Shown here one piece after another: positions 1-49,394 of a stretch of 49,394 nt of DNA. Location of the stretch: the IMG/VR virus record IMGVR_UViG_3300037488_001017, positions 1 through 49,394 of that record. One strand, given 5' to 3'. Under the pieces are notes generated by a model that saw only the letters and a list, made by a program, of their open reading frames with translations, did not search any database and was not told the origin of the DNA. The stretch is from a virus. The position numbers and the translations under genes are program-made. Position 1 is the stretch's first letter; each line of letters starts with the position of its first letter.

Positions 1-44
1 CGCAGCCCAGCCGCAAGTAAGTAACGCGCAACCATCCACTCGCT

Positions 45-79
45 AGGTGGGGCTACGTCCTAAGTGACCAGCCCCACCT
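45..79. repeat. Inverted repeat in the leader of the first early gene
   Basis: Ten perfect base pairs (45-54 with 70-79; arms AGGTGGGGCT and AGCCCCACCT) enclose a 15-base loop. There is no T-tract, so it does not look like a simple intrinsic terminator. It lies about 50 bases upstream of the first gene, between the window edge and a CAGAAAGG Shine-Dalgarno near 113-120, and matches the pattern of hairpins placed before the right-end genes. The loop holds GTCCTAAGTGACC, the reverse complement of a string shared in part with the 47662-47670 spacer. If the molecule is circular, this belongs to the same leader as the hairpin at 49342. Confidence 0.55.
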
Positions 80-131
80 GCGATGTGCGTATCACATTTC
101 ATTTCCAATTCAGCAGAAAGGTTTACAAGTT

Positions 132-746
132 ATGACACAAGTTCACGACGCCATGCTCCTCGAAACCATGGCAGCCCATCTTCCCATGTCCTCCTCATTG
201 GTTCGACAGAACCGATGGGAAGCAGACGTGAGTGAGACTCTATTCACCCACATCTGCAAGACAGATGAAGATGGCAACCTGATCGACGACAACGACCACA
301 TCAGCGAGCTCGACGCACATGGCATCACGGATGATGGTCGGTTCATGCGTAACATATACGAGCAACACGATGAGGTCATCGGTGGCCCACTGTACCCCAC
401 CAACCGCAAGGGCGAGGTCGATTGGGAGGAGCACCGCATCCGTATGGCACAGCACAAGGCATGGCAATCCATCCTCAATGGTGAGGGATTGTCAATGAGT
501 GCCGGCAAACTGCGCCAGCCACAACACAACACACCTCAACCATCGACTGCCCTTGACGGGCAGGAAGATGTTCAGCCCTTGCTTGAGGAGATCGTCAACG
601 GCTTTGGCCGTGCTACCCCTATCAGTATCAGGACGCGCATCACTAGCGCCTATCGCATCGACCGCATCATCACCCACACCCGTGGCGTGACGGTCGATGA
701 GACCACACAGACCTGGACATTGTCCGGTCGCACCATCACGGAGTAA
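132..746 (+). CDS. Hypothetical acidic early protein
   Basis: This 204-residue protein is not recognised. It is rich in Asp, Glu and His, has no membrane segment or signal peptide, and contains an acidic stretch around residues 45-75. The ATG at 132 is preceded by CAGAAAGG, but the spacing is long (about 11-13 bases). It is the first gene of a tightly packed plus-strand run, with the next start two bases after its stop. A C-terminal stretch (about 150-204, many Thr, Arg and Ile) could be a separate small fold. Its position suggests an early, host-directed or regulatory role, which is inference only. Confidence 0.7.
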   Translation: MTQVHDAMLLETMAAHLPMSSSLVRQNRWEADVSETLFTHICKTDEDGNLIDDNDHISELDAHGITDDGRFMRNIYEQHDEVIGGPLYPTNRKGEVDWEEHRIRMAQHKAWQSILNGEGLSMSAGKLRQPQHNTPQPSTALDGQEDVQPLLEEIVNGFGRATPISIRTRITSAYRIDRIITHTRGVTVDETTQTWTLSGRTITE

Positions 747-748
747 CA

Positions 749-1093
749 ATGCAATCAATCACAATCGTAACTCGTCGCAAGAAGGGGGTGCTCATCGAAG
801 CCATGGTCTCACCAACCATGATTTCCATGATGCGCTCCCTTCCGGGTGACATCGACACACCAGTTGTAGAGTGTCACTTCATCTACAACAACAACCCCAC
901 CGGTATCGAAGAGGCACGCCGTAACTGGCACAGCCTCGGCGAACAACTCCGCGAAGAGGTCAACCGTAGCAACATCAGTGCACGAATCGAACACTGGTCG
1001 ACCATGCATACCGAGTACATCCTCGGTCATGACATGGAACCACCAGAAGCCATCGTCGACGTCGGCGATTGCTACCTCCCATCATCACTATGA
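749..1093 (+). CDS. Hypothetical early protein
   Basis: A 114-residue soluble protein with no recognised domain. The N-terminus (about 1-30) is basic and hydrophobic, and the middle is a mixed helix with EEARRNW- and EQLREEV-like segments. It starts two bases after the previous stop and ends nine bases before the next start, so it is almost certainly cotranscribed with its neighbours. Codon use is C-rich like the other plus-strand early genes, which supports it being real. No function can be assigned. Confidence 0.7.
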   Translation: MQSITIVTRRKKGVLIEAMVSPTMISMMRSLPGDIDTPVVECHFIYNNNPTGIEEARRNWHSLGEQLREEVNRSNISARIEHWSTMHTEYILGHDMEPPEAIVDVGDCYLPSSL

Positions 1094-1102
1094 AAGGACA
1101 CT

Positions 1103-1891
1103 ATGCCACTCTATCTACACGCGGGTGCAACCCCCATCACACGACACGCACTGAGCGAAATCTCAGCGCCGCCGGCCACCAACACATGGTGTCCACTCCA
1201 TCACTTCGACTTCGCAACCTCCATCATCGACACCCTGAACTTCATGGGTGCACGCATTACGGATGAGAAGTACGGCATCAAGCACGGCACCACTGATGGC
1301 GATGAGTTCTTCGGTCTTATCGAATTCGAGCATGACAAGCTCGACATCCCAGTCGGAACCACGCTCGGACTTGGTATCCGCAACAGCTGGACTAAGAAGT
1401 TCCCAGTCAGCGGCATCCTTGCCAAGCACACCATGGTCTGCGACAACCTTGCCTTCGCAGGAGTGGAGGCATTCCACTTCAAGAAGAAGAACAGCCCTTC
1501 CCTCTCCCGCGAACTGCCATCAATCACAGCAAGTGCAATGATGAACTTCCTTCGCAGTGCTGACGAGTACCTCCTCGACAGCGCTCGCATGGACGAGCAC
1601 TACCTTGACCAGTACTCACCAAGTACCGACAAGGTAACCGTCGACCACGTATGCATGCAACTCGCACTTAACGAAGCCATCTCATGGAAGAACATCCGCA
1701 CACTGCGCGATGAGATCCTCAGAGTCGATGGCCCCGGCGGTTTCTTCCCACGTGAAGGACGAGACATCCACTTCGGTGACGTCATGCAAGGCGTAACCGA
1801 GGTCGAGAAGTCATCACTCAATCCCATCTCTACACCTGAGCGTATGTCCCGTGCACACAACACCATCATGTCCATGATCAACGGAGATTAA
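1103..1891 (+). CDS. DUF932-like phage protein
   Basis: This 262-residue protein resembles the DUF932 / phage-plasmid-like family. Visible family-like features are the central GLGIRNSWTKKFPV segment (compare the usual LRNSHDKS pattern), then a CDNLAFAG motif around residue 112-119, followed by a long helical C-terminal half. DUF932 proteins are common in phages and plasmids, often near replication and recombination genes; their biochemical role is not established. The Shine-Dalgarno AAAGGA sits just upstream of the ATG. The similarity is recalled from family patterns and not from a search. Confidence 0.65.
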   Translation: MPLYLHAGATPITRHALSEISAPPATNTWCPLHHFDFATSIIDTLNFMGARITDEKYGIKHGTTDGDEFFGLIEFEHDKLDIPVGTTLGLGIRNSWTKKFPVSGILAKHTMVCDNLAFAGVEAFHFKKKNSPSLSRELPSITASAMMNFLRSADEYLLDSARMDEHYLDQYSPSTDKVTVDHVCMQLALNEAISWKNIRTLRDEILRVDGPGGFFPREGRDIHFGDVMQGVTEVEKSSLNPISTPERMSRAHNTIMSMINGD

Positions 1892-1893
1892 CT

Positions 1894-2217
1894 ATGGCAG
1901 ACTGGCAAATCCCACCTCACACCTTCGATGCACTGTACCGCTACTACCGACACAGCATTCCAACAGGAGGATTCCTTGCAGCAGTAATCAAGAACGATGC
2001 AATCATGGCAGCCCGAACTGCTGATGCAACAAACGCACCAGCTCTTCGTGACATCATCCTCTTTAACTACAAAGCACATGCATACAGACAAGACTGTATT
2101 GCTGATCAAGACTTTGTTGGCGTTGACTTTACATGGGACAAGTGGCGCAGGCTATACAGCCCAGATGCCACACCCATTCTCTACAAAGAATCAGAATCGG
2201 AGTTTGAAGATGCGTAA
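1894..2217 (+). CDS. Small conserved phage protein of unknown function
   Basis: A 107-residue protein with the pattern IPTGGFLAAVIKNDAIMAA near residues 22-40, followed by a conserved-looking Asp/Arg helix. This resembles a widespread, unnamed family of small phage early proteins with an IP-x-G-x-FL-x-AVL-x-ND core; I recall the pattern but no function. It starts two bases after the DUF932-like gene, and its last 8 bases overlap the start of the next gene, a translational-coupling arrangement. The C-terminus is acidic (SESEFEDA). Confidence 0.65.
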   Translation: MADWQIPPHTFDALYRYYRHSIPTGGFLAAVIKNDAIMAARTADATNAPALRDIILFNYKAHAYRQDCIADQDFVGVDFTWDKWRRLYSPDATPILYKESESEFEDA

Positions 2218-2587
2218 AGATTTCACTGTCACTATCGAAGAACCCAACCGCTACACCGAGATCACATTCCAATGCGAGGTCACCCGTACCAAGCAGGAAG
2301 ACGGATCCGGTCGCACCTGGTGGGAACACAACATCGTTGACTCCACCCCTACCGGTGCAATCATCTGCGACACAGATGGAGAAGAAGAAGTGTGGCGTAT
2401 CGGCTTCGATGAAGCATCGCCACTCCTCAAGCGTGTGATGGACAAGTACGCCGACAAGATCAGTGACTCGCTTAGCAAGCAAGCCACCGACCTAGTGAAC
2501 TCCTACCAGTACACCATCCACCGCGACGACACCAACGAGGCTGACTTCAACAACAATCAATTCAGACAAGGACGAATCAATGGCTAG
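2210..2587 (+). CDS. Hypothetical acidic early protein
   Basis: The open frame extends upstream to 1997, but the ATG at 2210 is the sensible start: it overlaps the preceding stop by 8 bases, and a GAGTTTGAAGA stretch precedes it. The 125-residue product is acidic, with alternating strands in the first half (FTVTIEE, YTEITFQCEV, AIICDTD) and a helical second half. It looks like a small beta-sandwich or OB-type fold, but no motif supports a specific name. It overlaps the next gene by 8 bases, continuing the coupled early operon. Confidence 0.65.
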   Translation: MRKDFTVTIEEPNRYTEITFQCEVTRTKQEDGSGRTWWEHNIVDSTPTGAIICDTDGEEEVWRIGFDEASPLLKRVMDKYADKISDSLSKQATDLVNSYQYTIHRDDTNEADFNNNQFRQGRING

Positions 2588-2807
2588 TCCAAAGCAAGAA
2601 CCCATACCGTCCGATCCAATGGTCAAGTACCTCAGACCACTAGTAGGTGCAACCATTACCGCTCTTGTAGTAGATCAAGGCGAGTCCGATCACGACGAAC
2701 CTTACTACGGATTCGCATTCACCACCAAGAACGGCAAGTCATACGAGTGCATGATCCTTGCCGATGAAGAGGGGAATGGCCCCGGCCACCTGGAGATATC
2801 CAAATGA
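2580..2807 (+). CDS. Hypothetical small early protein
   Basis: A 75-residue protein, not recognised. It has an N-terminal Pro/Lys segment, a central hydrophobic strand pair (ATITALVVDQ and YYGFAFTTK) and an acidic C-terminus (ADEEGNG). The start overlaps the previous gene by 8 bases and the end overlaps the glycosylase gene by 4 (ATGA), so it is translationally coupled on both sides. A compact beta fold is plausible; no function is implied. Confidence 0.6.
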   Translation: MASPKQEPIPSDPMVKYLRPLVGATITALVVDQGESDHDEPYYGFAFTTKNGKSYECMILADEEGNGPGHLEISK

Positions 2808-3490
2808 AACTACCACTACTGCCATCACAACCCAACTGTTCACGTTGCGACCTATCTGCCGGAGGAATCCACAACATCGGTATCCCATGGCGTATGTACA
2901 AGGACAACAGTAACGATGCAGTAGTACTCATCCTTGGCATGAATCCTGGCTTTCATGAAGACATGACCAACAAATGCTGGCAAGGTAGATCAGGCAAGGT
3001 ACTCGTTGAGTCGTACATCGAAGGCTCGCACATCAACGACCACGCTGACATCTACCTTGGCAACATCGCCCGTTGCTACACACCATCAGGCAAGGCACCC
3101 ACCGCACGCCAGTACCGCGCATGCTGGATGGAGCACGGACATAAGGACTTCCTCACTGTGATGAAAATGTACGGGGCTGCGCGGATTCGCGCCGCGCTTT
3201 GCGCCGGCGCAGATCCGCTCGCACACCTGACCCGCTGGGTAACTGGCAAAGCAATGAAGCAAGCAGATGCTCTCACTTCACAAGGCATCCCACTGTCCGT
3301 TGAAGGTGTTCAGTTCAATCTCTTCTCCACCTACCACCCGTCAGCAGTACTACGTGACCCCAACAAAATCCACGCAGTCTCTGACCATCTCTCCATCCTC
3401 CGCTCCTACCTACGGGGAACAGTACCTATGGCTACGTTGCCACAGATCGTGTCGCCCCACCAACTGCTTGAAGCAATGAAAGGTTACTAA
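2804..3490 (+). CDS. Uracil-DNA glycosylase, family 4 type (4Fe-4S)
   Basis: This 228-residue protein carries the superfamily landmarks in order. C12 and C15 form a CxxC pair. Motif 1, GMNPGFHED (45-53), replaces the usual GEAPGxxED. GNIARC runs to C91, followed by C107. The late motif TYHPSAVLRDP resembles the HPS/A loop. The cysteine spacing C-x2-C ... C-x15-C equals that of family 4 enzymes with a 4Fe-4S cluster. Such enzymes remove uracil from DNA. The motif 1 Glu to Met change means activity is uncertain; related phage proteins may act on other deaminated bases or on replication. The ATG overlaps the previous stop by 4 bases. Confidence 0.8.
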   Translation: MKLPLLPSQPNCSRCDLSAGGIHNIGIPWRMYKDNSNDAVVLILGMNPGFHEDMTNKCWQGRSGKVLVESYIEGSHINDHADIYLGNIARCYTPSGKAPTARQYRACWMEHGHKDFLTVMKMYGAARIRAALCAGADPLAHLTRWVTGKAMKQADALTSQGIPLSVEGVQFNLFSTYHPSAVLRDPNKIHAVSDHLSILRSYLRGTVPMATLPQIVSPHQLLEAMKGY

Positions 3491-3789
3491 TGCCACTTGA
3501 CAATAGTAAGAAGCTTGCCGAGTTTGACAGCGCACTGAAACACAATGGTGAATGGTTCTATGACAAGCCGGTAGCAACCAAGGTCATCGAAGAAACCCTG
3601 GCCTACACCGTCCTCTACATGCGCATCGTTCCCAAGTGGATCATGCTCAACACCGCAGCCATTGAGATGCGTAACCTCATCACCGATCTGGAGCAGCGCA
3701 TCTTGCAACTCGAAGTCGTACGTGAAGCTCAAGCAATTGAGATCAAGGAACTGAAGAAGGAAGTCTCATCTTACGAGGACGCACAATGA
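3490..3789 (+). CDS. Hypothetical coiled-coil protein
   Basis: A 99-residue, mostly helical protein. The C-terminal half, from about residue 55, is a clear heptad-type coiled coil (ITDLEQRILQLEVV, then IEIKELKKEVSS). The first half has a Trp/Tyr patch. Its ATG shares one base with the preceding stop codon (TAATG), and its end overlaps the next gene by 4 bases. Likely an oligomeric accessory protein; no named family recognised. Confidence 0.65.
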   Translation: MPLDNSKKLAEFDSALKHNGEWFYDKPVATKVIEETLAYTVLYMRIVPKWIMLNTAAIEMRNLITDLEQRILQLEVVREAQAIEIKELKKEVSSYEDAQ

Positions 3790-4418
3790 CCCTAGCAACA
3801 AGGCCCACCACCATGAACACCTTTGGCACGCGCCACCGCAAGTTCATCAACCCATTCGACAATGCATTATCAGTCTTTCAAGATGCACGCAAGGCACAGA
3901 CCGACCGCTTTGCTGCACGCGCCGAATGGATTGAGAACAACACGAACGATGAGACATCAGCGTTCGAGGCTGGCATGCTGTACGACTTTGACCACGCACC
4001 CAACGTGCGAGGACGTGAACAACTACTGACTGTTGACATCATCCCGATGGCACCTCAGTCACTGCGCTCACCGTCCGACATGCACGATGAACTGTGGACA
4101 ATCCTCGAAGCCCTCGCCAAGTGTGGCATCTACCTACTCAACACCAATCATCTCAATGATTCAGAGCTGTACAATCGCCTTTACTTCCGCATCCTTGACG
4201 AGGAAACACGTGGCATTCCACCCTCCGATGTATGCTCGGAGTTCATTGACTGCCTTCATCCAATGGATCGTTTCGTACCTGGCTTCTGCGATGACGGATA
4301 CAAGGAACAATCTGACAAGCCCATCAACACCCCTTACTGCCGCGGACCAAACAGCAGTACCACCACCTCACGATACTGTGATCGTGACCGGTACCTGCCC
4401 CGTCCAAGCGGCTTCTAA
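3786..4418 (+). CDS. Conserved phage early protein of unknown function
   Basis: A 210-residue protein. The region around 100-150 (DELWTILEALAKCGIYLLNTNHLNDSELYNRLYF, given here as a region) resembles a recurrent phage protein pattern, L-x-x-RGIYL-x-x-T-x-HLSDRELY-x-x-L, found in many tailed phages and without a known role. The C-terminus is low-complexity (Ser/Thr/Arg/Pro). It is the last gene of the first early block; a 330-base gene-free region follows. An internal ATG at 3813 is an alternative start. Confidence 0.65.
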   Translation: MTLATRPTTMNTFGTRHRKFINPFDNALSVFQDARKAQTDRFAARAEWIENNTNDETSAFEAGMLYDFDHAPNVRGREQLLTVDIIPMAPQSLRSPSDMHDELWTILEALAKCGIYLLNTNHLNDSELYNRLYFRILDEETRGIPPSDVCSEFIDCLHPMDRFVPGFCDDGYKEQSDKPINTPYCRGPNSSTTTSRYCDRDRYLPRPSGF

Positions 4419-4425
4419 CCCACCC

Positions 4426-4747
4426 GCTTGCAATGATGTCTCTATAGAAGACCAGTTGCAAGCCCGGAGGATTCATGGTTCATGTCACACGATGGCCTAG
4501 TGCTGTGGTGAACCATGAATGCGTGCACCCCACCAGCTAGAGTACAGATAAGAAAGCCTCTCCATAACAAGCAGCCTCTTACCGTATCGTCCGGACGATC
4601 GAAGTAACGCATACCGCTTTGTTCATGCGATGCATCCTCCACTGTGTACCTAGTTGGTGGGGCCGCAGCACTACAAACTACCGAACCTTTCTGCTCTCCT
4701 GGGTGCGGACAACCACGACGGAAACTCCGCACCCAGGTGTAAGGAAC
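4426..4747 (+). ncRNA. Gene-free region with four long hairpins: candidate structured RNA or origin
   Basis: Four inverted repeats follow one another. (1) 4426-4433 with 4456-4463, 8 perfect pairs (GCTTGCAA). (2) 4471-4482 with 4509-4520, 12 perfect pairs. (3) 4528-4545 with 4646-4662, 8 pairs plus a G.T, 4 pairs, a bulged A and 4 pairs, enclosing about 100 bases that contain a 14-base palindrome at 4586-4599 (ATCGTCCGGACGAT). (4) 4698-4709 with 4726-4737, 12 perfect pairs, ending just before the Shine-Dalgarno of the next gene. No convincing ORF fits: the ORFs crossing it lack Shine-Dalgarnos and span the stems. It could be a trans-acting phage RNA, a long structured leader, or a cruciform-rich replication origin next to the polymerase gene. 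Confidence 0.55.
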
Positions 4748-4750
4748 CAC

Positions 4751-5008
4751 ATGACTAAGCCAGATACCACCGACCCATACGACCCGCAAACCGAACAGGA
4801 CTTCAAGAACAACCGACCTCTTGAGAACGCACCACTCACCGAAGCCATGGAGTACTGGCAGAAGTACTTCGATCTATACGGCACACCTCATGACAGCAAC
4901 GCTCGCTACCTCATGAAGACATTCCTCCGCTGCAAGAAGGAGATCGAACTCTTGCGTGGCACCCTCGAATTCCTTGGCATAAAGGACATCAATGATCATC
5001 TCACTTGA
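4751..5008 (+). CDS. Small protein upstream of DNA polymerase
   Basis: An open frame runs from 4619, but the ATG at 4751 follows AAGGA at 4741 and lies just after hairpin 4, so this start is preferred; the earlier part crosses the structured region. The 85-residue product is acidic and helical with an N-terminal Pro/Asp-rich tail and a C-terminal helix (ARYLMKTFLRCKKEIELL). It overlaps the polymerase start by 17 bases, so it is coupled to polymerase translation. It is a candidate polymerase accessory protein by position only. Confidence 0.65.
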   Translation: MTKPDTTDPYDPQTEQDFKNNRPLENAPLTEAMEYWQKYFDLYGTPHDSNARYLMKTFLRCKKEIELLRGTLEFLGIKDINDHLT

Positions 5009-6827
5009 CATCGAAACCTATGGCGCATTCAAGTCCTTTGAACCCAAAGGAGTTGCATGCCCTAACCAAACCGTCTTCCACCCTGCCCTATCCAAGCGCT
5101 TCGACATGGGCACATGCCTACCATGCCGGCTCGTACCCCAATGCGCTGTCACCCTAGTCGATGGCAATGAGAACGACCCCACCAGCTGGACACCAGGAAA
5201 GACTGCGGTCTTCGATATGTGTAGCGACCTTGCCATGGTCGAGCAGATCCTTGCTAAAGCCAAGGTAATCCTTGGATCGAACATCGTGTTCGATCTACTG
5301 TACCTGCAAGAGTTCCCGTCCATCCGCAAGATCTTCACGAACGACATCAAGCCCATCCTTGTTGACACCATCATCCTGTCATGGATGCACTCAGGTATCC
5401 GCAAGTCACGTTCCCTCAAGGCACTCGGCCCAGCCCTTGGCGCATTCACCTACGACCGTACCCTCAAGGATGGCAAGTTTGAATTCCCCATGTCCGCCGA
5501 TGCCATCAAGTACAACGCCGAGGACACGCACAACGCTGTCCTTGCAGCACGCGCACTTGCCGAGCGGATCCGCGACGAGCACAGCAAAACACCCACATCC
5601 ATAGCACTCGACTTCCATAGCGACCGCCTCTGGTGTATCGAAAGCATGAGCCGCACCGGCCAGACCTTCAACACCAAGGACATCATTGACATTGCAACCC
5701 GAGCTGACAAGCGAGCCGGCACATGGGAGTACGCGCTCACCCACAACGGAATCATCCCATCAGGTGAGGGCAGTGGCACCACGCAATCCAACCTGATCTT
5801 CGAGTCCGTACTCCAAGCAGAGAAGTCATTCCCTGGTCTCCATGACAGCGGACTCCTCGAGTACACGGACAAGAAGCGCAGCGTCCGAAACAACAAAGAG
5901 AACCGCAACATCCTCAGCGCCATGATCTTGGAGAACAAACTACTCGGCGCACTCAACGAGCACGCGCAGAACGTAGCCACATACCAAGAATGCCGCAGGA
6001 TCCTCAGCCCCACCATCGACAGAGGAGAGGGACATACTGTGGTGTCAGGCTGCATCGAAGTCGGCGACCAGACCCGGTGCTACCCATCTTGGTATGGCGC
6101 ACCAACCGACGAAGGCGGCATCCAATCCGCACGCCTGTCATGCCGGCGACCAGCAGCACAGACATGGTGCAAGGAGATCCGCAACTCCATGCGCCCCAAC
6201 ACGGGCACCATCTACCACATGGACATGACTGCCTTCGAGCTCCGTGTAGCAGCAGCCATCTCCCGTGACCACAAAATGAATCAGTTCGCCTTCCAACTTG
6301 ATCCCTACTCCAACCTGGTGGGGTCACGCGATGCCATGAAGACCGCACTCCTCGTCGGCGTGAACGGTGGTGGTATGAAGAAGGCAGCACGCACCGCCAT
6401 GGCAGTGACCGGCCAGTGGGTAAACCAACACGACATCGACCAGCTTCCCATCTTCACCGACTGGACAGACTACGCCCATACCCGTGAGATCTGGTGGGCA
6501 CACGGACAGAGTGGTCACCTCCGTCTAGACGAGGCTGACATCCTGTACAACCACAATGCCAACAAGACAATCCACGACACCACCTCCTTCAAGGTGCAGG
6601 GCACGGCAGCCGTGTTCATGTCAATGATCCAATCGAAGATGCTGTTCTCTGGCAAGCAGGAGTACGAGTTCCACCTCCAGCTGCACGACGAGTTAGTCTT
6701 CTCTACTCCCTACGCTAACCAGCGCACTGCTATCTGGGATGACGTGAACCGCTGCATACAGATGGCATGTGAGGATTTGTTTGGTGTCTCTTACGGATTC
6801 ACTTTCAAGTTATACTCCGCGGAGTGA
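4992..6827 (+). CDS. Family A DNA polymerase with 3'-5' proofreading domain
   Basis: The 611-residue replicative polymerase is shorter than T7 gp5 (about 704). Exonuclease motifs: ExoI D6-x-E8 (SLDIETYG), ExoII with D101 (GSNIVFDLL), ExoIII Y174-x3-D178. Polymerase motifs: motif A with D411 (DMTAFELR), motif B R446-x3-K450, motif C H565-D566-E567. In motif B the residue equivalent to E. coli Phe762 is Leu454 and that of Tyr766 is Asn458. Leu at position 762 is common in environmental phage PolA, but Asn at 766 is unusual. There is no 5'-3' exonuclease domain. It starts inside the previous gene and its TGA overlaps the GTG of the nuclease gene. Confidence 0.93.
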   Translation: MIISLDIETYGAFKSFEPKGVACPNQTVFHPALSKRFDMGTCLPCRLVPQCAVTLVDGNENDPTSWTPGKTAVFDMCSDLAMVEQILAKAKVILGSNIVFDLLYLQEFPSIRKIFTNDIKPILVDTIILSWMHSGIRKSRSLKALGPALGAFTYDRTLKDGKFEFPMSADAIKYNAEDTHNAVLAARALAERIRDEHSKTPTSIALDFHSDRLWCIESMSRTGQTFNTKDIIDIATRADKRAGTWEYALTHNGIIPSGEGSGTTQSNLIFESVLQAEKSFPGLHDSGLLEYTDKKRSVRNNKENRNILSAMILENKLLGALNEHAQNVATYQECRRILSPTIDRGEGHTVVSGCIEVGDQTRCYPSWYGAPTDEGGIQSARLSCRRPAAQTWCKEIRNSMRPNTGTIYHMDMTAFELRVAAAISRDHKMNQFAFQLDPYSNLVGSRDAMKTALLVGVNGGGMKKAARTAMAVTGQWVNQHDIDQLPIFTDWTDYAHTREIWWAHGQSGHLRLDEADILYNHNANKTIHDTTSFKVQGTAAVFMSMIQSKMLFSGKQEYEFHLQLHDELVFSTPYANQRTAIWDDVNRCIQMACEDLFGVSYGFTFKLYSAE

Positions 6828-7426
6828 AGAAGGAGTACACGATCCTCGTTGATGAGCGTGAGAAGAAACCTCTCACCTTCCCTGAGTACATCGTGTGCCT
6901 GAACCCCGGGAAGGATCCCTGTCACCAAACCGGCACGACCGTCCGCCTCATCACGCAGAAGCGGACGATGAAGACCGGCGACTACAAGATCGACGGCCAC
7001 CCCGCCCTCCTCGAACGGAAGGGATCCATCAGCGAGATCTCCCAGAACCTCCTCACCCATGAGGGTAGGCGGCGGTTCACTGAGTGCTGCCGCCGGCTCC
7101 GTGACGAGTCACCCTGCCCTGCCGTCATGCTAGAGGGGTTAGTAATAATGCCCGAAGTCATAGCAGGAAAGCCCCACCCGGGTCTTGCGATTGATGCGTT
7201 ACTGCGTATCCTAAACGAGTACCGCATTCAACTCCTCGTCCTTCCCACCAGCACAGCGGGTCAACGCAGAGCTGCCGGTGAATGGACAGCACGATGGCTC
7301 ATCACACAGGAACACCATGACACACGTGACCCAAGTAACGGAAACCAAGAACTATCAGCGAGTATCGCAAACAACAACAGCGACCCTGCCAGTGTTGGTA
7401 CCAACGACAGTCAAGCCAGTCACTAG
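6824..7426 (+). CDS. ERCC4-type nuclease
   Basis: A 200-residue protein starting with GTG inside the polymerase stop region. The XPF/ERCC4 catalytic pattern is visible: VDERE (9-13), GDY (52-54) and ERK (64-66) with a downstream helix, that is, the D...GDY...ERKxxx(D/S) signature of metal-dependent structure-specific nucleases. No helix-hairpin-helix tail is evident. It probably processes branched or flapped replication intermediates with the adjacent polymerase. Residues after about 165 are Asn/Ser-rich and are overlapped out of frame by the next gene (110 bases), so the C-terminal tail may be dispensable. Confidence 0.85.
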   Translation: MKKEYTILVDEREKKPLTFPEYIVCLNPGKDPCHQTGTTVRLITQKRTMKTGDYKIDGHPALLERKGSISEISQNLLTHEGRRRFTECCRRLRDESPCPAVMLEGLVIMPEVIAGKPHPGLAIDALLRILNEYRIQLLVLPTSTAGQRRAAGEWTARWLITQEHHDTRDPSNGNQELSASIANNNSDPASVGTNDSQASH

Positions 7427-7835
7427 TTCAACAACCTCCATCATTGGTTGCAGTCTGAACGCACTGAAACTCAAGGTCTACCTATCAACTGGAGCCACTG
7501 TTCCAACTTCAATCCAATTCATTGGATGGAACTACTGCCCAGATCTAGCAGCCTGGATTCCACAAGCACTACTAAGCCTTGGTTCGCTGACCTTCACCGC
7601 ACAAACTACGGTCACATCATTGGGTACTTTAGGTGCACTGACAGCAGTTACCTTAAATCCCGGACAGGCTGCAACGTCTGGAAATCCATCGGCCGCTGTA
7701 ATTCTAGTTAATAGCGGTTCATTGGATAACAATACAATCTTCCTCAACACCAGGGGTTGCGAGTTTGTACAAGTGATTACTGAATTCACACCGGGCACCG
7801 CGGGCACACTCACCATCCTCCACGCTGGTCTGTAA
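7317..7835 (+). CDS. Probable small beta-rich virion protein
   Basis: The frame opens at 7278, but the ATG at 7317 has AGGA just upstream. The 172-residue product is rich in Thr, Ser, Val, Leu, Gly and Ala with alternating hydrophobic strands and almost no charged residues, typical of capsid decoration, head-fibre or tail-spike accessory proteins. It resembles in style the late-operon proteins at 18965-19408 and 19433-19852. It lies directly before the tail spike. The first 110 bases are shared with the end of the ERCC4-type nuclease in another frame. Confidence 0.6.
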   Translation: MTHVTQVTETKNYQRVSQTTTATLPVLVPTTVKPVTSSTTSIIGCSLNALKLKVYLSTGATVPTSIQFIGWNYCPDLAAWIPQALLSLGSLTFTAQTTVTSLGTLGALTAVTLNPGQAATSGNPSAAVILVNSGSLDNNTIFLNTRGCEFVQVITEFTPGTAGTLTILHAGL

Positions 7836-7841
7836 ACAACA

Positions 7842-10130
7842 ATGAATAACCCAATCATCACAGCATCCGGCGCTATTCCCGCATACGCATGTGTCAAGGT
7901 ATCAACCACCACCAACACAGTTGAAGTATGCAACACATCCACTGACATAGCTTTTAATTTTACAACTGGAACTCCCACTCTAAGTGGTGCGCCAGTTGTC
8001 TTCCAAACCTCAGACAACCAGCTTGACATCGTAACTCTACGAGCAAGTGGCAACATTGCAATTGGCAATCTACTTGTCCCATCGACAGCAGGTACAGTAG
8101 TTGCCTCTTCATCCGGCCAGTTCATTGCTATGTCCGCAGCCACTAGTGGACAAAACCTAACCGCTCGCAGATTCAACGCCGGCGCAACCGCAAACTTCCT
8201 TGCGACCGGTACGGGTACAATCACGCGCACCCTTGACTCCAAACTTGGCGACACCCTGAGTGTCAAAGACTTTGGCGCGATTGGCGATGGAGTTGCAAAT
8301 GACACGGACGCACTTCAAGCAGCACTTGATGCCAGTGTTGGTAAAAGTCTTTACGTTCCACCGGGAACTTACCGAACAATTGCGGCACTAAGAATAAAGC
8401 AAAAAACTTGTTTCTTTGCTCAACAAGGAACGGCAACAATTGATGTCCAGCCAACAGGTGGAACCACATCACTAACACACGGAATTATTATTGACGGAAA
8501 CGAAGTTGTCATTGACGGTTTGAAAATCTCCGGAACTAATCAGTTCAAAATTACCGGGCCAATTAGATCCGAATACGCAAAAGGAATTGTTGCTGATTCA
8601 CAAATCAGTACCGGCAACGTAGTTTTTACCCGACCAACAATTACAAACTGCTTGATTTTTAAATGGGGTTTGGGAATTGAACTTCGTCGAGCAAGCACTT
8701 ACAGCATTACAAACAATCGTCTTTGGGGTGGCGCACAGTTTGACGAATCAATTGATGATGCTGGCACTACTGACATTGCAATCTATGGATCAGAACCACC
8801 TGCCGATTCTTTCCGAGGAATCATTACCGGGAACTTCTGTCTAGGAAACCAAGATGTAGGAATTTCAGCATCTGGAAATTCAGGCGACCATGACATTACA
8901 ATTAGCAACAATGTAATTCAAGCAATGAAGTTAGATGTTGATGGAGTTACTCCAATTGCAATTACTAATGATGCTGAAAACAAATCAAGGTACGCAATCA
9001 TTGTTGGCTACGGTGGTCTTATTTCCTGCCGTGTAGCAATTTGTAATAACGTAATCCGAGACTATGGACACACGGGTATCGATTGCCAGACAGCCAATCC
9101 TCCGGGTGGTGACCTAGTTATCTCAGGCAATGTCGTATCTCGTTGCGGTTTCAGTGTTCAATACCCAAGCGATGTCAGCCTTAAAGCAGGTATCTATTCT
9201 GCTGGTGGTGCCGACTCAATTACGGGAAACATTGTCTTGGACTGCACCCGTGTTGGAATTCAAATCAATTCGCCAAAAGCAATAGATGGAGTAAAGCAAC
9301 ACACAAGACCCGTCATCTCTGGTAACAACATTGCTCGTATTGCAGTTGATACAAATGCTGGTGCTTCAGCAGCAACCTCTGGCCGAGGCATCCAAGTAAT
9401 AGGTGCGTTTACTAGCGGTGTTCTTATCTCAAGCAACCGAATTCAGGCAACCGAAGGAACAGCAATTGTTGCCGCTAGTAGTGCTGGAGCAGACCAAGGA
9501 GACATCCATATTGTTGGTAACCAAATTACTACTACAAGTATTTGGGGTGGGATTCAAGTGTCCAACGGTGGATCCCGTGATTCTTCTGTGGTTGGAAACC
9601 GCATTGTTGGTAACAACAATGTAACTGACAACACCACATTCAACGCTGGCATCTGGTCAGACCTTGGTGTTGGAAAAGTGCATTGCATGAACAACACAAT
9701 TGAAAAATTCTCCATAGGAATTAGACCAGTAGGAACCAGCACTACTGCTCCAGCATTACGAGATCTATCACACAACATTTCCGGTAACACGGTCAAGAAT
9801 TGCAGAATTGGAATTGGTGGATCTGGTGGATTTATCGTTGCCCAAGCAAACATTGTTACTGGATCTACCGAGTCACATTATCAAGGCAATGTGTGGAGCG
9901 GCATTATCTTGTCAGCAAGTACAAGTTCTGGATTTAACCCAGCCCCTGGATTGCCTATCGTAATAGCCGCAGACAACCACATCCCGGAGGTCGGTGGTCT
10001 TGGGTGGGTAAGAGGCGACAGAGTTGTAAATAGCCAACCTGCAATAGGTTCGCCAAAGGGATGGATCTGCACCGCGTCAGCAACCGTTCTATTACCAAAT
10101 GGCACTTGGGTATCTGAAGGTAACCTTTAA
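7842..10130 (+). CDS. Tail spike / tail fibre, pectate-lyase-like beta-helix
   Basis: This 762-residue protein has an N-terminal adaptor-like region (about 1-135), then VKDFGAIGDGVANDTDALQ from about residue 141, the hallmark entry to a pectate-lyase-superfamily right-handed beta-helix. Many short Asn/Gly/Ile repeats of the form ISGNxI / ITNNxx follow to about residue 650, and then a distinct C-terminal domain. Such proteins bind and often depolymerise surface polysaccharide. It is more A/T-rich than the flanking replication genes and lies on the opposite strand from the other tail genes, which suggests module exchange. The enzyme activity is inferred from fold only. Confidence 0.85.
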   Translation: MNNPIITASGAIPAYACVKVSTTTNTVEVCNTSTDIAFNFTTGTPTLSGAPVVFQTSDNQLDIVTLRASGNIAIGNLLVPSTAGTVVASSSGQFIAMSAATSGQNLTARRFNAGATANFLATGTGTITRTLDSKLGDTLSVKDFGAIGDGVANDTDALQAALDASVGKSLYVPPGTYRTIAALRIKQKTCFFAQQGTATIDVQPTGGTTSLTHGIIIDGNEVVIDGLKISGTNQFKITGPIRSEYAKGIVADSQISTGNVVFTRPTITNCLIFKWGLGIELRRASTYSITNNRLWGGAQFDESIDDAGTTDIAIYGSEPPADSFRGIITGNFCLGNQDVGISASGNSGDHDITISNNVIQAMKLDVDGVTPIAITNDAENKSRYAIIVGYGGLISCRVAICNNVIRDYGHTGIDCQTANPPGGDLVISGNVVSRCGFSVQYPSDVSLKAGIYSAGGADSITGNIVLDCTRVGIQINSPKAIDGVKQHTRPVISGNNIARIAVDTNAGASAATSGRGIQVIGAFTSGVLISSNRIQATEGTAIVAASSAGADQGDIHIVGNQITTTSIWGGIQVSNGGSRDSSVVGNRIVGNNNVTDNTTFNAGIWSDLGVGKVHCMNNTIEKFSIGIRPVGTSTTAPALRDLSHNISGNTVKNCRIGIGGSGGFIVAQANIVTGSTESHYQGNVWSGIILSASTSSGFNPAPGLPIVIAADNHIPEVGGLGWVRGDRVVNSQPAIGSPKGWICTASATVLLPNGTWVSEGNL

Positions 10131-10146
10131 TTTCTAAACTAAATAC

Positions 10147-10365
10147 ATGACCCTTGAAACTAACAATCGCGTTTCCCTTTCTATTGGTAACTGGATTGCA
10201 CTCGGTGCTGTCCTTATTACCCTACTGGGTCTATTCAGTTCTGCCTACCTCAACCACGACCGACTGCTTCAGGTAGTGATTGCCAACCAAGAGCACATCA
10301 GCAAGCGCCTCGATAAATTTGAGAACAAGCTTGACGCGTTTCCTATCACCAATACTGCTCGCTAG
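10147..10365 (+). CDS. Small membrane protein, holin-like
   Basis: A 72-residue protein with one strong membrane segment (about residues 14-34, WIALGAVLITLLGLFSSAYL) and a charged, helical C-terminus (KRLDKFENKLDAF). A short N-terminal tail, single TM and basic/amphipathic tail fit class III-like holins or other small lysis membrane proteins. The position after the tail spike and before a lipoprotein-like gene fits a lysis cassette, but no endolysin is adjacent. It overlaps the next gene's start. Holin function is inference. Confidence 0.6.
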   Translation: MTLETNNRVSLSIGNWIALGAVLITLLGLFSSAYLNHDRLLQVVIANQEHISKRLDKFENKLDAFPITNTAR

Positions 10366-10819
10366 TTTGCTGGTGGGGTGTAGTCCCCTCGCACGTGTGA
10401 GTAGCAACACCAACGCCATCCGCGAGGAGGCCCAGGTCCTTATCGACCACGGCCAAGCCACGGGTGACCAGGAGGTAGTTACCCATGCCCAGCGCATCAG
10501 CAATCTGGCTGCTGATACTCATGTCCGTCTATCTGGCTTGGAGGACAAAGTCCCCGCGTGGCTCTCCACTCTATGGATGGCGGCACTCGCCATGGTGGTC
10601 GTGGGCATTGTCATTGTTCTGTGGCAGACCGGCATTGGCACAGCCATCCGCGTTGCCATTGGCTGGATCCCCCGCTCCAAGGTCCGCGATGCCGACCTCG
10701 CAGTTGGTATGCTTGATCCCAACAACCCTGAGAATGCACGCGAGTATGTCGCCGCGCGTCGTGCCTCAGACCCGGAGTTTGATGCTGCGTGGCGACGTAT
10801 CCAAAAGAAAGGTTCCTAA
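10319..10819 (+). CDS. Predicted lipoprotein with a transmembrane segment
   Basis: Two TTG starts are possible (10280 and 10319). The second gives a clean lipoprotein signal, MRTSLTRFLSPILLASLLVGC, split here as n-region RTSLTR, a hydrophobic core and an LVGC lipobox, so I prefer it (166 residues). A helical region follows, then a second membrane segment (about 85-110, WMAALAMVVVGIVIVLW) and a charged C-terminus. A lipobox plus TM is odd for an Rz1-type spanin but could serve lysis or superinfection exclusion. It overlaps the preceding gene by 47 bases, and its stop overlaps the next start (TAATG). Confidence 0.6.
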   Translation: MRTSLTRFLSPILLASLLVGCSPLARVSSNTNAIREEAQVLIDHGQATGDQEVVTHAQRISNLAADTHVRLSGLEDKVPAWLSTLWMAALAMVVVGIVIVLWQTGIGTAIRVAIGWIPRSKVRDADLAVGMLDPNNPENAREYVAARRASDPEFDAAWRRIQKKGS

Positions 10820-10932
10820 TGCTTGCTGACTTCTCATCCGTCCTCGGTTCCCTGTGGTTCTCACTACTCCTCGGCGCTGTCGGCCTTGGTGCCGGCTGGT
10901 TCCTCCGCGGCAAGTATGGCTCCAAGTTCTGA
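10819..10932 (+). CDS. Tiny single-TM protein (37 residues)
   Basis: This short gene starts with ATG overlapping the previous stop (TAATG) and ends with TGA at 10930. The product is MLADFSSVLGSLWFSLL followed by a Gly/Ala/Leu core and a basic tail ending FLRGKYGSKF: a one-TM protein with positively charged C-terminus. The preceding gene provides AAAGG as Shine-Dalgarno. Size, topology and position make it a holin or antiholin-like candidate in the same membrane cassette. It is confined between the lipoprotein gene and a strong hairpin. Confidence 0.6.
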   Translation: MLADFSSVLGSLWFSLLLGAVGLGAGWFLRGKYGSKF

Positions 10933-10971
10933 GTGAAGTAACTACTTCACCCTCCACCTATACGGTGTGCC

Positions 10972-11007
10972 GCACACGCGGGGTTGCGCTTCGCGCCCCG
11001 CGTGTGC
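10972..11007 (+). terminator. Strong GC hairpin, terminator-like
   Basis: Twelve perfect pairs (10972-10983 with 10996-11007; GCACACGCGGGG and complement) with a 12-base loop that can itself pair GCG/CGC. A smaller 8-pair repeat lies at 10933-10950 (GTGAAGTA/TACTTCAC). There is no T-tract, so termination would have to be factor-dependent; alternatively it insulates the membrane cassette from the nuclease gene or stabilises mRNA ends. Confidence 0.55.
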
Positions 11008-11036
11008 TGTCTTCACCCATTCCCAGAAAGAACGCT

Positions 11037-12248
11037 ATGCCCCCCGAAACCGAACGTCCGATCTACCCCACCAACTCAGGCAAGGAATCAATGGAGTGGC
11101 TTGCCTTCCATGGTCTTGCGCCCCGCAGTGTGGGCATCCGCTCCTCTGACTACCGCATGATGCGCTCTTGCCCGTTCACGTGGTACCTGTCCCGCCGGCT
11201 GGGGCTGACCAAAGCTGACCGCTACAGCGCTGCCCTATCCCGCGGTTCGTGGGCACACCTTGCCTTCGCCTCCCTCTGTCTACGCAAGGACACAGAGAAG
11301 GCACTCCAGATGTACGACAACGCAATCGACGCACGCATCCAAGAGATCATCAAGCACGGCAAGTCTGTTGGCCGTAACTCCGACCTGATCCGTGAGATCT
11401 GTGAGCGCGAGGAGAAAGACGCACGCACTGCATGGGCTTGGTTCTGTGCAGCTACGGAGATTGTCTACGAAGACAGCGGCATGAACCTCAACAAGTGGAT
11501 GTCAGGAATAAACATCGTCGCTCAGGAACCCACCATCCGACATGGTGATCGGGTGATCCAACCAGACGCACTCATCACATTCCCAATGAACCCCAAGATC
11601 TTGTGGATCGTTGACTTCAAGACCACAAGTGTCAGCCCCTTCGACCGTTTGCAAGCGTGCCCCATAGAGTTTCAAACTCAGCACTATTTCCAAACTATGC
11701 TGGATCTCAACCTCTCTGACTACAACTGTGAGTCGCTGGGTGGGGTCATTCATCTTGCCGTGCAGAAACCCACCATCGAGTTTGGAATGAAGGATCGTCC
11801 ATTCACCATGGACACCTCGCCGCTCAAGAGTGGTCCTCGTAAGGGTGAGCCGCGCAATGAAAAGATATTTGTTGGTGACCCTGACCCTGCTATCTACCAG
11901 CAGCGATGCTACGAGTGGTATGCGGGTACCGGTGAGTATCTACATCTAGAGCCCGAGCGCCTCACCAATCCATGCGTGAACTTTTCTTACACAAGTGCAC
12001 AACATCTTCTTGAAGATGACATGGTAAAGATGTACAATCGACGTCTTGCATTCTGTCGCAAGTACGCAGAGCTTGAACCGTACCCAGAAAACTTTGAGAT
12101 GGGTGATCCAATCCAAGGAACCGGATCACCTTCCCAATACCTTCCATTCATGTTGACTTCACCTGGAGTGTGGCCCGACATCGTTCATCGCGAAGGGTTT
12201 GTGCAACGTGACCGCGACGACGCAATCATTGAAGGAGATACAGCATGA
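11037..12248 (+). CDS. PD-(D/E)XK exonuclease (RecB/Cas4-like)
   Basis: The frame extends upstream to 10854 through the hairpin, but the ATG at 11037 follows CAGAAAG and gives a 403-residue protein beginning MPPETERP. Visible family features: an N-terminal helix SSDYRMMRSCPFTWYLSRRL (compare S-x-x-x-L-x-x-CPxxY), D177 in PDALITF, D193-F194-K195 in IVDFKTT, and a QTQHYFQTM helix resembling the QxxxY motif. This is the core of RecB/Cas4-type nucleases. With the adjacent Sak4-like ATPase and probable SSB it forms a recombination or end-processing module. It overlaps the next gene by 4 bases (ATGA). Confidence 0.8.
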   Translation: MPPETERPIYPTNSGKESMEWLAFHGLAPRSVGIRSSDYRMMRSCPFTWYLSRRLGLTKADRYSAALSRGSWAHLAFASLCLRKDTEKALQMYDNAIDARIQEIIKHGKSVGRNSDLIREICEREEKDARTAWAWFCAATEIVYEDSGMNLNKWMSGINIVAQEPTIRHGDRVIQPDALITFPMNPKILWIVDFKTTSVSPFDRLQACPIEFQTQHYFQTMLDLNLSDYNCESLGGVIHLAVQKPTIEFGMKDRPFTMDTSPLKSGPRKGEPRNEKIFVGDPDPAIYQQRCYEWYAGTGEYLHLEPERLTNPCVNFSYTSAQHLLEDDMVKMYNRRLAFCRKYAELEPYPENFEMGDPIQGTGSPSQYLPFMLTSPGVWPDIVHREGFVQRDRDDAIIEGDTA

Positions 12249-12655
12249 CCGACGAGAAACGCAAGCACCCATTCACATGCTTCTACACCGAGATCCTTGA
12301 GAAGATCATTGCTCCCAAGATCATGGAAGTAGTCAGCATAGAACCAGCAACCAGCCGGAGTGATCTACTCCGCAAGTTCAATCAAAGATACAACTCACAA
12401 GTATCAACCACCACGTTCACTGATTGGTGCGATCAGCTAGACGTAAGGTTTGAGACTGTTGTTAAGGTGAGTATCCCAGGCTATCGCGAGGCGGCGAAAC
12501 TGCCAATTTCAAATGCTAGACAACAGGAGATAGAAGACGACTCGCCGGTTGTCTTCGACGAACCAAGACAAGACATCACTTCAAACTCGTTCCAAATGGG
12601 AGAACGAATGGTTCTTCCAGGCGGTGCAAAAGCACCCTCTTACTATCAAGATTAA
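12245..12655 (+). CDS. Hypothetical protein between nuclease and ATPase
   Basis: A 136-residue protein, not recognised by family. The N-terminal two thirds is helical and resembles a small helix-turn-helix arrangement (LLRKFNQRYNSQVSTTTFTDWCDQL around 38-62, described as a region), which would suit a DNA-binding protein. The C-terminus is acidic and then Gly/Ser-rich. Start and end are coupled to the nuclease (4-base overlap) and to the ATPase (9-base gap). A role in transcription or in loading recombination proteins is possible but unproven. Confidence 0.55.
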   Translation: MTDEKRKHPFTCFYTEILEKIIAPKIMEVVSIEPATSRSDLLRKFNQRYNSQVSTTTFTDWCDQLDVRFETVVKVSIPGYREAAKLPISNARQQEIEDDSPVVFDEPRQDITSNSFQMGERMVLPGGAKAPSYYQD

Positions 12656-12664
12656 GGCACCATC

Positions 12665-13564
12665 ATGACGCATGCCCTCGCTACAGGAAAAACGATTGCT
12701 TCTAAATACCCTTCACTTGGCTCTTCGGTGGTCACTGGTCGCGTCCCTATTGGGCGCATGTTCGGTTTGGTTGTTGGCGAAGCAGGTAGTGGAAAGTCAT
12801 TCCTGTTTCAATCGAACCCGAATGCGTTTATCATCAACTTGGATGAAACGCCGGCGGTATGCCCGACGAGTGAATCGACGATGTGGCCGGTACCGGGACC
12901 GGATGGCCGCACGATTGGTGTGGATGGGAATCCGATTGTAATGTCATGGAAGCTAGTTGAGGAGAAGCAGAAGCAACTCATCGAACTAGCAGTCAAGAAC
13001 CTACCACGACCAGAGACAATCGTCATCGACACACTTGGTGCAGCACTTCGTATGTTGCGACCACATATCGCAAGCCTGTACGGACGCGAGAAGTTTACTG
13101 ACGTTGATGGCCGACTTGGCTGGGAGCGCCTGTTTGACACACTCATTGAGTTTGCAGTCACGCTGCGCCGACACGGCTACGGCGTGTACTTCATTGCTCA
13201 TCTGTCACGCAAGCACATCCCACTCAACGAGAACCAGCACGTAGAGGAATACAAGATCATCATCAGTGATGGCTTGTACGCCCGACTGTTCCCGATGTTT
13301 GATATCGTCATCCCCATCACCACCAACTGGGACACCGTTGAGGAATCCCGCGTTGTTGAGAACAAGGTAGGCGAGCACATCATCAAGCAGAACAAGGTAA
13401 CTAGCCGCCGTGTCAGGCAGCACTTTGCCACATTCAGTAACCCTAAGTTCGAAGGTATTGCCAAGGTCCGCACGATGCAACCAATGGAGACATTGAAGTT
13501 GCCATCAGAGAATGCTTGGCAAGAACTACAGGTTGCGTACAACGAGGCAAACGCACCCCGCTGA
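12665..13564 (+). CDS. Sak4-like RecA-fold ATPase
   Basis: A 299-residue P-loop protein. Walker A is G38-E-A-G-S-G-K-S45 (GEAGSGKS). Walker B is around residues 118-123 (ETIVIDTLG). The order and size fit phage AAA_24 / Sak4 single-domain RecA-like ATPases, which anneal or exchange strands with a cognate SSB. It has the usual neighbours of that system: a PD-(D/E)XK nuclease upstream and an SSB-like gene downstream. An alternative is a phage DNA-packaging or replication ATPase. The stop codon lies in the loop of a hairpin (13551-13578). Confidence 0.8.
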   Translation: MTHALATGKTIASKYPSLGSSVVTGRVPIGRMFGLVVGEAGSGKSFLFQSNPNAFIINLDETPAVCPTSESTMWPVPGPDGRTIGVDGNPIVMSWKLVEEKQKQLIELAVKNLPRPETIVIDTLGAALRMLRPHIASLYGREKFTDVDGRLGWERLFDTLIEFAVTLRRHGYGVYFIAHLSRKHIPLNENQHVEEYKIIISDGLYARLFPMFDIVIPITTNWDTVEESRVVENKVGEHIIKQNKVTSRRVRQHFATFSNPKFEGIAKVRTMQPMETLKLPSENAWQELQVAYNEANAPR

Positions 13565-13578
13565 CGCGGGGGGTGCGT
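13551..13578 (+). terminator. Hairpin over the stop codon of the ATPase gene
   Basis: Nine perfect pairs (13551-13559 with 13570-13578, ACGCACCCC and complement) with the TGA stop in the loop. Downstream is T-rich (TCGTTTGTTTGGTTTC) but has no tight T-run. It may be a partial terminator or an mRNA-stabilising end between the ATPase and the abundant SSB-like gene. Confidence 0.5.
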
Positions 13579-13636
13579 CCGCCTCTCCCACTATCGTTTG
13601 TTTGGTTTCATTTCCATTCCTATTTAGGAGCTTACT

Positions 13637-14161
13637 ATGCCAGTTGACTCGAAAGTCAAAACGATGTTTTCCGCCCTCAACGACACCTTCAAGAGCGCAC
13701 AAGCCGACTCCGGTCTTGGCGCACTCGGATGGTGGCCAGAAGAAGGCAACCACGATTGCTTGGTTACCGACGTGAACATGCAGGAGTCCCCATTCAAGCA
13801 GTCCGATGGCAGCACCTACCCCGGTGTTGAGATCCAGTTCTCCTACCAGCTCATCACTGACCCAGGTCAGCAGGAGCCACGCCGGTGGGTCGGCTCACCC
13901 TTCCGCATCCCTACGGACACCAATGTCCTGACGGACCCGAAGGCTAAGATCCGCGCTGAGATCGAACTGCGCCGCCTCAAGGGACACCTGACCGTGTGCC
14001 TACGCCGTGAGCCACAGGACATGGGTGCAGCGTTGGGAGAAATTTCCCATCGTCTGGAATCCACGGATTCTGTTGTAGCGGTTGTGGTCAAGTGCCAGTA
14101 TGATCAAGCAGGCGGTAAGACCTACCGCAAGGAGTTCTTGCAGAAGGCTCTCTCGACCTGA
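13637..14161 (+). CDS. Probable single-stranded DNA-binding protein
   Basis: A 174-residue protein, beta-rich in the middle (HDCLVTDVNM, YPGVEIQFSYQLI, DSVVAVVVKCQYD) with a helical segment (KAKIRAEIELRRLKGHL) and a basic end. The pattern and the position after the Sak4-like ATPase suggest an OB-fold phage SSB, though the classical acidic C-terminal tip is missing (ends KALST). It has its own leader, the Shine-Dalgarno TTAGGAG, and is followed by a strong terminator, consistent with high independent expression. Confidence 0.55.
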   Translation: MPVDSKVKTMFSALNDTFKSAQADSGLGALGWWPEEGNHDCLVTDVNMQESPFKQSDGSTYPGVEIQFSYQLITDPGQQEPRRWVGSPFRIPTDTNVLTDPKAKIRAEIELRRLKGHLTVCLRREPQDMGAALGEISHRLESTDSVVAVVVKCQYDQAGGKTYRKEFLQKALST

Positions 14162-14164
14162 TTT

Positions 14165-14222
14165 CCTATGCCCCACCAGCCGGTGAGGGGGTTACCCACA
14201 AGGTGCCCCCTCACCTCATAGG
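14165..14222 (+). repeat. Nested inverted repeat after the SSB-like gene
   Basis: An inner 9-pair stem (14182-14190 with 14207-14215, GGTGAGGGG and complement) sits inside an outer 6-pair stem (14165-14170 with 14217-14222, CCTATG/CATAGG). One CCCACCAG octamer lies at 14172-14179 in the connecting strand. There is no T-tract; the intrinsic terminator 20 bases further on is separate. It probably protects the 3' end of the SSB-like transcript. Confidence 0.5.
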
Positions 14223-14241
14223 TGTTACGAGCCCCCGGAAG

Positions 14242-14280
14242 GGACTGGGTGTTGATGAGAATCCACCCAGTCCTTTTTAT
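14242..14280 (+). terminator. Intrinsic terminator of the recombination operon
   Basis: Canonical rho-independent terminator: 9 perfect pairs (14242-14250 GGACTGGGT with 14265-14273) followed by TTTTTATT at 14274. It closes the plus-strand nuclease / ATPase / SSB-like unit. Confidence 0.9.
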
Positions 14281-14301
14281 TACTAGCCATAGGATACTGG
14301 A

Positions 14302-14784
14302 ATGCCATACGAATCGACCATCGTCTTGAATGTACCCGCGGACGGTACGTATTTCGATATCAAACAGCACATCAAAGAAACAACAATACAACACGGTATT
14401 GAACCAGAAAAGTGGTCAATTACTGTAACTAGTGAACCTCATTGCTCATGGGGTTACGTCTCATATGTGCATCCGTTTTATGGCGCAATAGACATGGTCA
14501 ATGCAAGTTGGTCGTTACGTTTCCCCAACTGCTCAATAGAGCGGATTCACCGGGTCACTCAGAAGAAGTTCTTTGAGGACATTGCCAACAACACACGGAG
14601 TGGACTGATTGGAATTGGTATTGTCCACAACCTCATCGAGCTAAGCAACAAAGGTGTATCAACTGCCGGCATGTTGGCTTGGATTAAAGACGTACGTTTT
14701 GATTGCAAGCTAATCAAGGAATGCCTCGAAGGAGTGCGAGGCTTACCGTATGAGCCTGGAAAAGACCACAACAATTACCCTTGA
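14302..14784 (+). CDS. Hypothetical protein
   Basis: A 160-residue protein, not recognised. The N-terminal half has alternating strands with His/Trp/Tyr residues (STIVLNVPADG, SITVTSEPHCSWGYVSY); the second half is helical with Lys/Cys pairs. It lies after the operon terminator, preceded by AGGATACTGG, so it has its own promoter or reads through. It overlaps the next gene by 35 bases. Confidence 0.6.
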   Translation: MPYESTIVLNVPADGTYFDIKQHIKETTIQHGIEPEKWSITVTSEPHCSWGYVSYVHPFYGAIDMVNASWSLRFPNCSIERIHRVTQKKFFEDIANNTRSGLIGIGIVHNLIELSNKGVSTAGMLAWIKDVRFDCKLIKECLEGVRGLPYEPGKDHNNYP

Positions 14785-15241
14785 ATCGGGCTGGGCACCC
14801 GGCAGGGGCGGTCGCTTGGAGACAAAGCGCCTGTACCTGAACGCAACCATCCCACGCCACTGGATGCCATCTAGGCACCGCAAACGGGGAATCAGCGAAG
14901 TCCTTGTAGTCCACTATCCCGAACACCCCCGCCACTGGTGGGCTGTTGTCCGCTACACCCTAGCAGCCAGCCACCCACCAGCGGGGGATCTGGTCGGACC
15001 GATGGAAGGAACCCCCTACCGAGTACGCAAGGCGGCCAACGTCTACACCCGGACGTGGGCAACCAGCACGGACATCCACATGTCCACCACCCTCAATCGC
15101 AATACGGTGTCCCAGATAGCCGAACTCACTACCCTCAACCCCCTGTGGGTGGGCTCCCGCTTTGTAGACCGCTGGATCCACGGAGCCACCCGCTGGCACC
15201 CCGTACCAGCAGTCGTCGAATTGTGGATGCCACTCAGTTAA
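14750..15241 (+). CDS. Hypothetical basic, Trp/Arg-rich protein
   Basis: A 163-residue protein of unknown function, rich in Arg, His, Trp and Pro. It starts inside the previous gene, after GCCT and an in-frame ATG at 14750. Its TAA stop overlaps the TAA of the convergent late operon (TTAA at 15238-15241), so no intergenic space separates the early and late transcripts. Three CCCACCAG-type octamers or complements lie in or near it (14935, 14974). Confidence 0.6.
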   Translation: MSLEKTTTITLESGWAPGRGGRLETKRLYLNATIPRHWMPSRHRKRGISEVLVVHYPEHPRHWWAVVRYTLAASHPPAGDLVGPMEGTPYRVRKAANVYTRTWATSTDIHMSTTLNRNTVSQIAELTTLNPLWVGSRFVDRWIHGATRWHPVPAVVELWMPLS

Positions 15242-18200
15242 CGCTTAGGCAGATTGCTCCACACATACCGAGCGTTCTGTTCAATCGGGAAGGTAGTAGT
15301 ACCCGTCGCGTTTGGAACACTGGCACTCATGATGTCCTGATACTGTTCCTTCAAATCCTTATCAATCGAATCAATAGTTCTACTCGACACACTCTCCTCA
15401 CGAACACGCACGGCCTGTTTCATCTGCTGCTGCGTCACCGTAAGTGGCATCCCAAACTGTCTCTCGTAATTAGCCTTGATCTGTCCAGCCTTTGCCATGT
15501 CATTGCCAAGTACAGATGCAATCCATTGCCGACGAATGTCACGCATTTGATCACGGTTTGACAACAGGAACTTGGTGACCTCAGTCTGGTTATTAAACCG
15601 GCCCATGTCGGTACCAATAGATCGCAAGATAATGTCTGCACCCGAGTACATGCCAAGCATTCGTCCCTCTGCGTCATACATAGGGATGTTGCCCTCTGCA
15701 TCAGGTGCACTCCAATCAGCAAACTTCTTCTGCAATCCAAGCGCCTGTAACGCTTCACTCTTTGGAGCACCACCAAGCGCACGACTCAACGCGACCCCAC
15801 CAGGGATAAGGAGTGGAACGATGTCGCTCATCACTTCCTTGTCACCACCAGACATTACCGCTCGGACTCCCGAGTACATGGCTTCTGCAAATGGCGGGGT
15901 CGGCAGCACAAACTTCTTGTCCTTCTCTACATCAATCTCTGGTGCCCAGCCAACAGCAAGTCCACGCGACACATCAGCATCGAACATGTTCTTGAACACC
16001 TCGTATCCAATTGCAGATACACCAAGCATTCGAGCCGCATCAACACCCATGACCCCGTACTTGTTCTTGATTTCCATACCAAGCACGTTGCGCTCACCAC
16101 CAATCATCCCAGGCATAGCAATGATGTTGACTGCTGATCGAACGGGGAACTGAAGGAACTGTCTGATAGCAGGGTTCCGCAAGTAGTCGTTGTAGAACAT
16201 CAACGGCCTATTAAGCGGACTGCTACCAAACTGCATCATCTCAACCGCTTGACGTGCATCTTGCTGCGCACGGTATGGATCCAGCCTATTACTGCGACCG
16301 CCGGCAAGCCAGCCTTCTTCAGCAGCATTCAACACAGCGTTTGCAGTTGCAACACGGTTCACCATTTCCGTTGCTTGAAACGGCTTCATCACTAACTCAA
16401 AGATGCCACCACTTGGCTGCGTTAACTGTGATCCGTATCCAGCCTTCTCAACTGAATTCCATGCAGAACCAATATCAGCAATCTCACGAAGGTTGGTATT
16501 TACACCGCCAGTAAGAGTTCGTTTGAACGAACGATCCATTGCCGCTTCAATCTCTGCTGGAGACGCATTTCGTCCAAGCTTTGATCGTTCTCCCGCATAG
16601 TTGTACATCATCTCTATGGTCTGGCCATAGGCTCGTACTGTGTTCTTAAATCCCAGCTGATGCAAGTTGTGCAAGGGCTGTAACAGATTAGTAAGAGCAG
16701 TGTTGAGGTTCAGACCAATCGTTGAACCGTAGAAAAGCTTTGCAACACCGCTACCAAGTTCTGCACTACCTGTTGGTGATGATGCTCCATACCGACGCAT
16801 ACCACGAACAAACCGTTCTGAAACCCCACCAAGCTTCTCAACTGATTTGAACAAATCTGTGTTGGCTAGTTTCAAAGTCTGCGCGCGGGTCCACTCCGAC
16901 ATGGCTACCGCTGCACCACTCTCCATAGAACGGTATCCCAGTAACGATGGAATCACATGCTTCTCCATGATGTTTGGCAAGTACGCATCAGCTCCGAGTT
17001 GTTCTCGAAGAGCAGACATTTCAGTACTAATCAAATCATGCAAGGACAACCCACCAGCTGGGAGACGAGATTGCGGCGCGTGCTGCGGACGCGAAGACGC
17101 ACGCATTCCCTTGACCATCCCGCCGGTGGGACCAGGGAAACGCACGTTGGTATTTGGACCACGGAAGTCTTGAAGAGCAGCAAGGACATTCTTGTCCGCC
17201 ATTGGATTCTGCGAGAACATCACGACGTCTCGAGCAGCCGATCCAATGTACTTCTGAAGCGCAATGTCGGGAGCCATCTTAAACACCTTGTAGTGTCCGT
17301 TGACATCCGCACGCTTTTGGCTCAGTGTTCTTTCGCGAGCGGACTTGAGCATGTCCTTTAGTTCTGGAGTAGAACCAAACTCGTCAATCAAGAACTGCAC
17401 GTCATCAGGATCCATTGGCGACGAATCGCGCACGCGAAACTTAGTGCGGCCAGACGGCGTTACCTCTCTACCAAACCCCGTTTGAAACCCACCACCCTGT
17501 GGCGCATAGACGGAATCAGCAACCTCTACCTTGGTCCCACCAACATTTTTGTAGGTAACAGATGTGTTGCGCGGCAAGTAGTGCGGGTCATTTACAAGGG
17601 TCTTGTAGGTGTTGACAATCAGTCTTTCCATTTGGTCTGCGGTTGCCCCGCGACCCGGAAACTTCTTGCCGTACTCAATGATTGCACCGGAAACCTCTGG
17701 CGACAACATAGAATTGATGGTCGTTGCCTCATCAAAATTCAAACGACCGTCTTTGCCAATGACACCCTGGTTCCGCAGATCATTGACCGCACCACGGGCA
17801 ATACGGAGGATCTTGTTGTCATCAATCTCAAACCGACCGGTCTTCTTAAACAATCTGTCGTTGCCATACAGCTTGGCTCGAACAGAATTACGCATCTTGT
17901 TTGCGCCACGGATGAGATCCTTCAGTCCAAACTCATCAATATTTGCCTGCAACTTCCCAAGATCACCAATCAACTTCCCTCTACTGATTGTCTGATACTC
18001 AACGGTGGGGCCAGAATGCAACACACCATCACCACGGTTGCCGTCCTTTGAGTACACACTAAACGAGCGGTACTCGCCGGCGTGGCGCTGCGCCTCGGTT
18101 GATGTTGAGTAACTTGTTGCGCTTATGGCATCATCAATCTGGACATCACCGGCAGCATCCTTAGAGATCTTTAGGAAGTTTGCCTCGCCCTTAATGAGCG

Positions 18201-18951
18201 CTTTGTTGAGTTGCTTAAATGCCTTCTTGCCAACATTCAACCACTCACTTTGGTTCTTACCAGCAGCGTCTTTCCAACTAGTCAACACCTCATACGAGTT
18301 AGGCTTGAGTCCCGTCACATACTTGAACTCAGCAGCCTTGTCGTAGCCAGAGAGCTTTGCATGGAGAGTCCCACGAATGCGTTTGAGGTCGTACTCAACA
18401 TTTGCATTTGGAGCCATCTCTGGATCAAGACTAGTAACCTTGACACGATGCTTTGTGCTCAAGAGTTCAAGCACACTGGTAACACCTGGTGTTACATCCT
18501 TTGAGAAATTACGCTGAAGCCGCTGAAGCGAGTCAGGAATAGCCTCAAGCAACTTGTGCATTCGAGTTCCCTGTAACTCTTGCGATGCACTTAACCCACC
18601 AATAAAGCGGAGCGCAGGCCATTGGGACTTTGCCCATTGACCAAAGCCAGCCTTCTCAACACCACCCATAAACATGCGTCCGCTCTTGGCAAAGTTCTTA
18701 GTTGCCATAGCCCCACCAGCAACAAAGGCTAACCAAGTAAGCGGGTTGGCAAGGACATCGACAATAGTATCGGTGACTGCATTGTCACCCATACTCTTCT
18801 TCAATTGCGTCGTATAAGTCTCGCGCTCACGTGGCGACAGCGCCGAAGGATCTGTGAGAGTCCTTCGGACGCTGTCGCTTGAGGCAATGCCATTCCCTAA
18901 CTGCGTGAGAATGACAGCAGGCTTGTCGTAGATCCGAATCGGATCAAACAT
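15238..18951 (-). CDS. Large internal virion / ejection protein
   Basis: This 1237-residue protein is the last gene of the late operon. It begins with a helical, partly hydrophobic region (membrane-like segment about 65-85, PLTWLAFVAGGAMATKNF), followed by long alpha-helical and Ala/Gly-rich domains. The size, last position and LNTALTNLLQPLHNLHQLGF-like helical region around 740-760 fit the largest internal or ejection proteins of T7-type and related podoviruses. No lytic transglycosylase catalytic pattern was convincingly seen. AAGG at the right spacing precedes the ATG. Confidence 0.65.
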   Translation of the reverse strand: MFDPIRIYDKPAVILTQLGNGIASSDSVRRTLTDPSALSPRERETYTTQLKKSMGDNAVTDTIVDVLANPLTWLAFVAGGAMATKNFAKSGRMFMGGVEKAGFGQWAKSQWPALRFIGGLSASQELQGTRMHKLLEAIPDSLQRLQRNFSKDVTPGVTSVLELLSTKHRVKVTSLDPEMAPNANVEYDLKRIRGTLHAKLSGYDKAAEFKYVTGLKPNSYEVLTSWKDAAGKNQSEWLNVGKKAFKQLNKALIKGEANFLKISKDAAGDVQIDDAISATSYSTSTEAQRHAGEYRSFSVYSKDGNRGDGVLHSGPTVEYQTISRGKLIGDLGKLQANIDEFGLKDLIRGANKMRNSVRAKLYGNDRLFKKTGRFEIDDNKILRIARGAVNDLRNQGVIGKDGRLNFDEATTINSMLSPEVSGAIIEYGKKFPGRGATADQMERLIVNTYKTLVNDPHYLPRNTSVTYKNVGGTKVEVADSVYAPQGGGFQTGFGREVTPSGRTKFRVRDSSPMDPDDVQFLIDEFGSTPELKDMLKSARERTLSQKRADVNGHYKVFKMAPDIALQKYIGSAARDVVMFSQNPMADKNVLAALQDFRGPNTNVRFPGPTGGMVKGMRASSRPQHAPQSRLPAGGLSLHDLISTEMSALREQLGADAYLPNIMEKHVIPSLLGYRSMESGAAVAMSEWTRAQTLKLANTDLFKSVEKLGGVSERFVRGMRRYGASSPTGSAELGSGVAKLFYGSTIGLNLNTALTNLLQPLHNLHQLGFKNTVRAYGQTIEMMYNYAGERSKLGRNASPAEIEAAMDRSFKRTLTGGVNTNLREIADIGSAWNSVEKAGYGSQLTQPSGGIFELVMKPFQATEMVNRVATANAVLNAAEEGWLAGGRSNRLDPYRAQQDARQAVEMMQFGSSPLNRPLMFYNDYLRNPAIRQFLQFPVRSAVNIIAMPGMIGGERNVLGMEIKNKYGVMGVDAARMLGVSAIGYEVFKNMFDADVSRGLAVGWAPEIDVEKDKKFVLPTPPFAEAMYSGVRAVMSGGDKEVMSDIVPLLIPGGVALSRALGGAPKSEALQALGLQKKFADWSAPDAEGNIPMYDAEGRMLGMYSGADIILRSIGTDMGRFNNQTEVTKFLLSNRDQMRDIRRQWIASVLGNDMAKAGQIKANYERQFGMPLTVTQQQMKQAVRVREESVSSRTIDSIDKDLKEQYQDIMSASVPNATGTTTFPIEQNARYVWSNLPKR

Positions 18952-18964
18952 TCGTTACCTTAAA

Positions 18965-19408
18965 TCAAAGGTATCGGTACGTGATAAGAACTCCACAAAC
19001 ACCACTTGCATTGGTTGCACTACTTGAGTGGTTAAAGCCAACGTATGCACCAGCTGGAATAGTTGGTGGCAAGTTGTCCGTAGTAGTAACATCAATTGGG
19101 CATGAAACGGTTGTGCTTGCTACCGCGGCTGCCGAGGCTGCTCCAAGAGTTGTATTGAGTACGGTGGCTGGAAGGACAGTTCCATCAACTGCGCGAACGT
19201 CGTATCCAGCAGTATAGGTCACTGTGCCAACAGCAGTGCTGCCAGTAACAACCTTTAGTGCAAGAATCTTGCATGGAGCGGTAGTCTGGAATACGCGATA
19301 TGCACCAGCAGTAGCTGCTGGAATTACAGTACCAACAGCCAGCATGTTGAGTGGGATGTATTCCGTAATGTCAGTACCACGAAAATCTGTGCTTGCAATG
19401 AGTGCCAT
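18965..19408 (-). CDS. Small beta-rich virion protein
   Basis: A 147-residue protein, Thr/Ala/Val-rich with repeated hydrophobic strands and few charges, consistent with a decoration or minor virion protein. It starts with MALIASTDFRGTDIT after AAAGGACACTCAC, a good Shine-Dalgarno. It has a 13-base gap to the large internal protein and 24 bases from the next upstream gene. Similar in style to the protein at 19433 and to the one at 7317. Confidence 0.6.
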   Translation of the reverse strand: MALIASTDFRGTDITEYIPLNMLAVGTVIPAATAGAYRVFQTTAPCKILALKVVTGSTAVGTVTYTAGYDVRAVDGTVLPATVLNTTLGAASAAAVASTTVSCPIDVTTTDNLPPTIPAGAYVGFNHSSSATNASGVCGVLITYRYL

Positions 19409-19432
19409 GTGAGTGTCCTTTAAGGAAGAAGA

Positions 19433-19852
19433 TTACTTGAGTCGTGAGCGGAATCGAATGGTGATGCAACCGTGAACTTGTCCAAGATCGGCATTGGCTT
19501 TTAGAATCAGCCAGTTGCCCGCAGGGACAAAGTTGTTGTTTGAATTAATGGTTGTCGTAGCAGTACCAAGCACATTTAGTGGGATGGTTGCAGTCTGCAA
19601 TGACAACCCGGTGGTTGCCTGCGGCGTAGCAGCATGAATAATTTCAGCTGTATCCGCAAGAGTTTCAATAACAGCAACACCGTAAGTAATGCTGTCAATA
19701 ACAATGCCGGTTCCGTTGGTTGCACGTGGCTCCACGTACATCAATGGAAGCGTATCGTTACCAGTAGGCACCATTGCATGGAAAAACGGAATGGTGACGA
19801 TCTGGAAGTAGTCGGGGTAGTGTTCGTTAGGAAGAATGTTTTCGCCAGCCAT
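19433..19852 (-). CDS. Small beta-rich virion protein
   Basis: A 139-residue protein. The N-terminus (MAGENILPNEHYPDYFQIV) and the Thr/Ile/Val-rich remainder suggest a beta-sandwich virion component. AGGAG precedes the ATG by 7 bases. It forms a pair with the gene at 18965 and may be a capsid decoration or a minor tail protein; the assignment is by composition and position only. Confidence 0.55.
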   Translation of the reverse strand: MAGENILPNEHYPDYFQIVTIPFFHAMVPTGNDTLPLMYVEPRATNGTGIVIDSITYGVAVIETLADTAEIIHAATPQATTGLSLQTATIPLNVLGTATTTINSNNNFVPAGNWLILKANADLGQVHGCITIRFRSRLK

Positions 19853-19882
19853 GTGTATCTCCTGTTGGGGTTAATCGTGGTG

Positions 19883-20653
19883 TTAATTGTACTGAGCGTT
19901 GGACATTCCAGCACCCAGTTCTTGCAAAAGATCGTTTCTTACAGACCCGCCAATGACAACTGCGCCAGACGGAAGCGTCCGGCCAGCAGCAATTCTCATG
20001 TAAAGGTCAGGAGCCTCCGACTGAAGGCGCATCAAATTCTGGTCAATGCTGCTTTGAATGTGGAGTTTGTTCTCCCGATTCTGCATCATCTGAAGAGCGT
20101 CACGGTGGGCCTGTTGTTCAAGATCAGCCCTTGAACGAGCCTCTTCCTCGGCATAGTCATTCCGATACTTCTTGATTGCACCCAAGCCAACACCAGCAGC
20201 AGCACCGCCAAGCAGCGCACCAAGCATCCCAAGCGGACCGCCGGCCTTACTCTGCATAAAACGCTTGCCAACAAGACCAGCCGTAAACGCTGGACCCTGT
20301 CCCGCCGCATATGACATTGACATCTTCCCTGGTGGGCGACGCAACGGAATCATGCGACCGTCAGGCAACTTAATCCGAGTCATAGAACCCGACCCAGTAA
20401 TGTCTGGGTTCAACGGATTTGGATTCTTAAGAGCGGATTGCGGTTGAGGCTCCTGCGGAAGCGGCTTGAACTTCAAACCCCGCAGTTCTTCAACGCGCTC
20501 CCTAGACTTAGTACCCTTTTTCTTTTTAACCCTTTCCTTCTTAGTTTCAGGATTAGGATTCTTTGGAAACATTTTGCGTCGGGCAGCCAGTTTTCTTTTG
20601 GCTGATTGAACGTTTCTATCGTCCGGCGGATTAGTGGTTTGTTGGTCTTCCAA
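19883..20653 (-). CDS. Probable internal virion protein, basic then Gly-rich
   Basis: The open frame runs to 20749, but overlap with the upstream gene and an AGAGG before TTG at 20653 make a 256-residue start there more likely. The first 60 residues are Lys/Arg-rich (KRKLAARRKMF, KKERVKKKKG); then comes a Gly/Ala-rich hydrophobic region (about 145-175, GPLGMLGALLGGAAAGVGLG) and a helical C-terminus. The basic head plus hydrophobic segment fits a small ejected or membrane-interacting internal protein. The TTG start is an inference. Confidence 0.5.
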   Translation of the reverse strand: MEDQQTTNPPDDRNVQSAKRKLAARRKMFPKNPNPETKKERVKKKKGTKSRERVEELRGLKFKPLPQEPQPQSALKNPNPLNPDITGSGSMTRIKLPDGRMIPLRRPPGKMSMSYAAGQGPAFTAGLVGKRFMQSKAGGPLGMLGALLGGAAAGVGLGAIKKYRNDYAEEEARSRADLEQQAHRDALQMMQNRENKLHIQSSIDQNLMRLQSEAPDLYMRIAAGRTLPSGAVVIGGSVRNDLLQELGAGMSNAQYN

Positions 20654-20654
20654 A

Positions 20655-21428
20655 TTAACCTCTATCGCTGTTGATGATAGACATGATCTCAGCCGGTGAA
20701 AGGGTGCGCTCTGATTGCAACTGCGCGAGTCGAGCAGTATCCCCACCAATCAGGCCGGCAAGTTGGGAAGAATTACCAAAGTTAGAACTGCGGTACATCT
20801 TCTCGTCCAAGTTGTTTCCTGCGTAGCCAAGGTTGCGAGCGCTGCTCAATTCTGATTGCTCAGCAAGCAAGTCACCCATACGCGGTTCTTCTTCCATAAG
20901 ACCAGCCATGCCACCCATGCCACCACCCATGTCGCCCATTTCGCCGCCACCGCCTTCAAGCTCATCTTGAATCTTCTTTTGGGTCAACATGCTGTTACGC
21001 ATTTGCTCTTCTTCGCTGCCACTAGCCAAACGATCCACAATCATTGGGATCAAAGTAAATGCAAGAGCAAGCGGAATGTTGCCAGCCATAGTCCTCATAA
21101 ACCCAGGAGCGGCAGCTGCACCGGCTGCACCAGTAGCAGCTTTACCACCAGTACCAAACAGTACATTCATTCCCTTCCTAAGCAATCCTGGCTTGCCATC
21201 AACAGGAGGCTTTGGTGTTGCTTTTGCTTTTGCCCTTGAAGTAGGTCGTCGGCCACTACTACGACGAGTACGGGCCTTCTTTGGAAGTGGATTATCTCCA
21301 GCAGTAGTTGCAGTCTTAGTCTTCCTTGGCTTCTTCTTTGTGCCATCAAGAGTGTCAAAGTTCAAAGCACTCTCTTTAGTGGCAGAAGCAGAATCTGGTT
21401 CCAAACCAATTACATCTTCTATTTTCAT
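20655..21428 (-). CDS. Probable internal virion protein
   Basis: A 257-residue protein with an N-terminal Lys/Arg/Thr/Ser-rich region (about 30-75, with KKKPRKTK and ARTRRSSGRR), then Gly/Ala helical region (85-135), a Gly/Met-rich stretch (GEMGDMGGGMGGMAG) and a helical tail. It overlaps the 116-residue gene by 4 bases (ATGA). The composition resembles the neighbour at 19883 and suggests a related pair of internal or DNA-associated virion proteins. Confidence 0.5.
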   Translation of the reverse strand: MKIEDVIGLEPDSASATKESALNFDTLDGTKKKPRKTKTATTAGDNPLPKKARTRRSSGRRPTSRAKAKATPKPPVDGKPGLLRKGMNVLFGTGGKAATGAAGAAAAPGFMRTMAGNIPLALAFTLIPMIVDRLASGSEEEQMRNSMLTQKKIQDELEGGGGEMGDMGGGMGGMAGLMEEEPRMGDLLAEQSELSSARNLGYAGNNLDEKMYRSSNFGNSSQLAGLIGGDTARLAQLQSERTLSPAEIMSIINSDRG

Positions 21429-21775
21429 TTGTAAAACTCCACTGTGTTGGATGGATCAATCAAAGTTGACATTGCAGCTGGAACAAACACACCAACAGTG
21501 CAATCCCACTTGTCGTCCTGTTTGATAATCATAAATGCAGAATTAACCTGTGACCAAATTGGATCGTCCCGAAGACTCCACAACCAGCCGCGTATTGCCT
21601 TGTGTGTTGGCTTGCTCGTTGACCACCTTCGGCTGGTGGTTCCACAATCGTAGAACATTAGGTCATTGTCAAGGGCAAGACCAATGCAATCTTCAGCGTC
21701 TTTGTTGACAATAGCAACTCCATATTGAGTTACAGAGTCAAACGCTAATCGGACTGCTTCTTTCCAAAGGTTCAT
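21425..21775 (-). CDS. Hypothetical protein in the internal virion cluster
   Basis: A 116-residue protein, soluble, with a mix of strands and Trp residues (WKEAVRLAFDS, GWLWSLRDDPIW, DDKWDCTVGVF). It has ATGA overlaps with both neighbours, so it is tightly coupled within the virion gene string. No family recognised; it could be an assembly chaperone or a small structural protein. Confidence 0.6.
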   Translation of the reverse strand: MNLWKEAVRLAFDSVTQYGVAIVNKDAEDCIGLALDNDLMFYDCGTTSRRWSTSKPTHKAIRGWLWSLRDDPIWSQVNSAFMIIKQDDKWDCTVGVFVPAAMSTLIDPSNTVEFYK

Positions 21776-23469
21776 GGCGCTCTCTTGGTCATATTTGATT
21801 CAGCTTCTTTAATCAAGTCAGCGTATGAACGAGAACTTGGGTTGTCAAACAGACCTTGCAAGCGTTGCTCTTCAGCGGCGGTTTCTGAAATCTTGCCCGT
21901 GTGACCAGCGAGAAGCTTCTCTATATCCTTGGGAGACATCTTTACGCCATTGAACTCTTGGTCACCAAGATTCTCAGAACGCATGATCTCATCAATGAGG
22001 TCTTCGTCGTTGGACATTCCACCGTAAACGCCAGTGCGCTTGCCCATCTTGTCCATACGAGAAACTTCTTTAAGCAAGTCTTCTCGGTCAATTGATTGGT
22101 TGTTACCAAGTGCAACATCTAGCTTCCGTACAATTCTTGACATCGCATCAATATCGTTGTCTGGCATTGCAAACGCAATCATTCTGCTCTTGGTAGCAAG
22201 ACCACGGAAGTATTGAAGCGTGCCAGACATGGCTTTGGTTTGAATAGTTTCACGACCACCATTGGCATTAAGCGCTTCTCTACGTTGTGCTTCTAACTTC
22301 ATGATCCCGTCAGTATTCTTACTAGGATCTCCACCTTCAATTTGAGCAGCAATATTCAAGAGCGTGTGCTTGATGACTTCACTTGGAACACCAAATTGAG
22401 ATAGTGCCTGAGCAATATCTAACTTAGACATTCCAATTTCATTTCCCTGTTCATCTCGCTGGGGAGTCAATTGCTGTTGAATAAAAGTATCAAGATCAGC
22501 CGGTGCAATTTTTCCACCAGTTGCATTTGAGATTGCAGTAGCAACGTGCTTTGCCAGAGTTGCATTTACCTCATGAGTAACTGCATCCGAATCAATTTGC
22601 ATGTCTTCTTCTGGACTAGTAATACCAGCACCAAAAGCATTGACAAAGTCACGGGTATTTGGATTGCTTCCAAATACAGTGTCTTTCAATCCAGTTAAGC
22701 CAGGCGAATTAACAAGTCCCTCTGATGGCTTTAGGAATTGATATCCGTGGGTTATGCCTGTGTCATCAATGTAACCAATTTCGCCTTCACTCTTTTGCGT
22801 AAGACCTTTAAGAGTAGTTGCGTTCTCTCTTCCTCGGCGAATAAATTGATCGTGAATATTACGCAACGCGTCATCCGAAGCACGACCGGCAGCATCGCGA
22901 GATGTCTTGTTCATCTCTTGAAGTTGCTGTTGGGTTTGCTTTGCGTGATCAAGAATGGTCTTTATTTCAGACATACGCTTGCCGGCCAAAAGCTTTGCGG
23001 TGCCAATATCCCCCGAAAGGTCAGAAGCCTTCTTGCGCTGCGCTGCAATCATAGGAGCAAGTCTCTCACGCTCAGCACCAATTGACTGTGCAAACTTCAA
23101 CTCAAGGATCTTGTTTTGTGCGTTGACACGGAAAAGATCATCCTGAAGCTTTCGAGTGTTTTCATCACTCCTATCCCTAGATGCAATGTTTGCCTTATCG
23201 CTTTCTTTGCGCGCATCAATTTCATTCTTAGAAACTGATTCACGGGAAGCAATTTCTTGCTTTCCAAGTTCTGTTTGCTGTGCTACTTGAGCTGCATTTG
23301 CTTCGCGATTTGCAGCAGAATCAAGAAGATCATTGGCATTCTTCTGCTTGTTATTAAGCAAGCCAGCGTAGCCAAGTCCAACATTTGCAGCATTTGGATC
23401 GCCCATTTGAAACTGCTGCATAGCAGGGGCGCTACCTTGTGAAACGGCTGATACGGGTTGAATTGCCAT
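21772..23469 (-). CDS. Coiled-coil internal virion protein
   Basis: A 565-residue, mostly alpha-helical protein with a long coiled coil (roughly 40-200, Gln/Lys/Glu/Ala-rich, for example KQEIASRESVSKNEIDARKE in region 75-95). A globular middle region (about 225-300) follows. Long helical proteins at this point in podovirus late operons are typically internal virion or ejection proteins. It overlaps the next gene's start (ATGA). The start MAIQPVSAVSQG follows GGAAACAC. Confidence 0.55.
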   Translation of the reverse strand: MAIQPVSAVSQGSAPAMQQFQMGDPNAANVGLGYAGLLNNKQKNANDLLDSAANREANAAQVAQQTELGKQEIASRESVSKNEIDARKESDKANIASRDRSDENTRKLQDDLFRVNAQNKILELKFAQSIGAERERLAPMIAAQRKKASDLSGDIGTAKLLAGKRMSEIKTILDHAKQTQQQLQEMNKTSRDAAGRASDDALRNIHDQFIRRGRENATTLKGLTQKSEGEIGYIDDTGITHGYQFLKPSEGLVNSPGLTGLKDTVFGSNPNTRDFVNAFGAGITSPEEDMQIDSDAVTHEVNATLAKHVATAISNATGGKIAPADLDTFIQQQLTPQRDEQGNEIGMSKLDIAQALSQFGVPSEVIKHTLLNIAAQIEGGDPSKNTDGIMKLEAQRREALNANGGRETIQTKAMSGTLQYFRGLATKSRMIAFAMPDNDIDAMSRIVRKLDVALGNNQSIDREDLLKEVSRMDKMGKRTGVYGGMSNDEDLIDEIMRSENLGDQEFNGVKMSPKDIEKLLAGHTGKISETAAEEQRLQGLFDNPSSRSYADLIKEAESNMTKRAP

Positions 23470-23478
23470 GTGTTTCCT

Positions 23479-24873
23479 TTATGCGTATCCACCGAACCGA
23501 TTACCACGTCGTCCTTGACCAAGAAGGCCTTGCATACGACCACCAAACCGCTCGCTTGTTTCGCTTCCGGGCCGCATGTTCTGCGCGTTCATCATTGCAA
23601 GAATGGTGTCTGCAAGTTGCGGAGCGCCATACGGATTCTCTTGAATGATTGCAAGACGAGTGCGGTCATTGTTTGTCTGCGCTTGCATTGCAGCAGCCAA
23701 CGCGCTGTTACTCAAACTGCCGTTAAACTGTGACTGCTGCTGCATCATTTGGTAACCAGCCATGAGCGCACGCTGGTTGTCCTGGCTTGCTTGCATCCCC
23801 AGCCCACCAGCAATGGAAGCACCCTGTTGTGCCAACCCACCCAGCGTAGATCCCATACTCATTTGGGAATTACCAAGGTTTGTCCTTGCAGCAAGCAACG
23901 AGTTGGCTGCTTCTGAATCAGCCTGAGAAGCATACGATGCAGTCTGTTGGCGCATCGTGTTGTTCAGGTTGTCCATTGCAGCTTGCTTGTCATCAGGACT
24001 CATGTTTGGGTCCGATTGAATTTGCTGCTTAGCAGATGCAAACTGGCTTTGAATGCCTGAAACCCCACCAGCAACCGTGTCCTTGCGGAAGAAGTCCTGT
24101 TGTTCAATTGCGTTTGCTTGGGTATCAACACCCTTCTGCATGTCGGCGCGCGCGTTGGTGTTAGCAGCATTGATTGATTGGCGTGCACGGTCGTACACAG
24201 CATTTGATTGCCGGCCCTGTTCACGCAATTCATTCAAGCCGTCTTGTGCAATTTGATTACCTTGTTGAGCATTCTGATTTGCCATGCCAACCCCACCATA
24301 GCCCATGGCTGTACCCTGCTGGACACTGTTGCTCAAGTTAGCAAGATCGCCTCGCTGGCTACTCATGGCGTTATCCATGTTTTCGTAGTCGCGTGCGTAA
24401 CCTTCACTCAAGAAATCGCCGGCAGCAATACCACTTCCACCACGTTGTGGTCTGCCGTTCATCATGTTCATAAACTGTTGACGAGCATACGAGTCACTTG
24501 CACTTGGAGCTCCATACATAGCACCAGGTCCATGCGGACTACCACTTGCACTTACGCCACGACCAACTCCCATAAGACGACTTAAAGAATTACCCCCAAC
24601 AGAGTTGTCGCTATTGCGGTTCATCATCGGGATGTTTCCACCACGCGAACCACCAAACATACTACTCATGCTGCCGCCATGCGTTTGCATTGGTGGGTTC
24701 ATTCCAGGAGGCATCTGTGCATCCGGATTAACGTAACCCTGCCGAGGCGATCCATCTCGATTACGACCACGGGAGCGACCAACACCGCCAAAACCTCTTG
24801 CGCCAACTCCGCGGCCAGCGGTTCCGCCACCGGTACGGTTACTTGAATCAAAGTTTCCAAATGGGCTAGGCAT
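23479..24873 (-). CDS. Gly/Asn/Gln-rich low-complexity virion protein
   Basis: The ATG at 24873 (MPSPFGNFDSS) follows GAAAGGAAC; the upstream extension to 24900 lacks a Shine-Dalgarno. The 464-residue product has an Arg/Gly/Asn/Met/Ser-rich first half (MGVGRGVSASGSPHGPG, GGSRGGN) and a Gln/Ala/Asn-rich helical second half. It is similar in composition to internal virion proteins of several podoviruses. It overlaps the nozzle gene's end by 8 bases. No catalytic motif seen. Confidence 0.55.
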   Translation of the reverse strand: MPSPFGNFDSSNRTGGGTAGRGVGARGFGGVGRSRGRNRDGSPRQGYVNPDAQMPPGMNPPMQTHGGSMSSMFGGSRGGNIPMMNRNSDNSVGGNSLSRLMGVGRGVSASGSPHGPGAMYGAPSASDSYARQQFMNMMNGRPQRGGSGIAAGDFLSEGYARDYENMDNAMSSQRGDLANLSNSVQQGTAMGYGGVGMANQNAQQGNQIAQDGLNELREQGRQSNAVYDRARQSINAANTNARADMQKGVDTQANAIEQQDFFRKDTVAGGVSGIQSQFASAKQQIQSDPNMSPDDKQAAMDNLNNTMRQQTASYASQADSEAANSLLAARTNLGNSQMSMGSTLGGLAQQGASIAGGLGMQASQDNQRALMAGYQMMQQQSQFNGSLSNSALAAAMQAQTNNDRTRLAIIQENPYGAPQLADTILAMMNAQNMRPGSETSERFGGRMQGLLGQGRRGNRFGGYA

Positions 24874-27595
24874 AGTTATTTGTGTTCCTTTCGGTGTCAA
24901 GGATACGTCCCTTTATACTCAGGGCAAGTAGCCTAAATGTCTGACCTACAACAAATGCTGCAAATTCAATACTCCACTGCGGGCCAAGGACCATAGACGA
25001 AGCAGTGCCAGTGGACTTTGCTTGGTTCCAAGCCGCATGGATAGGTGACGTCCCGTTCACAATTGTCTTCTTAGTGTCATCCGTTGACGGGTTGTACGAG
25101 TAACCCCTTAGGAAAGCCGTGTCATCCTCGCCTCGGTAGAGATTAGCAAACCACCGCGAGAACTGGTTGTGCCCAATAGCCGAGTCAACCGCGCCCGAGT
25201 ACTCGTACCCGCTAATAAGCGCGCCAACCGAAGACACTTGCTTTGAGTTCATAAACATGCCAGCATCTGTTCCACCAGGGAGGATGGCTGTCTGCACCTT
25301 TACTACAACTGGATTGATAGCAACAAGCAAAGTTGGTGGACTTCCATAAAACGGATTCTCAATGTTTTGAGTTACCTCATCTTGAACTAGTACAGCATTG
25401 ACCCTATCAAAACCACCAACAGCAGTAAGAAGACTAGTAATCCTAAATGTGTACTGATAGTAATCAGTATTAACAACAGAAGATGATCGGGATGCAGTTT
25501 GACCAACAATCTTGATGTACGCACCAATGATGGTGTAATCCGGAGTCCATCCATTTGTACGCGATGCCCAAGTAAACGTGTAAGTTGGATGAGAATCAAC
25601 AAGAATTGTTGCTAACACACAACGATCACAAGCGCCATCAATCAATCCATAGTGCACACCCTCAAACGTATTTAATACGCTTGGAACTTTTACGCGATCA
25701 AGTGGACCCTCTGCTGGCATCATCAATCGCGCCCGGTATGTTGTATTAGAAGCAACTACAGGAATTGATGTTTCCGACAATAAGAACAATGCTGTGTCTT
25801 CCAATGCGCCGCCGGCAGTCTTAGCAAACAATCCACGAGTGCACTTGGTAAATGGCATGTTGTGCAATTCACTGCACGTCCCGCTAGAAAACCACATAAC
25901 GGCAGTTTTAGACTTCACCGGATTATGGATGTAAAGCGCAGTAGTCCGCGGATCAAACGCCATTGAAATGCGATCAAGATCATCCGCCCAATCAATTGAC
26001 AACAGCCAGTCAACTGCACCAACTTCATCCAACCGACCATCCGCATACACAACCCGCAGGCCCTGGTGGGTCACGTAGTAAACCATCGGCCCTACATTGG
26101 CAAGCGCATACGGACTTGTGATGCCGTACCCATTATGCGCGCCCATGACGCGAACAAACGCGCCCTCGCGCATGATGAAGTAGACCTGATTGCCAGAGAA
26201 ACCAAGAAGGATCTGGCCGCACTGTTGAAACGCAATTGTGCTATCACCAAAGATGTCAGGTGTCCATCGACCCTTTGGCGCAAACAGTTCATACGAACCA
26301 TCTGACGCACTTGAGTATCGAATCTCACCAACCGACTGCATCTGATCTTCTTTATTAGAAACCTGACCAGACGTGTTAGAGAGGAACAACTGACTCTGAT
26401 ACGCCGCAGATGCCCCACCAAAAGGAACTGCACTCAGGAAAGAAGGGCGGTCTTGGAAGGTGTCTTGCATTACAAGAGCGCGGTCATCCTTCTGTACCGC
26501 ATACCCCCACTTCACTACAGTTGCAGGAAGCGCTGGACTTGTCCACGTAGGATTGGTAGGTGAAGGACTAAGTACATATTCAGATGCAAGGAATGTTGCT
26601 TCAAGCTGCAAGATGCCAGCAGTAAACACGCCAGCTGCATTCGTATTGCGAACACTGCGCCAGATCTTTACGGTGTCGTACTTAGCGGTATCAACAATTC
26701 CAACAACACTAAACTTGCGGGTTGGAACTGCGGTTGTAGACGCAAACGTAACCGGAATAGAATCACTTAACTGTGATCGCCGGCCACTCAATGAGTCTTC
26801 AAACTGCACCGCAAACGCGTAGTCGCCAGCCTTCTGACTAGTAGCAGTACCCCAACGAGTGGCATTGTCCGCCCACTCAGTAGGCGATGTACCAGCACTC
26901 GAATACACAATAAACGATCCAACAACAAAGGGACTTGTAGCCGGATTAGGAAGTAGTGTATTTGATGGAACATACCCGCCACTCACAATGGTGGACACGT
27001 ACGAACCAACCGGCTTAACACCTGGACCCGCGTTTACAGATACAACACTACCGGTGGGGAATGTCACGGCACGTGGATTCAACCCGCGGATACAAACGTA
27101 CACCACGCGCGGAGTAGACGTCACGCTGATTGCGTAATCGGTATTTGTTGTGCCAAGCTTTCCAACATCAGCAGAGTCACCATCTACAATAACCTTGGAA
27201 AAGAAGAAGGGACTAGCATCAGTACGAAAGCCCTCCATAATCAAGTCTCTTACAGTTGATCCTGGTCGCTGCGCTAGATACACAACTCCGTAGCAGTAGT
27301 GGTCGGATCCAATGCGTGCGCTAAATGTCCAAAAATCAAGAACAACTGCTCGAAACGAATTGGTTGCGTATGGATTTACGTTGTTAACCCAGATAGATCC
27401 TGAAGTACCGTTTGGAATAGTGTCGTAGCGGAAGACCCAAGCTTCCTTAAACCCCGAATACGGAACTGTTGCGCCCTGGTTGGTGCCATCAACACCCACC
27501 AGTTCCCAGATAGGACTAGTGGTAGCGCCACCCTTCCAGACATCTTTGCTCTGGGAGGCTCTGTTCAGCGGGAGTGGCCAGGTGATTTCCTGCAT
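24866..27595 (-). CDS. Tail nozzle-type protein (tail tubular protein B-like)
   Basis: A 909-residue, beta-rich protein with repeated Trp/Gly/Tyr-containing strand blocks typical of the beta-propeller-like nozzle (tail tubular protein B type). Blocks such as FAPKGRWTPDIFGDS, then QILLGFSGNQVYFIMREGAF (about 440-480), fit a propeller. Position after the adaptor and before the internal proteins matches podovirus synteny. There is a 10-base gap from the upstream gene. Recognition is by pattern and context, not search. Confidence 0.65.
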   Translation of the reverse strand: MQEITWPLPLNRASQSKDVWKGGATTSPIWELVGVDGTNQGATVPYSGFKEAWVFRYDTIPNGTSGSIWVNNVNPYATNSFRAVVLDFWTFSARIGSDHYCYGVVYLAQRPGSTVRDLIMEGFRTDASPFFFSKVIVDGDSADVGKLGTTNTDYAISVTSTPRVVYVCIRGLNPRAVTFPTGSVVSVNAGPGVKPVGSYVSTIVSGGYVPSNTLLPNPATSPFVVGSFIVYSSAGTSPTEWADNATRWGTATSQKAGDYAFAVQFEDSLSGRRSQLSDSIPVTFASTTAVPTRKFSVVGIVDTAKYDTVKIWRSVRNTNAAGVFTAGILQLEATFLASEYVLSPSPTNPTWTSPALPATVVKWGYAVQKDDRALVMQDTFQDRPSFLSAVPFGGASAAYQSQLFLSNTSGQVSNKEDQMQSVGEIRYSSASDGSYELFAPKGRWTPDIFGDSTIAFQQCGQILLGFSGNQVYFIMREGAFVRVMGAHNGYGITSPYALANVGPMVYYVTHQGLRVVYADGRLDEVGAVDWLLSIDWADDLDRISMAFDPRTTALYIHNPVKSKTAVMWFSSGTCSELHNMPFTKCTRGLFAKTAGGALEDTALFLLSETSIPVVASNTTYRARLMMPAEGPLDRVKVPSVLNTFEGVHYGLIDGACDRCVLATILVDSHPTYTFTWASRTNGWTPDYTIIGAYIKIVGQTASRSSSVVNTDYYQYTFRITSLLTAVGGFDRVNAVLVQDEVTQNIENPFYGSPPTLLVAINPVVVKVQTAILPGGTDAGMFMNSKQVSSVGALISGYEYSGAVDSAIGHNQFSRWFANLYRGEDDTAFLRGYSYNPSTDDTKKTIVNGTSPIHAAWNQAKSTGTASSMVLGPQWSIEFAAFVVGQTFRLLALSIKGRILDTERNTNNYA

Positions 27596-27605
27596 TGGCT
27601 ACATC

Positions 27606-28022
27606 TTACGGTGTAACCGGCCATTTACCCGCAGGGCATTTGGCATCCGGCATCTTTCCTTTGACAGTCAATTCCGACCGTGAGTTTTTCCCACACCCAC
27701 ACGCTTTGCAGTAACCCACCAGCGGTGTCGGTTCAGGAAGGAGGCTGCTGCAAGACATACATGCCTCAATACGCGCCTCATATTCACCCTGATCCAGTTC
27801 CTTGGTAAACCGGCTGATCTCAGCCTTCATCCAAGATGCAGCCTTGTTCACAATCGTGGGCGGTCGTACGCGCACCGGCTGGGCTGGGCGCGCTACGCGG
27901 GATGGGCACGTGTCGCACTGGTTGAGATCCAGCCCCAACGTACATGCCGGCGTAAATCCCTCAAGACCCCACCGGAGGCAGTCCACGGACTCAATGATCT
28001 TTCCATCTACTTTGATCTTCAT
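27606..28022 (-). CDS. Cys-rich putative zinc-binding protein
   Basis: The ATG at 28022 overlaps the previous stop by 4 bases (ATGA). The 138-residue product has 11 cysteines, including CDTCP, CMSCSS and YCKACGCGK, and ends with CPAGKW. A CxxC...C-x-x-CGC...CP-x-GKW pattern is a zinc-ribbon-like feature also seen in other phage virion-region proteins; I recall the pattern without a function. The arrangement CxxC four times suggests one or two metal sites. Confidence 0.6.
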   Translation of the reverse strand: MKIKVDGKIIESVDCLRWGLEGFTPACTLGLDLNQCDTCPSRVARPAQPVRVRPPTIVNKAASWMKAEISRFTKELDQGEYEARIEACMSCSSLLPEPTPLVGYCKACGCGKNSRSELTVKGKMPDAKCPAGKWPVTP

Positions 28023-29392
28023 GTCACAGTTGGTACGGTTACGCAAGGAAAGTCATCAGAGAACGCCGGGTCTTTAATCATCGTAAAGTCACTTCCGGAA
28101 ATAATGTTTCCCTGCTCAAACAATGGGTCCGAATCTGGATCAGATATAAACGCAGAAAAGATCTGGCCAAATGGCGATCCTGTGCAAAAACAACCAACAT
28201 CAGCTTCACCAAAAAAGTTAAAAGCAGCAAGACTAACTTGAAGCCCTACTCTGTATTTGTACGCAAAAAAGAAAGTAGCAGTCTTGTTTCCGTTACTGTA
28301 GGTTGGACCGTCCCAAGTAGTAACATCAAATAGACAGGCCGGGCATTTTACAAAATCAAGGTTTACACACGCTTGTCCAATCCATGCGCTAGAACTGCCA
28401 ACAGCTACAAACGTAGTTGCGCCGGGATCTGTTGAACTACCAAGCACCTCATTTATCTTTGTTGCTAAAGCTTGAGAGCTGCCGCCAACAATGCCAACAA
28501 AAGTACAGTTGTCTACAGTGACAAGCATACCGTCACTAAAAGTAACCCAACCAGTTCCGTCACCAACCGTGGAGGCACAACTTCTTGTAATTGTAAAGCC
28601 AGTCGTAAAAATCAGATCATCAGTTCCGTAAAGATTGGCTGCTAAAGAAATAAACCCTGTTACTTTTGGTCCTGTCTTACTGAGTGTAAAACAAGGATCA
28701 TCTATACCACTACCAGGATCACATTGATTAGTTGAGCCACCAAGCTGATCACTTATACTTGAGAAAAGTTGTCCGGGATCTGGTTGCAATCCTGTAAAGA
28801 CACACTCTTCACAATCAAATTGATTTGGCTGGCACTCTGTAACTTCTCGAATAAACGTAGGCCATGCGCCTATGTGCCATGCAGATGAAAAACTTCCTAT
28901 TGAAACACTGCAAGTATCAAACGCAGTACAACCAGTTGCAAATACACCTGTCAAACTAAACGCAACATTAAGCGTCGATGTACAAGTGAAGCCACCGACC
29001 CAAACTTCTGGTCCCCAGTAATGGTTTGTGTCAATTAAATTAGGACATAAATTTGTACACGGAAGAGCTGGGTCTTTAGCAACTATGCTGTCAAGACTTC
29101 CAATGTTATGAGTAAGAGTTGACGTTGAACTGCATGATGCAGCAAACGTAAACCCACTTACAAGGTAATAGCATCCACCAGCAATCATGAAATAACAGAA
29201 ATCTGGATCAAGCGCTTTAGGCAATCCAATGCTGTCACGGTACTCGTCGCAGAATGTAATGCCTCCAGCGCATGTGCCAATTTCTCCAATACAATTAAAC
29301 GCGCATGGGACAGACGCACTGCACTTTGTAGCAGACCACACCCTGACTACCGTGCCATCACAACAACACTTGCGTGCAAGAAGAATACTCAT
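28019..29392 (-). CDS. Cys-rich beta protein of the tail region
   Basis: The ATG at 29392 (MSILLARKCC) overlaps the upstream stop (ATGA); an upstream TTG at 29410 is less likely. The 457-residue product contains about 29 cysteines spread over the whole length, and much Ser, Thr, Gly and Phe, giving a disulphide- or metal-rich beta protein. This is strange for a cytoplasmically assembled virion protein. It sits between the adaptor region and a zinc-ribbon-like protein. Its fold is not recognised. Confidence 0.6.
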   Translation of the reverse strand: MSILLARKCCCDGTVVRVWSATKCSASVPCAFNCIGEIGTCAGGITFCDEYRDSIGLPKALDPDFCYFMIAGGCYYLVSGFTFAASCSSTSTLTHNIGSLDSIVAKDPALPCTNLCPNLIDTNHYWGPEVWVGGFTCTSTLNVAFSLTGVFATGCTAFDTCSVSIGSFSSAWHIGAWPTFIREVTECQPNQFDCEECVFTGLQPDPGQLFSSISDQLGGSTNQCDPGSGIDDPCFTLSKTGPKVTGFISLAANLYGTDDLIFTTGFTITRSCASTVGDGTGWVTFSDGMLVTVDNCTFVGIVGGSSQALATKINEVLGSSTDPGATTFVAVGSSSAWIGQACVNLDFVKCPACLFDVTTWDGPTYSNGNKTATFFFAYKYRVGLQVSLAAFNFFGEADVGCFCTGSPFGQIFSAFISDPDSDPLFEQGNIISGSDFTMIKDPAFSDDFPCVTVPTVT

Positions 29393-30417
29393 GGTGGTGG
29401 TGCTGGGCAAGTACCAGATATTGGATTGTTAGCAGTAAACCAGTGCTTAGTTCCCCACTTAAACACCTGAACAATGACTCCAGTTGGAACAGCATTAACT
29501 TTGAAGTTATCGTAATCATTCAAGTCCATCTGGCTTCCAATAACAGTTGATGGCTCGCCGTAGGTCAAAGTACTTGTGTTGGCTGTCTCAAGAAAGTTAA
29601 AGCAAGTAATACTGCCAATATCATTCTCAAAGAATGGCCATGTTGCCTTTGTTTTTTGAAGTGTTGCTGTGTATTCCCAAAAGCCATTTGCCGCCTGAAT
29701 AGCTGAACCAGTAATCTTGTACACCCCAACAGCCTGACGGGCAAATGCAGTTACTCGGCCAAAGCCATCAACCGTAACGTCTGACACCAAACCTACATCA
29801 GTAGGTGGTGTGACGGTAATTGCTTTTAGTTGAAGAGTAGAGCCGCCAGAAAGTACAAACGAATCAGTACTGTCAAAATTCAAACTTAAAAGCTTATTAC
29901 TCGACATACTTCCAGGTGGTGTAACTACTACGGGAAGAGTTGCAGTCAGGCTTCCAGTAGAGCCGCCAGTTGAGTATGTAACCTCAACAACACCATTACC
30001 AGCATCAGTTACTTCGCCGTCTGGAAAGTTAAAGAAGATTTGACTGACAGGATCAACAGTAACTTCATTGCTACTTATATCAAAAAACCTACACGAGATT
30101 GGGTCTGAGCCACCGCCGTTGGTTCCGTTAGTTCCATTAGTGCCATTAAATACCTCGGTGTTGCCACCGGTTCCGCCACCAATAAAAATATTGGTTGGAT
30201 TGAACCCACCAACTGGTGGGCCTGGAATCCAGGGAATTAAGAAGTTAGTTGATGGAACAGTTGGGTACGCAATGTTAAATGATGTGGGACTAGAGCCACC
30301 TGACGACCAACCTACCTGGGTACCACCAAACAAATTACGAAGCAGCCATTGATTTGGCGTGTTGGGGTAGTTGCCTTCGTTATCCGTGATGTCTTTGTAT
30401 TGCCCAGGAATAGGCAT
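29389..30417 (-). CDS. Probable tail or head-fibre protein
   Basis: A 342-residue protein with an N-terminal segment (MPIPGQYKDITDNEGNYPN) and then Gly/Thr/Ser/Asn-rich beta segments, including a short tandem repeat of NGT (about residues 90-98). The C-terminus is beta-rich. It starts with a one-base overlap with the adaptor gene's stop (30417) and ends over the next gene (ATGA). It could be a fibre or collar protein; no signature is firm. Confidence 0.5.
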   Translation of the reverse strand: MPIPGQYKDITDNEGNYPNTPNQWLLRNLFGGTQVGWSSGGSSPTSFNIAYPTVPSTNFLIPWIPGPPVGGFNPTNIFIGGGTGGNTEVFNGTNGTNGTNGGGSDPISCRFFDISSNEVTVDPVSQIFFNFPDGEVTDAGNGVVEVTYSTGGSTGSLTATLPVVVTPPGSMSSNKLLSLNFDSTDSFVLSGGSTLQLKAITVTPPTDVGLVSDVTVDGFGRVTAFARQAVGVYKITGSAIQAANGFWEYTATLQKTKATWPFFENDIGSITCFNFLETANTSTLTYGEPSTVIGSQMDLNDYDNFKVNAVPTGVIVQVFKWGTKHWFTANNPISGTCPAPPP

Positions 30418-31571
30418 CAGATGTTTCTCCAGTCGTTCAACTTGTTGTCCGCGGTGCTGCGCTCAAAGTACTTCGGCACGCGCATCTGCTGGCTACTAAA
30501 GTGATCCATGCAAGTCTTCATTGCGTCCTTGTACTGCAACTGAAGCAATTGGAACTGCGACATTGGAATCTTCTTGTACGTCCCAAGCTTCATAGCCCCA
30601 CCAACAGCTACGGCTTCATAGAGGGATTCAAGGCCAAACGGCGCGTACTCAACCGTTACCGTGCCGGCAGACGCATAGGTAAACGGGAGGCGAACGGTTG
30701 TTTTCCAAGACGTATTATCTTTGGTCCAAGCAGAAACAATGCGCTCTTCAATAATCCCAGTGGTAGTCAAGATACGAACCGTGCTACCAAGGTAGGCATT
30801 GTCGCGGCGATCAATAACACCAACAGTTGGCGTTGTTGACAATGGAATTGTGATGATTCCTTTGTCTGTAGCACACGTTAGACCGCTTACACTTCCAGCA
30901 GTTGTACTAATTGCATCACCACCAGAAGTTGCTGACAACGTAAATGTTGTAGTTCCGTTGGTTGCAATAACGTAATACTTTGTACCAGTTGTGTATCCAG
31001 TAATGATGCCAGTTCCGCCATTTGTGCCAGTGATAGTAATATCTTGACCAACTACAATTGTTGTTGCAGTGGTGCAGGTAAATGCGCCGCTGCTTCCAAT
31101 AGTTGCTAGTACTGGTGGGCCAACAAGAGTTGCCGGCGTAATGAATGGCATGATCTCACCATTGTGCATAAACTGCAATTCAATGTCATCGTAGTCCTGG
31201 TCAGGCGTTGGATTGAAGACAATCATGTTGCCTTCTACCTTCCAGTTTGGACCACGGTAGTGATACTCGGTACGCGGCATTGCCTCGCGACTAACGTACT
31301 TGTCATCGTTGCGGATAGCCATACGCCACACCTCGCCAACGCACGGAGGGAGTGCGTAGTACTGCGTTCCCTGTGTAAGAGGAAATGGAATCCATACGCT
31401 AATTGGATTCGTTAGAGAGTTATTGATGCGCGATGACACCGATGCAAACATCGGGCTAATGACGTGTTTTACGAGGAAGTTGTCATCGTACTTGGCATCA
31501 ATAGATGGATCATCAAGATACGCACGGGTGCGATCTAGGACTGTTTGGATAAATCCACCTGTTGCGTCCAT
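30417..31571 (-). CDS. Head-to-tail adaptor protein with an inserted beta domain
   Basis: A 384-residue protein. The first about 150 residues (RTRAYLDDPSIDAKYDDNFLVKHVI, the YALPP pattern) and the last 120 (GMKLG..., LLQLQYKDAM) resemble the adaptor or tail tubular A-type connector that docks on the portal. Between about residues 152 and 233 is a Gly/Thr/Ile-rich insert (pattern ITITGTNGGTGIITGYTTG), a recurring fold in virion proteins. The start overlaps the upstream stop by one base. The synteny portal - capsid - adaptor - nozzle supports the call. Confidence 0.65.
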   Translation of the reverse strand: MDATGGFIQTVLDRTRAYLDDPSIDAKYDDNFLVKHVISPMFASVSSRINNSLTNPISVWIPFPLTQGTQYYALPPCVGEVWRMAIRNDDKYVSREAMPRTEYHYRGPNWKVEGNMIVFNPTPDQDYDDIELQFMHNGEIMPFITPATLVGPPVLATIGSSGAFTCTTATTIVVGQDITITGTNGGTGIITGYTTGTKYYVIATNGTTTFTLSATSGGDAISTTAGSVSGLTCATDKGIITIPLSTTPTVGVIDRRDNAYLGSTVRILTTTGIIEERIVSAWTKDNTSWKTTVRLPFTYASAGTVTVEYAPFGLESLYEAVAVGGAMKLGTYKKIPMSQFQLLQLQYKDAMKTCMDHFSSQQMRVPKYFERSTADNKLNDWRNI

Positions 31572-32098
31572 TAGTGTCTACCTGCCATTTGGCGAAGAGT
31601 TTCACAAGTCCGTGCATACGACGCGCCGCCTCTAGCAGCACCAATCCAAGGCGTTTTGCCAGTAGCAATATTACGAGCCTCAACATCATTGCCCTGCTTG
31701 TGAAGCATCTTAATTGCTTCCTTCTTTTGCAGCTCGTTTTCCTCATACTCATGCTTGCGTTGGCTTACACCCAAACGCATTTTGTCTTTCATAGAGCGCA
31801 CCGTATCGTCAACCGGCGAGCACCGCGCCTTCAACTCCGATGCCGACATCCAACCACCCCGATCTGGTGGGGTCTCAAAGCACTCCAATTCCAAGCACAC
31901 GTCTGGCTTAAAGAGCCACTTGGCAAACACGTAGTTCCCCGTGCGCTTGTGGTGATACATAAACAACTCGGGGATACCGGTCACACGGCGCGCAAAACGA
32001 ATCCAATCACCATCAGGCATGATCTCATGATCTTCATACATGGCAAGGCCAGCACACGCAGCCTCGTACTTAGCATCAAATGTGATTTCAATATCCAT
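31571..32098 (-). CDS. Hypothetical protein
   Basis: A 175-residue protein, soluble; first half mixed (MDIEITFDAKYEAACAGLAM), second half helical and Lys/Glu-rich (KHEYEENELQKKEAIKML). It resembles small conserved podovirus proteins upstream of the adaptor, but I cannot name the family. The start overlaps the preceding 43-residue gene (TAATG), and the end overlaps the adaptor gene's start by one base. Confidence 0.6.
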   Translation of the reverse strand: MDIEITFDAKYEAACAGLAMYEDHEIMPDGDWIRFARRVTGIPELFMYHHKRTGNYVFAKWLFKPDVCLELECFETPPDRGGWMSASELKARCSPVDDTVRSMKDKMRLGVSQRKHEYEENELQKKEAIKMLHKQGNDVEARNIATGKTPWIGAARGGASYARTCETLRQMAGRH

Positions 32099-32229
32099 TA
32101 CTTCCAGCCTCGTTTCATCTTGGCGTACTGCTTTGGGTCTACGGTGGACTTGGACTTGGGTCGCGAGGTGCCGGCTGCTTTGCGTTTGTTGATGTTGCCA
32201 ACAAGCGAGTTAAGTGGGTTCTTCTTCAT
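32098..32229 (-). CDS. Very small basic phage protein (43 residues)
   Basis: This short gene runs from ATG at 32229 to TAA at 32098 and shares bases with both neighbours (TAATG at each end). The product begins MKKNPLNSLVGNINKRKAAG and ends KMKRGWK; it is strongly basic. The KAGTSRPKSKSTVDP-like centre matches a pattern of tiny conserved proteins I recall in T7-like and cyanophage head regions, often next to the DUF6321-like gene as here. Too short for ordinary gene lists. Role unknown; a DNA- or assembly-associated peptide is possible. Confidence 0.65.
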   Translation of the reverse strand: MKKNPLNSLVGNINKRKAAGTSRPKSKSTVDPKQYAKMKRGWK

Positions 32230-32477
32230 TAGCACTTCCACGCCCGAAGGCTCTTGTTGATACGCGAGTTCGGATCGTTTGCAGTCTTGGCGCTGGTCAA
32301 CTTCTTCTTCATGCCGCTCATGCGCGCGCAGAACGACTTCTTGCGCGAACCACCCTCGGGTTGTGGACGCTGCAAGTTGCTACCTGTAGCGCGGTTGTAC
32401 GCACTGCGACCCAATTCATTTAAGCCGCCAAGTGGATTCTTGTGCTTTGCTTTTAATTGGAAGGACTTCTTTGCCAT
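32229..32477 (-). CDS. DUF6321-like small basic protein
   Basis: An 82-residue protein with the pattern NPLGGLNELGRSAYNRATG, then NLQRPQPEGGSRKKSFCARM, SRINKSLRAWKC at the end. This matches, from memory, a conserved family (DUF6321) in marine and freshwater phages, near head genes, of unknown function. The two Cys (one in FCARM, one terminal) are kept. It ends on the TAATG overlap with the 43-residue gene. Confidence 0.75.
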   Translation of the reverse strand: MAKKSFQLKAKHKNPLGGLNELGRSAYNRATGSNLQRPQPEGGSRKKSFCARMSGMKKKLTSAKTANDPNSRINKSLRAWKC

Positions 32478-32717
32478 TTAATAACGAGGTTTCTTCTTAG
32501 TTGCTTTTCTCTTAAAGTCTTTTGCAAGACTATCGGATTGTTTGTCTATTGCCATGAGTTGACGCAACCTGGCTTTTTCAGATTCTAGTTGGCTAAGAGC
32601 AGGAACTCCCGCGCGAAGCTTGGCGGCTTCAATTTCACCTTGTTGGTTGTAAAGCGCTTCTTGGTTAAGCATCATCTGCTTTAACTTAATTCGCATTGAT
32701 GGCGTTATTTTATTCAT
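32478..32717 (-). CDS. Hypothetical coiled-coil protein
   Basis: A 79-residue helical protein, Lys/Gln/Leu/Ala-rich, with a basic C-terminus (KRKATKKKPRY). A coiled-coil pattern runs through residues 5-60. It immediately precedes the DUF6321-like gene (one-base gap). Likely a small structural or assembly protein, unassigned. Confidence 0.6.
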   Translation of the reverse strand: MNKITPSMRIKLKQMMLNQEALYNQQGEIEAAKLRAGVPALSQLESEKARLRQLMAIDKQSDSLAKDFKRKATKKKPRY

Positions 32718-32718
32718 G

Positions 32719-33069
32719 TTATTTCAGCGTCAATAGGTATCTGGTGTGCTGGACAAGACCAAGCATCTCGTCGCGGATGTTGAGCAATGCGGTTTCTTTA
32801 GGACTAAAATCCGTTGGAACTTCATTGCGAAGAGTGTCTTCAAGTTCATCAAGAACGTCTTCAATGTCATCATCAATGACAATTGTTTTGATTTTGGAGA
32901 GAGGTTCACGACCCTTTACACCAATAAATGTTTCAACAAATGTGTCAATTAAACCGTCTAAGCCCTCGTATGCCTTACCAAGCGCTTTGTGTTGAGCATA
33001 AGACGTAGTAAGCCAATGCTGCATACGGATAGACAGTTGAGCTTCAAGAATTTTTTCAATGCATGACAT
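32719..33069 (-). CDS. DUF5856-like helical protein
   Basis: The open frame reaches 33144, but that would pass through the capsid terminator; ATG at 33069 (MSCIEKILEAQ) is preferred. The 116-residue protein has MQHWLTTSYAQHKALGKAYEGL around 16-37 and ID-x-FVE just after, the HW-x-T-x-SYAxHKALG pattern that I recall as DUF5856, found in large and marine phages. The His/Asp/Glu helix pattern is reminiscent of ferritin-like proteins, but metal binding is not shown. It overlaps nothing and lies downstream of the terminator. Confidence 0.65.
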   Translation of the reverse strand: MSCIEKILEAQLSIRMQHWLTTSYAQHKALGKAYEGLDGLIDTFVETFIGVKGREPLSKIKTIVIDDDIEDVLDELEDTLRNEVPTDFSPKETALLNIRDEMLGLVQHTRYLLTLK

Positions 33070-33092
33070 GTAGGCATTATAAGCGGTGAGCC

Positions 33093-33130
33093 AAAAACAC
33101 AACCACCAGGACCCGAAGATCCTGGTGGTT
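33093..33130 (-). terminator. Intrinsic terminator after the capsid gene
   Basis: Eleven perfect pairs (33101-33111 with 33120-33130) with a compact loop; on the minus strand the loop reads TCTTCGGG, close to a UUCG tetraloop, and the stem is followed by GTGTTTTTGG (T-run at 33093-33097). It lies about 43 bases after the capsid stop and upstream of the chosen start of the DUF5856-like gene. It should lower transcription of all downstream late genes relative to capsid. Confidence 0.88.
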
Positions 33131-33172
33131 GGAGGTTTCCCCACTGGTGTGGCAGTGGGTGCTCTGAGAGGC

Positions 33173-34819
33173 TTAGTCGCCGTACTGACGGTCCGTAGTA
33201 ACGTTGGTCAGCTTCATACCGGCAGGCTGATCTGGGACCAACTGCATACGCAGCATTCCCGGCATCTGCATGCCTTCGGTGACGAGCGTGCTGTTGCCAG
33301 ACACGCGCTGAATTGGAACCTTCACGTCTGCATAGCCCAAGGACGGTCCAACGAACTCGAACGGAATGAACGATTCCGCCTTGTCGAACTTCTGGGTGCC
33401 CTTTGGCGATGGTGGGACGTACTTCTTCCAGTTCGTTCCGCCCTTACGAATGCCGTAAACGGTGCCGTCCTCAATGTAATTCGAGGTGTAGCCCGTGTAC
33501 GTGCGACCGTCAAAGGAGAACTTGAAGCCTTCCTGTGAACCTTCGTTCTGGAGACTTGAGAGGCGGTTGGTACGGTCCAGCATGTACTGGCCGATCTTCT
33601 GCGACTCGTAGTTCAGCCAAACACCATCGGACGCAATAAGCGTGTCGATGTACTGGCCGTACTTCTCCTTAGCACGATGGAATCCGCGGAGGTACTGACG
33701 CATCTTGTGCTCAGTCAAGGTGCCTACGCTGGACTTCATGTACGAACGGAACTCAGGATGGACGTTAACGTCAATCTGATTACCCGTATCACGATCATTA
33801 CCAAGCAAGAACTGACTACCGTCAGATGCGCCGCTTGCTCCTGAACGAAGCCAACTATTGATGCCGGCAAAACCATAGCCGGTACCCGTAGTTGAAGATC
33901 CGTTGTTGAGCGTACGAGCGTTGGCAAAGTAAACAAAGTGGTTAGCACCAGAGGTCATTGAAATGCCAGAACCAAATGCAATAGTTACAAAGTTAGTAAC
34001 TTCGTCAACAGCAGCAACCCATGCTGAAACACGAGTACTAGGTCCTTGTGCCGCAGCAGTAGCCTGCGAATCGTTCTTACGAATCTGAGGGGTGCTTGCA
34101 TCAAACACATCAACGCGCATGCCAAGTGCATAACGGTCAATGTTCTTTTCGTTGGCAAAGAACTTGATTGCAGTAACTCCTGTCTGAGTGGCACCAGTAC
34201 CAGCAGCTGTAAACGTTGGCGTTGCCGACGAAAGGAAGTCAGTTGAGAAGAACGCAGTACCGGTGGTAAACGTAATAGAGCCAATTTGGTAAGCGTTGTT
34301 CTCAGCCAAATACCAGTAGTTGCACAGGGTGTGTGCAATCAGACGGGCATGACCTTCCAGCTTCGGTCCAATGACTTCACCGATAAAGGCTGGTGTGGCT
34401 TCCGCTGTCATTTCGCCAAGCGACATATACAGGTTGGAAACCATTGCCTTCATACCAACGCCAAGACGGAATGGCTTAGCCATAACTCCGTCAGTTGCAT
34501 CTGGCCAAGTATTGGTGTTGGTCTGCTGTTGCAGCTTTGCACCAATATCGCTGACGGTCTTATCGCCGTAGAGAACAAAGTTGTCACGGTTGTCAGCCAT
34601 GTCGAGCACGCCGGCCATCGAACCCATGTAGATCTTGAGGATCTTGAGGTCGCGTCCGATCATGCTCGCAGGACCAACACCCTGGTTGGTGACAAAGGTG
34701 TCACGCCAGGCGGGATCAAGGGCGGGCAAGAACACTTCAATGTTCTTGTTGAGGATTTCCTGGATCCGGCTTGACTGCTTGTCAAACAGAGATCCAGTAG
34801 TAGAGAACTGTGCAGGCAT
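33173..34819 (-). CDS. Major capsid protein
   Basis: A 548-residue protein in the expected place between scaffold and the late small genes. It begins MPAQFSTTGSLFDKQSSRIQ and contains a helical N-terminal arm, strand-rich middle and a C-terminal domain with VPIQRVSGNSTLV. It is longer than the T7 capsid protein (about 345); a Gly/Thr/Ser-rich section around 190-320 is probably an inserted domain. A Shine-Dalgarno hairpin directly precedes it and an intrinsic terminator follows, both fitting very high expression. HK97-fold assignment is by context. Confidence 0.75.
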   Translation of the reverse strand: MPAQFSTTGSLFDKQSSRIQEILNKNIEVFLPALDPAWRDTFVTNQGVGPASMIGRDLKILKIYMGSMAGVLDMADNRDNFVLYGDKTVSDIGAKLQQQTNTNTWPDATDGVMAKPFRLGVGMKAMVSNLYMSLGEMTAEATPAFIGEVIGPKLEGHARLIAHTLCNYWYLAENNAYQIGSITFTTGTAFFSTDFLSSATPTFTAAGTGATQTGVTAIKFFANEKNIDRYALGMRVDVFDASTPQIRKNDSQATAAAQGPSTRVSAWVAAVDEVTNFVTIAFGSGISMTSGANHFVYFANARTLNNGSSTTGTGYGFAGINSWLRSGASGASDGSQFLLGNDRDTGNQIDVNVHPEFRSYMKSSVGTLTEHKMRQYLRGFHRAKEKYGQYIDTLIASDGVWLNYESQKIGQYMLDRTNRLSSLQNEGSQEGFKFSFDGRTYTGYTSNYIEDGTVYGIRKGGTNWKKYVPPSPKGTQKFDKAESFIPFEFVGPSLGYADVKVPIQRVSGNSTLVTEGMQMPGMLRMQLVPDQPAGMKLTNVTTDRQYGD

Positions 34820-34820
34820 T

Positions 34821-34844
34821 TTAATCCGCCTCCTTGGCGGTTAA
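34821..34844 (-). promoter_or_regulatory. Shine-Dalgarno hairpin of the capsid gene
   Basis: On the minus strand the sequence TTAACCGCC-AAGGA-GGCGGATTAA forms nine pairs with one bulged A. The loop and 3' arm contain AAGGAGG, a perfect Shine-Dalgarno, only a few bases before the ATG at 34819. This could either present the site to ribosomes or switch capsid translation off; capsid is the gene most expected to need such control. Confidence 0.6.
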
Positions 34845-34852
34845 TTGGTTAG

Positions 34853-35743
34853 TTATGCTTTGGATTCCCCACCAGCGGAGGTTTCCACAGCCAAACGAGA
34901 GAGAGTGTCCGTATTCCATGCTCGAACATTCGTATCAACATCGCCGCGGTCCATGCCCTTCTTAAACTCGGGCACCGGAACCGGTGGCTTTGCAGCAAGT
35001 GTGTCCATCTCCGTAACTGTTTCCGGTGTCCGACCAATTTGGTCAAAGTCGCCGATGACTGTCGAATAAGACTTTGCTACATCCGCAGCAGCTCGCGCTG
35101 CTTCTTCTTGGATCCAGTCTTCGCTAAAGTTGCCACCAGTTTTGTCTCGGCGTTCGTAAAGCCGATCCATGGTTGCCTTGCGAATCTGGTCCTGAATTGC
35201 CTGGTAGGCACCCGTGGCATGTTCGCGGCCACGTGTCTTATCCAGACCTGTCAACATCTTCCCAATGTCTGAGTTACTGTCAATAGCCTCAGTAACTCCT
35301 TTTTCCATTTCTTGTTGCATTAAACGAAGCCGCATCTGGCGGGTTTCCGTTGCCAACTTGTCGTATCGTGGGTCGTTTTCCATCTTTTGTGCCTTGTTTC
35401 CTTGTGTGTTTTCTTCAACTTCTTCTTCTGGTTCATCATCAGTCTGCGACTGTGATCGGTTCCAGTCACCTACGTATTCCTTGATCTCGTCATCATTAAA
35501 TCCGGCTCCCTCAAGCATCTTGGATGCAGCCGTAGCAATCTCATGTTGTTCGCCCTCTCGACGAAGAAACTGAGTAGCAGAATCACGAAACTCACGAAGG
35601 TTCTTTACTTCGTCATGCAGCCCACCAGCCTGATGGATTGCATCAATCAATCGCTGTACCGGAATCAAATCCCCATCCACTTCCACAAGAGTGTTGAGGT
35701 TCCGTACAACCTGTTCGTCTCCGGCATCGTTTTCATCAGCCAT
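34853..35743 (-). CDS. Scaffolding protein
   Basis: A 296-residue acidic, mostly helical protein with an Asp/Glu-rich centre (DDEPEEEVEENTQ about residue 98-112) and a long helical C-terminal half with Pro-Val-Pro-Pro near the end. It lies between portal and capsid, which is the scaffold position in podoviruses, and shares the acidic character of scaffolds that leave the prohead. It starts one base before the portal stop. No protease domain seen. Confidence 0.75.
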   Translation of the reverse strand: MADENDAGDEQVVRNLNTLVEVDGDLIPVQRLIDAIHQAGGLHDEVKNLREFRDSATQFLRREGEQHEIATAASKMLEGAGFNDDEIKEYVGDWNRSQSQTDDEPEEEVEENTQGNKAQKMENDPRYDKLATETRQMRLRLMQQEMEKGVTEAIDSNSDIGKMLTGLDKTRGREHATGAYQAIQDQIRKATMDRLYERRDKTGGNFSEDWIQEEAARAAADVAKSYSTVIGDFDQIGRTPETVTEMDTLAAKPPVPVPEFKKGMDRGDVDTNVRAWNTDTLSRLAVETSAGGESKA

Positions 35744-37732
35744 TTACATGTTTCCCTGCGGTTGAGCTGGCTCTGGTTGTCCCTGTTGACCAGCCACGTT
35801 GGCCATGTCATCTGGGTTTGGGACCATTGCCGGCAGTGTCTGTCCCATAAATCCAATTAATGATTCACGATATGCCTTAAACGCATCCTGCACCTGAACA
35901 CTTGCAACTGACATGATTGGGTTTGCCATAAAAGCACCCAGTACTCTCAATTGAATATCAGGTCGCGTTGTGTGCGGAGTAATAACAATCTGTTGCGTCT
36001 GCGATCCATCTCCAAACAGGAGCAGAATGTTTCGCACAACACTCTCATACGCACTCTTCTCTTCTTCCATCCAGATAGCAAGGTCTAAACCTTCCTTCAT
36101 AGCAAACAACTTCAATCCATCTGGATCAGTAAGCCCAGCTTGAAGCATAGAAAGCGCTTCTTGCTTGCGAACAACCTCACTCTTTGGTGATGTGTCCTGC
36201 ACAGTAAAGGCAATCTGACTGAAGTTAGGCAGCGGGTTGTTCTTAAAGGAGACAGTTCCGCTATCTGGATCAATCATTGCACCCGCAAGATCCGTAGTTA
36301 GCTTGTTTACAGGCAAAGCACGCTGACTTACGAGCATTTGACCAGCTGCCTTAGCCACAACCGCCCGGTACATGGTGCCAAATGCAGTCTGCACACCACT
36401 GGTGGGGTTCGTCATTGCCTTATTGATCTGCTCGTCAAGGAACTGTAGACCACTTGCGCTATCTACACGACCCTTTTCGGCAATCAAGTCTTGCACCGGC
36501 GACAGGCCATCAATGATTGTCTTAGCAAACTGCGCTACCTTGCCTGGAACATCACCAGCATTGAATGGCTGGATGACCAATGGCTTAAAGTCATCGCCCA
36601 TCAAAGCATCTTTGCTATACGACAGATAGCGAAGACCCTGACCAACTTCACGCATGGTTGCGCGTTCGTTGATTGTGCCCTGCGGAATAAGCATCACGCC
36701 GTAACGGTCCATTGTGCGGATGTTGTTGAACAAACTCTTGAGGAGTCGCTCCATCTCGCGGACAATGCCAAACATTAGGTCAAACAAACCAGCACCATGG
36801 AAGGTTCCGTTGTCCATAAAGCGAGCAAAACCAATTGGGCAATAGGCTTCAACACGGCTTAGGTCTTGATCGTCAATGATGACATCGCCACTTGACACAA
36901 TGTAACGGCTAACCGTACCCCGCTCACCGTTGATCCAAGTCTCTCGGATCTTTGCAACCTGTTGGGTGTCTGAGTCTTCAACATTGCCGCGGACCCCACC
37001 CTGAGCCATGGTAGAAACAAAGTAACCAGTGCCGTTCCAAGGTGCGTCCTGTGACTCTTCCATCTGATGACCGTACTGCCAGCGCCATACGTTCATTTCT
37101 TCAATATTGCTTTCAATCTTGCCAGTTCCGTACTTGTCCTTGAGGAAATTAAGAGGAACAAGGCGCTGACGAATCATGCCGCGAACCTTTGTATGGTCGT
37201 GTCCCAGTGATGGGAACGGCATCAATTCTTTCGGGTGGATGACTTCAAGATCGGCAGTAAGACCAACAGTAGGAGAATCAACCATATGACCCGTAATACC
37301 GCAGGAACCCAGAAGAGCATAGAGGTAGTTGAAATCTCGCTGAACTTGGACAAGCTGTTGATCACTAACGACTGCATCTGCAATTAACTGCGCTATTGAA
37401 CGCTCGCGAAGACCAGCAAGAGAGAAACCCTGCCGCAATGCGCGCGGGTGAAGATTCATTGTGTTCAAACGAGCGGTTGTCTTATCTACAATTGACAACA
37501 GTTCACTGGACTGAAACTCCATGTTGCCTTCCTCATCAAGATAATGAGGAGTGATGCGGCCAGTCCGCGGGTCAAAGACATCAAAGCGTCGGAAACCATT
37601 CAGGTAGTACCACGCCAGCAACCATAAGGTACGCCGGTAAGTGAGCTTGAGCATCTCACGGGATACGTGAGCGTCAATGATCTTGCCAAGCGTCTTTGGA
37701 TCTTTAGGAAGGTTTACTCCGTCACTTGCCAT
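35744..37732 (-). CDS. Portal protein
   Basis: A 662-residue protein in the portal position, directly downstream of terminase and upstream of scaffold. It has an N-terminal helical region with Trp (LWLLAWYYLNGFRRFDVFDPRTG about residue 37-60 as a region), the mixed wing and stem regions, and a Pro/Gln/Gly-rich C-terminal tail. Size and order match podovirus head-tail connectors of the T7/related groups. It overlaps the previous 87-residue gene by 11 bases. Sequence identity to any one portal is not claimed. Confidence 0.75.
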   Translation of the reverse strand: MASDGVNLPKDPKTLGKIIDAHVSREMLKLTYRRTLWLLAWYYLNGFRRFDVFDPRTGRITPHYLDEEGNMEFQSSELLSIVDKTTARLNTMNLHPRALRQGFSLAGLRERSIAQLIADAVVSDQQLVQVQRDFNYLYALLGSCGITGHMVDSPTVGLTADLEVIHPKELMPFPSLGHDHTKVRGMIRQRLVPLNFLKDKYGTGKIESNIEEMNVWRWQYGHQMEESQDAPWNGTGYFVSTMAQGGVRGNVEDSDTQQVAKIRETWINGERGTVSRYIVSSGDVIIDDQDLSRVEAYCPIGFARFMDNGTFHGAGLFDLMFGIVREMERLLKSLFNNIRTMDRYGVMLIPQGTINERATMREVGQGLRYLSYSKDALMGDDFKPLVIQPFNAGDVPGKVAQFAKTIIDGLSPVQDLIAEKGRVDSASGLQFLDEQINKAMTNPTSGVQTAFGTMYRAVVAKAAGQMLVSQRALPVNKLTTDLAGAMIDPDSGTVSFKNNPLPNFSQIAFTVQDTSPKSEVVRKQEALSMLQAGLTDPDGLKLFAMKEGLDLAIWMEEEKSAYESVVRNILLLFGDGSQTQQIVITPHTTRPDIQLRVLGAFMANPIMSVASVQVQDAFKAYRESLIGFMGQTLPAMVPNPDDMANVAGQQGQPEPAQPQGNM

Positions 37733-37985
37733 TTGGGATTGCCTTCCTCATAACTTTAGTCCAGCCGGGAGGCATGTCTTCTAAGAGATCAACGCTTCCC
37801 ATGTTCTTATTGATGAAAGCCAAATCGTTTTCTTCGACTTGAGGAGCAACAGGAGCCGGTGGCTCGTTGTGCCCCCTCCCTGCATAATACGACTCAACTA
37901 GCAAATTGAAATAGGAAAGCGGGATAGTTACCGTTAACTGCCCCGGATTTGGACGCGGGGCTTCGTAATGCATTTGGTCAGACAC
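37722..37985 (-). CDS. Small hypothetical protein between terminase and portal
   Basis: An 87-residue protein. The middle (LTVTIPLSYFNLLVESYYAG) is hydrophobic and strand or helix-like; the C-terminus is Pro-Gly and Lys-rich. It overlaps the terminase gene by 8 bases and the portal gene by 11, so it is coupled to both. Possibly an assembly factor; no family recognised. Confidence 0.6.
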   Translation of the reverse strand: MSDQMHYEAPRPNPGQLTVTIPLSYFNLLVESYYAGRGHNEPPAPVAPQVEENDLAFINKNMGSVDLLEDMPPGWTKVMRKAIPNGK

Positions 37986-39945
37986 GGGATCCTCCGATTT
38001 GTGGAACTGGTTCCTTCATCATACCGAGCGCATCTTGAACCGAAATGCCGTTTAGGTTCATCAGCTCGGCAATGTGGATCCCGTATTTCTTATCAATGAC
38101 GTTCCCGTTGGCAATTTCTTCCATCGGATTTTCAACAACCAAGGTGTCTTCTTCACCCTCAACCTTAATAGCCGACCGCTCCATACGACCTCGAACCACA
38201 AACATGCTCATGGCTATGGTGTCGATGAAGTCATCGTGGGCCAGACCCCCACTTTCGGCATCCGGATTGAACTGCTCAAACTGCTCAAAGACAGAACGCC
38301 ATGGCTGAGACCCCCGCCGCCAGCAAGGAAGTTTGATCAGCCCGTGCTCAAACCGGTAGTTGAGGGCGCTGATCTTACTGGTCTTGTCCATGACTCCTGG
38401 GTTCAACTTGATGATCCTTGGTGGGGTCATGCCCGTAATCTGGTCAGCACGCTGCTTTACCATTGACTCCATGGCCGCATACAGACTGAACGACTGCCGT
38501 ACGACCTCGACATGAACAGCCGGTACGCGCCACTTGGTGATCATCTTGAAGGCGTGTTCGATGAGGATTGGCTCCCGAACCTGCCCGCCCCAAGTGTCTA
38601 GGACAAAGAGAACTGCGTCTACAGGGTCGTAACCCATGACCGTACACACCTTAAAGTCACTGTCGCTGGTTGCCGTGTAGCTGGTGTCGACGGTGGCAAA
38701 CAGTTTGATGCGATGAGTAAGGAAGTCAGGCAGTGGCAACTTCTCAATGACGTCTGCTTTGCCCCGCCAGCAGATAGTGGCGGTTGAGGAATAGGGATCG
38801 AGGTCGCTGTTGAGGTCGGGGCTTTCTAGCCACCACCCGTGTTTCTCTTGGGTGATCTCGCCAAAGTACACGTCTTCTGACTCACCCGGCTGGGCTAGAT
38901 ACTCAGCCATGTAGTTGTGAGTGCCGATCATCTCCTTGATTTCTTGGAGACTAACGCGACCCTCGTTTGCATCATCAGCGTCACGGGCCTTGCGGTCAAG
39001 CGGCCACATAGACGGCCAAGTGCTCTTTTGCACACCGTTGTCGTCGTACTCCGCACGTAGGATCAGACGTGCCCACTGGTCAAAACGAGGGTCCTTGGCA
39101 ATCTTGCTGCCGTCAGCCAGCAGCTCAGTCATCATGGCGTGCCACGCGTAGTGACGGCGACTCACAAAGGTAGCCAGCCACCGCACGCTAGTGTCCTTAC
39201 GGGTAATCATGGGCATGACCACTTTGAACAACAAGCGTTCCATGTAGGAACGGAGGATGGTCATACTGGTCGATGCCTTTGGGTCATACTCCGGGTCATC
39301 CAACGCGTACACGCGGGGGCGACCACCACGCTGGCGGCTTTCAGCACTCATAGCGCGGAACCAGCTGCCGTTGTTGAGGTACATCATCTCAACGCCAAAA
39401 GATGCCTCACCACGCCGTGGAGTAATGCGACCGTCTGGGAACTCAGGAGCCATGTCATCAAAGATTCGCTTGTTCCCAATGAACTGGCTCTTGATGATCT
39501 GACCAGTCTGCTCTGCATTATCTACCGAACTGGTTGCATAAATAAATGAATATGCAGGGCGAGTAAGCATCTGCAACAGCGCTGTCTTGCGGAAACAGTT
39601 GCTCTTGGCAAATCCACGGGGTGCAATTGCAATTGAGCGGGGTGACATAGCCCACATTCGGTAGATTGCAAAGTGTCCTGCCGGCGGTTCTACTGGATCA
39701 TCGTCGTAGAAGTAGGGGTTGAACTCCTCATCCCAATCGGGATAGAGGTACCACTGGTCAAAGAAGTTGACGCTGCCAGCAAACCGCGTTGCCTTTAACC
39801 GCAGATCGTTGGTGGGCAACAACCACTGCGAACACGCGTTAACGCGCGCAAGACGCTGCCCTTCAGGTGTAAGCGTGAGATAGTCATGTGGCAATGGCCA
39901 CATAGTGTTGCCGTCTTCAGGCAGCGGGATGGCAACTGGAATCAA
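37978..39945 (-). CDS. Terminase large subunit
   Basis: A 655-residue packaging motor. The ATPase part has APRGFAKS (108-115) as a Walker A variant, then RVYALDDPEYDP as Walker B. The nuclease part has DTSYTATSDSDFKVC around 430 and a late AHDDFIDTIAMSM block, typical terminase nuclease signatures. The frame opens with TTG at 39945, overlapping the previous TGA (TTGA); an alternative ATG at 39903 (MWPLPHDYL) would shorten it by 14 residues. It is the large subunit by motif and position. Confidence 0.88.
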   Translation of the reverse strand: MIPVAIPLPEDGNTMWPLPHDYLTLTPEGQRLARVNACSQWLLPTNDLRLKATRFAGSVNFFDQWYLYPDWDEEFNPYFYDDDPVEPPAGHFAIYRMWAMSPRSIAIAPRGFAKSNCFRKTALLQMLTRPAYSFIYATSSVDNAEQTGQIIKSQFIGNKRIFDDMAPEFPDGRITPRRGEASFGVEMMYLNNGSWFRAMSAESRQRGGRPRVYALDDPEYDPKASTSMTILRSYMERLLFKVVMPMITRKDTSVRWLATFVSRRHYAWHAMMTELLADGSKIAKDPRFDQWARLILRAEYDDNGVQKSTWPSMWPLDRKARDADDANEGRVSLQEIKEMIGTHNYMAEYLAQPGESEDVYFGEITQEKHGWWLESPDLNSDLDPYSSTATICWRGKADVIEKLPLPDFLTHRIKLFATVDTSYTATSDSDFKVCTVMGYDPVDAVLFVLDTWGGQVREPILIEHAFKMITKWRVPAVHVEVVRQSFSLYAAMESMVKQRADQITGMTPPRIIKLNPGVMDKTSKISALNYRFEHGLIKLPCWRRGSQPWRSVFEQFEQFNPDAESGGLAHDDFIDTIAMSMFVVRGRMERSAIKVEGEEDTLVVENPMEEIANGNVIDKKYGIHIAELMNLNGISVQDALGMMKEPVPQIGGSRV

Positions 39946-40400
39946 AGGTTAACCATGCGCCGTTGCATGCCCTTGACGGCAATCAACTCAGTTGTCGCTA
40001 CGCGAAGAATGGTTGCAGCAAGAACTACATGGTCCGAAACCATCGGGCTAGTTGCATGGAGTTCGATAGCCATGTCAACAAACCGTTGGTGGAAGTTGTG
40101 GTTGTTGGTTTTGATGCGATCCAAGATGGCGGTACCAAGTTCGGATACTTCGCCCCACCAGGTTCCTGGGTCAGAGATGCCCAAGGAAAATAGGATAGGA
40201 GCACCGGCGCGTGCGGCTTGCATGTTGTCCATTGAGGTGATGTGCAAGAACGCATCGTGGACGTTAGGTGGTAGATCCCCGAGATGGCAAGTAGATGGCG
40301 GCAATGGTTCCAGTGGTGTCCTGGCTGATTGCGTGTGGACTTCTTTGGATACTTGATACGAGTTTCGTTGCGGACTGTGTGATTGTTTTTCCATTGCCAT
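39942..40400 (-). CDS. Hypothetical protein upstream of terminase
   Basis: A 152-residue protein if started at 40400, which would overlap the 133-residue gene by 137 bases; an internal ATG at 40232 would give 96 residues and only a 31-base gap, but it lacks a Shine-Dalgarno. The C-terminal half (FVDMAIELHATSPMVSDHVVLAATILRVATTEL) is helical. Its stop overlaps the terminase TTG. It is a second candidate for small terminase. Start is unresolved. Confidence 0.45.
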   Translation of the reverse strand: MAMEKQSHSPQRNSYQVSKEVHTQSARTPLEPLPPSTCHLGDLPPNVHDAFLHITSMDNMQAARAGAPILFSLGISDPGTWWGEVSELGTAILDRIKTNNHNFHQRFVDMAIELHATSPMVSDHVVLAATILRVATTELIAVKGMQRRMVNL

Positions 40401-40665
40401 CTGCTTCTACCACCGTTGCGGTGGCGGTTGTAATCATGCCGTTTAGTTCGGCTACCTCTCGAACAATTTCTCTTATACGCTTCATTGCATCAATAGATGT
40501 CTTGCCACTACTGTTTCTAGCAAGGTCTACTAGACGCTCCATCTCTTCCGACACATCCCACCCTGTCGCCCTTATAGCCGACCCCACACGGGTGGGGCTA
40601 AAGAAGGACATGATCTGATCATCATGCGAAGTGTCTACCGTCTGAGATAGGCTTCGTGGTGTCAT
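40264..40665 (-). CDS. Possible terminase small subunit
   Basis: A 133-residue protein. The ATG at 40665 overlaps the TAA of the 940-residue gene (TAATG). Its middle has a helical region (DVSEEMERLVDLARNSSG, IDAMKRIREIVREVAEL) that would fit the helical DNA-binding part of a small terminase. Position immediately before the large subunit supports this. It has no diagnostic signature; a regulatory protein is the alternative. Confidence 0.45.
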   Translation of the reverse strand: MTPRSLSQTVDTSHDDQIMSFFSPTRVGSAIRATGWDVSEEMERLVDLARNSSGKTSIDAMKRIREIVREVAELNGMITTATATVVEADGNGKTITQSATKLVSSIQRSPHAISQDTTGTIAAIYLPSRGSTT

Positions 40666-43487
40666 TACCGGAGTATGCCTTCTTGTCCAAGTTCTTGCAA
40701 GCGGTCGCGAAGCTTTACGTTTTTACTACCTGCTTCTCGAACAATTGCACTGTCAGAACGTGGGCGATAAGGTTTCCTGCTTTGTTTACCCTTACGAGTC
40801 TTGCGGATTGCTTCACTAATAGGCAGTCCTGCTGGAACCTCCTTGCCGTCAACAATACTTGAAGTACTTGTTACTACTGGCTTGTCGGCCCCACGACCCT
40901 TCTTTCTTTGCTCAAACTGAGACAATGGATTTGTTGACTTGCCGGCAGGAGGAACACTTAATACTTTAACTGCACCAGGCTTAGTAGGCTGTACATCAGT
41001 TCCTCGACGCGCAAGACGCATAATTGCATCTGAAACCTTTGCTGTAAGTGGCAGTCCACTCAACTTCTTCCAAGTTGCAAGCTCTTCACTTGTTAGGTCG
41101 GTAAGAATGTTGTTTGCTTCAGCCTCTAGTTCACGAATACGTTCACTACGCGTGACCTTCATGGTGCCAGTTGTGTCTGGTTCACCTTCTTTAACAACCG
41201 TCTTGTCTCGCTTAATTACAAACGTGTCGTCCTTTGGATCTGTTGGAGCGCCATCGCGGAGCTTTTTAATCTCCTTGACAATCTGCTCAACCCGATTAAA
41301 TGGTCGATTCATAACAGACGTTTTTGGCTTGACAAGATCCTTTGTCTCGGCTTTGACGTTTGCTCCGTATTGCTTAACAGTATCGTTGACCATTCGGCCA
41401 ACATCACGATGCTGTTCGCTTATAGAGATGCGACCAGCCTCAATGTGCTTTGCATTGCTGGCGCTAATGCCGTCAATGTTTGATGATTCGCCAAGGTACT
41501 GCCGCGACTTCTCTTCCCAAAGTTGCTTGAGATTAGAAGACTTGTTCATAGCAGCGTTGGTTCGTGCGGTTGCTGCAAGTCTTTCAGCGTAATCAGGCTT
41601 GAGTTTGTCTGCTGCTTCAGCCTTTTCCTGACGGGCTTTGTTCTGAAGAGTAACAATATCCTGGCCAGGAGCCGGTGCTTCGTAAGGAGTTTCTTCAAGG
41701 CGTTTAACAGTTGTAAGAGTGTTGCGGCGATCACGATTGCGATTGCCTTCAACCTCTGTCTTCTTGTAGTTTGTTCCGCCCTGACCCCTCGCAAGCATCT
41801 TTTCGGAACCACGGGCTGGTCCAATACCTGCTTCAAGTGCACTTGTGTTGGGGTTGCGCTTGCCACCACCTTGTTCGCCAAACAAAGTTTCTAGGATCTT
41901 TGCAGTTGCCGGTGTAGATCCAACTCTTTCAGCAGCACTTGGGTTTTGCGATTCGCTTAGGTCTTTAAGAATTGACCGAAGAGCACTTGTGTTGCCGGCC
42001 TGTGCTTCAACAACAGCACGGCTTGCTACTTCTCGCCGCAAACCAGTTAGATCAGATGTGTCGTCAATCAGTTCTTTTAATTTCCGACGACCTTTACTAG
42101 TTGCTTCAACCTTGTACTTGCCCTCTGAAAGATTTTCAAGAACGCTTATTAGGTCTTTGTTTTCAACTAGCTCTTTGCCGGTAATAGAAATACCGGATGG
42201 CTGGGATGCCACGCGTGAGCCAGATGCCCTGTTCATTGCTTGGTTCTTTGCTGCCGCTTCAAGAGACATGCCCTTGACTACAGCGCGAAGAATGTCAGCA
42301 GACTCCATTGCATGAGTCTTGGAACCAGGCTTAGACGTAAGCGCGTCTAGTTTTTCCGAGTACGCATTCCAATCAGCCCATCGGAAGTTGTCTTTAAGCT
42401 TTTGAAGAATCTTTGGATTAGCAATTGCTTGCCGGTACATTCGGTCTTGAACCTGTCTTGGCTCATCAACCGCAGTGCCTTCCATTTCAGAACCAAACTT
42501 CTGACTTGACTCAGTTCCATACACACCCTTACGGTCTTTGCTTTCACCCGTTTGCTCTGACTTGCGATCACCTTGGCGGGTGGGGTCATAGGTTGAAAAC
42601 TTGCCGCTGACTACCAGTTCTGCATCAAGTGCTTCTAAGAATTTCTTCTGAGCCTTGTTGTAAGCCTTTACGTCATCAGCATTATTTGGGTCGCCCGTCT
42701 CGCCAATCTTGCGAAGTTTAGCAAGCGCCCGTTCAATAGTTTTTTCGGTACCTTCTTCTGCAATCTGTCTACTTCTAATAAATGCAGCGCGCTTGGAACC
42801 AATTCGTTTTGCCCCTTCGTTCTCATCCCCACCACCCACAAGGCCGGGACGTGCAATCTTCTTGCCACCCTTGTCCAGGTTTGGTTCAACAACAACATTA
42901 GATCCCTCATCGGCACCCAAGCCGCGAGTGGTTTCTAAATTGCGAGGACGTGAGGTTTCAGGAAACTCTTCGTTGAGGGTGCGCTGTGCTACTCCTCGAA
43001 CATCAGGATCTTTAATGTTATTAACTTGTCGGAGTGCAAGTTCATATTGCTTCTCTCGTACTTCAGCAAAGGTTGGTCTGCGAACTCCTTGAGCATCAGG
43101 CACGCCAATCTTTTCAGCTTCTGGGAGAAAAACATTTGCTTTTTGGATAGCAGTTTCAAGAATTTCAGTTGCTGGCTTTTCTTGCTTTTCAATCCAATCC
43201 TTGCGAGTCCATTTGCCAGCAGTACGACCAATCTCGACAGCAGGCGTTTCTGCAAGACCTTCAACACCACCACTCCTGCGTCTCTTGAGGACAATCATCT
43301 TGGATGCCCCACGGGATCCAGTTGCCTCAATTGATTTGTTAGTTATGGGATTAGTCTTCGACGGTTGAGGACGCGCACGACCCGATGGCTTTGGCTCTTC
43401 GCGTGCGGGCGGCTTTACGCCAGCTCGCCCCATGCTGAATGGAGTTAGCTTCTTCGGTGTGCGTGACGGGATTTCTCCTGGTGGCAT
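40665..43487 (-). CDS. Very large charged, mostly disordered protein
   Basis: A 940-residue protein, extremely rich in Lys, Arg, Glu, Asp, Ser, Thr and Pro, with few hydrophobic core segments, so probably largely disordered with helical parts. The first 50 residues are basic (SGRARPQPSKTNPITNKS region). The ATG at 43487 has AGAGGAT upstream and overlaps the previous gene by 137 bases out of frame. Position before the terminase genes is unusual for a protein of this size; an ejected, DNA-packaged or host-modifying role is possible. No catalytic motif found. Confidence 0.6.
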   Translation of the reverse strand: MPPGEIPSRTPKKLTPFSMGRAGVKPPAREEPKPSGRARPQPSKTNPITNKSIEATGSRGASKMIVLKRRRSGGVEGLAETPAVEIGRTAGKWTRKDWIEKQEKPATEILETAIQKANVFLPEAEKIGVPDAQGVRRPTFAEVREKQYELALRQVNNIKDPDVRGVAQRTLNEEFPETSRPRNLETTRGLGADEGSNVVVEPNLDKGGKKIARPGLVGGGDENEGAKRIGSKRAAFIRSRQIAEEGTEKTIERALAKLRKIGETGDPNNADDVKAYNKAQKKFLEALDAELVVSGKFSTYDPTRQGDRKSEQTGESKDRKGVYGTESSQKFGSEMEGTAVDEPRQVQDRMYRQAIANPKILQKLKDNFRWADWNAYSEKLDALTSKPGSKTHAMESADILRAVVKGMSLEAAAKNQAMNRASGSRVASQPSGISITGKELVENKDLISVLENLSEGKYKVEATSKGRRKLKELIDDTSDLTGLRREVASRAVVEAQAGNTSALRSILKDLSESQNPSAAERVGSTPATAKILETLFGEQGGGKRNPNTSALEAGIGPARGSEKMLARGQGGTNYKKTEVEGNRNRDRRNTLTTVKRLEETPYEAPAPGQDIVTLQNKARQEKAEAADKLKPDYAERLAATARTNAAMNKSSNLKQLWEEKSRQYLGESSNIDGISASNAKHIEAGRISISEQHRDVGRMVNDTVKQYGANVKAETKDLVKPKTSVMNRPFNRVEQIVKEIKKLRDGAPTDPKDDTFVIKRDKTVVKEGEPDTTGTMKVTRSERIRELEAEANNILTDLTSEELATWKKLSGLPLTAKVSDAIMRLARRGTDVQPTKPGAVKVLSVPPAGKSTNPLSQFEQRKKGRGADKPVVTSTSSIVDGKEVPAGLPISEAIRKTRKGKQSRKPYRPRSDSAIVREAGSKNVKLRDRLQELGQEGILR

Positions 43488-44004
43488 TGTCGGGATCCTC
43501 TGGTAGTCGTGCGCGTGCTATAGATGAATCGTACTCCTCTGCAATCACAGTTGGAAGAGTGGAATAGGATAATTCTGCCAAACGGGTAGTGAGGTCAAGC
43601 ATGGCGCGCTTGACTTGAGCGGGAGTGCCTATCTTGGCAAGACGTTTGCCAGCGAGTAGTTCCCCTACCAGCCACCGCCAGTTAGTACGGATCTCTTCTG
43701 GTGGGATAGAGACACGGCAGTACGGGAGGTTTGTTCGCTTGCCGTTCTTGCTCTTGGCACCAGGCATTGCAAAGTCCTGCGCACCCGCGCGCGTGATTGA
43801 CTTCATGCAGATTTGAAATGTGACGGGATCGACAAACGCTTTGCCTTGGTCTACAAAGATCAGTGGGCAACCAATGGCTCGGCATAGACCGCGGAACCCG
43901 CGGCGACTTCGTATAAAGCCCTTCAGCTCCTCAATGAAGTAGTCCTCATCAAGGAGCCGAAGGCCACCTCCAAACGATATGTATGACGGCTTTGCTTTCT
44001 TCAA
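43351..44004 (-). CDS. Hypothetical late-operon protein
   Basis: A 217-residue protein starting with TTG at 44004, directly after the previous stop. The N-terminal third has a compact mixed fold (SYISFGGGLRLLDEDYFIEELKGF); the middle is basic with CMKSITRAGAQDFAMPGAKS; the C-terminus is Arg/Ala/Ser-rich. The last 137 bases are overlapped by the 940-residue gene in another frame. A small terminase or regulatory role is possible by location; not recognised. Confidence 0.5.
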   Translation of the reverse strand: MKKAKPSYISFGGGLRLLDEDYFIEELKGFIRSRRGFRGLCRAIGCPLIFVDQGKAFVDPVTFQICMKSITRAGAQDFAMPGAKSKNGKRTNLPYCRVSIPPEEIRTNWRWLVGELLAGKRLAKIGTPAQVKRAMLDLTTRLAELSYSTLPTVIAEEYDSSIARARLPEDPDNATRRNPVTHTEEANSIQHGASWRKAARTRRAKAIGSCASSTVED

Positions 44005-44901
44005 TCAATACTCGTCTGGACTAGCCTCTTTAGTCTTGCGTGCATTCTTTGCCATGCGCGCTAACTTCATATTCATCTCAAGTGCAGTTGGCGCACCAAG
44101 GCGTTCGGCTTGCATTAGGCGGCGATTCTCTTCGTCTTCATCAGCACGTGCTTTGCTGGTTGCTCGGAACTTCTTGAGCTTCTTAAACTTTTCAGAATTC
44201 TTGTTAAAGTCCTTTGAGAAACTCATGATGTCAGCATCAGAGAAGTCGCGTCTAGTGTTGTCTACTGTTTGATACTTCTGTGTTTGCTTAGCCGCTTCTT
44301 GTGCTTTTGCAACTGCTGCTTCTTGTGCAAACCGTGCACGTTGTGTTTCAAGGTACTTCTCAAACTCAGCGGCTTCGCGCTTCTTTGCATCTGCCGCAGC
44401 TTGCTTCTTAGCGTTGCCTTCGGTGTCGTACAAATACTTAGATGGACCGTATCCGCCAGACTCTGCGCCGTAGTCATTAAGGCCACCGCGAATTGCTGTT
44501 GGCTTTACTTGTTCTCTTGCTGGCACTGGTGCAGGAACGGGTGGTGTAGCAATTGGATTTGTCTTTACTGGAACTGGCTTTCCGGGAATTGCAGTAGGTG
44601 GTCCACCCGCATACAGAACTCCTGGAACTAATGGATTTCCAAACTCATCTCTAAAACCAGGTCGTTCAAGAAGTGAGGGAGGAGCCATGAAGGTTGCCGC
44701 CCCAGGTGCAGGAGCACTTGGCTTAGCCTTTGGCTTTCGTGGCTCGCGTGGTCGCTGATTGAAGTAAGCGTTGTTATCCCTCCGTCGCTTGTTTACAAAC
44801 TCGTTGCCGGGTGATCTAAAGGAGTTGATGCCTCCGCTTGGGATCGCTTGACCAGAGACTTCACGAATGCCAGCGTTTGGATCGTTGCTTATGTATGCCA
44901 T
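44005..44901 (-). CDS. First late gene: Pro/Ala/Lys-rich protein
   Basis: The frame begins at TTG 44937, but ATG at 44901 (MAYISNDPNAG) is preferred. The 298-residue protein has a Pro/Ala/Gly-rich N-terminal half (PAPVPAREQVKP, PRKPKAKPSAPAPG) and a helical, Ala/Lys/Glu-rich C-terminal half (coiled-coil type). It lacks an obvious Shine-Dalgarno, and a putative -10 lies just upstream, so the mRNA might be leaderless. It opens the long minus-strand operon; no family recognised. Confidence 0.55.
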   Translation of the reverse strand: MAYISNDPNAGIREVSGQAIPSGGINSFRSPGNEFVNKRRRDNNAYFNQRPREPRKPKAKPSAPAPGAATFMAPPSLLERPGFRDEFGNPLVPGVLYAGGPPTAIPGKPVPVKTNPIATPPVPAPVPAREQVKPTAIRGGLNDYGAESGGYGPSKYLYDTEGNAKKQAAADAKKREAAEFEKYLETQRARFAQEAAVAKAQEAAKQTQKYQTVDNTRRDFSDADIMSFSKDFNKNSEKFKKLKKFRATSKARADEDEENRRLMQAERLGAPTALEMNMKLARMAKNARKTKEASPDEY

Positions 44902-44956
44902 GGTGGATTTATGGTACAATCGAGAGCGAGGTTTCAAGACCTAAAGAAAGGATAAC
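44902..44956. promoter_or_regulatory. Divergent promoter region
   Basis: Only 55 bases separate the two divergent operons. On the plus strand TGGTACAAT at 44912-44920 is an extended -10 (TGnTACAAT) with a weak -35; the leader ends in AAAGGATAAC before the helicase. On the minus strand TTGAAA (rc of 44932-44937) is separated by 18 bases from CATAAA (rc of 44908-44913). Both are weak matches by eye; the divergent layout is certain. Confidence 0.4.
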
Positions 44957-46357
44957 ATGGATTGGAGACAAGACCCGCTCAATTCAATTGAGCCGACGAA
45001 GGTTGCACGTCGAGTGATGCAAGAGAGGTTCCGGGATTCAGGTGTTTACCGTTGGAGGAACGATTGGTGGGTCTGGAAGGATCACCGATGGGCTGTTCTT
45101 GATGATGAGAGGTTGAAGGATCTTGTTTGGGTGTGTTTGGAGGACGCTGTTTGGGAGAAGCCCACCAGAAATGGAGTGGCGCTGGAAAGATTTGGTCCAG
45201 ATAGGCAGAAGATTGACGGAGTGGCACGGGCACTTGAGGCGTTGGTGCGGATTGACGCGGAGATTGTGCCTTGTTGGATCGGTACACCCATTGGAGACTT
45301 CCCGCCGGGGACGACTATTGCGTTTCAGGACGTTTTGTTTAACCCACAGAACGGGAAGACCATGGGTAGGCCAAAAAACTGGTTTGACCCGGCGGTATTG
45401 CCGGTCGATTTTGATGTGGGGGCTACATGTCCGCGGTGGGAACAGGCTGTTTCGGAGTGGGGTGACGGGGATCCGGCTTGGGCAGAGCTTTTAGCAAGGT
45501 GGATGGGGTATTGCTTGATGGGAACCCGTAGATATGCGCGCTGGATGCTGATGTATGGCAAGATCAGGGGTGGTAAGGGGACAATTACCACTGTGATGAG
45601 GAAGTTGATCGGCAGGGCGGCGTTTATGAGCAGCAGTTTGGAGGATTTGGCGAATGAATTTGGCATGGATGGGTTAGAGAGGAGTAAGGTGCTGGCGATT
45701 AACGAGGTAAATGAGATGGACTCCAAGGGAGGAGAGCGAGTTTGCCGGGTTTTGAAGAATATTGTGGGTCAGGATCCGATGACTATCAATGCAAAGCACC
45801 AAAGACAGCAGCGGAACGTGGTAATTAACGCTGCTCCGATGGTTCAGAGCAATGAGATTCCGGTTTTGCCCAATAAAGGCAGGGGTCTAAGTGGCAAAAT
45901 GCTGGTTTTGCCGTTTGATGTGAGCTTTGAGGGCAGGGAAGACCTGGCTTTAGAGGATAAGTTGGAGGAAGAGTTGCAGGGAATTGCTATGTGGGCAGTT
46001 CGGGGAGCGCAACGGTTGTTGGCTGCACCTGTTTCTGATAGATGGCCGGCTCCAGCTGCGAGTGCGGATGCTGTTCGGCTGTATCATTTGCAGAACAACC
46101 CGTTTGATTCGTTCCTGAGTGCCCGGTTTGTGGCGCGCAGGGATGGATTTGTAGCAAATGAGGTGGTCAAGGCACAGTGGGATGATTGGGTGGAATCAAA
46201 CAGGATTCGCATACATGTCCCGAATAACATGTTATTTGTAAGGATCTGTCAGGAATCAAGTTGGGGATTGAGACAGACCCGGTTGCCTGAGAGTCAGGGT
46301 CATGACCGCGGGATCCACGGGGTCAGCCTAAGAAAAGAACACGCGGACGAACACTAA
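44957..46357 (+). CDS. D5-type SF3 helicase
   Basis: A 466-residue protein with the N-terminal D5_N-like part (about 1-170, including DLVWVCLEDAVW and IAFQDVLFNPQNGK), then an SF3 motor: Walker A in GKIRGGKGT (around 200), Walker B / NEVNEMD about 250, and sensor region with QSNEIPVLPN (about 290-300). The usual Arg-finger region reads LSGKMLVLPF. It probably unwinds the replication fork; no primase domain is attached. Coding strand is strongly G-rich over C (for example 23 G against 9 C in 45001-45060), unlike every other gene here, which suggests acquisition or inversion. An AAAGGA Shine-Dalgarno precedes. Confidence 0.8.
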   Translation: MDWRQDPLNSIEPTKVARRVMQERFRDSGVYRWRNDWWVWKDHRWAVLDDERLKDLVWVCLEDAVWEKPTRNGVALERFGPDRQKIDGVARALEALVRIDAEIVPCWIGTPIGDFPPGTTIAFQDVLFNPQNGKTMGRPKNWFDPAVLPVDFDVGATCPRWEQAVSEWGDGDPAWAELLARWMGYCLMGTRRYARWMLMYGKIRGGKGTITTVMRKLIGRAAFMSSSLEDLANEFGMDGLERSKVLAINEVNEMDSKGGERVCRVLKNIVGQDPMTINAKHQRQQRNVVINAAPMVQSNEIPVLPNKGRGLSGKMLVLPFDVSFEGREDLALEDKLEEELQGIAMWAVRGAQRLLAAPVSDRWPAPAASADAVRLYHLQNNPFDSFLSARFVARRDGFVANEVVKAQWDDWVESNRIRIHVPNNMLFVRICQESSWGLRQTRLPESQGHDRGIHGVSLRKEHADEH

Positions 46358-46368
46358 CCTCCAATCTG

Positions 46369-46402
46369 CCCCTCTGGTGCCCATAAAGCCCAGGGGGGTT
46401 TT
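46369..46402 (+). terminator. Probable intrinsic terminator after the helicase
   Basis: CCCC TCTGG at 46369-46377 pairs with CCCAG GGG at 46389-46397 (two short stems with a mismatch between), followed by GGTTTTAG. A moderately strong terminator separating the helicase transcript from the hairpin-rich spacer. Confidence 0.6.
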
Positions 46403-46835
46403 AGTAGGCGGGCCAGTACCTAGAGTACCGTATCTTTTCTTCCTAATGTATAGAAGAATATATAGAAGAAAGAGAGAACAGCCCGGAATACCCGGTTAGT
46501 AGTTATAGGATTTTGAGAAGGATTCCCTCTTTCCCCTGCTTCACAAGAATCAGACTAGGGGGCTTGGCCCCTAGGTGGGCTTTGCCACTGACTACCTGTA
46601 GTCATCTGATTCGATTCTCTCGAAACGCAACGGGGCACGTTGTAACCATAGGTTAGATCAACTCTAGTTGATTCGCTAGGAACCCTCACTACGTCTATGT
46701 AGTGAGTGGTATCCCCGCTCACACAACAGGAAGTCGGTGTAACACCACTGACTAAACCTGTAGATGTACGACGATTAGCGCGTGCTAGTCGAGTCCATCT
46801 GTACAAGCCCTTTATGGGCAGAAAGGATCTTCCAA
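46403..46835 (+). other. Gene-free, hairpin-rich leader
   Basis: About 430 bases hold no supported gene. Inverted repeats include 46555-46561 with 46568-46574 (CTAGGGG, 7 perfect), 46589-46604 (TGACTAC, 7), 46657-46672 (ATCAACT, 7), 46685-46692 with 46699-46706 (CTCACTAC, 8), a nested 46762-46800 structure (5 + 4 + 4 pairs), and 46807-46819 (GCCC) just before the Shine-Dalgarno CAGAAAGG. Upstream, an A/T-rich stretch has two copies of TATAGAAGAA (46449-46458, 46461-46470). It could be an origin, a long regulatory leader or a small RNA source. The frames that cross it lack Shine-Dalgarnos. Confidence 0.5.
46449..46470. repeat. Two tandem TATAGAAGAA repeats
   Basis: TATAGAAGAA occurs at 46449-46458 and 46461-46470 (12-base period), in a purine-rich, A/T-rich stretch with TTCTTCC just upstream. 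Possible protein-binding iterons or part of a promoter region; two copies only, so weak. Confidence 0.35.
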
Positions 46836-47192
46836 ATGAAGATCAGCAACTTGATGACCGTCGTCTCCGCCAGCACCCCTTCGACCAAGAAGGAGTTGCC
46901 TACGCTCACAACGCGTACGGAGATCAGCATTACCAAAGTGGTAATGGTCGCCTTTGACGGCGGACGGGGCTATCTCCAACAGTATCCGCGAGCAACGTGG
47001 GTAATCGTTGGTGGTACCGGTGAAGAGCACGAATGCTCCTACAACCGGTTTACATTCGCAAGTCGGGAACAGCGCCAGCGCTGCCTGACTTACCTCCTCC
47101 AAGGTGAAGGAACCTTGGAGTTGCATGTCGCTAGTGGGCGGGGTACTGGCAAGATCGGCGAAGGACGAAAGTCCTACGACGTGGTTGGATAA
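46836..47192 (+). CDS. Hypothetical small protein
   Basis: The frame opens at 46782, but ATG at 46836 has CAGAAAGG at the right distance and follows a small hairpin. The 118-residue product begins MKISNLMTVVSAS, with a strand region (EISITKVVMVAFDGG), then Tyr/Arg-rich C-terminal part. No family recognised. First of the seven-gene right-end cluster, each with a leader hairpin or coupled start. Confidence 0.55.
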   Translation: MKISNLMTVVSASTPSTKKELPTLTTRTEISITKVVMVAFDGGRGYLQQYPRATWVIVGGTGEEHECSYNRFTFASREQRQRCLTYLLQGEGTLELHVASGRGTGKIGEGRKSYDVVG

Positions 47193-47294
47193 CCACGGCT
47201 AGCGCGTGAGCGCGGGTGACCACTCTCCACACGGGGAGTGGCATCCCGTTCCCACTCGTTGTGAGAACAACTAGTCACTAGCAGAAAGGCACGA
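47193..47294 (+). promoter_or_regulatory. Two-hairpin leader of the 103-residue gene
   Basis: Hairpin 1: 9 pairs (47220-47228 with 47233-47241, one G.T) with an ACAC loop; closing pairs CGGG (47213-47216) with CCCG (47245-47248). Hairpin 2: GTTGT-GAGA-ACAAC (47258-47271), then CTAGTCACTAG and CAGAAAGG before the ATG. It has the same order (large hairpin, small hairpin, Shine-Dalgarno) as the 47607 and 48112 elements but different sequence, so it may be a third, diverged member of the class. Confidence 0.55.
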
Positions 47295-47606
47295 ATGTTT
47301 ACAGTCGAACTTTACAACGGCGTCACCAACTGTCCCTTTGGCGAGAAGAAGGACTTCGTGTCCTTCATCGATGGGGAGAATTGGCTTCGAGGCCAACCTC
47401 GACACATCTACGGCTACATGTACGAAGTACAGAAAGTCGTATTCATCACCCGTAACCGAGGCTGGACACAGCCCGAGGGTGCGAGCTTCAAGCACATTGA
47501 ACCCACCTACTCCTACAGGCAGCGATCAACGGCACTCCCGTTGAACCATGCAATCCTGGCCAATGGTGTCGAAGATGAGAACGAGTTCAACAGCATGCAA
47601 AGTTGA
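47295..47606 (+). CDS. Hypothetical small protein
   Basis: A 103-residue protein, soluble, with mixed strands and Arg/Tyr/Trp residues (MFTVELYNGVTNCPFG). Its last ten residues (EDENEFNSMQS) and the DNA coding them resemble those of the next gene's end (25 of 30 bases identical), although the remaining proteins are unrelated. CAGAAAGG precedes the ATG. Function unknown. Confidence 0.6.
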   Translation: MFTVELYNGVTNCPFGEKKDFVSFIDGENWLRGQPRHIYGYMYEVQKVVFITRNRGWTQPEGASFKHIEPTYSYRQRSTALPLNHAILANGVEDENEFNSMQS

Positions 47607-47706
47607 ACCCAACTAAGTCCTCGCTCCTCCACTCTCAACCCCAGAGAGTGGAGATGCGTCCACTTAGGACAACCGCACCGGCGGTACCGGTACAGAAAGG
47701 CACTTT
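47607..47706 (+). ncRNA. Structured leader element, copy A
   Basis: A 100-base spacer. Closing pairs CTAAGT (47613-47618) with ACTTAG (47662-47667). Hairpin 1: 10 perfect pairs (47627-47636 with 47644-47653), 7-base loop AACCCCA, followed by conserved ATGCG. Hairpin 2: ACCGG-CGGTA-CCGGT (47677-47691) with 5-base loop, then ACAGAAAGG Shine-Dalgarno. It aligns base for base with copy B (48112-48211, offset 505; about 68 of 100 identical), and the changes in stems are compensated. An RNA structure under selection, for example an antitermination or translation element. Confidence 0.75.
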
Positions 47707-48111
47707 ATGTCACGTTACATAGTCACCAAGTCATACCCCAACGGCGTCACCATGACCTATGCATATGGGTACGACAACCCATTGCAAGAGTTCTTCCTCT
47801 CCTTCAAGGACTCACGCACCTACACAGACCAGTTCATCTGGTTCGTGGGCATGGGCGGCTGTCACCCAGGCACCAATGGTGAGATGCTCAAGGCAATCCA
47901 ATTCTTTGAGCTCTTCGACGTCATCCCAGCCGAGCACATCAAGTGCATCGGCGAAGACCGTCCTTTTCCTTGGGATGAAAGAACTATGAAAGAGGACACG
48001 CGTCCACGTTTCATCCACAAGGGCGAGGGACAGCCTCACAGAACCGTTGATCAAGAGGTTGCCCGACACCAAGATGACATGGACAACAGGTTCAACACCA
48101 TGCACAGTTGA
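47707..48111 (+). CDS. Hypothetical small protein
   Basis: A 134-residue protein, not recognised; begins MSRYIVTKSYPNGVTMTYA, aromatic-rich first half, charged second half (GEDRPFPWDERTMKEDT). The end (MDNRFNTMHS) resembles the end of the previous gene. CAGAAAGG precedes the ATG at a good distance. Its 3' end and the following spacer look like a duplicated flank with the ORF body exchanged. Confidence 0.6.
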   Translation: MSRYIVTKSYPNGVTMTYAYGYDNPLQEFFLSFKDSRTYTDQFIWFVGMGGCHPGTNGEMLKAIQFFELFDVIPAEHIKCIGEDRPFPWDERTMKEDTRPRFIHKGEGQPHRTVDQEVARHQDDMDNRFNTMHS

Positions 48112-48211
48112 TCTCAACTGAGTCCCCGTTCCCCATCACCCAACTCCAGGGTGGTGGGATGCGGACACTTAGTCCAACCGAGTAGCCGGTAGCTACACAG
48201 AAAGGAATGTT
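48112..48211 (+). ncRNA. Structured leader element, copy B
   Basis: A 100-base spacer matching copy A without gaps. Closing pairs CTGAGT (48118-48123) with ACTTAG (48167-48172), now with one G.T. Hairpin 1: 10 pairs (48132-48141 with 48149-48158, one G.T), loop AACTCCA; ATGCG follows. Hairpin 2: GTAGC-CGGTA-GCTAC (48182-48196), the same CGGTA loop. CAGAAAGG at 48198-48205 and the ATG at 48212. Compared with copy A, five pairs differ in hairpin 1 and four in hairpin 2; all remain paired. Confidence 0.75.
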
Positions 48212-48481
48212 ATGCAGTTAGGAAAGAAAGAAAGAAAAGAGGCGTTGGAAATGCTCAGGATCCTTGCCGAAGGCATTAAGACTGTATCGATTGGTGCTAT
48301 GCAGCATCGAATCCATCAGTTGCTTTGCAGTGGCAACATCACCGTCTCAGAGTTGTCAGCTCTCCAAGCCGAATTCAACGGCGTAACGGATCATCTTGAT
48401 ATGTTCAAGACCAAGATCGATGGCATGATTTACCCGCCATACGATTGCTCTAGTGTCAACAAGAAAGAAGGCACAACGTGA
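48212..48481 (+). CDS. Hypothetical small helical protein
   Basis: An 89-residue protein: basic N-terminus (MQLGKKERKEAL), helical throughout (EMLRILAEGIKTVSIGAMQHRI, FNGVTDHLDMFKTKIDG), no named domain. It overlaps the next gene by 4 bases (GTGA). A DNA- or protein-binding helical bundle is possible. Confidence 0.6.
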   Translation: MQLGKKERKEALEMLRILAEGIKTVSIGAMQHRIHQLLCSGNITVSELSALQAEFNGVTDHLDMFKTKIDGMIYPPYDCSSVNKKEGTT

Positions 48482-48645
48482 CAGTCAAACAACTGATCAA
48501 GAAGCTGAGCCGACTGAATCCAGATCTCCATTGCGTAATGGGATGCGGCTCAGCAATTGAGACGGTCAAGGTCGAACCATTCAACCTTATCTGCCCGGGC
48601 GCAGATGACGAAACCACCGACGAGGATGTTGTCCTCATCGGCTAA
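48478..48645 (+). CDS. Very small acidic protein (55 residues)
   Basis: A GTG at 48478 overlaps the stop of the previous gene (GTGA) and runs to TAA at 48643. The product begins MTVKQLIKKLSRLNPDLHCVM, has one Cys-Gly-Cys-like stretch (VMGCGSA) and a very acidic end (GADDETTDEDVV). It is C-rich like neighbours, and the next gene has CAGAAAGG immediately after it. Small but consistent with translation by coupling. Confidence 0.6.
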   Translation: MTVKQLIKKLSRLNPDLHCVMGCGSAIETVKVEPFNLICPGADDETTDEDVVLIG

Positions 48646-48659
48646 CAGAAAGGAATGAC

Positions 48660-48998
48660 ATGCGAGAATGCTGCCCTAAATGCGGAGGCACAATGGAAGG
48701 AGATGGATTCAGGCAAGCAATGACTTGTGAATACTTCAGCCCGCATCCAGACCTGTGCCCTGAGCCTGACTCTGGCCCGTGGTACTGCGACACTGATGGT
48801 ATCACCGATCCCGAGGTTTACAAGACCTTCGAGGATTGCTATTCGTGCGGTCGAATGGTCAACCCAAAGGAACTGGTCGACCACACCATTAAACCAAACG
48901 GAAAGGAGGTGAAGATGAGACTGTGCACTAGCTGCAACAGTCACAGAAACATTGATCTGATGTGCGTCCAACTGGCTGAAGTTATGAACAAACCTTAA
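48660..48998 (+). CDS. Putative zinc-ribbon protein
   Basis: A 112-residue protein with many Cys: CCPKCGG near the start, CEYF, CPEPD, then CYSCGR (about 59-64) and CTSCNSH later. Two CxxC pairs (CYSC and CTSC) plus CPKC suggest two zinc ribbons. It resembles small transcription-like or nuclease-like phage zinc proteins. CAGAAAGG precedes. Function not assignable from this. Confidence 0.6.
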   Translation: MRECCPKCGGTMEGDGFRQAMTCEYFSPHPDLCPEPDSGPWYCDTDGITDPEVYKTFEDCYSCGRMVNPKELVDHTIKPNGKEVKMRLCTSCNSHRNIDLMCVQLAEVMNKP

Positions 48999-49007
48999 GG
49001 AGACAGC

Positions 49008-49316
49008 ATGAAACCATGCCAATGCGGTATGAAAGAAACAGGTGAGTGCACCCCAGCAAACTGCGAACACGATGACAACAATCGTGATCCACTCACCTTT
49101 GAGCGATGCGATGGGTGCCACACACTCACCGCTAACTACGACCTCGTCCGTTGCACACCCGTTGATCGCGACAGGGAGCCAGAAGAACTCTGTCTTAACT
49201 GCCGCGAGCAAGCGGACGACACCGAGTACGACGAGATCTGGTTCGTGTGCAAACCAGACGACAACTTTGATCGTGATTGCAGAGGAGCAGATCCAACTCA
49301 AGACCCACCGTTCTAA
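49008..49316 (+). CDS. Putative zinc-finger protein
   Basis: A 102-residue protein starting MKPCQCGMKETGECTPANC with a CxC...C...C cluster, CDGCHTLT at about 35, and CLNCREQ later: again CxxC pairs. Acidic overall. Follows the previous zinc-ribbon gene by 9 bases with an AAGGAG Shine-Dalgarno. The pair of Cys-rich genes suggests a paired regulatory or DNA-binding role. Confidence 0.6.
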   Translation: MKPCQCGMKETGECTPANCEHDDNNRDPLTFERCDGCHTLTANYDLVRCTPVDRDREPEELCLNCREQADDTEYDEIWFVCKPDDNFDRDCRGADPTQDPPF

Positions 49317-49341
49317 CAGACACAGATAGTGGCTCGCACTC

Positions 49342-49364
49342 GGTGCCGTCCTCCGGGCGGCACC
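49342..49364 (+). repeat. Hairpin near the right end
   Basis: Seven perfect pairs (49342-49348 GGTGCCG with 49358-49364) and a 9-base loop. It follows the last gene by 25 bases, with no T-tract and 30 bases of plain sequence to the window end. If the molecule is circular it is the first part of the leader of the gene at 132. Confidence 0.5.
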
Positions 49365-49394
49365 TCGCGCTCTCCCACACAACACAAAAGGAAA

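Follow-up and report, generated by a model that had tools for sequence, protein, structure and literature searches.

The window, by which we mean the whole 49,394-nt stretch of viral DNA analysed here (a linear IMG/VR virus record), raises the question of why two of its gene gaps, 47607-47706 and 48112-48211, should be copies of one another. The first-pass annotation had described them as ungapped spacers of equal length with about 68% identity, and had proposed a conserved RNA with two hairpins, in which five pairs of hairpin 1 and four of hairpin 2 change between the copies and stay paired. Both descriptions withstand a recount: the spacers are 100 nt each and match without gaps at 68/100 positions, the next-best 100-mer of the window reaching 45 matches on the + strand or 48 on the - strand, and the same pairs change, eight of them to Watson-Crick pairs and one to G-U. 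The predicted fold energy is better than that of all 200 dinucleotide shuffles for both window copies (z -4.7 and -3.5). The full repeat is longer than first stated, 133 nt (47577-47709 and 48082-48214, 72% identity), as it reaches back into the 3' ends of both upstream genes. The repeat is real, but its extent and structure had been captured in part, as the closing and middle stems, a predicted pseudoknot, a C-terminal peptide and eight more copies had been overlooked (Table 1).

Table 1. Features of the two window copies and of an adjacent structured spacer.
Feature	Position	Strand	Remark
P0001, upstream gene of copy 1	47295..47606	+	103 aa, no family, ends EFNSMQS with shared tag
C-terminal tag directly 5' of copy 1	47586..47606	+	FNSMQS and stop
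Copy 1 long interrupted hairpin	47613..47667	+	loop AACCCCA
Copy 1 stems	closing 47613-47618/47662-47667; middle 47622-47624/47656-47658; upper 47627-47636/47644-47653	+
Copy 1 H-type pseudoknot (predicted)	47672..47691	+	ACCG 47672-47675 with CGGT 47682-47685; stem 47677-47681/47687-47691
Shine-Dalgarno after copy 1	47694..47700	+	AGAAAGG, for gene with ATG 47707
P0002, gene between copies	47707..48111	+	134 aa, no family; 41% aa identity to L004_g3
C-terminal tag directly 5' of copy 2	48091..48111	+	FNTMHS and stop
Copy 2 long interrupted hairpin	48118..48172	+	loop AACTCCA
Copy 2 stems	closing 48118-48123/48167-48172; middle 48127-48129/48161-48163; upper 48132-48141/48149-48158	+
Copy 2 H-type pseudoknot (predicted)	48177..48196	+	ACCG 48177-48180 with CGGT 48187-48190; stem 48182-48186/48192-48196
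Shine-Dalgarno after copy 2	48199..48205	+	AGAAAGG, for gene with ATG 48212
P0003, downstream gene of copy 2	48212..48481	+	89 aa, no family
Neighbouring spacer, different structured family	47208..47271	+	long hairpin, GTTGT-GAGA-ACAAC, then Shine-Dalgarno

Distribution of the element among related phages

Relatives were gathered via the primase gene upstream of the region (44957-46357), giving 22 related loci (25 with a primase alignment). In total, the element is present in ten copies in six related uncultured phage contigs, window included: two in the window, two in the contig L004, one each in L002, L005 and L006, and three in L073/L024. A covariance model of the kind suggested in the first-pass annotation (R1) was trained on the five window-type copies alone (window, L002, L004; the L002 copy is included in the model alignment) and recovers the five divergent copies at 39.1, 33.2, 32.4, 31.4 and 26.4 bits (E 6e-6 to 4e-3). 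With the same model, copy 1 in antisense orientation reaches 27.0 bits, which is expected of a near-palindromic hairpin; the weakest match (26.4 bits) therefore leans also on its position and on the conserved GTCCACTCAGGACAA core. The ten copies come from six contigs of one clade and do not represent ten independent observations.

The family seems confined to this narrow clade in the collections searched. Searched as whole records, the more distant relatives tested gave no match to model R1, and the element is absent from relatives with a primase identity of 66% or less. Downstream of the primase, the gene gaps of L014 and L021 (66% primase identity) hold, in place of the element, long GC-rich hairpins with T-rich stretches after them, resembling ordinary terminators. 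Among cultured phages, the DNA search returned nothing at E 1e-5 (a 27-nt match to a Cronobacter phage, obtained with E up to 10, was discarded as chance), the terminase and a 662-aa protein had no match by tblastn, and the primase stayed below 30% identity among the matches listed. As search queries, P0001 and P0002 found no relatives, and two more protein scans yielded no additional phage. Pattern scans gave mostly chance matches, the fold being present only in contigs of the same clade. Bacterial and archaeal genomes contained no primase relatives, and the ten pattern matches found in them were rejected as chance, none having the fold (best 15.4 bits, E 0.33). The window has no match at gathering score in Rfam 15, and permissive settings gave only a chance mir-150 hit (E 1.9); as an RNA family without an Rfam match, the element is new. 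Compared to L004, the window lacks about 1 kb between its positions 49394 and 1, with a probable gene for a single-strand DNA-binding protein in it; the record therefore seems to represent a nearly complete genome in circular permutation.

Fold of the RNA and its 3' domain

All copies share one layout, in which a six-pair closing stem, a small internal loop, a middle stem of 3-4 pairs and a second internal loop lead to an upper stem of 7-10 pairs, followed by a short linker and a 3' domain. Since the closing and middle stems extend what had been called hairpin 1, this part is one long interrupted hairpin. The closing stem reads CTRAGT/ACTYAG, with TTGAGT/ACTTAG in L004 copy 2 and CGGAGT/ACTCCG in L073c, and the sequence of the upper stem is strongly divergent among the copies. 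Every pair of the closing, middle, upper and second stems is standard in 10/10 copies, with double-sided changes in each of these four stems; the eight further homologues thus uphold the conserved, covarying RNA of the first-pass annotation, as none of them breaks the pairing. Shuffling of the 3' arms among eight distinct types gave P values of 0.019 (closing), 0.002 (middle), 0.0004 (upper) and 0.0001 (second stem), which are indicative only, as related copies were treated as exchangeable. RNAalifold on the ten-copy alignment, a check likewise put forward at the outset, independently recovers the closing, middle and upper stems. In the divergent copies, the second stem is misplaced by MAFFT; there, the pair counts hence come from a hand alignment checked against the sequences. 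Across the ten copies the + strand pairs include 13 G·U and no A·C mismatches, which argues that it is the gene-sense RNA that folds, not the DNA or the other strand. On these comparative grounds the structure is well supported, as to both fold and strand. A small hairpin at the stop codon of both window copies was considered as a further part of the element and rejected, being absent from the other phages.

The 3' domain consists of (A/G)(C/G)CG, 1-3 nt, a stem of 5-7 pairs and a loop that starts with CGG or CGC. In 10/10 copies, the four or three bases that open the loop can pair with those just 5' of the stem, as ACCG/CGGT (six copies), GCCG/CGGC (L073b), GCG/CGC (L005) or CCG/CGG (L006 and L073a). 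Such tail/loop complementarity occurs in 5.5% of the ordinary hairpins of these phages. Compensatory changes are found in L005 (C-G to G-C) and L073b (A-U to G-C); L005 and L073c have the same second stem, yet differ by the C-G to G-C exchange in the tail/loop helix. RNAalifold on the MAFFT alignment selects this helix instead of the second hairpin. A loop of 1-3 nt across a stem of 5-7 bp, with no gap between the stems, is what we take to be the classical geometry of an H-type pseudoknot. Both stems hold, but they are probably not independent hairpins, as 'hairpin 2' with its loop CGGTA probably belongs to an H-type pseudoknot. The shuffle test for the tail/loop helix is modest (P 0.019) and its outermost A-U pair is missing in three copies; with 3-4 pairs, this helix may be only marginally stable.

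Gene gaps, changing neighbours and the C-terminal tag

Judged from the aligned loci, each copy takes up a gene gap between the stop codon of the preceding gene and the Shine-Dalgarno sequence of the following one. The element starts at, or at most 6 nt from, the upstream stop in 10/10 copies; the stop lies inside the closing stem in seven, adjacent to it in L073c and 6 nt upstream in the two window copies. At the other end, the pseudoknot is placed about 12-27 nt 5' of the AUG, with the Shine-Dalgarno within a few nt 3' of it (farther in L073b) and predicted to be mostly unpaired in all copies (0.57-0.83). Between 46300 and 49394, about 3 kb around the window copies, neither a + strand terminator nor a + strand promoter was predicted, the promoter scan covering the sigma-70-like type. 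Stop-codon readthrough was rejected, because the spacers are 100 nt long and the next gene is out of frame.

The element stays while its neighbours change. Between the window and L004, the element copies are 91% and 95% identical at the DNA level. Identity falls to 57% in the gene that separates them and to 63% in the next shared gene, and the genes upstream of copy 1 are unrelated. L002 and L004 carry a 95-aa gene after the orthologue of copy 2, where the window has P0003. L005 and L006 are 96% identical over 1376 bases and then unrelated, with the breakpoint falling within the element, after the long hairpin and before the pseudoknot stem. The positions of the copies and of these breakpoints are established by sequence comparison, and the simplest reading would be a recombination joint at the element. 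The L005/L006 breakpoint and the differing neighbours together suggest that the element mediates shuffling of accessory genes. As the RNA is kept while the flanking genes change, it looks like a portable control joint. A conserved spacer between exchanged genes is the reverse of the usual pattern, and such an element offers a concrete way for small phage genes to swap yet keep their expression signals.

Directly before the stop codon, the upstream proteins end in [FY]Nx[ML][QH]x in 7/10 copies, the proteins being otherwise unrelated. Tag-bearing phages are the window (at both copies), L002, L004, L005, L006 and L073; P0001 and the L002 gene have only the last 10 residues in common, and L006_g2 and L073_g3 only the C-terminal part. 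The tag was found nowhere else among 4162 stop-terminated frames (at least 40 codons) in related DNA, a count that reports specificity and not a P value, as the motif was derived from the same cases. Codon differences within the tag are partly synonymous, which suggests selection at the level of the peptide. The tag is absent in three copies, including the L004 orthologue of copy 1, and the RNA element therefore does not need it.

Proposed mechanism and alternatives

Based on the fold, the position and the exchange of neighbouring genes, we propose, with about even confidence, that the repeat is a cis-acting intercistronic mRNA element that insulates adjacent genes, sets the translation of the next gene and doubles as a joint for gene exchange. 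The setting would be an early operon in a small clade of uncultured tailed phages. Most likely, the hairpin following the stop codon would insulate both genes by blocking ribosome run-through or coupling, and would also shield or expose an mRNA end. The pseudoknot, which borders the 30S binding site on its upstream side, would set or regulate how translation of the next gene is initiated, probably by way of a bound protein. In none of the predicted folds is the Shine-Dalgarno sequestered, so any repression would need a trans factor. As each copy is a complete stop-to-start cassette, it could also supply the homology for exchange of the neighbouring genes. Insulation, translational control and protein binding are what we infer from this arrangement.

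Parts of this proposal have precedents. In the T4/T2 gene 32 mRNA, a pseudoknot bound by gp32 precedes the start of a single gene by 67 nt (PMC3014915). The element shares with it an H-type pseudoknot in a phage mRNA leader, 5' of the ribosome-binding site, but here the pseudoknot ends about 12-27 nt upstream, occurs in several gene gaps, follows a long hairpin and has no known ligand. A second phage pseudoknot at ribosome-binding sites, repeated and portable, would broaden what is known. The PeSL cassettes of T4-type phages (Arbiol 2010, Comeau 2014, as cited in PMC4503421) are likewise conserved intergenic stem-loop cassettes tied to accessory gene shuffling; as outlined there, PeSL are promoter-terminator composites, whereas no sigma-70-like promoter or + strand terminator is predicted here, and the element is a covarying RNA with a pseudoknot and a Shine-Dalgarno. 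Thus, the element is partly PeSL-like in its shuffling and perhaps gene 32 leader-like in placing a pseudoknot before the ribosome-binding site, yet it is neither.

The ESAS of cluster K mycobacteriophages are imperfect inverted repeats of about 17 bp with a 4-13 bp spacer, located just 5' of the starts of a subset of non-structural genes and of unknown function; the associated SAS is the 13-bp GGGATAGGAGCCC near starts (PMC3203893). Both are inverted repeats at the starts of non-structural phage genes, in several copies per genome. The inverted repeat found here, 5' of the start, has 24-nt arms and a 7-nt spacer, and the element comprises three stacked stems and a pseudoknot that reach from stop to start. 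The presence of ESAS follows the gene family, whereas here the element stays and the genes change. The 13-bp GGGATAGGAGCCC has 5 matches here (at most 3 mismatches) against 8.5 expected by chance, none of them at the element. The view in the first-pass annotation that the element matches neither HK022 put nor ESAS holds on the features tested, namely placement and the SAS motif. Lacking a tested defining feature of each, the element is not put, ESAS or PeSL.

As the main rival we regard RNase III-type processing, which is possible if distinctly less probable than the proposed intercistronic control element. Here the host enzyme would cut the long hairpin and leave separate mRNAs with pseudoknot-capped 5' ends. 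About 20 bp with small internal loops, placed between cistrons 1-3 times per operon, would suit such a substrate, and RNase processing would account just as well for a strong hairpin close to the stop codon. The RNase III (R) sites of T7 are also long interrupted hairpins between early genes; the element differs from them by its downstream pseudoknot and conserved flanking bases. The conserved unpaired bases and the pseudoknot exceed what a generic RNase III substrate would need.

Three further explanations are less likely still. An antitermination or anti-pausing RNA acting on RNA polymerase in the manner of HK022 put would agree with two structured stems in the early operon and with a size near that of put, an early phage RNA of about 70 nt with two stems, which antiterminates by way of the zinc-binding domain of the RNA polymerase beta' subunit. 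Its placement speaks against this, in that putL and putR are found just downstream of early promoters or no more than a few hundred nt away (PMC9378689), one per operon, whereas the element recurs between genes, in 1-3 copies at successive gene gaps. The put RNA moreover consists of two stem-loops without such a pseudoknot, and the 3 kb surrounding the window copies contain no predicted + strand intrinsic terminator, all of which makes the reading improbable.

To a nascent-peptide switch we assign an equally small chance. According to this reading, the tag would stall the ribosome at the stop codon, the closing stem would open, and the GTCC that precedes the 3' closing strand would instead pair with the GGAC that follows it. 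That the tag occurs on unrelated proteins and nowhere else in the frames scanned would fit, as would the alternative 4-bp hairpin, which is possible in 10/10 copies and has both sides swapped to GGAC and GTCC in the copy-2 type (two compensatory pairs). Against it stand the three copies without tag, a cost of 3.5-8 kcal/mol for the alternative hairpin, and its covariation, which was set aside as not significant (P 0.13, one evolutionary event). The wider idea of a peptide-plus-RNA cassette, in which the tag, translated just before the stop, steers the alternative folds of the element and controls expression of the next gene, is similarly doubtful; if true, it would put swapped-in genes under common serial control. 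Least probable of all is that the copies have no RNA function and are homology islands or DNA sites kept by frequent inter-phage recombination, as breakpoints in or at the element might indicate, since recombination accounts for shared sequence but not for the covariation and the one-strand G-U bias.

Other structured spacers accompany the element in the same phages. The family adjacent to copy 1 (last row of Table 1) has the same layout with a different sequence, and is kept as GTYGT-GAGA-ACRAC in seven phages, where the preceding genes come from two unrelated families. The untranslated leader of the operon (window 46685-46790) has a conserved hairpin, CTCACTACGTCTATGTAGTGAG, with a compensatory change in L005/L006 (CTTACGTCTATGTAAG). 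At the end of the window (49327-49394), a conserved spacer hairpin, GGTGCCGTCCTCCGGGCGGCACC, is 91% identical to L004:5018-5085, with different upstream genes. A 16-codon frame, MEDILEILDEKRDSLR and MYDILDIMEEKREKIR (L073:8072-8122, L006:9057-9106), is also kept between phages, and is located in L073 between two copies of the element.
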